From Sulfurimonas sp. (GTDB taxonomy: Bacteria > Campylobacterota > Campylobacteria > Campylobacterales > Sulfurimonadaceae), in NCBI GenBank assembly GCA_015487265.1, contig WFQD01000254.1, positions 1 through 43,805 of the forward strand: 43,805 nucleotides of DNA. The letters run 5' to 3'. Numbering within the stretch: position 1 is the stretch's first letter; each line of letters starts with the position of its first letter. Shown here piece by piece: positions 1 to 43,805 of the stretch. The position numbers were made by a program, and so were the translations under genes. The notes under the pieces were generated by a model that saw nothing but the letters and a program-made list of their open reading frames with translations, was not told the DNA's origin and did not search any database.

Positions 1-310
1 ACTTAATAAGTATAGTTATCTATTACTATAGGGAAACCATATTACTATGGATTTCAAAATAGAATAGACGGTTGTTGTTTATTAGTTATTTCTAAGTATT
101 TAACACTCTCTAAATGAATAGAGCTTGTCTCTTACTTGCTTAGTTTTCAATGATCTCAAACATTCTTCAAAAGCTTTACTCGAAGTCTCTCTAGTCCTTT
201 TAAACAAGGTCTCTCTGTTTGTGGATGGGAATTATAGGGGGATGTTGCTTAGAGATTGCTTAATGCTTGGAGAGTTTTCGAAAAGTTTTTACTTTCTTTT
301 TCTTTGACAT
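1..310 (-). other. Gene-free left flank, possibly an rRNA leader or spacer
   Basis: I see no convincing gene here. An open frame at 125-307 on the plus strand has no ribosome binding site and resembles no family I know. Read on the minus strand the region has a TATAAT box (231-236) followed by a CCATCC discriminator, then a stretch around 120-160 containing TTGAAAACTAAGCAAG, which resembles the boxA-bearing spacers before bacterial rRNA genes, and it ends at the window edge in TTATTAAG, which could be the 5' end of a 23S gene. The rRNA reading is from memory of such spacers and is weak, because no conserved rRNA core lies inside the window. Confidence 0.3.
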
Positions 311-349
311 GCAATTTTTGCAAGTTGCTTTCTATTAACTCTTTCTTTA

Positions 350-355
350 TATGAT
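350..355 (+). promoter_or_regulatory. -10 box for the BI-1 gene
   Basis: TATGAT lies about 35 nt upstream of the start codon at 391, with an AT-rich upstream tract. Campylobacterota sigma-70 promoters depend mainly on the -10 box. An AAGGAAA ribosome binding site at about 380-386 follows. A TTGACA at 304-309 is too far upstream to be its -35 element. Confidence 0.4.
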
Positions 356-390
356 ACCAAATACATTAATTCATATACAAAGGAAAAATT

Positions 391-1089
391 ATGGGACTAT
401 ATGACAGAGATTATGCAAGAGGAAGCTCTGCAGCATACCGAACACACAGTCGTGATGATTCACAAATTATCTCTTTTGTAAAAGAGACATATAAATTATT
501 TGCCGCTTCGATGATGGCAGGTGCCGTAGGTTCTTATGTAGGTGTTCCTTTGGCAGGAGCTATTCAATCTATGATGTGGCCACTCTTCTTTTTAGAAATT
601 GGTCTTTTAATTGGCTTACAATTTGTAAAAAATAAACCTGGCATTAATCTTTTAGTAATGTTTGCTTTTGTTTTTATGACAGGCATTACTTTATCGCCCT
701 TATTGGCTTATACCCTTGGCATGAATGGTGGAGGTGTCATTATAGGCAATGCCTTTGCAATGACTTCGGTAGTATTTGGTGCAATGAGTTTTTATGCTAT
801 TAAAACTACAAGAGATTTCACAAGCTATGGAAAACCGCTTATGATAGCAATGTTTGTCATCATTGGGTTTTCAATTATAAATATTTTTCTTGGAAATCCA
901 ATGTTTCAAATCATTATTTCTGGAGCTGTTGTAGTGCTTTTTAGTATTATGGTTATCTTTGATACACAAAATATCATTAGAGGTACTTACCAAACACCTA
1001 TTGATGGAGCAATTGCTCTGTATTTAGACTTTTTAAATATTTTTACAGCACTCCTCCAACTCTTTGGTATTTTTGGTAGTGATGACTAA
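391..1089 (+). CDS. Bax inhibitor-1/YccA family membrane protein
   Basis: The 232-residue protein has an approximately 40-residue polar N-terminus followed by about seven hydrophobic segments, the standard BI-1/YccA length and topology. The family signature FDTQNII is at about residues 190-196, just before the last membrane helix. Family members are inner-membrane proteins proposed to be pH-gated calcium-leak channels or, for E. coli YccA, modulators of the FtsH protease; which role applies here cannot be told from sequence. An AAGGAAA site lies 5 nt before ATG. The last 8 nt overlap the start of the ThiD2-like gene, implying translational coupling although no functional link is known. Confidence 0.9.
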   Translation: MGLYDRDYARGSSAAYRTHSRDDSQIISFVKETYKLFAASMMAGAVGSYVGVPLAGAIQSMMWPLFFLEIGLLIGLQFVKNKPGINLLVMFAFVFMTGITLSPLLAYTLGMNGGGVIIGNAFAMTSVVFGAMSFYAIKTTRDFTSYGKPLMIAMFVIIGFSIINIFLGNPMFQIIISGAVVVLFSIMVIFDTQNIIRGTYQTPIDGAIALYLDFLNIFTALLQLFGIFGSDD

Positions 1090-1489
1090 GCAGATTCCTG
1101 CTGAACTTTTACGGGTGATTGATGCTAACATCAATCGCCTCAAAGAAGGTATCCGTGTCGTTGAAGACATTTTACGCTACCGCGATAACAATAAAGCACT
1201 TGCCTTAAAACTCAAAACACTCAGACACAAAGCGACTATAGAACTCTATAGAGAACTACTTACACAAAGAGACAGCATCAATGATGTTTTACGTCCTTCT
1301 ACAAAGAGTGAACAAAAACGCAGAAACATTGAAAGTATTATTGTGGCAAATTTCAAACGAGCACAAGAATCTTCACGTGTTCTAGAAGAAGTTTTTAAAC
1401 TCCAAGATACACAATTGAGTGAAAATTTTAAATCTATTCGGTATGAGCTCTATGCTCTCGAAAAAGAGATTATTTTACACCAGATGTAA
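1082..1489 (+). CDS. ThiD2-like stand-alone domain (thiamin pathway)
   Basis: This 135-residue, all-helical, charged protein begins with a run (VIDANINRLKEGIRVVEDI, about residues 13-31) typical of the domain found N-terminal to ThiE in many bacteria, classed as ThiD2, a proposed hydroxymethylpyrimidine phosphate kinase of thiamin synthesis. Here the domain is alone, without the ThiE TIM barrel. I chose ATG at 1082, overlapping the BI-1 stop, over an upstream TTG at 1064 that lies deep inside the BI-1 gene. The last 20 nt overlap the convergent methyltransferase gene. Databases often label such proteins simply 'thiamine-phosphate pyrophosphorylase', which would be wrong for a protein of this length. 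Confidence 0.65.
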   Translation: MTKQIPAELLRVIDANINRLKEGIRVVEDILRYRDNNKALALKLKTLRHKATIELYRELLTQRDSINDVLRPSTKSEQKRRNIESIIVANFKRAQESSRVLEEVFKLQDTQLSENFKSIRYELYALEKEIILHQM

Positions 1490-2162
1490 TAAAAGCAACT
1501 TCAAACTCTAAGTAAGAGAGTGGATATTCTTGCATCAGCCGCTTTGTTTCTTTAAAATTTAACACTTTACGCGAACCACTCACCCCACTGCGTTTAATGT
1601 ACTGAAACATTTCCCTCACACTAGCAAATTCCATTGTATAGTGCACGACTTCAAAATCAGCATCAAAATATTTCTCTTGTAACTTTTGGATTTCTTTGGA
1701 TGATTGCAGTAATGATTGCAAAGAAGCTGTAGTGTTTAATGTTTTAAAAGTATTTGCTGTAAAAATCGCAAGTGCTATAGGAGCATTCAAAGTACGAATA
1801 CCTTGAAAAACTTTTTCTAAATCTTCTGCCCATTGGAGTGCTGATGCAGAAAAAATATAATCATACTGCTGTGTTTGGAGTTGTTCAAAAAGTGTTTTAT
1901 CATTAAAATCACCATAAAAAGTTTCGATATTTTCAGACTTCGGATGGAGTTCTAGCATCCCTTTTGCAAAATCAATACCTGTAAATTTTTCATAATGCCA
2001 ATCAATGCTTTTACAAATTGCACCACTTCCGCAACCTAAATCTAAAATATACTGAGGCTTACTCTTCACACTTGCAAGTAATTTGTGAACAACCTGCGTT
2101 TGAATAGTATTGAGGGATGCATAACTTAAAGCATGTTTTGAAAATTCTGAGCTGATTTTCAT
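1470..2162 (-). CDS. BioC-like SAM-dependent methyltransferase
   Basis: The 230-residue class I methyltransferase has motif I ILDLGCGSGA at about residues 39-48, an acidic loop (TGIDFAKGML) at about 61-70 and a motif IV region containing FSASALQWAEDL near 105-116. The SASALQW run and the length match BioC, which methylates malonyl-ACP to start biotin synthesis. The YIKRSGVSGSRK stretch near 187-198 is also BioC-like. The start codon overlaps the znuB stop as ATGA, so it is translated from the znu operon, an odd partner for a biotin gene. The 3' end overlaps the convergent ThiD2-like gene by 20 nt. Another small-molecule methyltransferase is possible. Confidence 0.7.
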   Translation of the reverse strand: MKISSEFSKHALSYASLNTIQTQVVHKLLASVKSKPQYILDLGCGSGAICKSIDWHYEKFTGIDFAKGMLELHPKSENIETFYGDFNDKTLFEQLQTQQYDYIFSASALQWAEDLEKVFQGIRTLNAPIALAIFTANTFKTLNTTASLQSLLQSSKEIQKLQEKYFDADFEVVHYTMEFASVREMFQYIKRSGVSGSRKVLNFKETKRLMQEYPLSYLEFEVAFITSGVK

Positions 2163-2956
2163 TTTTTATTGAGACTCAAAGAGAGAATAAAAATAGCAAT
2201 GACACACAAGACAATAGTTGCCCCAGAAGGCAAAGAGTAATAATATGAAAGTGTCATCCCAACAATCACACTTCCAAGTGCAATGAGCAGTGATATAAGT
2301 ACAGTTTTTAAAAAGCCAACTCTAAACTGCAACGCTGCCACAGTTGGAATAACCATCAAAGCACCAATAAGTAAAGACCCCACAACACGAATAGAAAGAG
2401 CAATAATAATTGCCACAACACTCACAAGCAGATAATTTAAAAATGTCACTTTTATACCACTTGTTTTTGCCACCTCTTCATCATAAGCTATAAAATAGAG
2501 CTCCTTTGAAAAAAGAAGGAGTAAAAGTAAAGCGACAGAACCAAAACCTACAATTGTAAGAATATCTGCTTGACTCACAGAAAGAATAGAACCAAAAAGG
2601 TAAGAAAAAAGTGAGTTGTTAAATGCACCTCCAAGCGAGACGATAATAATAGCCACAGCCAAAGACCCAGAGAGTAAAATCGCTAAAATGGCATCAGAAT
2701 AAAGTGCAAAAGTACTGCGTAAATACTCAATCATCCATGCTGATAAGACAGCAACAACAACAGCCATCCATAAAGGATTAAACCCAGCGACCAAACCAAC
2801 AGCAACACCCACTAAAGCAGAGTGTGCCAATGTCTCACTCATCATGGAGTAGCGTTTGAGTACAATGAAAGTACCACTAATAGAAGCAAGTGTTGCGATT
2901 AAAATACCAGCAAGGAATGCTCGTTGCATAAAATCGTATTCAAACATTTCAAACAT
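2159..2956 (-). CDS. znuB: Zinc ABC transporter permease ZnuB
   Basis: A 265-residue polytopic inner-membrane protein of the ABC-3 family with about eight hydrophobic helices. The conserved segment MSETLAHSALVGVA (about residues 38-51) and the GALMVIPTVAAL loop (about 198-209), which contacts the ATPase, are present. It forms the channel for zinc (or manganese) brought by the upstream-encoded ZnuA and powered by ZnuC. A TAGGAAAAAGT ribosome binding region precedes ATG and 8 nt separate it from znuC. Gene order znuA-znuC-znuB on the minus strand makes this a complete importer, unlike the second cluster at 14.4-17.6 kb. Confidence 0.9.
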   Translation of the reverse strand: MFEMFEYDFMQRAFLAGILIATLASISGTFIVLKRYSMMSETLAHSALVGVAVGLVAGFNPLWMAVVVAVLSAWMIEYLRSTFALYSDAILAILLSGSLAVAIIIVSLGGAFNNSLFSYLFGSILSVSQADILTIVGFGSVALLLLLLFSKELYFIAYDEEVAKTSGIKVTFLNYLLVSVVAIIIALSIRVVGSLLIGALMVIPTVAALQFRVGFLKTVLISLLIALGSVIVGMTLSYYYSLPSGATIVLCVIAIFILSLSLNKK

Positions 2957-2964
2957 ACTTTTTC

Positions 2965-3738
2965 CTAATGCTCATGGTGTTTATGCTGATGGATAGAGTG
3001 TGTTTCTATGCCGTAGAGTGCAGACATTTCATCACAACTGAGTGTCTCTTTTGGAGAGTTGCAAATGGTAATTTTTTGATTCACAGTAAAAAGCCTGCTA
3101 ATGTCATCTGCAATCACCCCAACATCATGGGTGATAAACAAAATAGTAATATTCTCTTCTTGATTCAACTTTCTTAAAAGTGCATAAAAACGCTTTTGCG
3201 ATACCATATCGACACCGGTATTTGGTTCATCTAAAATTAAAATTTCTGGTTTTGAAGCGAGTGCCCGAGCTATCATAGCGCGTTGACGCTGTCCACCAGA
3301 GAGCTTGCCAACCATCTTCTCTTTTAGGTCTAAAACATCCATCTTGAGCATACTATCTTCTATAAGTTGCTTCTCCTCTTTACTCAAAATTGAAAAAAAA
3401 CTGTGTTTTGAGGTCATGCCCATTTTCACAATATCTTCAACAGTTGCAGGAAAATTCTCATCTACATGCGATGCACGCTGGGGGACATAGCCTATTTTCT
3501 CCCAATTTTTAAATGCTTTGAGTTTTTTCCCATAAAGCTTTATTTCACCACTTGTTGGTTGTGTAAGCCCTAAAAGTATACGAGCCAATGTTGTTTTTCC
3601 TCCGCCATTGGGTCCAATAATAGCAATATACTCCCCATTAAAAATTTCTAATGAAACATTGGAGAGAATATGCTGTGAAGCAGCACTAAAATTGACATTT
3701 TTCACATCAAAAATAGGTACTTTAAAGTCTAATGGCAA
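2965..3738 (-). CDS. znuC: Zinc ABC transporter ATP-binding protein ZnuC
   Basis: A 257-residue ABC ATPase. Walker A GPNGGGKTT is at about residues 42-50, the LSGGQRQR signature near 146-153, Walker B ILILDEPNTGVD near 165-176 and the switch histidine in FITHD near 201-205. The C-terminus is histidine rich (HSIHQHKHHEH), common in ZnuC proteins and probably zinc-binding. The start is TTG at 3738, preceded by AAGG at suitable spacing and overlapping the znuA stop by 10 nt. As the only ATPase of this type in the window, it is also the candidate motor for the orphan permease at 16906-17640. Confidence 0.9.
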   Translation of the reverse strand: MPLDFKVPIFDVKNVNFSAASQHILSNVSLEIFNGEYIAIIGPNGGGKTTLARILLGLTQPTSGEIKLYGKKLKAFKNWEKIGYVPQRASHVDENFPATVEDIVKMGMTSKHSFFSILSKEEKQLIEDSMLKMDVLDLKEKMVGKLSGGQRQRAMIARALASKPEILILDEPNTGVDMVSQKRFYALLRKLNQEENITILFITHDVGVIADDISRLFTVNQKITICNSPKETLSCDEMSALYGIETHSIHQHKHHEH

Positions 3739-4610
3739 GAGAGTGCCTTAGAAAGTTTTTGCAGATTGATTTGCATCATTGCCTCATAACTTAAATTTTC
3801 TTTTGCCTCATCTGCTGTAATATTGCCAAGTGGCTTTAAAACATCTACTGCTGTGTGTGTTGCGTTTGCTATACCTTTGATTGCCTTGTCACTTGCAAAA
3901 TCTTCAAAAAATACAGTGGAGACATTATGCTCTTTAATCGTCTCTATTAAGCGAATAATATTTTTTGCATTCGGCTGTGCTTCAGGAGACAAGCCACTTA
4001 AAGAAGCAACACCAAAACCATATTTTTTTGCCAAATAACCAAAAGCATTATGATTAACAATAATAGTATCTCGATTACAATGTGCTAATGTGATTTTAAA
4101 TTTTTCATCAAGCTTTTCTAGCATTTCAAGATATGCTTTTTCGTTTTTTATATATTTTTGCTTATATTTTGGAGTAATCTGTATTAATTCTCGTGTGATG
4201 AGTGTTACTGCCTTTTTCATATTTTGAAAATCAAGCCAGTAATGCGGGTCAATAGCCCTTGTTTTTTCAAAATGATTCAAAGCGACATATTGACTCATAT
4301 TTACAGCTCTTTGCTTAAAATGAAAACCCGCTGTCCATGGTTCAAGTCCCGCTCCACTATAGAAAATCAAAGCACTTTTTTCTATACTTGCGACAATCTT
4401 TGGTGTCGGCTCATACTCATGGGGTTCTACACCAAAAGGTAAGATATGGACAATTTTTACAGAGTCTCCTGCAATGTGTTTAACAATATCATAAAGAGGG
4501 AAAGTCGTAACACTTACAATAGGGCGAGTCTCTTTTTGGTGTTTTGTACATCCCGTACCAAAAATTGTTAAAAAAAGAAAAAAAAGTCCTATTTTTATAC
4601 TGCTATGCAT
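3729..4610 (-). CDS. znuA: Zinc-binding lipoprotein ZnuA
   Basis: This 293-residue cluster A-I substrate-binding protein has a hydrophobic signal ending in GTGC, so C21 is the likely lipidated residue. Metal-ligand positions expected for ZnuA are visible: H64 (EPHEYEP), H123 (DPHYWLD), H187 (VNHNAFGY) and acidic residues in the FFEDFASD loop near 236. The His-rich loop between the first two ligands, common in larger ZnuA proteins, is absent. It delivers periplasmic zinc to ZnuBC, first in a minus-strand operon znuA-znuC-znuB-bioC-like. Mn or Fe cannot be excluded as substrate; the three-histidine set favours zinc. Confidence 0.9.
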   Translation of the reverse strand: MHSSIKIGLFFLFLTIFGTGCTKHQKETRPIVSVTTFPLYDIVKHIAGDSVKIVHILPFGVEPHEYEPTPKIVASIEKSALIFYSGAGLEPWTAGFHFKQRAVNMSQYVALNHFEKTRAIDPHYWLDFQNMKKAVTLITRELIQITPKYKQKYIKNEKAYLEMLEKLDEKFKITLAHCNRDTIIVNHNAFGYLAKKYGFGVASLSGLSPEAQPNAKNIIRLIETIKEHNVSTVFFEDFASDKAIKGIANATHTAVDVLKPLGNITADEAKENLSYEAMMQINLQKLSKALSCH

Positions 4611-4643
4611 GCTCTTTACCCTACTTTATAAATTAAGTTTCGT

Positions 4644-4649
4644 ATTATA
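4644..4649 (-). promoter_or_regulatory. -10 box for znuACB
   Basis: TATAAT on the minus strand, about 34 nt upstream of the znuA start codon. It stands back-to-back with the secG promoter in a 97-bp divergent spacer. I could not recognise a clear Zur or Fur operator over it. Confidence 0.5.
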
Positions 4650-4674
4650 CCCTATTTTGTTAAGTTTTTTTTGA

Positions 4675-4680
4675 TATAAT
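4675..4680 (+). promoter_or_regulatory. -10 box for secG-frr-pyrE
   Basis: GATATAAT with a T-rich upstream tract lies 27 nt upstream of the secG start codon. This suits the extended, -35-poor sigma-70 promoters of Campylobacterota. Confidence 0.55.
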
Positions 4681-4707
4681 TCGCCCAATTAAACTTAGGA
4701 AATACAC

Positions 4708-5040
4708 ATGACGACAAGTCTTTTACTTATTATCCAAATTGTACTTGTAATTATTTTAGTAATTGCAGTACTTCTTCAAAAAAGCTCAAGCATTGGTCTT
4801 GGAGCTTACAGTGGCTCAAACGAGTCTGTATTTGGTGCAAAAGGTCCTGCAAGCTTTTTAGCAAAAACAACATTTACAATTGGCTTTTTATTTGTAGCAA
4901 ATACCATTGCATTAGGGTATATGTATTCTCAAAACAAACAAGCTTCTGTTGTTGATAAACTTGTTGAGAAGAATGATGTTGCAGCACCTGCAGCCCTGCC
5001 AACAGTACCTGCACCAACTCCAAAAAAAGAGAGTAAATAA
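4708..5040 (+). CDS. secG: Protein translocase subunit SecG
   Basis: A 110-residue inner-membrane protein with two hydrophobic helices (about residues 1-22 and 50-72) separated by the family-typical [15 protein letters not shown] loop (about 22-36). The C-terminal tail is polar and Ala/Pro/Lys rich, longer than the E. coli tail but usual in this phylum. SecG assists SecYE and SecA in preprotein export. The stop codon overlaps the frr start as TAATG, so secG, frr and pyrE form one operon behind the promoter at 4675. Confidence 0.93.
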
Positions 5041-5597
5041 TGTTAGATGAAATTTACAGCAACTGTGAATCAAAAATGCAAAAAAGCATAGAACATATGC
5101 AAAGAGATTTTAAAACACTCCGAACTGGAAAAGTGACAACAAGTGTTTTAGACAATGTCAAAATCGATTATTATGGCACAGCCACACCACTTGATCAAGT
5201 TGGTTCTGTTTTAGCGACAGATGCAACAACAATTGTTGTCAATCCTTGGGAAAAAAATCTACTTAACGATATTGAAAGTGCCATTCAAGCTGCCAATATT
5301 GGTGTCAATCCAAACAATGATGGCGACCAAATCAAACTCTTTTTTCCGCCAATGACAGTAGAACAACGTCAAGAGTCTGTCAAACAAATGAAAGGAATGG
5401 GAGAAAAAGCAAAAGTCTCCATCAGAAACGATAGACGTGATGCAAATGATAAAATCAAAAAACTTGAGAAAGAAAAAGAAATCACGACAGATGAGTCAAA
5501 AGCTGCTCAAGATAAGATTCAAAAACTCACAGACAAATTTATTGCCAATACAGACAGCATCTTAAAAGAGAAAGAAGCTGAAATCTTAAAAGTATAA
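5040..5597 (+). CDS. frr: Ribosome recycling factor
   Basis: This 185-residue protein is full length for RRF. It has the N-terminal helix with the [13 protein letters not shown] run (about residues 27-39), the PLDQVGSV beta strand and the C-terminal three-helix bundle with [14 protein letters not shown] near 131-144. With EF-G it splits post-termination ribosomes. Its ATG shares a base with the secG stop. pyrE follows after 4 nt. Confidence 0.95.
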
Positions 5598-5601
5598 TCC
5601 T

Positions 5602-6210
5602 GTGGATATTAAAAAAATATATATGGATGCAGATGCTCTTTTAGAAGGGCATTTTAAGCTTAGTAGCGGCAATCACTCACAGTTTTACCTTCAGTCGGCA
5701 AAAGTTTTAGAAGACCCAAAAACTGCTAAAATCTTAGCAGAGGCCCTTGCAAAGCGGATTAAAGAGAGTGGTTTAGAAGTAGACACAGTCTGCTCCCCTG
5801 CACTTGGTGGGCTCATCGCTGGTTTTGCACTTGCAACGGCACTTGATGTGCGTTTTATCTTTGCAGAGCGAGTCAATGGTGCGATGAATATTCGCCGTGG
5901 TTTTGAAGTAAGTCAAGGTGAAAAAGTGCTTATGTGTGAAGATATTATCACCACAGGCGGCTCGGCTATGGAAGCTGCTGCAGTAGTAAAAGAACTCGGT
6001 GGTGAGATTGTAGGTGCTGCAGCCCTTGCAAACCGTGGTTTTTGTAAACGCGAAAATAGCGATATACAAACACAATCAAACTGTAAACTTCCGCAAGATA
6101 TACCATTTTTTGCACTCGCAGACTTCACTTTTGAAATGTATGCACCAGAGGCTTGCCCACTCTGCAAAGATGGTAGTGAAGCCATCAAACCCGGTTCACG
6201 CGGAAACTAA
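5602..6210 (+). CDS. pyrE: Orotate phosphoribosyltransferase
   Basis: A 202-residue enzyme transferring the phosphoribosyl group from PRPP to orotate in UMP synthesis. The N-terminal [15 protein letters not shown] run (about residues 21-35) and the PRPP-binding signature [14 protein letters not shown] (about 113-126) are clear. The start is GTG at 5602, four bases after the frr stop; no better ATG fits. The stop lies 7 nt from the convergent flagellin stop, and the short spacer offers only an imperfect hairpin, so the two transcription units may read into each other. Confidence 0.95.
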
Positions 6211-6217
6211 GCTTTTT

Positions 6218-7024
6218 TTAGCCTAGCAAGCGTGTCAAATTTGCAGTTGCACTATTTGCATGTGCTTGTGCAAATGAACCAATGCGGGACATTAAATTAG
6301 CTTGAGAAAAATTAGCACTCTCTGCTGCAAAATCAACATCTCGTATTTGCGACTCTGAAGCAGCAGCATTCACCTGTCCAACAGAAATATTGCGAATATT
6401 TGCCATAAGTTGATTTTGCGAAGCCCCTAAAGAAGCTCGACTCTCATCAATGCTTTTTAAAGCACCATCCACTGTATCTATTGCACTATCACGTCCTGAT
6501 TGTGTTGTCACATCAATAGAACCTACTAAAGAAGCCACATCGGCATTTGCAATACTCACACCTTGTGTATCACCTGCATCAGCACCAGATTGTGTAACAA
6601 AAGTTTTACCAAAAAGTGCTTTTCCATTATAGCTTGTCTGCTTTGCAATATCATCAGAAGAGGCTAAAAGTCCGTCTATCTCTTTTTGAATTGCCGCACG
6701 ACTATCAGCATCCATAGTGTCATTAGAAGCTTGAAGTGTTAAAACACGTATGCGTTGCATGTTATCGTTTATGCCCTGCATAGCACCATCTGCAACTTGT
6801 AACATACCAATGCTATCGTTAGAATTCATGATAGCCTGACCAAGTCCTGAAACCTGTGCAGAGAGTTGATTTGCAATGCCCAAGCCAGAAGCATCGTAAG
6901 CGGCACTACCTAATTTTGAACCCGAGGATAAAAATCCAAGGCTCTCATTGAGTGCATGATTTTTAAGATTTGAGTTGAGATTTGCTCTCATCGCACCAAT
7001 ATTTGTATTGATTGAAAAGCTCAT
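6218..7024 (-). CDS. Short flagellin
   Basis: The 268-residue protein has the conserved flagellin N-terminus (INTNIGAMRANLN) and the SRIGSFAQAHANSATANLTR C-terminus, with only a short central domain (about residues 140-185). It is therefore a minimal filament protein lacking the variable outer domains; other flagellins of this phylum are commonly over 500 residues. ATG at 7024 has an AAAGGAG site 7 nt upstream; an earlier in-frame ATG at 7039 lies upstream of that site and is rejected. It sits downstream of a c-di-GMP phosphodiesterase-type gene, but has its own promoter. Whether it is the major or a minor filament subunit cannot be told. Confidence 0.9.
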   Translation of the reverse strand: MSFSINTNIGAMRANLNSNLKNHALNESLGFLSSGSKLGSAAYDASGLGIANQLSAQVSGLGQAIMNSNDSIGMLQVADGAMQGINDNMQRIRVLTLQASNDTMDADSRAAIQKEIDGLLASSDDIAKQTSYNGKALFGKTFVTQSGADAGDTQGVSIANADVASLVGSIDVTTQSGRDSAIDTVDGALKSIDESRASLGASQNQLMANIRNISVGQVNAAASESQIRDVDFAAESANFSQANLMSRIGSFAQAHANSATANLTRLLG

Positions 7025-7059
7025 AATATCTCCTTTCATTTCATTAAAGTATATGAAAA

Positions 7060-7065
7060 ATTATA
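7060..7065 (-). promoter_or_regulatory. -10 box for the flagellin gene
   Basis: AGTATAAT lies about 36 nt upstream of the flagellin ATG, on the minus strand. It looks like a sigma-70 box. I did not find a sigma-28 type CGATAT element or a sigma-54 GG-N10-GC element in the spacer, which is unusual for a flagellin. Confidence 0.45.
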
Positions 7066-7073
7066 CTCTTTTT

Positions 7074-9041
7074 TTAGCTTTTTTGCAAAGCATCAGGCTT
7101 TCCAAAATAATACCCTTGAGAGTAATCAACATCTAAAGAACACAAAATCTTATAAATTTCTTCATTTTCAACATATTCGGCAATCACTTGCATATTTTGT
7201 TCCTTTGCAAAAATCACCATCGTTTTTACTGTAGAAAAAGAGAAATTACTTGTAGCAATGTTTTTTACAAGTGTTGCATCAATTTTTAAAATATCGGGTT
7301 GATAATCAAGGAGTCTTTCAAAATTGGAATAACCCGAACCAAAATCATCTATCGCTATTTTTACGCCTAAGGCTTTTACTTTTTGAATAAAAGCTTTAAT
7401 AACTTCAAAATCTTTAAAAGCTTCATCCTCTAAAAGTTCTACCACGATACGCTTTGCGGAGTCTTTGTGGGTTTCTAAAAGTGAGTAAAATTTCTCTCGA
7501 ATTGCCTCTTTTTCTATATCCAATGCCGAAAGGTTAATAGATATATCTTTATCTGTAAGTTTGAGTGCACTAAAAGCATTATCAAGGACCATAGAGGTGA
7601 TTGCGGTGTAGTATTTCCCCTGTTTTGAAACATCTAAAAAGAAAAATGGAGCGAGAATTTTATCGTTTTCATCCACCAAACGCACTAAAGATTCATACTT
7701 TACAATCTCTTGCGTTTTATTGTCAATAATAGGCTGAAAGTAAGAAATAATTTTATTATTCTCTATCGCTGTTTTTACCATTTTTAAAATTCTAATATTT
7801 TCTAAAGCCTGCAAATGCTCTTTATCTGCCAAATTATTGGCAAAAATAATTTGTTTATTAGAATTTTGTAAAAGCTTCATACCATACTTGGCATTTTCAA
7901 GTACATTCTCACCATATGCATAGCTAATCCCTATAGCCACATCATAATCAAGTTCACCAATGTTGATTTTCGCCTCTTCTACTTGTGATTGTAACTGGTA
8001 CAGAAGTGCTTCAATACCCTCATCATCTTCCAACAAATTAACCTTATCTAAGGCAATAGCATACTCACCATCTTTAAGTGTAAAAATATTTTGTACAGAA
8101 ATAGCATCTGGAATAAAGGTGAGCAACTGTTTGGCAAAACTCTCTTCAATATCTTGCAAAATATCTTGCCCATAAAAGTTTTCTATGTTGTCAAAGTTGT
8201 CAATTTTAATTAAAATCACCATAGGAATTTTTGCAGTTTTAATATAATCATTTAATTGTCGCAAAGGGCTCATTACATCTGTTATATCATGTCGAATTGC
8301 TATATACTCAACAATCTCTGCATTGTGGTCTAAAATAGGTTTGATTGTACTATCTAAATAGTATATACTCCCCTGCTTTGAAACATTTTTTGTCACCCCT
8401 CGCCAAATGCTTTTTTTCTCTTTGATTGTATGCCATATCTCTTCATTTAAAGAAGCTTCTTGTTGATTATGTGTCGATGCAATGTAATCTTTTCCTATAA
8501 GCTCTTCCCTATCATACCCAGATATAGCACAAAAGGCATCGTTGACATATTTTACTTTTCCATCAGGGCTTATCACAGAAACAATGGCACTATAGTTTAT
8601 AATTTCATTATATTGTAGGAGCTGTTCATGTGCTTTTAAGGCTTCTACTTTTTTTGCTGTTTTTCCTAAGATCTGCACAAACTGTTCAAATTCTACAGGC
8701 TTAATAAAATAAGCTTCTACCCCAAGTTTAATACTCTTGAGAAAAAACTCTTCTTCATTGTATGCGGAAAATATCAAAAAGAGGACATCTTGGTTTGTTG
8801 CATAGATTTTTTCCAACATCTCTAAACCACTCATTCTTGGCATAGCAATATCGGTAATAATAATATCAATTTTATTGGCATAAAATTTTTCTAATCCATC
8901 CTCACCATCTACTCCAACAACAATATCTGTAAAAAAATCATTGAGTATCTGCAAGGTAGATGTTCTCACTTCTGCATCATCTTCAACATACAAAAGTTTG
9001 AGTCCACTCATGGTAGAAACTATTTGTTTTAAATCATTCAT
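7074..9041 (-). CDS. Response regulator with REC, PAS, degenerate GGDEF and EAL domains
   Basis: The 655-residue cytoplasmic protein begins with a receiver (acidic pair D21/D22, predicted phospho-site D64). A PAS domain follows (about 145-255), then a GGDEF-fold region in which the active loop reads DGEYA, so cyclase activity is unlikely. The C-terminal EAL domain (about 415-650) retains ESLVRL in place of EAL, ELLE, IDDFGSGYS, the lysine of LKIDATLV, AEYVE and QGYYFGKP, so it is probably an active c-di-GMP phosphodiesterase. It lies upstream of the flagellin gene, which fits motility control. The gene has no ribosome binding site and its -10 box is 6 nt from ATG. Confidence 0.9.
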   Translation of the reverse strand: MNDLKQIVSTMSGLKLLYVEDDAEVRTSTLQILNDFFTDIVVGVDGEDGLEKFYANKIDIIITDIAMPRMSGLEMLEKIYATNQDVLFLIFSAYNEEEFFLKSIKLGVEAYFIKPVEFEQFVQILGKTAKKVEALKAHEQLLQYNEIINYSAIVSVISPDGKVKYVNDAFCAISGYDREELIGKDYIASTHNQQEASLNEEIWHTIKEKKSIWRGVTKNVSKQGSIYYLDSTIKPILDHNAEIVEYIAIRHDITDVMSPLRQLNDYIKTAKIPMVILIKIDNFDNIENFYGQDILQDIEESFAKQLLTFIPDAISVQNIFTLKDGEYAIALDKVNLLEDDEGIEALLYQLQSQVEEAKINIGELDYDVAIGISYAYGENVLENAKYGMKLLQNSNKQIIFANNLADKEHLQALENIRILKMVKTAIENNKIISYFQPIIDNKTQEIVKYESLVRLVDENDKILAPFFFLDVSKQGKYYTAITSMVLDNAFSALKLTDKDISINLSALDIEKEAIREKFYSLLETHKDSAKRIVVELLEDEAFKDFEVIKAFIQKVKALGVKIAIDDFGSGYSNFERLLDYQPDILKIDATLVKNIATSNFSFSTVKTMVIFAKEQNMQVIAEYVENEEIYKILCSLDVDYSQGYYFGKPDALQKS

Positions 9042-9047
9042 GCCATA

Positions 9048-9053
9048 AGTATA
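9048..9053 (-). promoter_or_regulatory. -10 box predicting a leaderless transcript (REC-EAL gene)
   Basis: TATACT, preceded by TG, ends 6 nt before the ATG at 9041 on the minus strand. A start of transcription 7 nt downstream would fall on the A of the start codon. No Shine-Dalgarno sequence is present in the spacer. Confidence 0.4.
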
Positions 9054-9072
9054 CAGAGAATAAGATTAAAGT

Positions 9073-10695
9073 TTATTTATAATTCAGTTGGCAGGTCATC
9101 ATTCGTTCAACGAGAACCCGTGCTACTTCTACTTTTATATCTACAATGGTGGTAATCGCTAAATCTTTTAATTTTTCTTTTTCTTCAAGTGAAGCGACTT
9201 TTACAATAACATTTGCATTTTTTGAATGCTCTAAAACTGCCTCACAAATAAGCCGTTTTTTCTCTACATTATCCAGGGTGACTATAATAGCTGCTGCATC
9301 TTCTACATGTAAAGCATTCAATATAGAACGCTTAGAAGCATCACCCATATAAACTTCCTGCTCATCTTTGAGTGCTTCTCGTACATGTTTATTGGAGTTA
9401 TCCACAACTATATAAGGAGTATCTAACTCTTCAAGATGTTTGGAGACATACTTCCCTACAAAACTATAACCACAAACGATTACATGGTCTTTTCGTGTAG
9501 AGAGTTTTGACATATCTGTTGTGACATCTTTTTCTTTGATAAGTTTGTCCACCCATTCACTAATATGTGGAATAACAAAAGGTGTCACAACCATAGAAAA
9601 TATCACAATAAGTACTAAAAGCGAAGCCATCTCTTGTGTGAGTATTCCCCCTGAGGCAGCCACAGCAAAAATGACAAAAGAGAATTCTCCTACCTGTGAC
9701 AAAGAAAGGGCTGTTTTGAGTGCCGTTGCACTTGTAGATGATAAACGCAGGGTAACAAACATCACAAAGGTTTTGAGCAAAACAATCAGAACAAAAATAG
9801 CTGCAATGAGTAAAAGATTATCACTAAAAAGAGCAAGATCAACTTTCATTCCTACAACAACAAAGAAAGTACCAAGTAAAATATCTTTAAAGGGAGCGAT
9901 GTCTGCTTCTACTTTATGATGGTACTTTGTCTCTGCAATAACCATTCCTGCAACAAAAGCCCCTAAAGAGTAGGTAAATCCCATAAAAGAGGCAAACAAA
10001 GCTGCCCCCATTACAATAAACAAAACAGAACCCATAAAAAGTTCTTCAAGTTGGCTAGAAGCGGAGAAGTGTAAGAGCCATGCCACAATTTTTTTACCAA
10101 CAATAAGTAAAATACCTATAACAGTTATAGCACTTAAAAGTGTGTGAAAAGCAATGGTAGCTACACTCTCTCCTGCCTCACTTGTCAAAAATCCAATCAA
10201 AATCAAGATAGGAATGACAGCAATATCTTGTAAAATAAGTATGCCTGTTGCGTTTTGTCCATAAGGAGCATAAATCTCTTTGGAACTTTTTAAATAACTC
10301 AAAACAACGGCAGTTGAAGAGAGCGAAAACGCAAGGGCAATAATAATAGAAGATTTACTCTCAAGTCCAAAACCATAATGCGAGGCAAGATAGACAATGA
10401 GTGCGGTAAAACCAACCTGCATAAGACCATTGCCAAATATCTCTTTTTTCATGGTATTCATTCTCTCTAAAGAGATTTCAAGTCCTATGGTAAACATTAA
10501 AAAAACAATCCCAAACTCCCCTATCATCTCAAGTTCATGCGAATGGCTTGCTTCTCTGAGATGAAAAGCATAAACCATTAATGTTCCGGTCAATATATAC
10601 CCAATAATCTGAGAGATTCCAATTTTTTTGAGTAAAATATTTAAAACAATAGAGATTCCAAGTCCAACAATAACCAAAATAAGTGTGTGTTCCAT
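9073..10695 (-). CDS. KefB-type monovalent cation:proton antiporter (CPA2) with RCK domain
   Basis: A 540-residue protein with about 12 transmembrane helices (residues 1-385) of the CPA2 exchanger type, including the SLSSTAVVLSYL and GFTYSLGAFVAGMVIAE segments, followed by a cytoplasmic TrkA-N/RCK nucleotide-binding domain with VIVCGYSFVGKYV (about 402-414). Family members exchange K+ or Na+ for protons, gated by nucleotides or glutathione adducts. I chose ATG at 10695, with a GTAGGA site just upstream, rather than an earlier in-frame ATG at 10773 that overlaps the divergent pyrG gene. The exact ion and gating ligand are unknown. Confidence 0.88.
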   Translation of the reverse strand: MEHTLILVIVGLGISIVLNILLKKIGISQIIGYILTGTLMVYAFHLREASHSHELEMIGEFGIVFLMFTIGLEISLERMNTMKKEIFGNGLMQVGFTALIVYLASHYGFGLESKSSIIIALAFSLSSTAVVLSYLKSSKEIYAPYGQNATGILILQDIAVIPILILIGFLTSEAGESVATIAFHTLLSAITVIGILLIVGKKIVAWLLHFSASSQLEELFMGSVLFIVMGAALFASFMGFTYSLGAFVAGMVIAETKYHHKVEADIAPFKDILLGTFFVVVGMKVDLALFSDNLLLIAAIFVLIVLLKTFVMFVTLRLSSTSATALKTALSLSQVGEFSFVIFAVAASGGILTQEMASLLVLIVIFSMVVTPFVIPHISEWVDKLIKEKDVTTDMSKLSTRKDHVIVCGYSFVGKYVSKHLEELDTPYIVVDNSNKHVREALKDEQEVYMGDASKRSILNALHVEDAAAIIVTLDNVEKKRLICEAVLEHSKNANVIVKVASLEEKEKLKDLAITTIVDIKVEVARVLVERMMTCQLNYK

Positions 10696-10722
10696 ATTCC
10701 TACTTTTATAAGCTAATAAGAC

Positions 10723-10728
10723 ATTATA
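10723..10728 (-). promoter_or_regulatory. -10 box for the antiporter gene
   Basis: TATAAT on the minus strand, 27 nt upstream of the ATG at 10695. It is nested beside the divergent pyrG promoter in a 71-bp spacer. Confidence 0.45.
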
Positions 10729-10731
10729 TAC

Positions 10732-10751
10732 TATAATCGCGAATATATAAT
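10732..10751 (+). promoter_or_regulatory. Tandem -10 boxes for pyrG
   Basis: Two TATAAT hexamers (10732-10737 and 10746-10751) are spaced 14 nt apart upstream of pyrG. The first gives a leader of about 22 nt including the GGAG at 10756-10759; the second would start transcription at or just past that site. The first is therefore the better functional choice. Confidence 0.45.
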
Positions 10752-10766
10752 ATATGGAGCATACAA

Positions 10767-12386
10767 ATGACAAAATACATTTTCGTGACTGGTGGAGTTT
10801 TAAGCTCTCTTGGAAAAGGGATTACAGCGGCAAGTGTTGGTACACTTTTAAAACACTCTGGTTTAAATGTAGGTATGCTAAAAATTGACCCATACATCAA
10901 TGTCGATCCTGGAACAATGTCACCACTTGAACATGGAGAGGTTTTTGTCACCAAAGATGGTGCAGAAACTGACCTTGACATTGGGAATTATGAGCGTTTT
11001 TTAGATGCATCTTTTTTAAAGACTGCAAACTTTACTACAGGGCAAGTTTACTCTTCTGTTATTGAAAAAGAGCGTGCTGGTGGCTACCTTGGGCAAACCA
11101 TTCAAGTCGTTCCACACATCGTTGGAGAGATTGTTTCACGCATTAAACAAGCGGGTGAAGGGCATGACATCTTAGTTGTAGAGCTTGGAGGAACTGTTGG
11201 AGACATTGAAGGCTTACCTTTTATGGAAGCGATTCGTCAAATGAAACATGATGATGAAGTTGCGGGTACATTTTTTGTGCATGTGACACTCATTCCTTTT
11301 ATTAAAGCAGCAGGCGAACTCAAGTCAAAACCAACACAACACTCAGTCCAAGAACTGCGTCGTATTGGGATTACACCGCAAATGATTATTGCCCGTAGTG
11401 AAAATGGTTTGCCAAAAACATTTAAGAAAAAACTTGCCATGAGTTGTGATGTCTCTACCGATAGTGTGGTCGAAGCCCTCGATGCAAAAACCATTTACGA
11501 CATCCCTATGACATTTTTACGTCAAAACATCCTCAAACCTCTCTCAAAAGAGCTTGATCTTGGTGAATTAAACCCTGAAATGGAAGAGTGGGATTCCCTC
11601 GTGAAAAAGATTGTCCAACCCAAAGAAAAAACCATCGTTGGTTTTGTTGGAAAGTATCTTGAACTCAAAGAAGCTTACAAATCACTTACTGAATCACTCA
11701 TCCATTGTGGGGCACATCTTGATACCCGTGTTGAAATCAACTGGGTTGATGCAGAAGAGATTGAAGAGCGCGGTGCTGAAGCACTTTTAAGTGATTGTGA
11801 CTCAGTTTTAGTAGCTGGAGGCTTTGGAAGCAGAGGAGTTGAAGGAAAAATTCAAGCCATAGAATATGCACGTGTAAACAAAGTACCATACCTTGGAATA
11901 TGTCTTGGAATGCAACTCACACTTGTTGAGTATGCTCGTAATGTTCTCGGGCTTGAAGGTGCAAATTCTATAGAGTTCGATGAAAATACACCACACCCCA
12001 TGGTTTACCTCATCGACAACTTCTTAGACCAAAGCGGTGATAAACAACTCAGAACACACCAATCACCTATGGGAGGAACCCTGCGTTTAGGAGAGTACCC
12101 ATGTGAAACGAAAGAGGGTTCACTTATCCGAGAAGCCTACAATGGAGAAAAAGTCATTTACGAACGCCATCGTCACCGCTACGAAGCGAATCCTGCTTAT
12201 AGAGAGCAGTTAGAAGCAGCAGGAATGATAGTCACAGGAGAGTCCAATGGACTCATAGAAACTGTCGAGATACAAGGACACCCATGGTTTTTAGGGGTAC
12301 AATTTCACCCAGAATTCACATCACGACTCCAAACACCAAATGCTGCTATCCTCGCATTTGTCAAAGCAAGCTTAAACGCAGAGTAG
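10767..12386 (+). CDS. pyrG: CTP synthase
   Basis: This 539-residue enzyme amidates UTP to CTP. The N-terminal synthetase domain starts with [18 protein letters not shown] and holds the ATP and UTP sites. The C-terminal class I glutamine amidotransferase domain has the nucleophile in GICLGMQL (about residues 377-384) and the HPEF triad residues near 514-517. Length and start match the family. It is monocistronic, ending in a strong hairpin terminator whose stem includes the stop codon, and it shares a divergent promoter region with the antiporter gene. Confidence 0.97.
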
Positions 12387-12414
12387 TTTTTTGGACTACT
12401 CTTTTTCTTTTTTT
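12381..12414 (+). terminator. Rho-independent terminator of pyrG
   Basis: A 7-bp stem GAGTAGT/ACTACTC (12381-12387 and 12395-12401) with a 7-nt loop is followed by a T-rich run. The 5' arm contains the pyrG TAG and the 3' arm covers the stop of the convergent 92-residue gene. There is no T-run on the other strand, so it acts for pyrG only. Confidence 0.8.
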
Positions 12415-12674
12415 GTATCTTCGACAAATTTTTCTGTGTATTTTTTATCTACTTTTGGAAAAGGGAAGAAGGGTTTAAACACTTTTGAACTAAATTTCTT
12501 TGCATTTTCAAGTGCATCAAGTTTGTCTAAACCTTTTTTAGCAAACTCTCCCATCACAGGCATTTTTGTTGTCATACCATAGGTTACATCTATCATTCTA
12601 TCCATAATGTGATTATCATCATTTGCCTGAAGTTCTTTAATCTTCTCTGTAATTGTCTCTTTTGTAATTGCCAT
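12396..12674 (-). CDS. Hypothetical 92-residue charged protein
   Basis: I do not recognise a family. The protein is small, soluble, lysine and glutamate rich, predicted mostly helical, with no cysteine, no signal peptide and no membrane segment. A central YGMTTKMPVMGEFAKKGLDKL run (about residues 32-52) could be amphipathic. It is likely real: AAAGGA sits 7 nt before ATG, a TATAAT box lies 32 nt upstream, and a perfect short inverted repeat lies just beyond. It stands alone between pyrG and recJ, read convergently to pyrG. Confidence 0.7.
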   Translation of the reverse strand: MAITKETITEKIKELQANDDNHIMDRMIDVTYGMTTKMPVMGEFAKKGLDKLDALENAKKFSSKVFKPFFPFPKVDKKYTEKFVEDTKKEKE

Positions 12675-12705
12675 CTCTTTATCCTTTTATTTTTTAGAAT
12701 AAGCC

Positions 12706-12733
12706 ATTATACAAATATCTCTCTTAAAGAGAG
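12706..12733 (-). promoter_or_regulatory. Promoter with adjacent inverted repeat for the 92-residue gene
   Basis: On the minus strand TATAAT (12706-12711) is preceded by CTCTCTT-A-AAGAGAG (12719-12733), a perfect 7-bp inverted repeat around a single central base lying in the -15 to -35 interval. This is the position expected of an operator. No protein is known to me for this site. Confidence 0.4.
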
Positions 12734-12828
12734 TCCTCATCAATAATAGCTCTTTGTCTGCAATCTTTTGCATTTAACATTAAAAATCCTTATATATTCA
12801 AAAAAGTATACAACTTCATATCTTATGC

Positions 12829-12834
12829 TATAAT
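12829..12834 (+). promoter_or_regulatory. Extended -10 box predicting leaderless recJ mRNA
   Basis: TGCTATAAT ends 5 nt before the recJ ATG at 12840; the spacer is only A residues and has no Shine-Dalgarno sequence. Transcription would begin at or within the start codon. Confidence 0.45.
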
Positions 12835-12839
12835 AAAAA

Positions 12840-14423
12840 ATGCATACAATTAAAAATATTACCAAACAAAAACTCCGTACAATCCTCTCTCAAAGATTTA
12901 AAGAAGAGAAAAAACTCTCAGACATTCCAAACCCTGCCCTCCTTCATGATGCCTCGAGTGCTGCTAAAAAAATTGCAGAGGCTATCAGAGCTAACAAAAA
13001 GATAACGTTAGTAGGTGATTATGATGTGGATGGAGTCAGTTCTACCGCTATTATGGTTGATTTTTTTAGGCAAATTCCTTACCCGCTTGAAGCCATCATC
13101 CCCAATCGTTTCACCGATGGCTATGGGGTTTCTCCGAGTGTCCTTCAAAGAGTGGATGCCGATTTAGTCATTACCGTCGATAACGGCATAGCAGCAAATG
13201 CAGCGGCGAGTATCTGTCAAGAGCGAGGGATTGACCTTATCATTACCGACCATCATACTCCTTCTAAAAATCTCCCAAAGGCACTCTACATTGTAGACCC
13301 CAAACTCGAAGATTGTGACTACCCATTTAAAGAGATTTGCGGGGCACAAGTGGCTTGGCTTTTACTCGGACTGCTGAAAAAAGAGCTTGGACTTTCCATC
13401 AACATGAAGCAGTTTTTAGACATCTTAGCCATTGCCATCATCGCAGATATTATGCCCCTTATCAACATCAACCGCACCTTAGTCAAAGAGGGTTTAAAAC
13501 TCATCGAAACTTCTTCTCGTCCCGCTTCGATTATCATCCGAGATTTTTTAAATAAAGCGAAAATTAGTAGTGAAGATATAGCCTTTCAAATCGCGCCTCG
13601 AATTAATTCAGCGGGAAGACTTGAAGATGCCTCCATCGCCCTTGATTTCTACACTGCACAAGACACAAACACAGCATTTAAACAGTTTGAACTCTTAGGA
13701 CAACTCAACACTTTACGTAAAGAAACCGAAGCACAAACCACACAAGAAGCAACAAACGCAGTCGATGAAAATGCCCTTATCACAGTCGTTGCAGGCGAAG
13801 GATGGCATGAGGGGGTCGTCGGTATTGTCGCCTCACGTTTGGTCGATACCTTTGCTAAACCTGCCATTGTTTTGAGTATAGAAAATGGGGTTGCCAAAGG
13901 GAGTGCAAGAAGCATAGGGGAAGTCAGCATATTTCAACTGATTCAATCATGTGAACACTTGTTAAGTAAATTTGGCGGGCATACAATGGCGGCTGGTTTA
14001 GGGCTTTTAGAAGAGAACATCCCTGCGTTTATCACAGCGATTAATGCAAGTGCCAAAGCCATAAACCCACAAGACTTCATCCCCAAAGAGAGTGTTTTAG
14101 GTATCTTAGACACTGGGGATATCGACTTAGCACTTCTTGATTTACTTGGGGAGTTTGAACCCTATGGAGAAGCAAACAACCGTCCGAGCTTTTTACTCAA
14201 AGAGGCAGAAGTTGTCAGCATTAAACTCATGGGAACCGACAAGTCACATTCGCGCATAGAAGTCCGCCAACACCCCCACCAAAGAAAAACAGTCGAACTC
14301 ATTGCGTTTCGCACAGTCTATGAAATGCCTGCAAACAGAAAAATAACAGCAAGTTACAAAATTACCAAAAATGAATTTAACGGGAGAATTACTCCACAGC
14401 TCTTAGTGGATAAAATTTATTAA
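12840..14423 (+). CDS. recJ: Single-stranded-DNA-specific exonuclease RecJ
   Basis: A 527-residue DHH-family 5'-3' exonuclease used in recombination and mismatch repair. Motif I GDYDVDGVSS (about residues 60-69), the ITVDNGIAA motif (about 112-120), the DHHTPS motif III (about 138-143) and ADIMPL (about 205-210) form the manganese site. The DHHA1 domain carries SKFGGHTMAAG near 378-388, and an OB-fold follows. The length is slightly below E. coli RecJ. The start at 12840 keeps a family-like N-terminus but leaves almost no room for a leader after the -10 box. Confidence 0.93.
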   Translation: MHTIKNITKQKLRTILSQRFKEEKKLSDIPNPALLHDASSAAKKIAEAIRANKKITLVGDYDVDGVSSTAIMVDFFRQIPYPLEAIIPNRFTDGYGVSPSVLQRVDADLVITVDNGIAANAAASICQERGIDLIITDHHTPSKNLPKALYIVDPKLEDCDYPFKEICGAQVAWLLLGLLKKELGLSINMKQFLDILAIAIIADIMPLININRTLVKEGLKLIETSSRPASIIIRDFLNKAKISSEDIAFQIAPRINSAGRLEDASIALDFYTAQDTNTAFKQFELLGQLNTLRKETEAQTTQEATNAVDENALITVVAGEGWHEGVVGIVASRLVDTFAKPAIVLSIENGVAKGSARSIGEVSIFQLIQSCEHLLSKFGGHTMAAGLGLLEENIPAFITAINASAKAINPQDFIPKESVLGILDTGDIDLALLDLLGEFEPYGEANNRPSFLLKEAEVVSIKLMGTDKSHSRIEVRQHPHQRKTVELIAFRTVYEMPANRKITASYKITKNEFNGRITPQLLVDKIY

Positions 14424-14425
14424 GC

Positions 14426-14431
14426 TATAAT
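14426..14431 (+). promoter_or_regulatory. -10 box predicting a leaderless start of the zinc cluster
   Basis: TATAAT begins 2 nt after the recJ stop and ends 7 nt before ATG at 14439. No Shine-Dalgarno is present in TGCACTT. It would start transcription on or next to the A of ATG. Confidence 0.45.
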
Positions 14432-14438
14432 TGCACTT

Positions 14439-14717
14439 ATGAAACATCAGTTTGTCCGCAAGTATTTTAGCATTGTTCTGCTTCTTGCTTCATTTATGGA
14501 GAGTTTTCACCATCATCATGATGGACTCCAACATAGTGATTGTCAGATTTGTAGCATTGCTGCAAGTATTGCCGATGCTGATACTCCCGTAGAAGTACAC
14601 TACCTTAGCGAACTTTTCCTGCAAAGTGAAGCGACACTTGCACCCCTACAAAATTCTATCGTGGCTTCTGTTCAAGACCACTACAAATCAAGAGCCCCTC
14701 CGCACATACTCCTTTAA
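14439..14717 (+). CDS. Small exported His-rich protein of the zinc cluster
   Basis: The 92-residue protein has a basic, hydrophobic N-terminus (about residues 1-22, KYFSIVLLLASFMESF) suggesting export or a membrane anchor. A metal-binding-looking stretch follows, with four consecutive histidines and then HSDCQIC (about 32-38). It resembles the short DUF2946-like proteins with a histidine run and a CxxC pair that lie next to metal-uptake genes. It directly precedes the porin, ZnuA and ZnuB genes, so a role in periplasmic zinc handling is inferred, not shown. The frame is intact, unlike the next two genes. Confidence 0.65.
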   Translation: MKHQFVRKYFSIVLLLASFMESFHHHHDGLQHSDCQICSIAASIADADTPVEVHYLSELFLQSEATLAPLQNSIVASVQDHYKSRAPPHILL

Positions 14718-14761
14718 TCCACAAAAAAACCATACAAATATTAATTATTGAAGGAATAATC

Positions 14762-16024
14762 ATGCAAAAAAAATTGCTATTATCACTTTTTGCTTTTACA
14801 AGTTTACTTGCAGATAGTGAAGTGGAGATACTCAAACAACAGCTCCTCCAACAACAAAAAATTACCCAAAAGTTACTCAAACGCATTGAAGCACTCGAAG
14901 TCAAATAAAAAACAGTCGTCCATACAGTACAAGCACAAGCTGCTGTAAAAAATGTCAATACAAGTGCAAGTTTTTCACAAAACGCTTATCTACCAGACAT
15001 CGCCCTTGTTTTAAATATGTCGGCAGTCTCTCGAAATGTTGATAACACGGTTTATAATAGTTTTGAGATTCCAGGATTTTTAGCTTCTGAAGATGCAGAA
15101 CTTCCATTTAATGCAGACAAAGGCTTCAACCTCAATTATGCCGAAGTTGCAATGCACTCAACTGTTGACCCTTACTTTGATGCTTTTGCTGTTTTTCACC
15201 TCCATCCTGCTGCATTTGAAATTGAAGAAGCTTATGTAAAAACACGAGCCTTACCCTATGCACTCAGTGTCAAAGCTGGGAAATTCAAAAGTGCCTTTGG
15301 TCGTATAAATGCCAAACACCACCACACATGGCACTTTGATTCACAGCCTATCATCTATAAATCACTCTTTGGTCCTGATGCTATCAGCGACCCAGGAATC
15401 CAACTCCAGTGGGTTGCTCCAACAGATACTTACCTCATGGTAGGGGTCGAAGCAATGCAAGGCACAAATGGTAGAAGTTTTGGAGATACGAAGTCAAATA
15501 ACCTCTATGTAGGTTACCTAAAATCAAGTGTAGATGTGGGAGACAATCTTTCTATTCTTGGTGGAGTGAGCATTGCCCATGGGACAAATGTAGATAACAA
15601 CACCTCAAACCCAACAAATGTTTATGGTGCTGACCTCACACTCCGTGAACAGTTAGGAAGCTATAGTGCATTAATATGGCAAAGTGAATATCTCTACAGA
15701 AACAAAGATGTTGGGACACGAAAAGATAAACAAGCAGGTCTGTACAGTGAACTTATCTACCAAATTGACAACAATTATGCTACAGGTTTCCGTTATGATG
15801 CCATCACAAAAAATGATACAGACTTAACAGCTTATACGGTCGATACCAACAATTTACGAAGATATACAGCGATGGTTGAGTATAAACCTTTTCCTATGTC
15901 AAGACTGAGACTCTCTTACACAAATGACCAAACAAAAGTTATCTCAAACAAGAGAAAAACCATCAATGAAGTAATGCTAACACTAAACATTGCAGCAGGT
16001 GCACATGGCGCACACGATTACTAG
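14762..16024 (+). pseudogene. Zinc-cluster outer-membrane porin with in-frame TAA
   Basis: One continuous frame encodes about 420 codons interrupted once, by TAA at codon 49 (14906-14908). Before the stop are a good ribosome binding site (GAAGGA), a signal peptide (MQKKLLLSLFAFTSLLA) and a short coiled coil. After it the frame continues with a beta-barrel that has the family-like segment FGRINAKHHHTWHF (about residues 180-193) and a typical alternating C-terminal strand pattern. I recognise this family as porins found beside ZnuA/ZnuB genes in sulfur-oxidising Campylobacterota. A GAA, AAA or CAA to TAA change would explain the stop. Whether the gene is dead, read through or mis-sequenced is open. 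Confidence 0.75.
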
Positions 16025-16033
16025 GAAGCAACT

Positions 16034-16918
16034 ATGAAAAAAATACTCTTACTAACAACACTTCTCACAACAATGCTTTTTGCCTCACTACGAGTCGATA
16101 CAACATACTCTACTATGGGTCTCATCACACAAAAGATTGGTGGTGATTTAGTTAACGTCACGGTACTGGGAAGTGCAAAGTATGACCCACACTTTATCGT
16201 ACTAAAGCCCTCACTTATCTCTAAACTTCGCCGTGCTGATTTACTCATCATGAATGGAGGGGGTTTAGAGCTTGGTTGGTTGCCTCCACTTCTTAGAGCT
16301 GCGAACAATGCAAAAATCCAAAATGGGATGGTAGGCTTACTCGATATGTCACACTACATCAGTATGATAGATGTCCCGAGTTCTGTCTCTCGTGCCTTTG
16401 GTGATGTCCATGCACAAGGAAATCCTCACTTTGCAACCGACCCCCATCAAGTCCTTGTCATGGCAAAAGCCATCAAAGAAAAGCTCATATAACTTGACCC
16501 TGAAAATGAAACAATATATCAAGCAAATTTTGATGCCTTTACAACAAAGTGGCAAAAATATCTCCAAAGTTTTGATGCAAAAATGCAAACTTGTCCTACA
16601 AAAAAAGTTGTTCAGTACCATGAGCTCTATAACTATTTTCTCAAACGCTATGACATCCAAAACATTGGAAACATTGAACCCATTCCTGGGATTTCACCGA
16701 GTTCTAAACACACTTTAGCCCTCATTATGAGTATGCGACAAAACCATGTGAAAACCATTTTACAAGATGTGTACCATGAGAAAAAAACAGCGAAGTTTAT
16801 TGCAAGCAAAACAGGAGCAAAAGTGCAAGTTATTCCCCATGACATTCGTTCAGTCAAAGGAAGCAACACTTTAGAGGAATTCTACAACATTATCGGCAAA
16901 AGAATATGCAACCAGTAG
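16034..16918 (+). pseudogene. Second ZnuA-type substrate-binding protein with in-frame TAA
   Basis: The frame encodes 294 codons with one internal TAA at codon 153 (16490-16492) and no frameshift. A signal peptide (residues 1-17, ending LFAS) precedes a cluster A-I fold. Candidate zinc ligands are H53 (DPHFIVL), H132 (NPHFATD) and, after the stop, H196 (QYHELY). The stop falls in a run KEKLI-stop-LDPENE where a glutamate codon is likely ancestral (GAA to TAA). Without readthrough the product would be the N-terminal lobe only and could not bind zinc normally. The end overlaps the permease start by 13 nt, so the operon architecture is intact. Confidence 0.8.
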
Positions 16919-17640
16919 CCATCCTCTGGCCTGCCTTTTTTTTAGCCATTTTACTCGTCTATATCCATGCCATTTTTGGTGTGGAGATTATCAAACGTGG
17001 GGTCATTTTTACAGACCTTGCCATCGGGCAAATCGCAGCGATTGGTATGGCTTTGAGTGTTGCATTTTTGGGAGGTGAGTACCAAACACCGCTCACACTT
17101 TTATTTGCCATTTTTGCTGCACTCCTCATTGCTTGGGCGACGAAACGGGTGAAAAATGTCGAAGCTTTTATCGGTTTACTCTATGCCCTTGGTATCTCTT
17201 CGATTATGCTTGTCCTTGCCAAAAGTAGTGAAGGCACCGAACTCTTTTCTAAACTCAGTGCTGCAGATATTCTCTTCACATCTCCTCACGATTTACTCAT
17301 AGATGCAAGCATATACATCCCCATATCCTTAGTCATGTTTTTTATCTATCCTCGCTTGCAAGGTACACTCAAGGAGCTGACATTTTTTATCATGCTTGCG
17401 TTTACTGTCACTTCATCGGTACAATCAGCAGGAGTTTTAGTTGTATTTGCACTCCTCATAGCACCCGCTTATTCAGCAATCATACAAAACAGATTGAAGC
17501 CTTTAACTTTTGCTTGGATGTTTGGAAGTTTAGGCATTATCGTAGCACTTTTTGTTTCGTATAATTTTGATTTACCTACGGGTTACACCATTATTTTTGT
17601 GACAATTGTATCAGCTCTTTTGAGTACTCTTTTTTATTAA
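16906..17640 (+). CDS. Second ZnuB-type metal ABC permease
   Basis: A 244-residue ABC-3 family permease with about eight hydrophobic helices. It has VEIIKRGVIFTDLAIGQIAAIG (family cytoplasmic loop, about residues 22-43) and VFALLIAPAYSAI (about 180-192), equivalent to the ATPase-contact region. The frame is intact, unlike the two genes before it. No ATPase gene is encoded beside it, so it would have to use ZnuC from 2965-3738 or one encoded elsewhere. It starts inside the second znuA gene and is probably translationally coupled to it, so the upstream nonsense codon may reduce its expression. Confidence 0.85.
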   Translation: MQPVAILWPAFFLAILLVYIHAIFGVEIIKRGVIFTDLAIGQIAAIGMALSVAFLGGEYQTPLTLLFAIFAALLIAWATKRVKNVEAFIGLLYALGISSIMLVLAKSSEGTELFSKLSAADILFTSPHDLLIDASIYIPISLVMFFIYPRLQGTLKELTFFIMLAFTVTSSVQSAGVLVVFALLIAPAYSAIIQNRLKPLTFAWMFGSLGIIVALFVSYNFDLPTGYTIIFVTIVSALLSTLFY

Positions 17641-17652
17641 GGGTACCCTTAA
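17637..17652. repeat. Perfect 16-bp palindrome at the end of the zinc cluster
   Basis: TTAAGGGTACCCTTAA is fully self-complementary and overlaps the permease stop codon. It lies about 46 nt before the WD40-like gene. There is no adjacent T-run, so a simple terminator is unlikely; an operator or a transcript-end hairpin are options. Confidence 0.6.
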
Positions 17653-17697
17653 GCTAAATAGATGTAAAATATCCCCATCTAATACTTATGGAAAATT

Positions 17698-19815
17698 ATG
17701 CCAATAGCGACAGAAGCCTTTAAAGAGCGTTCAAACATTACTTCCTTAGCACTTTTAGATAAAGAGCATCTTGCCTATTCTAGTGTCTATCATGGCATTC
17801 GAATTTTGCAACTCTCTGACTACAAGACAAAGCATAAAATCACCTTTGATGAACTCTCCTCTAAAAGTACTGCGTTTTGTTTTAATGATGACAAATCACT
17901 CATGGCATTTGCGACACACAACAGCATTTATATCCTTAGCATACTCACAAAAAAAATCATTAAAACCATTAAAGTGGGCAAAGCCATTGTGCTCAAACTC
18001 ATTTTTTGCGATAAATATATTATTGCAGGAACTGACAAAGGCAGAGTCCTCCAGTACCGCTACAACAACTCTACACAACTCGCACGGATTTGCTCTTTTA
18101 TTCCTGCAAACAAAAGAGATACAACAAGCTATGTGAGTGCATTTAGTGTGTGTGAAAACTATTTAGCTTCTACGGGTCATGGGGGTGCACTCTACCTCTT
18201 TGATGTTTTCTCTCATGCACAAAGAAGAACACTTATTCCATCAGGTAATCGCATCGATGCCTTACATTTTCTTGACAAAGAACGGCTTGTGAGTGCAGAT
18301 ATTCATGGCAATATCATCGTCCATTTTCTCTTAGACCCCGATAAAAATGTCACCATTGATGCCCCTTTTGAAAATGTTAGACAAATTATTGCTATGCCAA
18401 ATCCGCGCTTTATTGTCATTCTTGGAAAAGAGTCATACATTAGTCTCATTGACATAGAAGATGCAAAAGTTGCACAAGTCAAGTATGTACAATTTCCTGC
18501 AACCCCAGTAGAAATGCTCCTTGTTCATGAAGAACTTTTACTTGTTGCCCTTGCAAATCAAACAGTAATGGAAGTCAAACTTATCAGTGCAAAACAACTC
18601 CGTACAGCACTTATCTATAATGAAATTGTAGAAGCATATGACTTAGTGGAACAAGAATTGATGTTGCGTTATACACGAGAGTATAAACTCCTTGAAAAAC
18701 GTTTCAAAAGCATTTACGAAGAAGCCGCTGCTGCTTTAGTGAGTCAAAACAAACCCCTTGCACTCAAAACACTCAACATTGTCAAAGATGTTCCTGAAAA
18801 GAAAAAAGAGATTGATGCCCTATTTCGTGCCTTTGAAGAGTATAGTCGCTTTAAAGTTATTTACTTAGAGAAAAAATATGCCCATGCTTATGCTATGGCT
18901 GAAAAATACCCACCCTTAAAACTCTCTCCTCTTTTTAAAAAAATTGAAGAGGCTTGGATAGACAACTTTACCAATGCACAACGACATGTTTTAATGGGCA
19001 ATGTAGGCAATGCACAAGTACTGCTTGATGAGTATATTACTATCATTTCAAAAAGAGAGATTATCACCCTTTTACTGCGTCAAGATAAAGATTACATAGC
19101 ATTTCTTAAAGCAATTAGCGAAAAAGATGCACAAACAGTAGAGGATTTAGCCTATAAACATCCAAATTTCACAACAACCCCTACCTATATCGCCTTAAAA
19201 AATTCTACGAAAAAAAATATGCAGAGTGTCGAAAAATACATTCATGAAGGCAAGCTCCTCCAAGCAAAAGAGTTACTCCAGCAAATCAAACCAACACTCT
19301 CTCTCAAAAAAGAGTTAAAAAAACTCCACCGCAGACTACAAGAGATGGCACAACTCAAACATGCTTATAAGAATAACGATTTTAAAACTTGTTATGAACT
19401 TTTAGATACCTATTATTATCTCAATACCACACAATTAGGTGTCCTACTCAATAAACACTGGATAGAACTCATCGACAAGTGTGAGGAGTATGCCCTCAAA
19501 GCCAACCCAAATGCCATTAAAACAACACTTAACACCCTTCTGCTTGTTACAACACGGACAAGCCGTATCGGTGATTTACTCAGAGTGAGCTTTCATGCAA
19601 AAATCAAAGCGTATTTAGTCAAACGCAGTCTCAAGGGAGCCCAAAATATTATCTACTCCTATATTGATATTTTTGGGAGTGATTGTGAAATAAAAAGCCT
19701 CATGACTCTCTATGAAAAACTCTCTAAAAAAAGACTTGCAATCACTCAAGATGGCAATAATATCATCGATAGAGATAAATGGATTAATTCTGAAGTTTTT
19801 ACTCAGCCATCATAG
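17698..19815 (+). CDS. Large WD40-like/helical-repeat cytoplasmic protein
   Basis: The 705-residue protein has no signal peptide or membrane helix. Residues 1 to about 300 are beta-rich with repeated blocks (for example FNDDKSLMAFATHNSIYILS, GTDKGRVLQYRY, LASTGHGGALYLFD, VSADIHGNIIVHFL) typical of a seven-bladed WD40-type propeller. Residues about 310-705 are helical, with TPR-like pairs such as KPLALKTLNIVKDVP. The propeller plus helical solenoid suggests a scaffold or protein-interaction role; function unknown. It follows the zinc cluster by 57 nt, so co-transcription is possible. The last 17 nt overlap the convergent fliI gene. Confidence 0.75.
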   Translation: MPIATEAFKERSNITSLALLDKEHLAYSSVYHGIRILQLSDYKTKHKITFDELSSKSTAFCFNDDKSLMAFATHNSIYILSILTKKIIKTIKVGKAIVLKLIFCDKYIIAGTDKGRVLQYRYNNSTQLARICSFIPANKRDTTSYVSAFSVCENYLASTGHGGALYLFDVFSHAQRRTLIPSGNRIDALHFLDKERLVSADIHGNIIVHFLLDPDKNVTIDAPFENVRQIIAMPNPRFIVILGKESYISLIDIEDAKVAQVKYVQFPATPVEMLLVHEELLLVALANQTVMEVKLISAKQLRTALIYNEIVEAYDLVEQELMLRYTREYKLLEKRFKSIYEEAAAALVSQNKPLALKTLNIVKDVPEKKKEIDALFRAFEEYSRFKVIYLEKKYAHAYAMAEKYPPLKLSPLFKKIEEAWIDNFTNAQRHVLMGNVGNAQVLLDEYITIISKREIITLLLRQDKDYIAFLKAISEKDAQTVEDLAYKHPNFTTTPTYIALKNSTKKNMQSVEKYIHEGKLLQAKELLQQIKPTLSLKKELKKLHRRLQEMAQLKHAYKNNDFKTCYELLDTYYYLNTTQLGVLLNKHWIELIDKCEEYALKANPNAIKTTLNTLLLVTTRTSRIGDLLRVSFHAKIKAYLVKRSLKGAQNIIYSYIDIFGSDCEIKSLMTLYEKLSKKRLAITQDGNNIIDRDKWINSEVFTQPS

Positions 19816-21106
19816 CAATAAGTGTTTCACGGGTATCTTCAAAAGGGTTTTGATAGGTCGCCCCTTGTGAAATAAACTTTTCCATTGCCTCTTTTTTTGC
19901 AATTGCCGTATCAAGTTCGCTATCGCTCCCCTGTGTGTAAGCCCCAATCCGAATCAATACTTCATTCTCTTTGAGCAGAGTGTAATAACGACGGAACTTG
20001 AGTACAGCTTTAAAATGCTCTTCATTGATAATGTCATTCATCACCCGTGAGGCGGAGTTTAAAATATGCACAGGAGGGTAAATACCAAAATCAGTCATCT
20101 CACGAGAGAGAACAATATGCCCATCTAATATAGAACGCGACTGATCGGCAATAGGGTCACTCATATCATCACCCTCAATCAACACAGTAAAAAATGCCGT
20201 AATGCTCCCTTTGCCTTCCTCTTTTCCTGCTCGCTCCATCAGTTGAGGGAGGAGAGTTAAAGAGGAGGGCGGATAGCCTTTAGAAGTAGGGGGCTCACCA
20301 AGTGCTAGCCCAATCTCACGCTGTGCCATAGCAAAACGGGTGACAGAATCCATAATGAACAAAACATCTAAACCCTGATCTTTAAAGTGTTCTGCCACAC
20401 TCATGGCAGCAAAGGCACCATACTTTCGCATCAAAGGGCTATCATCAGAGGTGGCAACGATAATGACAGTATTGGTCAAATCGCCTCCAAGATTTTTTTC
20501 TATAAACTCAGGCACCTCACGACCACGCTCACCTATGAGAGCAACCACTTTAATGGGAGCATCTGCTCCACGAACAATCATCCCCATCAGGGTTGATTTT
20601 CCAACACCGCTTCCTGCAAAAATACCAAGTTTTTGTCCCTTACCACAAGTAAGCAGTCCATCTATAGACTTCACACCCACACTAAAAACTTCATCAATCA
20701 TCCCGCGTTTCATCGCAGCAATAGGGGGCTTTATGATAGGGGAGAGCTTGGAGTTATGTATGCTCCCTTTGCCATCTATCGGTCGCATAAAAGGATCAAC
20801 CACACGTCCAAGCAGAGCATCTCCAATAGCAATATTCAAACCCGTCGAATCTAAAAAGACCTTATCCCCAGAGCAAAAACCTTCTACAAAACTAAAAGGG
20901 GTAATAAAAAATGTATTGCCATCTATTTCAGTGACCATGCCAATTGTTTCTTGTGCTGTGGTATTTGAAACAATGCGCACCATATCTGAGATACTGACAT
21001 TGAGTCCTGTAGCAGTAATCACCGTTGCATTGATTTTCACAACTTCTCCAAAAGCTACAGAATAGTTTGCATTCGAGAGTTTTTCTTTAAGAGAAGTAAA
21101 AGGCAT
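19799..21106 (-). CDS. fliI: Flagellar type III export ATPase FliI
   Basis: A 435-residue F1-beta-like ATPase powering flagellar protein export. Walker A GIFAGSGVGKST is at about residues 160-171 and Walker B VLFIMDSVTRFA near 243-254; the family box ALGEPPTSKGYPPS follows near 263-276. It lies 5 nt after folE with no obvious ribosome binding site, so it is probably translationally coupled. FliH and other partners are not in the window. A long open frame on the opposite strand (20403-21065) is a coding shadow. Confidence 0.95.
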   Translation of the reverse strand: MPFTSLKEKLSNANYSVAFGEVVKINATVITATGLNVSISDMVRIVSNTTAQETIGMVTEIDGNTFFITPFSFVEGFCSGDKVFLDSTGLNIAIGDALLGRVVDPFMRPIDGKGSIHNSKLSPIIKPPIAAMKRGMIDEVFSVGVKSIDGLLTCGKGQKLGIFAGSGVGKSTLMGMIVRGADAPIKVVALIGERGREVPEFIEKNLGGDLTNTVIIVATSDDSPLMRKYGAFAAMSVAEHFKDQGLDVLFIMDSVTRFAMAQREIGLALGEPPTSKGYPPSSLTLLPQLMERAGKEEGKGSITAFFTVLIEGDDMSDPIADQSRSILDGHIVLSREMTDFGIYPPVHILNSASRVMNDIINEEHFKAVLKFRRYYTLLKENEVLIRIGAYTQGSDSELDTAIAKKEAMEKFISQGATYQNPFEDTRETLIAMMAE

Positions 21107-21111
21107 TGGTT

Positions 21112-21699
21112 TTAAAAGCGTGTATGTGTTGGCGAGTTAATCAAAGAGAAAAATTCACTCCGTGTTTTTTCATCTTTTTTAAACAAACCTCGCAGGGCAG
21201 AGGAGGTGGTTGTAGAGTTGATTTTTTCAACACCACGCATCTCCATGCACATATGGCGTGCTTGAATCACAACAGCGACACCTTTAGGGGCAATCGCATC
21301 CATAATCGCATCTGCAATCTGTTCTGTAAGTTGTTCTTGAATCTGCATACGGCGGGCAAAAACATTGACAACACGCGGAATTTTTGAAAGCCCCACCACC
21401 TTACCATCAGGAATGTATGCCACATGCACACGACCAATGATTGGCAAAAGATGATGCTCACAAGTCGAGTAAAACTCTATATCTTTCACAAGTACCATCT
21501 CATCATTTGAACTTGTAAAAAGTGCCTTTGAGAGTATCTCTTTTGGGTCTTCTTTATACCCGCCATACATAAACTCATATGCCTTTCTTACACGTTTTGG
21601 TGTATCGAGTAAGCCCTCTCTTTGTGCGTCTTCACCCACATGCTCCATCATAACTTTTACAGCATTTTCAAATTGCTCATTATTGTGTGAATTTGACAT
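21112..21699 (-). CDS. folE: GTP cyclohydrolase I
   Basis: This 195-residue enzyme converts GTP to dihydroneopterin triphosphate, the first step of folate (and queuosine-type) synthesis. The zinc and active-site run [18 protein letters not shown] (about residues 76-93), the GLSKIPRVV motif (about 103-111) and the basic [14 protein letters not shown] region (about 153-166), which supplies the second zinc cysteine, are all present. It lies between rnj and fliI in a minus-strand run with gaps under 10 nt, so it is likely part of an rnj-folE-fliI operon. Confidence 0.95.
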
Positions 21700-21708
21700 C
21701 TTTTGCTC

Positions 21709-23664
21709 TTAATGGACTAAAATATGTGGCACAATGAGTGGATATTTTTTCATTTTACGGAAAATATGTTTTCGTACCACTTGACGCAAGTCATTTTCTA
21801 AGGCTTTTACATTATCTATAAGTCCAGGTTTCATGTTAATTAAGAAATGTTCGACTATATCTTGCATCTCTTTTGCAAAAAACTTATCTTGTTTGTCTGG
21901 GACAATTCCAAATGTAGTGACTTTTGGATGTGATAACATTTTTGATGTTTGTTCACTGACTTCTACAACCATCATCACTACACCATCAGAAGCCAGTTTT
22001 TGTCTATCTAAAATGATGTCATCTTCGATTTTATTGTTATTTTGATTGTCAATATATGTTTTGCCAGTTTTAACAGTTTTTACTTTTCGCATATACTTTG
22101 GTGCGATTTCTATCTGCTCACCATCTGTCATCAGTAAAATATTTCTCTCAGGAACACCACAAGCAATACCTGTTTCACTATGACGTGTAACATGATTGTA
22201 CTCACCATGAATTGGCAAGAAGAATTTTGGATTCACTAAACGCAACATCAATTTTTGCTCTTCCATAGAAGCATGCCCAGAGACATGAATATCTTTACTC
22301 ATCTCAATTCTTGCACCTGCACGCTGGAGGTAGTTGAGCATACCAGAGATACTTCCTTCATTTCCAGGAATTGCACGAGAAGAGAGTACAACCAGGTCTG
22401 TTGGTTTAATTTTTATATGTCTATGCTCACCAATACTCATACGAAAGAGGGCAGAGTTAGCTTCTCCTTGTGATCCTGTTGTGACAATGAGTACATCTTT
22501 ATCTTCCATACGTGCCACATCATCTGCATCAACAAAAAGCCCTTTTGGAAAACGCAGGTAATCATACTGCATCGCAAGCTCAAGGTTACGTTCCATCGAA
22601 CGCCCAATCACACATACTTTACGATTATACTTCATCGCTTGTTCAATCGCTTGTTGCACACGGTGAATGTTTGAACTAAAAGTAGATAAAATAATTCTTC
22701 CCTCCGCCTTTGCAAACACACGCTCTAACGCAGGAGCTACACTTTTTTCAGAACCTGTCGGTACAGGATTATGTGAGTTTGTTGAATCACTTAAAAGACA
22801 TAAAACACCTTTTTCACCATAATGTGCAAGTCTGTGTAAATCCGCAGCATAGCCATCCACAGGTGTATAATCAATCTTAAAGTCACCCGTATGAATAACA
22901 GTTCCCGCTTCAGTTGTAATCGCTACAGAAGAAGAATCAATAATAGAGTGTGTCATGTGCATCCACTCTACTTCAAAATCATTTCCTATTTTATACACTT
23001 CACGTTTGACGATAGGGTTAAAGTACTTACGATGCTCTTTGATGTGGTGTTCATCAAACTTGTTGCCAATCATTGCAAGTGGAAGTGGTGTTCCATAAAT
23101 AGGAAATTGCATCTCTTTATAAAGGTAGGGCATCGCACCAATGTGGTCTTCATGCGCATGGGTAATAATAACACCTACAATCTTATGTTTTATCTCACGA
23201 AGGTATGCAAAATCTGGTATGAGAATATCTACACCATGCATTGTTTCATCAGGAAAGCTCATCCCAACATCGACTAAAATGGCCTCTTTTTCCGTTTCAA
23301 AAACCATAATGTTTCCACCGATTTCACCTAATCCACCGAGTGGTGTGACACGGATTTTTGCTTTTGTGTTTAAATCAATTTTAAAATGAGGGTTTTGTCT
23401 CTGTTTATGGGCTTCTTGATTTTTTGTTACGAACTTTCTTAAAACTTCATCTGTTGGAGCAGGTTGGCGTTTATAGCGGTTATTACGATTTTTATTACGA
23501 TTTGCATTCGCAGGTTTTTTCCCTGCTGGTTTTTCACCCTCTTTTGCATTCGGGTTTTTGTTTGGATTGGGCTTACGGTTTCTGTTATTTGGTCTTCTAG
23601 TATTTGGTTTTTTGTCTGTTTGTGGTTTTGCTTCTTGAGCAACCTCTTTGTTTTCTTCTGACAT
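21709..23664 (-). CDS. rnj: Ribonuclease J
   Basis: A 651-residue metallo-beta-lactamase/beta-CASP nuclease with endo- and 5'-exonuclease activity in mRNA decay. The catalytic HAHEDHIG motif is at about residues 169-176 and the beta-CASP and C-terminal domains follow. The first ~95 residues are an extension rich in Lys, Asn, Pro and Arg, as in Helicobacter RNase J, where the tail takes part in RNA and partner interaction. A CAGGAG site precedes ATG. ksgA ends 15 nt upstream, so the two may be co-transcribed. Confidence 0.95.
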   Translation of the reverse strand: MSEENKEVAQEAKPQTDKKPNTRRPNNRNRKPNPNKNPNAKEGEKPAGKKPANANRNKNRNNRYKRQPAPTDEVLRKFVTKNQEAHKQRQNPHFKIDLNTKAKIRVTPLGGLGEIGGNIMVFETEKEAILVDVGMSFPDETMHGVDILIPDFAYLREIKHKIVGVIITHAHEDHIGAMPYLYKEMQFPIYGTPLPLAMIGNKFDEHHIKEHRKYFNPIVKREVYKIGNDFEVEWMHMTHSIIDSSSVAITTEAGTVIHTGDFKIDYTPVDGYAADLHRLAHYGEKGVLCLLSDSTNSHNPVPTGSEKSVAPALERVFAKAEGRIILSTFSSNIHRVQQAIEQAMKYNRKVCVIGRSMERNLELAMQYDYLRFPKGLFVDADDVARMEDKDVLIVTTGSQGEANSALFRMSIGEHRHIKIKPTDLVVLSSRAIPGNEGSISGMLNYLQRAGARIEMSKDIHVSGHASMEEQKLMLRLVNPKFFLPIHGEYNHVTRHSETGIACGVPERNILLMTDGEQIEIAPKYMRKVKTVKTGKTYIDNQNNNKIEDDIILDRQKLASDGVVMMVVEVSEQTSKMLSHPKVTTFGIVPDKQDKFFAKEMQDIVEHFLINMKPGLIDNVKALENDLRQVVRKHIFRKMKKYPLIVPHILVH

Positions 23665-23679
23665 CCAAACTCCTGTTAT

Positions 23680-24453
23680 TTATAGTATTTTATAGAGTTG
23701 GTGATAGTCCTTCGTGCTGAGCTGATGAGGGCGAATGGTTAATGTAAGTTCTAATGCAGCAAATGCATCTACAAGCTTTGACTTTTCATACTCACAAGAG
23801 AGATTTTTCATTAAAGTTTTTCGAGGTTGTTGAAATGCTACTCTGAGCATATTTTCAAAATCTTTATCACTTCTATCTCTACTCTTTTGTATCAAAAAAA
23901 CAGCAGAATCAACTTTTGGCTGGGGATCAAACGCAGTTGGAGGTACTTTGACAACTATTGTTGCCTCGCCTATACTCTGAGTGATAATACCCAAAGAACC
24001 AAATACTTTTTCACCGTGTGTTGCACAAAATTTTTCTGCTACTTCAAGCTGTACCATTACTAAGATATTCTTACACATTGGATCTGCGAGTGCTTTGAGT
24101 ATAATGTTCGTAGCTATATAGTATGGCAAATTCGCCACCAAGTCATACGGCTCATCTATCAAAGTACTCTGCCAAGCTTGTAAAACATCCCCACAGTTTA
24201 AGTGGAGTCGCTTGGTATCGATCTCTTTTTCGAAGGTATCTTGTAAGAGTTTACATAAATCGGTATCTACCTCAAAAGCTTCAACACTTTTGACATCAAC
24301 TAAAAATTTAGTTAAATCACCTAAGCCAGGTCCAATTTCAACAATTTTATTGTCATTTTTGGGCATCGATTCGACGATTTTTCTTAAAACGCTCTCATCT
24401 TTTAGAAAGTTTTGTCCAAACTTTTTCTTTGCTACAACGTTTTCTTTTTTCAT
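23680..24453 (-). CDS. ksgA: 16S rRNA dimethyladenosine transferase
   Basis: The 257-residue enzyme (RsmA) dimethylates two adjacent adenines in the 3' hairpin of 16S rRNA during small-subunit assembly. Motifs FGQNFLKD (about residues 12-19), VEIGPGLGDLT (about 38-48) and NLPYYIATN (about 110-118) are those of the KsgA family. The C-terminal helical domain is intact. A perfect 13-bp inverted repeat lies 15-50 nt upstream of its start codon, between it and the CZB gene, and might control it. Confidence 0.95.
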   Translation of the reverse strand: MKKENVVAKKKFGQNFLKDESVLRKIVESMPKNDNKIVEIGPGLGDLTKFLVDVKSVEAFEVDTDLCKLLQDTFEKEIDTKRLHLNCGDVLQAWQSTLIDEPYDLVANLPYYIATNIILKALADPMCKNILVMVQLEVAEKFCATHGEKVFGSLGIITQSIGEATIVVKVPPTAFDPQPKVDSAVFLIQKSRDRSDKDFENMLRVAFQQPRKTLMKNLSCEYEKSKLVDAFAALELTLTIRPHQLSTKDYHQLYKIL

Positions 24454-24467
24454 AGGGTAGAGTGTAT

Positions 24468-24503
24468 ACTAAATATACTTATACTTTGCTAAGTATATTT
24501 AGT
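24468..24503. repeat. Perfect 13-bp inverted repeat between ksgA and the CZB gene
   Basis: Arms ACTAAATATACTT (24468-24480) and AAGTATATTTAGT (24491-24503) flank a 10-nt loop. The stem is AT-rich and has no downstream T-run on either strand, so it is not a standard terminator. It could be an operator or an mRNA 5'-end hairpin for ksgA. Confidence 0.65.
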
Positions 24504-24526
24504 TTACAGCAAGAAAAATCAAAACT

Positions 24527-24994
24527 TTAGACTAAAGTCCTTATTTTATCTTCCGATACAGCGATAAGTCTTCGCTCAAGTCTATTAATCTCTTCAAGCA
24601 ACTCTTTTGAAATTTTTTCCATCTCTACATAATGTTCTGCGGCAACTTGAGACTCTACTTCGTTTACATTTCTTCTTCTCATTCCAAGAAGTTTTGTAAA
24701 GAAACCACCCTTTGCTTTGTTGAAATAGATATTAAAAATTTGCAAATAAACATCATGAAGTTTAAAGTGAAGGCTCTCTATGCTCGCCATAGCTTCCATA
24801 GGATTATTTGCCAAAGAATTTAGCATTTGCCCATCACCATAAAACCATTTTCCAAACTTGCACTCTGTAGAGTTTACAGGAATTGCATCTTCCTCAACTT
24901 CTAAACCACTAATGAGCAACTTTGCTTTTTGTACCCATTTTATGTGTGCTGCTTTTGCGGCTCTTAAATGGTTAACAACTTCTTCTTTTTCCAT
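24527..24994 (-). CDS. Stand-alone CZB (chemoreceptor zinc-binding) domain protein
   Basis: A 155-residue helical protein. The CZB ligand set is visible: H17 (AAHIKW), C45 (ECKFGKWFYG), H76 and H80 (LHFKLHDVY). C-terminal residues 105-150 form a charged probable coiled coil. CZB domains bind zinc tightly and, in chemoreceptors or diguanylate cyclases, sense zinc or hypochlorite. Here no output domain is fused, so a partner is expected, perhaps a receptor encoded elsewhere. It has its own promoter and a GGAG site. It adds to a zinc theme with the two Znu clusters, but no direct link is shown. Confidence 0.85.
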   Translation of the reverse strand: MEKEEVVNHLRAAKAAHIKWVQKAKLLISGLEVEEDAIPVNSTECKFGKWFYGDGQMLNSLANNPMEAMASIESLHFKLHDVYLQIFNIYFNKAKGGFFTKLLGMRRRNVNEVESQVAAEHYVEMEKISKELLEEINRLERRLIAVSEDKIRTLV

Positions 24995-25022
24995 TTATGC
25001 TACTCCATATTTATATTGAATT

Positions 25023-25028
25023 CATTAT
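25023..25028 (-). promoter_or_regulatory. -10 box for the CZB gene
   Basis: TATAAT on the minus strand 28 nt upstream of the ATG at 24994, followed by a GGAG ribosome binding site. Confidence 0.45.
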
Positions 25029-25089
25029 AGTATTTTATACATTAAAGATTTCTAAACTACGAAAATATTTTTCATAAGAAGTGCGGCTA

Positions 25090-25105
25090 TGTTTCATGTG
25101 AAACA
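25090..25105. promoter_or_regulatory. parS-like centromere site, one mismatch
   Basis: TGTTTCATGTGAAACA differs from the consensus parS (TGTTTCACGTGAAACA) only at position 8. It lies in the spacer upstream of hisF, about 20 bp before the promoter's expected -35 region. An exact copy lies 3.4 kb away. Binding by ParB is inferred from the motif. Confidence 0.6.
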
Positions 25106-25124
25106 TTTCCTAAGCCAAACACGA

Positions 25125-25130
25125 TATAAT
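25125..25130 (+). promoter_or_regulatory. -10 box for hisF
   Basis: GATATAAT lies 28 nt upstream of the hisF ATG. An AGAGGA ribosome binding site follows. The parS-like site sits just upstream and could influence this promoter. Confidence 0.5.
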
Positions 25131-25158
25131 TACATATATTATAGAGGATAGTAAAATC

Positions 25159-25920
25159 ATGAATTATTTTGCAAAACGCATCATCCCTTGTCTTGATGTC
25201 AAAGACGGAAGAGTTGTTAAAGGTGTAAACTTTGTAGGGCTCAAAGATGCTGGGGACCCTGTGGAAGTTGCCAAAAGATACAATGAAGAGGGTGCAGATG
25301 AACTCACTTTCTTAGACATAACTGCATCATCAGACAATCGAGACACTATTGTAGACATTGTCGCCCAAGTTGCTCGAGAAATATTTATACCCCTCACTGT
25401 TGGTGGCGGAATTCGTAAACTTGATGATATCTACAAACTGCTCAATGTTGGTTGCGATAAGGTAAGTGTGAACTCTGCGGCCATCAAAAGACCTGAACTT
25501 ATAGATGAAGGGGCAAAGCGCTTTGGTTCACAATGTATTGTCACTGCAATAGATGTCAAAAAAGCAGCCAATGGCAAGTACCATGTTTTTTTAAATGGTG
25601 GTCGTGTTGATACTGGTATAGATGCACTTGAGTGGGCAAAAGAGGTCGTAAATCGTGGAGCAGGGGAGATACTCCTTACTTCTATGGATGCCGATGGAAC
25701 AAAGGCAGGGTTTGAGCTCAACATTACACAACAAATCAGTGAAGCGGTTAATGTTCCCGTTATTGCAAGTGGTGGTGCAGGAACGATGGAACATATTAAA
25801 GAAGCTTTCGATTATGGAGCCGATGCAGCACTCGCTGCAAGTATCTTTCACTATAAAGAGATTGATATTATGGATTTAAAACACTACCTTCATGATAAAA
25901 AAATTCCAGTAAGACTTTAA
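25159..25920 (+). CDS. hisF: Imidazole glycerol phosphate synthase cyclase subunit
   Basis: The 253-residue TIM barrel cyclises PRFAR with ammonia from HisH to make imidazole glycerol phosphate and AICAR in histidine synthesis. The catalytic aspartates are visible in [12 protein letters not shown] (D13) and ITAIDVK-type [10 protein letters not shown] (near residue 132). The phosphate-binding GGGIR and [10 protein letters not shown] loops are intact. Length is normal. It begins a plus-strand run hisF, nucleoside-phosphorylase-like gene, rlmN and a 32-residue protein, with gaps below 10 nt. Confidence 0.96.
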
Positions 25921-25928
25921 GGAGTAGT

Positions 25929-26471
25929 ATGATTATATGTGCAGGAAACAATGAAACTTTTGATTTTGCCCAACCCATTGGAGTAGGGCTTATTGAGAGT
26001 GCTATGAATTTAACACGTTTGTGTATGTTTGACAAACCTGAATTTTTACTTTTTGTTGGGAGTGCAGGTAGTTATGGAGAGGCACAGATTTTTGACATTA
26101 TTGAGAGTAAAACAGCGGCAAACATTGAGCTTGCATTTTTAAGTAATGATGCCTATACTCCGCTTGATAATGTTATAACAGCGAACGAAACTGAAAAAAA
26201 AGAAGTAGTTGTAAACTCCTCAAACTATATCTCTACCAATGAAAACTTAGCAAAAAACTTTCTCAAGTTTGGTGTTGGCTGTGAAAATATGGAATTCTTT
26301 TCTGTACTGAAAATTGCACAAGAGTTTGAAATTCCAGCAGGTGGTGTTTTTTGTATAACAAATTTTACTAACACTAACGCACATGAAGATTTTCTCAAAA
26401 ATCATGCAAAAGCAAAAGAGTTACTCGCTGAGTATGTACAAAAACACATCAAGGAGCTTACAAAACGATGA
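25929..26471 (+). CDS. Short nucleoside-phosphorylase-superfamily protein
   Basis: A 180-residue protein with the fold cues of the PNP/UDP phosphorylase/MTAN superfamily: a central FVGSAGSYGEA loop (about residues 42-52) and a CENMEFFSVLKIAQEFEIP segment (about 118-136) equivalent to the ENMEGA-type nucleoside-binding helix. It is about 50 residues shorter than MTAN or PNP and lacks a recognisable second catalytic region, so substrate and activity are uncertain. Similar short forms are annotated as purine-nucleoside phosphorylase in related genomes. Its stop overlaps the rlmN start as ATGA. Confidence 0.65.
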   Translation: MIICAGNNETFDFAQPIGVGLIESAMNLTRLCMFDKPEFLLFVGSAGSYGEAQIFDIIESKTAANIELAFLSNDAYTPLDNVITANETEKKEVVVNSSNYISTNENLAKNFLKFGVGCENMEFFSVLKIAQEFEIPAGGVFCITNFTNTNAHEDFLKNHAKAKELLAEYVQKHIKELTKR

Positions 26472-27553
26472 GTATTTTAAAACCCTCTCTTATGGATTTT
26501 ACACAAAAGGAGCTCACTGCTCTTGTCAAACCTGCATTCCGTGCAAAGCAGATTTATGGCTGGATGTATCATCACTATGCAGATAATTACGAAGCGATGA
26601 AAAACATTCCCCAATCGCTCAAAACAGAACTAGAGGAAAAATACTGTGTTAATCCCCTCAAAATAGCTCGCAAAGAGGAGTCAAGTGATGGGACTATCAA
26701 GTACCTTTTAGAACTCCAAGATGGCAAAACAATGGAAGCTGTCTGGATCAAGATGAAAGAGGAGCAAGTCGATTGCAATGGTGAAATCACTCAAGAAGCA
26801 AAATATACTATCTGCGTTTCCACACAAGTAGGGTGTAAAGTAGGGTGTACATTTTGTCTCACAGCTAAAGGTGGTTTTACAAGAGATTTGAGTGCAGGGG
26901 AGATAGTCGCACAGGTTGTCACCCTCAAAAAAGATAACAATCACAAACATAACCGTATGATAAACATCGTCTATATGGGTATGGGTGAACCCCTTGATAA
27001 CCTAACAAACCTCACAAAAGCCATAGAAATTTTTCAAGAGGATGAAGGGCTTTGCATTAGTGGTAAACGCCAAACAGTTTCTACGAGTGGACTCAGTAAC
27101 AAGATTGACCAGCTTGGCAAGCTGGATTTAGGTGTGCATATTGCCATCTCTTTACATGCAGTAGATGATGACTTACGAACTGAACTCATTCCAATGAACA
27201 AAGCACATAACATCAACTCCATTATAGAAGCCGTGAAACGTTTTCCAATTGACACACGCAAACGTGTTATGTTTGAATACCTTGTTATCAAAAATAAAAA
27301 TGATGATTTGGGCAGTGCAAAAAAACTTGTAAAACTCCTCACAGGCATTAAAGCAAAAGTCAATCTTATCTACTTTAATCCTTACCCTGGAACACCTTAT
27401 GATAGACCAAGCAGGGGAGATATGATTGCCTTTCAGGAGTATTTGGTACAACATGGTTTACTCTGTACTATACGGGATTCAAAAGGAATTGACATTAGTG
27501 CAGCCTGCGGACAGTTGAAAGAGAAAACAAAACAAGACGAGGAGATAAAATGA
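26468..27553 (+). CDS. rlmN: Dual-specificity 23S rRNA/tRNA A-C2 methyltransferase RlmN
   Basis: A 361-residue radical-SAM enzyme methylating A2503 of 23S rRNA and A37 of some tRNAs. The iron-sulfur cysteines C123, C127 and C130 lie in CKVGCTFC, GMGEPLDN follows near residues 172-179, and the C-terminal SAACGQL near 346-352 holds the catalytic cysteine that forms the methyl-carrying or covalent intermediate. The length is normal. ATG overlaps the preceding stop. Its own stop overlaps the start of a 32-residue membrane protein. Confidence 0.95.
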   Translation: MSILKPSLMDFTQKELTALVKPAFRAKQIYGWMYHHYADNYEAMKNIPQSLKTELEEKYCVNPLKIARKEESSDGTIKYLLELQDGKTMEAVWIKMKEEQVDCNGEITQEAKYTICVSTQVGCKVGCTFCLTAKGGFTRDLSAGEIVAQVVTLKKDNNHKHNRMINIVYMGMGEPLDNLTNLTKAIEIFQEDEGLCISGKRQTVSTSGLSNKIDQLGKLDLGVHIAISLHAVDDDLRTELIPMNKAHNINSIIEAVKRFPIDTRKRVMFEYLVIKNKNDDLGSAKKLVKLLTGIKAKVNLIYFNPYPGTPYDRPSRGDMIAFQEYLVQHGLLCTIRDSKGIDISAACGQLKEKTKQDEEIK

Positions 27554-27648
27554 GTTATGTAGATATAGGAGAGGTTATTTTTATAGCTGTCTCATTTATA
27601 GTGGCCATTGGGGGTTTCTTTTATGCTGTCAAAAACGATAAACTTTAG
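27550..27648 (+). CDS. 32-residue single-span membrane protein
   Basis: The frame starts at ATG 27550, sharing ATGA with the rlmN stop, with GGAGA 4 nt upstream. The protein begins MSYVDIGEVIFIAVSF and ends in KNDKL; residues about 8-26 form one transmembrane helix, giving a small anchored peptide with a polar tail. The good ribosome binding site and stop-start coupling argue that it is translated. I do not recognise a family; function unknown. Confidence 0.6.
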   Translation: MSYVDIGEVIFIAVSFIVAIGGFFYAVKNDKL

Positions 27649-27655
27649 AACTGCT

Positions 27656-27691
27656 CTTGATTTGTAATCAAATTGCAATCAAGAATATGAT
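27656..27691 (+). promoter_or_regulatory. Inverted repeat and -10 box upstream of the 78-residue gene
   Basis: Arms CTTGATT (27656-27662) and AATCAAG (27677-27683) are perfect reverse complements 14 nt apart, and TATGAT (27686-27691) follows directly. The repeat occupies the -20 to -45 interval, as expected for an operator. It has no T-run after it. Confidence 0.4.
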
Positions 27692-27723
27692 AAAATAAAC
27701 ACATATCAATAAAGGATTTCATG

Positions 27724-27960
27724 ATGGCAGAAAAACAAGATTCAGATAGAATAAAAGAGATATACAAACTCTGTAAAGGTCACTTTGGTGATGTACGTTT
27801 TGTGGGCATCAAGTACCACAACAAAATTGGTTGGATAGCAAAAGCACAACTCGGTTCCGGTTTTGAAAATTTAACAGCAGATGGTAAAACAAGTAGTGAT
27901 GCTCTGAGAAATTTACGAGCACGTGTGAAAAAGATTATCAAAAGATATAACAGAGTCTAA
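27724..27960 (+). CDS. Conserved-looking 78-residue basic protein
   Basis: I do not recognise a family. The soluble protein begins MAEKQDSDRIKEIYKLC, has a central beta-rich part (VRFVGIKYHNKIGWIAKAQL, about residues 24-43) and ends in a basic helix LRARVKKIIKRYNRV. The basic tail could bind nucleic acid or a membrane surface. Two adjacent ATG codons are possible (27721 or 27724); AAAGGA lies 7 nt before the second, so I prefer it. It has its own promoter and is followed by a hairpin at 27966. Confidence 0.65.
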   Translation: MAEKQDSDRIKEIYKLCKGHFGDVRFVGIKYHNKIGWIAKAQLGSGFENLTADGKTSSDALRNLRARVKKIIKRYNRV

Positions 27961-27965
27961 AAGCA

Positions 27966-27994
27966 AAACGACCAACACACCAGGGAGGTCGTTT
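27966..27994 (+). terminator. 8-bp hairpin after the 78-residue gene
   Basis: AAACGACC (27966-27973) and GGTCGTTT (27987-27994) are perfect complements around a 13-nt loop, beginning 6 nt after the stop. Only three T residues end the stem, so termination would be weak. It could also stabilise the mRNA end. Confidence 0.45.
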
Positions 27995-28004
27995 ATAAGT
28001 GTAA

Positions 28005-28154
28005 TCATACCCTAGCATTCTTATAAAAAGCTTCTTCTAAATTTCTAGCAATTCCAATTAAAAATCTCTCAAAGCTATCATTTTCACATATTGTTCCAAA
28101 TTGTGAATAGTGTGAAAAACTTTTCACCATAAATATCACAATTTCTCTTTTCAT
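28005..28154 (-). CDS. Possible 49-residue orphan ORF
   Basis: A minus-strand frame from ATG 28154 to TGA 28005 encodes MKREIVIFMVKSFSHYSQF and a following amphipathic stretch RFLIGIARNLEEAFYKNARV. The second half looks protein-like, but there is no Shine-Dalgarno sequence and I recognise no family. It may be a remnant of a longer gene or chance. Without it, 27995-28307 (313 nt) would be empty; 28155-28307 holds only AT-rich DNA in which I see nothing more. Confidence 0.3.
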   Translation of the reverse strand: MKREIVIFMVKSFSHYSQFGTICENDSFERFLIGIARNLEEAFYKNARV

Positions 28155-28307
28155 TAAGATATATTTTATATAAATTAGAACTTAAAAAACAGTACTGACT
28201 AGCTCTACTTCCCTATATTACGGTGTTTTTGGAGAATCATAATGCTTCTCTATACAATACATTATTCAAAATTATTTTTACTCTTTTTTTATTCACATAT
28301 TGCCATC

Positions 28308-29216
28308 CTAGACCAAAGCTTGAAAACAAGTTTTTAAAAAATCACTCTTACTTTTCACATTATAAATTTTTCCATATAACTCGAATTCTAATTCATTGGC
28401 GTGGAGTAAAAGTCTACTTGCACCACTTTTTTCAATTCTCATCGCAGGTGTTAAATCTCTATCAAGATAGCGAATAAAATCCTCTTTACGTTGTCCGTAT
28501 ATGGGGTCACCCACTATAGGATGTTTCACGTGAAACAAGTGTACTCTGATTTGATGTTGTCTTCCTGTATGTGGAGAGCACTCGACAAGTGTCATATCTA
28601 AATCAGGAAAATACTCTAAAGGCTCAAAACTTGTTTTTGAAGGCTTACCACTCTCATGCACACTCACTATCATTCTCACAACTGCACTCTCATCTTGTTT
28701 ACGCAAAAGTGGGGCTTCAACAACTTGTGCCTTTTTGAACTCTCCATGCACCATCGCAAGATATTTCTTTTTCATATCTCGCTCTTGAAACATCATCTTA
28801 ATCTCTCTTTCACTCTTTTTGTTTCTTGCACAGAGTACGAGACCGCTTGTCTCCATATCTATACGGTGAGCGATATTTGCATCACGTCCAAACTGATACT
28901 TCAACTCATCAATAAGGGAGTAGGGTGTTGCTTTGGTTTGGGGGTGAATAAGTACACCACTTGGTTTATCAAAAACGACAAACTCCTCTTCTATAAAGGT
29001 AGGCTCTAAACCTTTGCTCATTGGCTCAAAATAGATAAACTCTATCTCTCCTTCAATCTCGCCAGCAGTTTTAAGCATCTTCTCTCCGTTCACTAAGACT
29101 CTTCCCTTTGAGATAAATCGTTGAGCTTCTCTTTGTGTATATCCATGTTCATGCATCAAATACAAAAAGGCTTTTTGTTTTTCTTTGACAAACATTTTCT
29201 TTTTTACAAATGGCAA
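28308..29216 (-). CDS. RluA/RluD-family pseudouridine synthase with S4 domain
   Basis: The 302-residue enzyme has an N-terminal S4 RNA-binding domain (about residues 15-62, EAQRFISKGRVLVNGE) and a catalytic domain with AHRIDMETSGLVL, whose D120 is the predicted nucleophile. KPSGVLIHP and the GRQHQIRVHLFHVKHPIVGDP motif II/III region are intact. It isomerises uridines in rRNA or tRNA; the exact target cannot be assigned. Start is TTG at 29216 with AAAGGAG about 8 nt upstream; ATG at 29195 is a weaker alternative. An exact parS site lies within the codons for the FHVK part of the HLFHVKH segment. Confidence 0.9.
   Translation of the reverse strand: MPFVKKKMFVKEKQKAFLYLMHEHGYTQREAQRFISKGRVLVNGEKMLKTAGEIEGEIEFIYFEPMSKGLEPTFIEEEFVVFDKPSGVLIHPQTKATPYSLIDELKYQFGRDANIAHRIDMETSGLVLCARNKKSEREIKMMFQERDMKKKYLAMVHGEFKKAQVVEAPLLRKQDESAVVRMIVSVHESGKPSKTSFEPLEYFPDLDMTLVECSPHTGRQHQIRVHLFHVKHPIVGDPIYGQRKEDFIRYLDRDLTPAMRIEKSGASRLLLHANELEFELYGKIYNVKSKSDFLKTCFQALV
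28522..28537. promoter_or_regulatory. Exact parS centromere site inside a gene
   Basis: TGTTTCACGTGAAACA matches the bacterial chromosomal parS consensus at all 16 positions. It lies in the coding region of the pseudouridine synthase. ParB-CTP clamps load at such sites near the replication origin. ParA and ParB genes are not in the window. Confidence 0.8.
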
Positions 29217-29320
29217 AATTCATCTCCTTTTTAATCACTCATTAACTCTAATTTCTGTAAAATAAATTACTTTAAGTATGCGAATTTTAGCATAAAACAT
29301 AATCATAAAGGCATAGATAA

Positions 29321-30649
29321 ATGATAGATAGATACTCCCGTCCAGAGATGGCAAACAAATGGACTTACCAAGCAAAATACCAAGCTTGGTTAGATGTAGA
29401 AAAAGCAGTTGTAAAAGCATGGGCTAAACTTGGAAAAATTCCGCAAGAGGATGCAGATAAAATCGTAGCAAACGCAGGCTTCGACATAAAACGTATAGAT
29501 GAAATAGAAGCAGTTACTCGCCATGACCTCATTGCGTTTACAACTTCAGTCTCTGAAACACTTGGGAGTGAGAGTCGATGGTTCCACTACGGTATGACTT
29601 CTTCAGACACTATCGACACAGCAGTCGCTGTGCAAATGAAAGACTCTTTAGAGTTAGTGATAGAAGATGTAAAAATGATTATGGAGTCTATCAAAAAACG
29701 TGCGCAGGAGCACAAGATGACTTTAATGGTTGGTCGTTCACATGGTATTCATGGTGAGCCTATTACTTTTGGTCTTGTCCTTGCTGTTTGGTACGATGAA
29801 ATGAAACGCCATTTAGAAAACCTTGAACAAACAATGGATGTCATTGCAGTTGGTCAGGTAAGTGGTGCGATGGGGAACTTTGCCCATGCTCCACTCGAAC
29901 TTGAAGAGTACACTTGTGAAGAGTTAGGACTCAAAGCAGCTCCAGCTTCAAACCAAGTCATTCAACGTGACCGTTATGCACGTCTTGCGACTGCGCTTGC
30001 ACTCATGGCTTCAAGTATAGAAAAATTTGCAGTGCAAGTACGACACTGGCAAAGAACAGAAGTGTATGAGTGTGAAGAGTATTTCGCAAAAGGGCAAAAG
30101 GGAAGTTCTGCTATGCCTCACAAACGCAACCCGATTCTTACAGAAAATATCACAGGGCTTGCACGTATGATACGAGCCTATGCAACACCAGCCATGGAAA
30201 ACATTGCCCTTTGGCATGAACGTGACATTAGCCACTCTTCAACTGAAAGATTTTGGTTACCTGATGCTTTTATAACAACTGACTTTATGTTACACCGCAT
30301 GAACAATGTTATTGCTAACCTCACTGTCTATCCTGAAAACATGATGAAAAATTTAAACCTCACGGGCGGACTTGTTTTCTCACAACGTGTTTTACTTGAA
30401 CTCCCACTACAAGGTGTGAGCCGTGAAGATGCTTACAAAATTGTCCAACGCAATGCCATGAAAGTTTGGGAAGAGATACAACAAGGACGCCCAACAACAA
30501 ATGATAAGGGAGAGTCACTCTACCTCAATCACTTGTTAGCAGATGAAGAACTCCGAAGCAAACTCAGCGAAGCACAAATTCGTGAGTGTTTTAACTATGA
30601 CTACTACACAAAAAATGTAGATAACATTTTTGCTAGAGTCTTTAAATAA
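29321..30649 (+). CDS. purB: Adenylosuccinate lyase
   Basis: This 442-residue fumarase/aspartase-superfamily enzyme cleaves SAICAR and adenylosuccinate in purine synthesis. The signature GSSAMPHKRNPI is at about residues 264-275, and the HGIHGEPITFG and TSSDTIDTA segments that build the shared active site are present. Length is typical. An AAAGG site precedes ATG. It is followed at 15 nt by nrdA, giving a nucleotide-metabolism pair. Confidence 0.96.
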   Translation: MIDRYSRPEMANKWTYQAKYQAWLDVEKAVVKAWAKLGKIPQEDADKIVANAGFDIKRIDEIEAVTRHDLIAFTTSVSETLGSESRWFHYGMTSSDTIDTAVAVQMKDSLELVIEDVKMIMESIKKRAQEHKMTLMVGRSHGIHGEPITFGLVLAVWYDEMKRHLENLEQTMDVIAVGQVSGAMGNFAHAPLELEEYTCEELGLKAAPASNQVIQRDRYARLATALALMASSIEKFAVQVRHWQRTEVYECEEYFAKGQKGSSAMPHKRNPILTENITGLARMIRAYATPAMENIALWHERDISHSSTERFWLPDAFITTDFMLHRMNNVIANLTVYPENMMKNLNLTGGLVFSQRVLLELPLQGVSREDAYKIVQRNAMKVWEEIQQGRPTTNDKGESLYLNHLLADEELRSKLSEAQIRECFNYDYYTKNVDNIFARVFK

Positions 30650-30664
30650 AAAGAGGGAAAGAGA

Positions 30665-33031
30665 ATGATAACAGTTATAAAACGCAATGGAAGAACAGAA
30701 CCACTCGATATATCAAAGATTCAAAAATACACTTCAGCTGCAGTTAAAGGCTTAGATAATGTCTCACAGAGTGAACTTGAAGTCGATGCCCATTTGCATT
30801 TTCGCGATGGAATCACCTCTAAAGAGATTCAAGAAACACTCATAAAAACAGCTGTAGATAAAATAGACATCGATGCACCAAACTGGACCTTTGTTGCTTC
30901 TCGTCTTTTTCTTTTCAACCTTTACCATGAAGTGAATGGATTTACAGGCTACTGCTCTTTAGAAAAGTATTTTGAAAAAGGAGAAAAAGCAGGGCGAATT
31001 TTACTCGGACTAAAAGAGATGTATGACCTTGAAGAACTCGAAAAACATCTTGTCCCCGAAAGAGATTTGCAGTTTAATTATCTAGGAATTAAAACACTCT
31101 ATGACCGTTATCTCATCAAAGACAACAATGCAAACCCTATAGAGTTGCCACAACATATGTTCATGGCGATTGCAATGTTTTTAGCACAACGCGAAGAGAA
31201 TCGTCAAGAGTGGGCGATTAAATTTTATGACATGATTTCAAAGTTTGAGGTGATGTTAGCAACTCCAACACTCTCAAACGCAAGAACAACACGACACCAA
31301 CTCAGCTCATGTTATATTGGTTCAACACCTGATAATATTGAAGGAATTTTTGATGCTTATCAAGAGATGGCAATGCTTTCAAAATTTGGTGGCGGTATTG
31401 GCTGGGATTGGACAGGGATTCGTTCTATGGGTTCTTCTATTGATGGACATAAAAACGCAGCAGGAGGAAGTGTACCATTTCTCAAAATCACCAATGACAT
31501 TGCCATCGCTGTAGATCAGCTTGGTACTCGTAAAGGGGCTATCGCTGTTTATATGGAGCCATGGCATATAGACATCAACGACTTCCTCGACCTGAAGAAA
31601 AACTCTGGGGAAGAACGCCGTCGTGCACATGACCTTTTTCCATCACTTTGGATTAATGATATGTTTATGCAAAGAGTGCAAGAAGATGCTATTTGGACAC
31701 TTTTTGATCCTTACGACACACGCGAACTCACTTCACTTTATGGTGAAGATTTTAACAAACGCTACTTAGAACTTGAACAAGATGAGAGTATCGTCAAAGA
31801 GAAGGTCAAAGCCAAAGACTTGTGGAAAAAGATTTTAACTTCTTACTTTGAAACAGGGTCTCCATTTTTAACTTTTAAAGACAATGCAAACCGTGCCAAT
31901 CCAAATGACCATTATGGTGTTATAAGAAGCTCAAACCTTTGTACTGAAATTTTTCAAAACACAGCACCAAACCACTACAAAATAAAGTTCATTTTTGAAA
32001 ACGGTGAGAGTGTGAGTTATGAAGAAGAGGAGTTAGTCACAGTCGATAGTGGCATACAAAAACCTGCCAAAAAAGTGACTGCATTAGACTCACTTGGCGG
32101 TATGCCAATCTTTGTTGTAGAGAAAGAGAAAGTAGATGGTGCCACAGCTGTGTGTAACCTAGCTTCTGTCAATCTCTCTCGTATCAACTCCAAAGAAGAC
32201 ATCGAACGCATTGTCCCAACTGCTGTAAGATGTTTGGACAATGTTATCGACCTAAACTTCTACCCAATTGAAAAAGTAAAACGCACAAACATGCGTAGTC
32301 GTTCTATTGGGCTAGGTGTTATGGGTGAAGCACAGATGTTAGCAGAGCAAGGTATTATGTGGGGAAGTCAAGAACACTTTGATAAAATAGATGAAGTGAT
32401 GGAAGCAGTATGTTATAACACCATTAATGCTTCTTCTGATTTGGCAAATGAAAAAGGGGCTTACCCAGAATTTGATGGCAGCAAATGGAGCCGTGGGATT
32501 TTTCCTCAAGACCATGCAAACGCAGAGGTAAGAAACCTTGTCGATCGAGGCGGGCTTTTTGCTTCTACTTATGAGTGGGATGATTTACGTGAAAAGGTGA
32601 AAAAACAAGGGATGCGAAATGGTTACTTGATGGCCGTTGCTCCAACTTCTTCTATTTCTATTCTCACAGGAACAACACAAGCGATTGAACCGGTCTTTAA
32701 ACGCAAGTGGTTTGAAGAGAACTTATCAGGACTCATTCCTGTAGTCGTACCAAAGCTCTCACCAGATACCTATGCTTACTATACACCTGCTTATGATTTA
32801 AACCAAACCGTGCTTATCAAAGCTGCCGCTATTCGTCAAAAGTGGATAGATCAAGGGCAATCACTCAATATCTTTATCACACTTGATAAAGCAAGTGGAA
32901 GATACCTCAATGAGATTTATATGCTTGCATGGAAACTTGGTCTCAAATCAACCTACTACCTGCGTTCACAATCCCCAGAGGTGAAAAACGATGTGGAAGA
33001 TAGAAGTATGGAGTGTGTCGGGTGTCAATAG
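30665..33031 (+). CDS. nrdA: Class I ribonucleoside-diphosphate reductase alpha subunit
   Basis: A 788-residue enzyme reducing ribonucleotides to deoxyribonucleotides. An N-terminal ATP-cone (about residues 1-90) gives allosteric control. Redox cysteine C216 (LSSCYIG), the radical-site SSNLCTEI (near 418-425), the second redox partner AVCNLASVN, and the C-terminal shuttle pair ECVGC are all visible. NrdB is not in the window. The 3' end overlaps the next frame by 10 nt, tying the signalling run at 33-39.7 kb to this operon at least in arrangement. Confidence 0.95.
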   Translation: MITVIKRNGRTEPLDISKIQKYTSAAVKGLDNVSQSELEVDAHLHFRDGITSKEIQETLIKTAVDKIDIDAPNWTFVASRLFLFNLYHEVNGFTGYCSLEKYFEKGEKAGRILLGLKEMYDLEELEKHLVPERDLQFNYLGIKTLYDRYLIKDNNANPIELPQHMFMAIAMFLAQREENRQEWAIKFYDMISKFEVMLATPTLSNARTTRHQLSSCYIGSTPDNIEGIFDAYQEMAMLSKFGGGIGWDWTGIRSMGSSIDGHKNAAGGSVPFLKITNDIAIAVDQLGTRKGAIAVYMEPWHIDINDFLDLKKNSGEERRRAHDLFPSLWINDMFMQRVQEDAIWTLFDPYDTRELTSLYGEDFNKRYLELEQDESIVKEKVKAKDLWKKILTSYFETGSPFLTFKDNANRANPNDHYGVIRSSNLCTEIFQNTAPNHYKIKFIFENGESVSYEEEELVTVDSGIQKPAKKVTALDSLGGMPIFVVEKEKVDGATAVCNLASVNLSRINSKEDIERIVPTAVRCLDNVIDLNFYPIEKVKRTNMRSRSIGLGVMGEAQMLAEQGIMWGSQEHFDKIDEVMEAVCYNTINASSDLANEKGAYPEFDGSKWSRGIFPQDHANAEVRNLVDRGGLFASTYEWDDLREKVKKQGMRNGYLMAVAPTSSISILTGTTQAIEPVFKRKWFEENLSGLIPVVVPKLSPDTYAYYTPAYDLNQTVLIKAAAIRQKWIDQGQSLNIFITLDKASGRYLNEIYMLAWKLGLKSTYYLRSQSPEVKNDVEDRSMECVGCQ

Positions 33032-33366
33032 GCATCGATCTTGAACGATTTGAGCATTTTAAAGATGCAGAATTTCGTTCAGTAGAGATTCTCTCTCCAA
33101 CACATATCAAACTTGTTTTTACCGTCCAAGACAAAGCACAAGGGTATGATTGGATACGCATGACATTTGATTTTCATGGGGTACAAGATGCAAAACTTAT
33201 AGATGAAAGCAAATTACAATTTGTAGATATGAGCGAAGGTATCACACTCCTTAAAGATAAATTTTTTTTATTTGCCATTGGAGAGTATAATAGTGCTACA
33301 AATATAAAAGACTCCATTTTTTATATACAAGCAGATGATATTAAGTACACCCAAGGAAATTTTTAA
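33022..33366 (+). CDS. Unknown 114-residue soluble protein
   Basis: I do not recognise a family. The protein has no signal peptide or cysteine, and its pattern of alternating short strands (SPTHIKLVFTVQD, WIRMTFDFHGV) suggests a compact beta fold. GTG at 33022 is chosen because GGAG lies 8 nt upstream; another GTG at 33013 would leave the site inside the reading frame. It overlaps nrdA by 10 nt and shares a base with the next start codon (TAATG), so it is coupled to the CheY-like gene and probably acts with it. Confidence 0.6.
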   Translation: MSIGIDLERFEHFKDAEFRSVEILSPTHIKLVFTVQDKAQGYDWIRMTFDFHGVQDAKLIDESKLQFVDMSEGITLLKDKFFLFAIGEYNSATNIKDSIFYIQADDIKYTQGNF

Positions 33367-33728
33367 TGAAGTATCTCGTAACCGATGATTCTAAACTTGC
33401 ACGCTTAAGTCTTGTCAAATCACTCAAAGCAAATGTTGGTGAAGCTGAAATTTTTCAAGCAGAAAATGGTGCAGTTGCTGTTGAAACAATGAAAAAAGAG
33501 AATGTTGATATTGTTTTTTTAGATTTAACTATGCCTGTCATGGATGGCTATGAAGCCCTGCCAAAACTTTTAGAACACAACAAAAATGCAAAAGTCATCG
33601 TTGTCTCTGCAGATATACAAGAAAAAGCAAAAGAACAAGTCATTGCACTTGGAGCACAACTCCATGTGCAAAAACCCATCAATGCAGAAAAAATGAAAGA
33701 GATTCTGGAACTCATAAGCCATGTATAA
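33366..33728 (+). CDS. CheY-like single-domain response regulator
   Basis: A 120-residue receiver with the acidic pair D7/D8, phospho-acceptor D53 (FLDLTMPVMDG), switch S81 and K103 in the VQKPIN loop. There is no output domain, so it signals by protein contact, like CheY, or shuttles phosphate. It is coupled to the following CheC-like gene by an 8-nt overlap, a pairing that suggests dedicated dephosphorylation. The flagellar motor is one possible target, but no CheA or CheW gene is near. Confidence 0.9.
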   Translation: MKYLVTDDSKLARLSLVKSLKANVGEAEIFQAENGAVAVETMKKENVDIVFLDLTMPVMDGYEALPKLLEHNKNAKVIVVSADIQEKAKEQVIALGAQLHVQKPINAEKMKEILELISHV

Positions 33729-34314
33729 TTTAACAGAAGATGAAAAAGATGTCCTTCAGGAGTTAATGAATATAGCCTATGGCAATGCAACAGCAGTAGT
33801 CGCTGAGATGCTTGATGCCTTTGCTACTTTGAGCATTCCAAACATTACCGTCATTCCTGTTAATGAACTTTTAGAACAGTTTAAATCTTTAAAAAATCAG
33901 AGCTACTTCTTCTCAACACAAGCTTTTTCAGGAGAGTTTAGTGGAGAGAGTGCTTTTTTTATAGATGCAACAAGTGCACAAAACCTCGCAAAGCATTTAG
34001 AGATGGAATCGAGTGAAGATTTAGATGATGCTATTTTAGAACTTACCAATGTCCTCACTTCTACACTCACAACACGACTCGCACAGGAAATGCAAACGCA
34101 GGTAAGTTTTTCTCTACCAAGTATTGAACATGTTCCTTTAGCTGAAATTGCCGATGTAGCTACTTTTAAAACATACTCACAAGTAATTGTTATAGATACA
34201 CAGCTCATTTTCCAAGATCAAAAAATCAATGGTGAGATTTTTATACTTACCAAAGGTGAATCCATCCAATGGCTCAAACAAAAACTCAACCAGATTCTAG
34301 AAGAACTTTTTTAG
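33721..34314 (+). CDS. CheC/CheX-like receiver phosphatase
   Basis: The 197-residue protein carries two copies of the CheC-family DxxxExxN site: D10-E14-N17 (DVLQELMN) and D103-E107-N110 (DAILELTN). Two intact sites are typical of CheC itself, one of CheX. The predicted role is hydrolysis of the aspartyl phosphate on a CheY-like protein, most likely the one encoded immediately upstream. The next kinase gene starts 46 nt before its stop, an unusually deep overlap. No CheD gene, the usual CheC partner, is nearby. Confidence 0.85.
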   Translation: MYNLTEDEKDVLQELMNIAYGNATAVVAEMLDAFATLSIPNITVIPVNELLEQFKSLKNQSYFFSTQAFSGEFSGESAFFIDATSAQNLAKHLEMESSEDLDDAILELTNVLTSTLTTRLAQEMQTQVSFSLPSIEHVPLAEIADVATFKTYSQVIVIDTQLIFQDQKINGEIFILTKGESIQWLKQKLNQILEELF

Positions 34315-35468
34315 ATAATACCCTTGTTAATCTCATCAACAATGGACTCATTATTCTTGATGAGACTCTCAAAATTCATGCCTATAACAAATGGATGCAA
34401 ATCCAAACAAACAAACAAGAAGAGACAGTTTTAGATCAAAAAATTACAGAACTATTTCCAAATATCAATGAAAAAGTTTTACAACGTAAAATTAAAACCA
34501 CACTACTGATGCAAAATGCCACTTACTATACCGCAAGCACCTCAAACTATCTTATTCCCATAAAAATCAATCAAATTCAAAACTCAAAATTTGAATATAT
34601 GCAGCAAGATGTAAGCATTGTCCCTTATGATGTAGCAAACAAAAAAGTAGCACTCATTATAACTGATCAAACAGGTATGGCAAATACAAATGCCCTTTTA
34701 AGAGAAAACATCTTAAAAGTAAAAAAGCTCAATGAAGCACTCATTCAAGAAAAAGCACTCACACAAAAACAACACGAACAGCTCATTGTCTCCTCAAGAA
34801 ACGCAGCGATGGGCGAGATGATAAGTATGATAGCCCATCAATGGAGACAACCACTCTCCGTTATCAACACTTCGATTGCAAGCTTGAAAATTAAAAAAGA
34901 GTTAGGCTTATTGAATGAAAGTGCTACAGATAACACCCTCCAAAGAATAGAAAAAATAGTCCTCTACCTCTCCGATACAATTAATGATTTTAGAGATTAT
35001 TTTAAACCAAACAAAAACCAAACCGTTATTCATTTAGCAAGCATCTTTGAAAAAGCATTTGATCTGCTCAAAACTGAATTTGAAAGTGAAAATATCACCT
35101 ATACACAGAGCATCGATGAAAACATTACGATAACAACTTACAAAAATGATTTTTTACAGGTTATACTTAACCTTTTAAAAAACTCCCTTGATGCGTTTCA
35201 TGAAAATAATGCAACACAAAAATGGCTCAAAATCACGACAAAGCAAACGAAAGAAAAGCTCATTTTACAAATAACAGATAATGCAGGAGGCATAAAAAAA
35301 GAGGTCCTCAAGAAAATATTTGAACCTTATTACTCAACAAAAAGTAAAAATGGCACAGGACTTGGTCTATATATATCCCAAAAACTCATAGAAGATCACC
35401 TCCAAGGCAGCATTGAAATATCAAGCAAAGATAATCAAACATTTGTTACAATAAGCTTACCAAAATAG
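34269..35468 (+). CDS. Soluble sensor histidine kinase
   Basis: A 399-residue cytoplasmic kinase. Residues about 10-140 look like a PAS-type sensor, followed by a coiled coil (about 145-178), the phospho-acceptor H190 in AHQWRQPL, then an ATPase domain with N box NLLKNSLDA, G1 DNAGGI, F box FEPYYSTK and G2 GTGLGLYI. No membrane segment is present, so it senses an internal signal. It is nested 46 nt into the CheC-like gene and is the obvious candidate kinase for the CheY-like protein upstream. Confidence 0.88.
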   Translation: MAQTKTQPDSRRTFLDNTLVNLINNGLIILDETLKIHAYNKWMQIQTNKQEETVLDQKITELFPNINEKVLQRKIKTTLLMQNATYYTASTSNYLIPIKINQIQNSKFEYMQQDVSIVPYDVANKKVALIITDQTGMANTNALLRENILKVKKLNEALIQEKALTQKQHEQLIVSSRNAAMGEMISMIAHQWRQPLSVINTSIASLKIKKELGLLNESATDNTLQRIEKIVLYLSDTINDFRDYFKPNKNQTVIHLASIFEKAFDLLKTEFESENITYTQSIDENITITTYKNDFLQVILNLLKNSLDAFHENNATQKWLKITTKQTKEKLILQITDNAGGIKKEVLKKIFEPYYSTKSKNGTGLGLYISQKLIEDHLQGSIEISSKDNQTFVTISLPK

Positions 35469-35485
35469 AAATAAAGGAGAATAAA

Positions 35486-35908
35486 ATGCGAGTAATCTGT
35501 CCACACTGTTTGAATGTCAATAATGTCCCACAAAAAGAGAGCTATAAAAAAGCTAACTGTGGTAAATGTAAACAATCACTGCTAGATACAAAACCCATCG
35601 ACCTTACAAATGCAAACTTTGATGAAGTCGTTGTCAATAGCGATATTCCAGTCATTGTTGATTGTTGGGCACCTTGGTGTGGTCCTTGTAAAATGATGGC
35701 ACCAAACTTTGAAAAAGCGGCAAGCAAATTCCCACTCAAAACACTCTTTGCAAAAGTCAATACAGAAGAGGAACAAGCACTCGGTGCACGATTTGGCATT
35801 AGAAGTATTCCTACGCTTATCCTCTTTAAAAATGGCAAAGAAGTACATAGAGTCTCTGGTGCCCTTGATGAGAGTTCGCTTACACAACTAGTAAGACAAT
35901 TTTTATGA
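35486..35908 (+). CDS. trxC: Thioredoxin with N-terminal zinc ribbon (TrxC type)
   Basis: A 140-residue protein. The N-terminal zinc finger has C5/C8 and C25/C28, and the thioredoxin domain carries the active site WCGPC (C65, C68) with the conserved IPTL cis-proline loop. This is the layout of thioredoxin 2, whose zinc ribbon is oxidation-sensitive. TAAAGGAG precedes ATG. It is sandwiched between two sensor kinase genes and its stop overlaps the FIST kinase start (ATGA), suggesting that it reduces, or signals through, a partner in this set. That link is inference. Confidence 0.9.
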   Translation: MRVICPHCLNVNNVPQKESYKKANCGKCKQSLLDTKPIDLTNANFDEVVVNSDIPVIVDCWAPWCGPCKMMAPNFEKAASKFPLKTLFAKVNTEEEQALGARFGIRSIPTLILFKNGKEVHRVSGALDESSLTQLVRQFL

Positions 35909-38900
35909 AACATTTTTCATTTTCTTATGAGCCTTCTAGTAAGGCTTATAAAAGTGCGAAAAAAGCTGCGAAAAAAGCATCTTTTCCCGCCCAACTCATT
36001 CAAGTCTTTACAGGGCATAACAAAAAAAGAGCAATCAAAAAGATTTTACAAACCCTCTCAAAAGATTTTCCAAGTGCACACATCATAGGAACAACAACAG
36101 CTGGTGAAATTTCGCATGCAAAAATGTATGATAATGCAACAATCATCAGTCTCTCACTTTTCAAAAAAACAAAACTCAAAACACACTACACAAAAAGCAT
36201 TACTCAAAAAGAGGGGCAAAAGCTTTCACAAAAAATTTGTTCTCACGATACAAAGGCTGCAATTGTGCTTAGTGAAGGTTTACAAGGCGAAGATTATGAG
36301 GGATTTATAAAAGGTATCAAAAAAGCAAACCCCAATTTACTCATTGCCGGGGGGCTTGCGGGTGACAACTTTGCACTTAAAACTACTTTTATTTTTCTTA
36401 AAAAGAAAATTTATACACAGGGAGCCGTGAGTGTCTCCTTCTCAGGCAAACAACTCTTTGCCACAAACAAATATAATCTCAACTGGAGACCTATAGGCAA
36501 AGAGTTTACCATCACCTCTGCAAAAGGTAATCGTATCGATACAATAGACACACAAAGCAGTGTAAGTGTTTTTAAAAAGTACTTGGGTGCACAACTCTTT
36601 GAGAATAATGCAGCAGCCTTATCAAATTTTCAACTTCTCTACAAGGAGGGCAACACAGTTGTCTCACGCACCCCTATGGCGGTACAAGGAGAGAGTCTCA
36701 TCTTTGCTGGACCGCTCAAAGAGGGACAAAAAGTACAATTTGGTTTTTCAAATGTAGCCAATATCCTCACAGGTTCAAACACTATTGCAAAAAGTTTGCA
36801 AAGCAATCCTGCAGAGGCCATTTATATTTATTCATGTATTGCAAGAAAAACACTGCTTGGAAAAAAACTTGAAAATGAATTTCACTCCTTTGAACGCATT
36901 GCTCCTACAGCAGGTTTTTTTACCTATGGAGAGTTTTACTCTACCACAGGAGACAATGCACTCCTCAACTGTACAACGACTATTTTAGTCCTCTCAGAGA
37001 GTAAAAAAAGCAGCCATAAAAAGAGAGAACAAAAAGTAGATCACACAAGTTTAGAAAATATTACCTTCAATGCTCTGAGTCATTTTGTCAAACAAACAGC
37101 ACAAGAACTCAAAGCCAATACAAAACTTCTTCAAGAGTATAAAGATGCCGTTGATGAATCTTCTCTTGTCTCAAAAGCAGATAAAAATGGCATTATTACC
37201 TATGCAAATGATAACTTTTGTAAAGTAAGCCAATATTCTCGCGAAGAACTCATTGGTCACAATCATAATATTATCCGTGACAAAAATATGCCCAATAGTG
37301 TTTTTAAAAAGATGTGGAAAACATTGTTACAAGGGAAAACTTGGAAAGGACTGCTCTCAAACAGAGCCAAAGATGGTTCTCTTTACTTTGTTGATTCAAC
37401 CATCATGCCTATAACAAACGAAAAAGGAGAGATTCAAGAGTTTATTGCCATCCGTCAAGATGTCACCAAACAGATAGAATCAAAAAAACGCATTGAAGAA
37501 AAAGAGAAACTCATCAAAGCCATTTTTGATAACCAAGACAGCATCGTACTCCTTTCATCAAAAGAAAAAGGAATGCTCAATGCAAACAAAAAACTTTTTC
37601 ACTATCTTGATTATCCAAACTTTGAAGCCTTTAAAAAAGAGCACGATTGTATCTGTAATTTCTTTTTAGAAGAGGAGGGCTATATCTACCCTTCAAAATA
37701 TCCAAACTGGATAGATGACACAGCCAATAACAAAACAGACAAAGATAGAAAAGCAAAAATTCTTACAAAAGATGGAATTGTGCGCACCTTTAATGTCATG
37801 GTCAAACAGATTGATGATGCTTACATCATTAACCTTTATGACATTACAGAACTTGAAAATGCACTCTTAAAAGCACATGCATCAGAACAGGCAAAATCAA
37901 CATTTCTCTCCAATATGTCGCATGAAATCCGCACACCTCTTAATGGGATTTTAGGCTTTACCGACATCTTGATACGACGTGATTTAGATAAAGAAGTGAA
38001 ACACTATATCGACATTATTCATCAAAGTGGGCAAACACTCCTAAATGTTGTCAATGACATACTCGACTTTTCCAAATTAGAGAGTGGGGAACTCATCTTA
38101 GATGCAACACCAAACAATCTCTTCGCAGAAATGGAAGCCACTGTTTCTACTTTCTCATCCCTGTGTAAAACAAAACATATCAATTACTACACATACATCG
38201 ACTCCAATATTCCAATCTCTTTGCAGTGTGATATACAGCGTTTAAAACAAGTTGTGAACAATCTTATAGGCAATGCGATTAAATTTACACCTACAAATGG
38301 AGAGATTAAAGTCAATATAACACTCAAAGAGATAAGTAAAAAACAGGCAAATATACACTTTAGTATTCAAGATAGCGGCATCGGTATATCGCAAGAAAAA
38401 CAAGTGAGTATTTTCCAAGCTTTTTCCCAAGCAGACAACTCCACAAGCAGAGAGTATGGAGGCACAGGTTTAGGGCTTGCTATTAGTAACCAATATATAA
38501 AAATGATGCATTCTGAAATAAAAGTGCAAAGCCAAGAGGGCAAGGGGAGCGAATTTTATTTTGACATAAACCTGCCAATCCTCGACAACACACAAGCACT
38601 CCATAGAGATACACTCCCCAAACCTTTAAAAATTGCTCTCTTAAAATCTGACTCAGAGCTCAACTGTGCCATTAATGAAATCATCACGACTTACCTCAAT
38701 AATTGGGAGTATGAATATGAAGAAATCAATAACCTAGAAGAGATGGACTCAAGTACAAAAGTCCTCATTGTCTGTGCAAAACTCTTTGAACAAAGCAGTT
38801 GTTTAGAAGCACTTGAGCGACTAGAAAATCTTCATTTAATTTATATTGAAGGGATTGAAGAAAATTTTAATTGTACCCATGAGCGATTTTATCTCATTCA

Positions 38901-39711
38901 TCAACCACTGACAGGTTCTGCACTTTTTGATAAACTCATCACGCTCGCAAATGAAGATATGCTCACACCACATAATGCTATCATTACATCAAACTATACC
39001 CAATACAAAGGGAATATTCTTGTCGCTGAAGATAACCAAACAAACCAAATGCTTATAACTGTTATGCTCAAAGACAGAGGCTTATCTTGCACACTTGTAA
39101 GTAACGGTCAAGAAGTTATAAACGCAACACAAACACAAGAGTATGACCTTATTCTAATGGATATTAACATGCCCATAATGGATGGCATACAAGCAACAAA
39201 AGCATTACGACAAAATACCTATACCAAGCCTATTGTCTCTTTATCTGCCAATGTTATAGAGACAGATACAAAAATATTTTTAGAAGCAGGAGTTGATGCA
39301 ACACTCCATAAACCCATTGTACCACAACAACTAGACACTATACTTGCACAGTTTTTAGAGGTAAAAAGTGATACACAAGAGATTATAGAATTTGATGCCA
39401 TCAATATTGAAGATATGAGCAGGCATCTCAACATTCCTAACAAAGATATTATCCGCAAACTTTTAGGAAGTTTTTTAGAAACGCTCAAAGAGATAGACGC
39501 AAAAATGCAAACGCAAGCACTTGACAAAGCAATGCTTCATAATATCAAAGGAGTAACAGGCAACCTCAGACTCAACAAGATTTACACCTTAATGCAAGAG
39601 TATGAAAGCACAATTGACAAATGGGATGCAGGAATGTTTAAAGAACATAAAAAAATCATTCTTTTACATATAGAGGAGATGATACGACAGATTGAGGAAA
39701 TCAATAAATGA
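35905..39711 (+). CDS. FIST-PAS-PAS hybrid histidine kinase with REC and HPt
   Basis: A 1268-residue cytoplasmic protein. FIST-N and FIST-C sensor domains (about 1-360, with IIGTTTAGEIS and LIAGGLAGDNF) are proposed to sense small ligands such as amino acids. A PAS domain (about 405-525) has an Aer-like YFVDSTIMPI segment, and a second PAS-like region follows (about 530-645). The kinase core has H673 (SNMSHEIRTPL) and an intact ATPase domain ending GGTGLGLAIS, the receiver D1086 (LILMDINMPIMDG), and the HPt histidine H1212 (LHNIKG). All relay residues are present, so a complete intramolecular phosphorelay is likely, with the final acceptor unknown; the CheY-like protein is one candidate. Confidence 0.9.
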   Translation: MKHFSFSYEPSSKAYKSAKKAAKKASFPAQLIQVFTGHNKKRAIKKILQTLSKDFPSAHIIGTTTAGEISHAKMYDNATIISLSLFKKTKLKTHYTKSITQKEGQKLSQKICSHDTKAAIVLSEGLQGEDYEGFIKGIKKANPNLLIAGGLAGDNFALKTTFIFLKKKIYTQGAVSVSFSGKQLFATNKYNLNWRPIGKEFTITSAKGNRIDTIDTQSSVSVFKKYLGAQLFENNAAALSNFQLLYKEGNTVVSRTPMAVQGESLIFAGPLKEGQKVQFGFSNVANILTGSNTIAKSLQSNPAEAIYIYSCIARKTLLGKKLENEFHSFERIAPTAGFFTYGEFYSTTGDNALLNCTTTILVLSESKKSSHKKREQKVDHTSLENITFNALSHFVKQTAQELKANTKLLQEYKDAVDESSLVSKADKNGIITYANDNFCKVSQYSREELIGHNHNIIRDKNMPNSVFKKMWKTLLQGKTWKGLLSNRAKDGSLYFVDSTIMPITNEKGEIQEFIAIRQDVTKQIESKKRIEEKEKLIKAIFDNQDSIVLLSSKEKGMLNANKKLFHYLDYPNFEAFKKEHDCICNFFLEEEGYIYPSKYPNWIDDTANNKTDKDRKAKILTKDGIVRTFNVMVKQIDDAYIINLYDITELENALLKAHASEQAKSTFLSNMSHEIRTPLNGILGFTDILIRRDLDKEVKHYIDIIHQSGQTLLNVVNDILDFSKLESGELILDATPNNLFAEMEATVSTFSSLCKTKHINYYTYIDSNIPISLQCDIQRLKQVVNNLIGNAIKFTPTNGEIKVNITLKEISKKQANIHFSIQDSGIGISQEKQVSIFQAFSQADNSTSREYGGTGLGLAISNQYIKMMHSEIKVQSQEGKGSEFYFDINLPILDNTQALHRDTLPKPLKIALLKSDSELNCAINEIITTYLNNWEYEYEEINNLEEMDSSTKVLIVCAKLFEQSSCLEALERLENLHLIYIEGIEENFNCTHERFYLIHQPLTGSALFDKLITLANEDMLTPHNAIITSNYTQYKGNILVAEDNQTNQMLITVMLKDRGLSCTLVSNGQEVINATQTQEYDLILMDINMPIMDGIQATKALRQNTYTKPIVSLSANVIETDTKIFLEAGVDATLHKPIVPQQLDTILAQFLEVKSDTQEIIEFDAINIEDMSRHLNIPNKDIIRKLLGSFLETLKEIDAKMQTQALDKAMLHNIKGVTGNLRLNKIYTLMQEYESTIDKWDAGMFKEHKKIILLHIEEMIRQIEEINK

Positions 39712-39768
39712 TAAAAATAGTTTACATTTTTATATAAAATAGCTATAATGATAAATATAATTATCATT
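39705..39768 (+). promoter_or_regulatory. hipAB promoter with palindromic operator
   Basis: TATAAT (39744-39749) lies 30 nt before hipA. Overlapping it is a perfect inverted repeat, AATGATAA (39747-39754) and TTATCATT (39761-39768), with a 6-nt centre. A further half-site, TAAATGATAA at 39705-39714, is the exact reverse complement of 39761-39770. The layout suits autoregulation by HipB. The half-site also resembles Fur hexamers, so iron control is an alternative. Confidence 0.6.
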
Positions 39769-39779
39769 TAGGCTCTATT

Positions 39780-40988
39780 ATGCAAAAAATTGATGTCAAA
39801 GTTCTTCACGAAAAAATGGGAGAATTATCTTTTGAAAGGGAACACAATCATTATGTGTTTAACTATACAAAAAAGGGTGCTCCCATTTCTCTTATTATGC
39901 CGTATCGCTCTTCCTCCTATATTTGGAAAAATAGACTCCATCCAATTTTTGATATGAATATGCCTGAGGGCTATCTTTTTGAAATACTCAAGCAATTTAT
40001 CTCAAAAGAGTATGGATACATCGATGATTTCTTAACTTTTTCATACCTCTGTGCTAATATACAAAGCAGGCTTCATTATGAAAGTTGGTTTGCCCACAAT
40101 AATATAGCAAGTTTCCATCTTGCAGATATTTTACAAAACGATACAAAAGATACTTTTTCAAAACTTGTCCATACCTACCTCAGTAAAAATGCTATTAGCG
40201 GTGTACAACCAAAATCACTCGCTTTACTCAAGGACAAAGAATCCCTTTCTACAAAAGAGTACATCATTAAAACATGGGGCGAAGAGTATGAACAACTTGC
40301 ACTCAATGAATACTTTTGCCTTAAAACCATAGAAAAAGCAGGTGTAACAATAGCAAATATTCAACTCTCAAAAAATAATCGCTTTTTAGTTGTTGAGCGG
40401 TTTAACTACAATAAAAAAAGAGAAGAATTTTTAGGTTTTGAAGAGATTTTAACACTCCTTGGGAAAAATAAAGAAGAAAAATACAAAGGCTCTTATGAGA
40501 ATGTAGCAAGAACGATTTACACTATAACAACAAACAAACAAGAATCTATGAGAAGTTTTTATACTCTCGTTGTAATGAATTATCTTCTCAAAAATGGCGA
40601 TGCTCATTTAAAAAATTTTGGTATTCTCTATACAAATGATTTTAAAGAGATTTACTTTTCACCTGTGTATGATGTTGTCACTACTATGGTTTATTATTAC
40701 AAAGATAGACCTGCTCTTACTATGTTTGGAAAAAAGTTATGGTTTGGGAAAAAAGAGCTCTTAAAATTTGGAGTGCAAGAGTGTCATCTCTCTTACAGTG
40801 CATCTGAAACAATTTACACAAAATGTATAAAAAGCTTACAGCATACCATTGAAGAGTTAGAAAAGTATCTACAAAAAAATAGTGAATTTCAAAATATAGG
40901 TTCAAAAATGTTAGCTATTTTTCGACTTTCACTCAATGAAAAAACCTATAAGGAACTCCCAGATGAACTTATTCGAAATTGGCACTAG
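39780..40988 (+). CDS. hipA: HipA-like toxin kinase
   Basis: The 402-residue protein is a HipA-family Ser/Thr kinase, somewhat shorter than E. coli HipA. An N-terminal subdomain (about 1-100) precedes the SGVQPKSLAL loop (about 139-148), the lysine-containing YIIKTW strand, the catalytic NGDAHLKNFG (D274 and N279) and the metal-binding YDVVTT (about 300-305). HipA of E. coli phosphorylates glutamyl-tRNA synthetase and causes dormancy; the target here is unknown. It precedes, rather than follows, its HipB-type antitoxin gene, overlapping it by 26 nt. Confidence 0.88.
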   Translation: MQKIDVKVLHEKMGELSFEREHNHYVFNYTKKGAPISLIMPYRSSSYIWKNRLHPIFDMNMPEGYLFEILKQFISKEYGYIDDFLTFSYLCANIQSRLHYESWFAHNNIASFHLADILQNDTKDTFSKLVHTYLSKNAISGVQPKSLALLKDKESLSTKEYIIKTWGEEYEQLALNEYFCLKTIEKAGVTIANIQLSKNNRFLVVERFNYNKKREEFLGFEEILTLLGKNKEEKYKGSYENVARTIYTITTNKQESMRSFYTLVVMNYLLKNGDAHLKNFGILYTNDFKEIYFSPVYDVVTTMVYYYKDRPALTMFGKKLWFGKKELLKFGVQECHLSYSASETIYTKCIKSLQHTIEELEKYLQKNSEFQNIGSKMLAIFRLSLNEKTYKELPDELIRNWH

Positions 40989-41205
40989 AATCAAAGATTT
41001 GCGAAAAGAGCAGAAGATGACACAAGCAGATTTAGCCTCTTTAGCGGGTATCAGCCGTGTAACACTTGGTAAAATAGAAAAAGGTTACCTTGGCAGTGTC
41101 TCTGTTAAAACAGTCGATATAATCATAAATGCTTTAGGATATGAAATCGATTTCAAAACAAAAAGTGGATTTGGATTACCTGTTTTAGATGCTAATCAAC
41201 AATAA
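40963..41205 (+). CDS. hipB: HipB-like HTH antitoxin
   Basis: An 80-residue Xre/Cro-family DNA-binding protein with the helix-turn-helix in MTQADLASLAGISRVTLGKI (about residues 18-37) followed by the usual dimerisation strand. ATG at 40963 has AAGGA 9 nt upstream; an upstream ATG at 40936 lies before that site. It overlaps hipA by 26 nt and should bind both HipA and the palindrome at 39747-39768. Its last 14 nt overlap the convergent regulator gene. Confidence 0.88.
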   Translation: MNLFEIGTRIKDLRKEQKMTQADLASLAGISRVTLGKIEKGYLGSVSVKTVDIIINALGYEIDFKTKSGFGLPVLDANQQ

Positions 41206-42088
41206 AATAATTTTCGCTATTTTCCTCAAGTAAATTACTTGTAGCATTTTGAATTTTTTTATACATCTCAGCAATAGGCATATCGTAATCTTTTCCATGA
41301 TATAGAATTGCTGAAAAACTGACAACCTTCCCAATATCTTTATCTTTCATCACAGCCACGGCAATATCTTGATAGAGTTGTTTGATGGCTTCCATCTCAT
41401 GCTCTTTGAGTAAAACACCAAAACTAATGCCGTATAACCTTGCTACCTTAGCATTGCTATAAGCTGTTGTTTTTAAAATTTTTGAAAAAATACGAATAAT
41501 TTTATTTGCACCATAAAAACCATAAATGGTATTTATTTTTTCAAATCTATTGAGTTTAAAATAGAGAATCCAAAAATTTTCTTTTCTTGCCTGAAAAGAT
41601 TTTACTTGAGAATCAAAATAGAGTGCATTATAGAGTTTTGTTAAAGGGTCGGTAATACTGAGCTGTGCAAGTTTTGACTGTTTCTCTTTAATCTGCTCCA
41701 AATAAGCAACATTTTGCAAATGTGTTTTCACGCGTGATACTAACTCAACACCATTAAAAGGTTTTGATATATAATCAACTCCTCCAACCTCAAAAGCACG
41801 AGAAATATACGTTATATCTGTTTGTGCAGTTAAAAATATAACAGGAATATCTTTTGTTTTATAATCAGATTTAAGCATTTCACACACTGCAAAGCCATCT
41901 TTTCCTGGCATATTAATATCAAGCAAAATGAGATTTATCTCTTTTTTCATAACCTGCTCAATGGCACCCCTTGCATTGAGAGCAAAAGAGAGTTGATACG
42001 CCTCTTCTTTGAGATATACCGCTGCTAACTCGATGTTAAATTTTTCATCATCTACAATAAGAATATGAAAATTATTATTTGTTTTCAT
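41192..42088 (-). CDS. Response regulator with REC and degenerate GGDEF domain
   Basis: A 298-residue protein. The receiver has D13/D14 and phospho-site D57 (LILLDINMPGKDG) and the KPF loop. The C-terminal half begins ITDPLTKLYNALYFD, a normal GGDEF-domain opening, but the active loop reads LYGISFG instead of GGDEF, so it probably lacks cyclase activity and may bind GTP or c-di-GMP, or serve only as a dimerisation or contact module. It ends the minus-strand run kinase-ruvC-regulator and is the likely partner of the kinase at 42572. Confidence 0.85.
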   Translation of the reverse strand: MKTNNNFHILIVDDEKFNIELAAVYLKEEAYQLSFALNARGAIEQVMKKEINLILLDINMPGKDGFAVCEMLKSDYKTKDIPVIFLTAQTDITYISRAFEVGGVDYISKPFNGVELVSRVKTHLQNVAYLEQIKEKQSKLAQLSITDPLTKLYNALYFDSQVKSFQARKENFWILYFKLNRFEKINTIYGFYGANKIIRIFSKILKTTAYSNAKVARLYGISFGVLLKEHEMEAIKQLYQDIAVAVMKDKDIGKVVSFSAILYHGKDYDMPIAEMYKKIQNATSNLLEENSENYFIVD

Positions 42089-42094
42089 CTAAAA

Positions 42095-42571
42095 CTACCT
42101 TCTTAATTTTACTCTTTGTGCATGTGTTATAGCAACAGCCATCGCATCACTAATGTCTAAGGGTTTTATCTCTTTTTTTATATTGAGCAAACGTTTGACC
42201 ATAAACGCAACTTGCTCTTTGCCTGCTTTTGCTTTCCCTGTTAAAGCTTTTTTCACCTGCAGGGCAGTGTACTCGTTAAACTGTCCAAACTCTTGGAGTA
42301 ATTTTAACATAATTGCACCACGAAACTGTGCAAGTTTGATAGTTGTTGCAGGATTATGGGCATAAAAAATATCTTCCATAGCTACTTCATCTATAGTGTG
42401 ATTTTGAAAAATTCTCTCCAAACCCTCTACCATCTGCGGTATTTGAAACTGTAAATCTTCTGCTTTCATCTTAATAAGTCCCGCTTCTACCAAAGAGATT
42501 TTCCCATTTTTAAGTCGTATGAGTGCAAAACCCATATTGCGAGTTCCTGGATCTATGCCTAAAATAATCAT
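42095..42571 (-). CDS. ruvC: Holliday junction endonuclease RuvC
   Basis: The 158-residue nuclease resolves Holliday junctions with RuvAB. The acidic metal-binding residues D7 ([10 protein letters not shown]), E66 (AMEDIF), D139 and D142 ([10 protein letters not shown]) are all present, and the length is normal. It directly follows the kinase gene with no gap and precedes the degenerate GGDEF regulator by 6 nt. A recombination nuclease placed between a sensor kinase and a regulator is unusual and may be an accident of packing. Confidence 0.95.
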
Positions 42572-43805
42572 TTATAAACGCAACTCAAAACAGGCACCAC
42601 CATTTTTATTACGCACATTGAGTGAGCCATTATGATGTTGTTCTATAATTTTCTTTGCCATATACAAACCAAGCCCTGTTCCATTTTTTTTCTCTTTTGT
42701 AGAAAAATAGGGATCAAAAACTTGCTGTATAATCTTCTCTTCAATCCCGCCACCATTATCATGTATTGTAAGTATATTTTCTTCAATACGAATGCATATA
42801 CAAGGCTTTTTTATCGATTTTTCTTTAAAATTCTCTTGAGCATTTTGAAAAATACTCAAAACAACCTGTACAATCTCATTTTCATACATCTCTACTGTTT
42901 GCACATTATCTGCTGTATATTCAACAATTATCTTGTTATTACTAAGTGCAGGGCCTATAATATCTAAAGCTTTTTTTACTATAGCATCTAATGAACGAGA
43001 CTCTTTTTTTGTACTTGGTTTGTAAAAATTTCTAAAATCATTAATGGTTAAACTCAGTGTTTGAATTAAATTATTGATATATTTTAACTCTTTTCTCAAG
43101 AAAAGTTTTTGTGCTTCTCTGCCACTTTTTGTTGCTGTATCAAAAGTTTTAAGTTGAAATTTCATCTCCATACTTGCAGTTGTAGCAGCCATAGCACTCA
43201 AAGGTTGTTTCCATTGATGGGCTATCATACTCACCATTTCCCCTAGTTGCACAAGGCGAGACTGTTGGAGTACTTGAAGCTCTTTTTCTTTAAGCTCTGT
43301 CAAATCTATCAATGTTGTCAATCTATACTTTTTTCCATCCCTCTCAATATCTCTCCCCGCTGCCAAAACAGGAAAATGAGTCCCATCTCTTTTACATAAA
43401 TTTACTTCATAAGGAGTTGCAATCGTTTGAGATAATGCTTTTTGTATTTTTAAAGCCTCTGTATCATTTGGTAAAAATTGTAATAAACTTTCCCCTAAAG
43501 CATCCTCTAAATTTTGAAAACCAAACATAGAAATTGCTACACTGTTTGTTTGCACTATATTTTTATTTTCATCTGAAACGACAATCGCTTCAAGTGCAGA
43601 ATCTACAAAATTTTTAAAGTTAGCAATATCTTGTAAATTATTTAATGATATTTTATACATACGAAAACTTAAAATGACAAGCATCACCAAATAAATCACT
43701 AAAGAAAAAATCATTAACACATAAATATGACTTAAATCAGAAAAAAAGAGTCCCCCAATAAAAACGACTAACGTTGTTGTTATAAAAATAAAGACAGCAT
43801 GAAAA
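42572..43805 (-). CDS. Membrane sensor histidine kinase, N-terminus beyond the window
   Basis: The frame stays open on the minus strand through the right edge at 43805, so the gene is partial. The GTG at 43720 is only an internal codon, because the extra codons 43721-43805 encode another hydrophobic segment (FHAVFIFITTTLVVFIGGLF). The visible part holds about two membrane helices, a PAS domain (FVDSALEAIVVSDENKNIV onward), the phospho-acceptor in AHQWKQPL and an ATPase domain with NAQENF, DNGGGI, FDPYFSTK and GTGLGLYMA. It has the same kinase type as the one at 34269. It is upstream of ruvC and the REC-GGDEF regulator. Confidence 0.88.
   Translation of the reverse strand, partial: FHAVFIFITTTLVVFIGGLFFSDLSHIYVLMIFSLVIYLVMLVILSFRMYKISLNNLQDIANFKNFVDSALEAIVVSDENKNIVQTNSVAISMFGFQNLEDALGESLLQFLPNDTEALKIQKALSQTIATPYEVNLCKRDGTHFPVLAAGRDIERDGKKYRLTTLIDLTELKEKELQVLQQSRLVQLGEMVSMIAHQWKQPLSAMAATTASMEMKFQLKTFDTATKSGREAQKLFLRKELKYINNLIQTLSLTINDFRNFYKPSTKKESRSLDAIVKKALDIIGPALSNNKIIVEYTADNVQTVEMYENEIVQVVLSIFQNAQENFKEKSIKKPCICIRIEENILTIHDNGGGIEEKIIQQVFDPYFSTKEKKNGTGLGLYMAKKIIEQHHNGSLNVRNKNGGACFELRL

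Follow-up and report, generated by a model that had tools for sequence, protein, structure and literature searches.

The window analysed here is an entire contig of 43.8 kb (43,805 nucleotides) from a vent-type, Sulfurimonas-like bacterium, in a MAG-like assembly of 3.05 Mb that comprises 491 contigs and shows 7.9% contamination. Its forward strand carries an operon in which two adjacent genes, encoding a putative outer-membrane protein and a ZnuA-type metal-binding protein, each contain one in-frame TAA codon, and its reverse strand carries a second, complete zinc transporter:

14439..14717, + strand: first gene of the operon, intact, encoding a small His- and Cys-containing protein (92 aa)
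14762..16024, + strand: interrupted gene for a putative outer-membrane beta-barrel protein, in the same operon as znuA2 (420 codons)
14906..14908, + strand: in-frame TAA in the outer-membrane protein gene, codon 49; a Gln codon in the nearest relative
16034..16918, + strand: znuA2, interrupted gene for a ZnuA-type periplasmic metal-binding protein (294 codons)
16490..16492, + strand: in-frame TAA in znuA2, codon 153; Gln, Glu, Leu or Lys in 29 aligned relatives
16906..17640, + strand: znuB2, intact gene for an ABC-3 family (ZnuB-type) permease, under purifying selection
2159..2956, - strand: znuB1, permease gene of the intact znuABC
2965..3738, - strand: znuC, ATPase gene of the intact znuABC
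3729..4610, - strand: znuA1, intact second ZnuA gene, belonging to the complete znuABC and a distant paralogue

The order of the operon (92-residue His/Cys protein, outer-membrane protein, ZnuA-type binding protein, ZnuB-type permease) is identical in the examined relatives. As in zinc uptake of the ZnuABC/AztABC type (PF01297, PF00950), an ABC-3 permease is combined with a binding protein that has conserved metal-ligand histidines. Canonical znuABC loci, however, hold binding protein, permease and ATPase together, whereas no ATPase gene adjoins znuA2-znuB2 in the window or in the examined relatives (L037-L043), and genes for an outer-membrane protein and a small His/Cys protein are present instead. 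An ABC importer permease without a binding protein and an ATPase imports no metal, and the znuA2-znuB2 operon may use the ATPase encoded in the separate znuABC, which lies complete on the same contig (2159-4610). The 92-residue product of the first gene contains HHHH and HSDCQIC motifs and has no Pfam or NCBIfam match.

Two nonsense codons in adjacent genes

Positions 16490-16492 hold a TAA that lies within the znuA2 reading frame (16034-16918) as codon 153 of 294, as the initial annotation had read it. Translated through this stop, znuA2 matches Pfam ZnuA (PF01297) with 161 bits against a cut-off of 29, over residues 23-270 and hence both lobes, and its product resembles 2ov1 and other zinc-binding proteins of known structure on either side of the stop. 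The accompanying claim that both halves belong to a substrate-binding fold, with zinc ligands on each side, also holds, with His53 and His132 ahead of the stop and His196 and His269/Asp270 behind it. The first three histidines align with those of 2ov1 in DPH, DPH and FHP motifs, while the fourth ligand (269-270) falls outside the 2ov1 alignment. Alignment against relatives reveals no frameshift in znuA2. Copies of the gene are found in 85 of the 120 genus genomes searched (41-88% identical), none of which bears a stop; Gln predominates at codon 153, with Glu, Leu and Lys as the other residues. The genome contains no second intact znuA2, the only further ZnuA match being the distant paralogue znuA1. 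With a premature stop, intact orthologues and no spare intact copy, znuA2 is a candidate nonsense pseudogene.

The outer-membrane protein gene (14762-16024) similarly contains a single TAA but no frameshift relative to its relatives, and a stop occurs in none of the other 24 aligned genes. Apart from their stops, both interrupted genes have retained their full length. Its product has no solved relative by sequence, and the Pfam porin family BBP2 is matched by one of 15 aligned members. Two nonsense codons (49 and 153) without any frameshift in adjacent genes are thus confirmed, and so is the intact permease downstream, whose frame at 16906-17640 is open and conserved. Both stops are real in the assembly and specific to this genome. 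The outer-membrane protein would end after 48 residues, with little beyond a signal peptide and linker, and ZnuA2 would end after 152 residues, retaining a single lobe with half the metal ligands if it follows the ZnuA fold. Since the former would be so truncated and the latter one-lobed, neither product is expected to work, and we infer that both genes have lost their function. Restart of translation downstream of the znuA2 stop was rejected, as the nearest start codon lies 30 codons further on and the resulting product would lack a signal peptide.

The genome-wide count of in-frame stops that the initial annotation had recommended was run on a 317-kb sample, in which 129 genes with 44,290 codons were aligned to the genes of the genome G060 and to roughly 0.8 Mb from G112, a near-closed genome. 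Three of these genes contain a real internal stop, in each case TAA, and two of the three belong to this operon. The third is an SCP2-like gene (L102:905-1294, G000 contig C179) that is interrupted at L102:1117, codon 60 of 130, and intact in G060; its stop codon differs from the G060 codon at more than one base. No frameshift was found in the 129 genes, a control of 70 G060 genes yielded no convincing internal stop, and a hexamer-model scan that used no reference indicated the same cases. Apparent stops in L083, L090, L100, L109 and L088 were discarded: all fall in the first 18 residues of their alignments and were taken for overextended reference starts rather than broken genes. If three of 129 genes are broken, two of them will be neighbours by chance in about 4.5% of cases, which makes the clustering no more than suggestive. 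The proposition that two stops in one operon are unlikely by chance therefore survives in a weak form, two of the three real stops being adjacent, and no stronger.

Selection, age and dispensability

When this lineage was given its own omega in a codon model, lineage and background values were 0.124 versus 0.089 for znuA2, 0.108 versus 0.081 for the outer-membrane protein gene and 0.055 versus 0.057 for the permease gene, with no significant difference in any of the three. Neutral evolution along the whole branch was rejected by the codon model. Among residues invariant in all other aligned copies, one of 200 is altered here over both interrupted genes (none of 106 in the outer-membrane protein, one of 94 in ZnuA2, Pro57 to Leu), and the upper 95% bound on divergence since loss is about 1% neutral. 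It follows from the unraised dN/dS and the single invariant change that either the stops are very young or the genes are not truly lost; dN/dS cannot separate recent loss from retained function, because both predict a low value. The relaxed selection after a first hit that had been suggested for this locus is compatible with these results, but it finds no echo in dN/dS or in the invariant residues, and any relaxation is too young to have left a visible trace.

Loss of the outer-membrane protein gene apparently also occurs elsewhere in the genus. A match to it is absent from 17 of 79 good genus genomes, a count in which distant copies could have escaped detection, and the single-contig genome G094, which represents another species, carries a copy (L041:6461-7725) with a frameshift from a 1-nt deletion, directly followed by TAA, whereas the gene is intact in its relative G011 (L042). 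The genus can do without the operon, and the contig also encodes an entire znuABC that can take over metal uptake, so that losing the operon would be tolerable.

Taken together, these observations make it probable that an accessory metal-uptake operon in a Sulfurimonas-like lineage was very recently inactivated by two separate nonsense substitutions. Some features fit this explanation less well: with two nonsense changes and no more than one missense change among the invariant sites, the pattern is slightly richer in nonsense than neutral decay predicts (probability 0.06-0.08), the small protein and the permease are free of decay signs, and the fragmentation and contamination of the assembly (491 contigs, 7.9%) leave room for a consensus error or a strain mixture. 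We infer that both inactivating alleles are genuine and have reached fixation, although they may still be segregating. Recent single-stop nonsense pseudogenes of bacteria and segregating nonsense alleles likewise combine one premature stop with a dispensable, otherwise intact gene and stop-free orthologues; the present case differs in having two stops, in adjacent genes of one operon, with no measurable decay so far. It has the appearance of ordinary gene loss that happened very recently, or of uncertainty in the assembly, rather than of a new reading of stop codons. Its meaning beyond this genome is small: it adds one more accessory transport operon with very young nonsense alleles.

Competing explanations and genomic context

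The main rival to recent inactivation is a consensus artefact, in which at least one of the stops is an error of sequencing or assembly, or a minor allele from mixed strains that were merged into one consensus, and the genes themselves are intact. We consider this unlikely, yet it carries real weight: the assembly is fragmented and contaminated, and neither gene has decayed. The spurious pseudogenes that assembly errors create (Cooley and Wright 2024, PMC11017572) similarly present an internal stop in a fragmented draft within an otherwise undecayed gene, but here the sample has no general excess of stops or frameshifts. With one further real stop and no frameshift in the 129 sampled genes, the assembly is not generally error-rich, and the zero frameshifts rule out an error-rich assembly as the source of the stops. 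Moreover, both changes are clean single-codon substitutions, on a 43.8-kb contig whose gene content near the operon is like that of G060.

Alternatively, low-level or condition-dependent readthrough of UAA could preserve the function of both proteins, a reading that the retained invariant residues and the low dN/dS would fit. In-frame stops with low dN/dS are widespread in bacterial genes, and many have been interpreted as readthrough (Belinky et al. 2021, PMC7918605); the present genes share with those cases the mark of purifying selection on both flanks of the stop. The stops described here are, however, confined to one genome, so their youth explains the low dN/dS without readthrough, and young stops predict it equally well. 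No aligned relative has a stop at either site, in contrast to the conservation expected of programmed readthrough or recoding, and no RNA fold 3' of either stop beats shuffled sequence. TAA is also the normal and commonest terminator, ending 119 of the 197 long genes in the sample. The initial annotation had advised a search for an ochre suppressor tRNA; a pattern search and a family search whose list ended at 30 tRNAs, over sampled contigs of at least about 3 kb, found no UUA-anticodon tRNA. As these searches likewise missed tRNA-Gln, this absence is no proof, but together with the prevalence of TAA as a terminator it leaves recoding unsupported. The condition-dependent readthrough proposed in that annotation thus receives no positive support, and we regard readthrough that preserves both proteins as improbable. 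We regard as similarly improbable the related idea that a low level of readthrough leaves enough outer-membrane protein and ZnuA2 for the operon to be turned down rather than lost. The case also serves as a caution that low dN/dS flanking an in-frame stop is by itself no argument for readthrough. If both stops were fixed in the population and full-length protein were present, this operon would offer a clean natural test case for UAA readthrough.

A variant of recent inactivation invokes selection, with metal excess, or phages that use the outer-membrane protein, favouring repeated knock-outs of the operon. The near absence of missense decay beside two nonsense changes would suit such a history, as would the patchy distribution of the operon in the genus and the independent frameshift in the G094 outer-membrane protein gene. 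The numbers are small, however, the permease is unaffected and the frameshift in G094 could be erroneous too, and we consider selected loss improbable. Reassignment of UAA to an amino acid, suggested by the fact that all three real internal stops in the sample are TAA, is rejected as next to impossible, because TAA terminates most of the long genes in the sample (119 of 197), is missing from the interior of 126 of the 129 aligned genes and has no cognate tRNA among the 30 listed.

An Rfam search of the window gave no match, and a viral contig scan found nothing. The gene content flanking the operon agrees with that of G060. A WD-repeat-like gene 3' of the operon (17698-19815) is 95% identical to its counterpart in G119 and 76% identical to that in G060; as this gene is nearer to G119 and the operon nearer to G060, local recombination is probable. 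A mosaic origin of the operon was considered as the cause of the stops and set aside, since recombination, though probable here, leaves the stops unexplained. The nearest named relative is the Sulfurimonas sp. MAG isolate 131-447, and its sample label '131-447' recurs in a study of deposits from deep-sea hydrothermal vents (PMC9793634).
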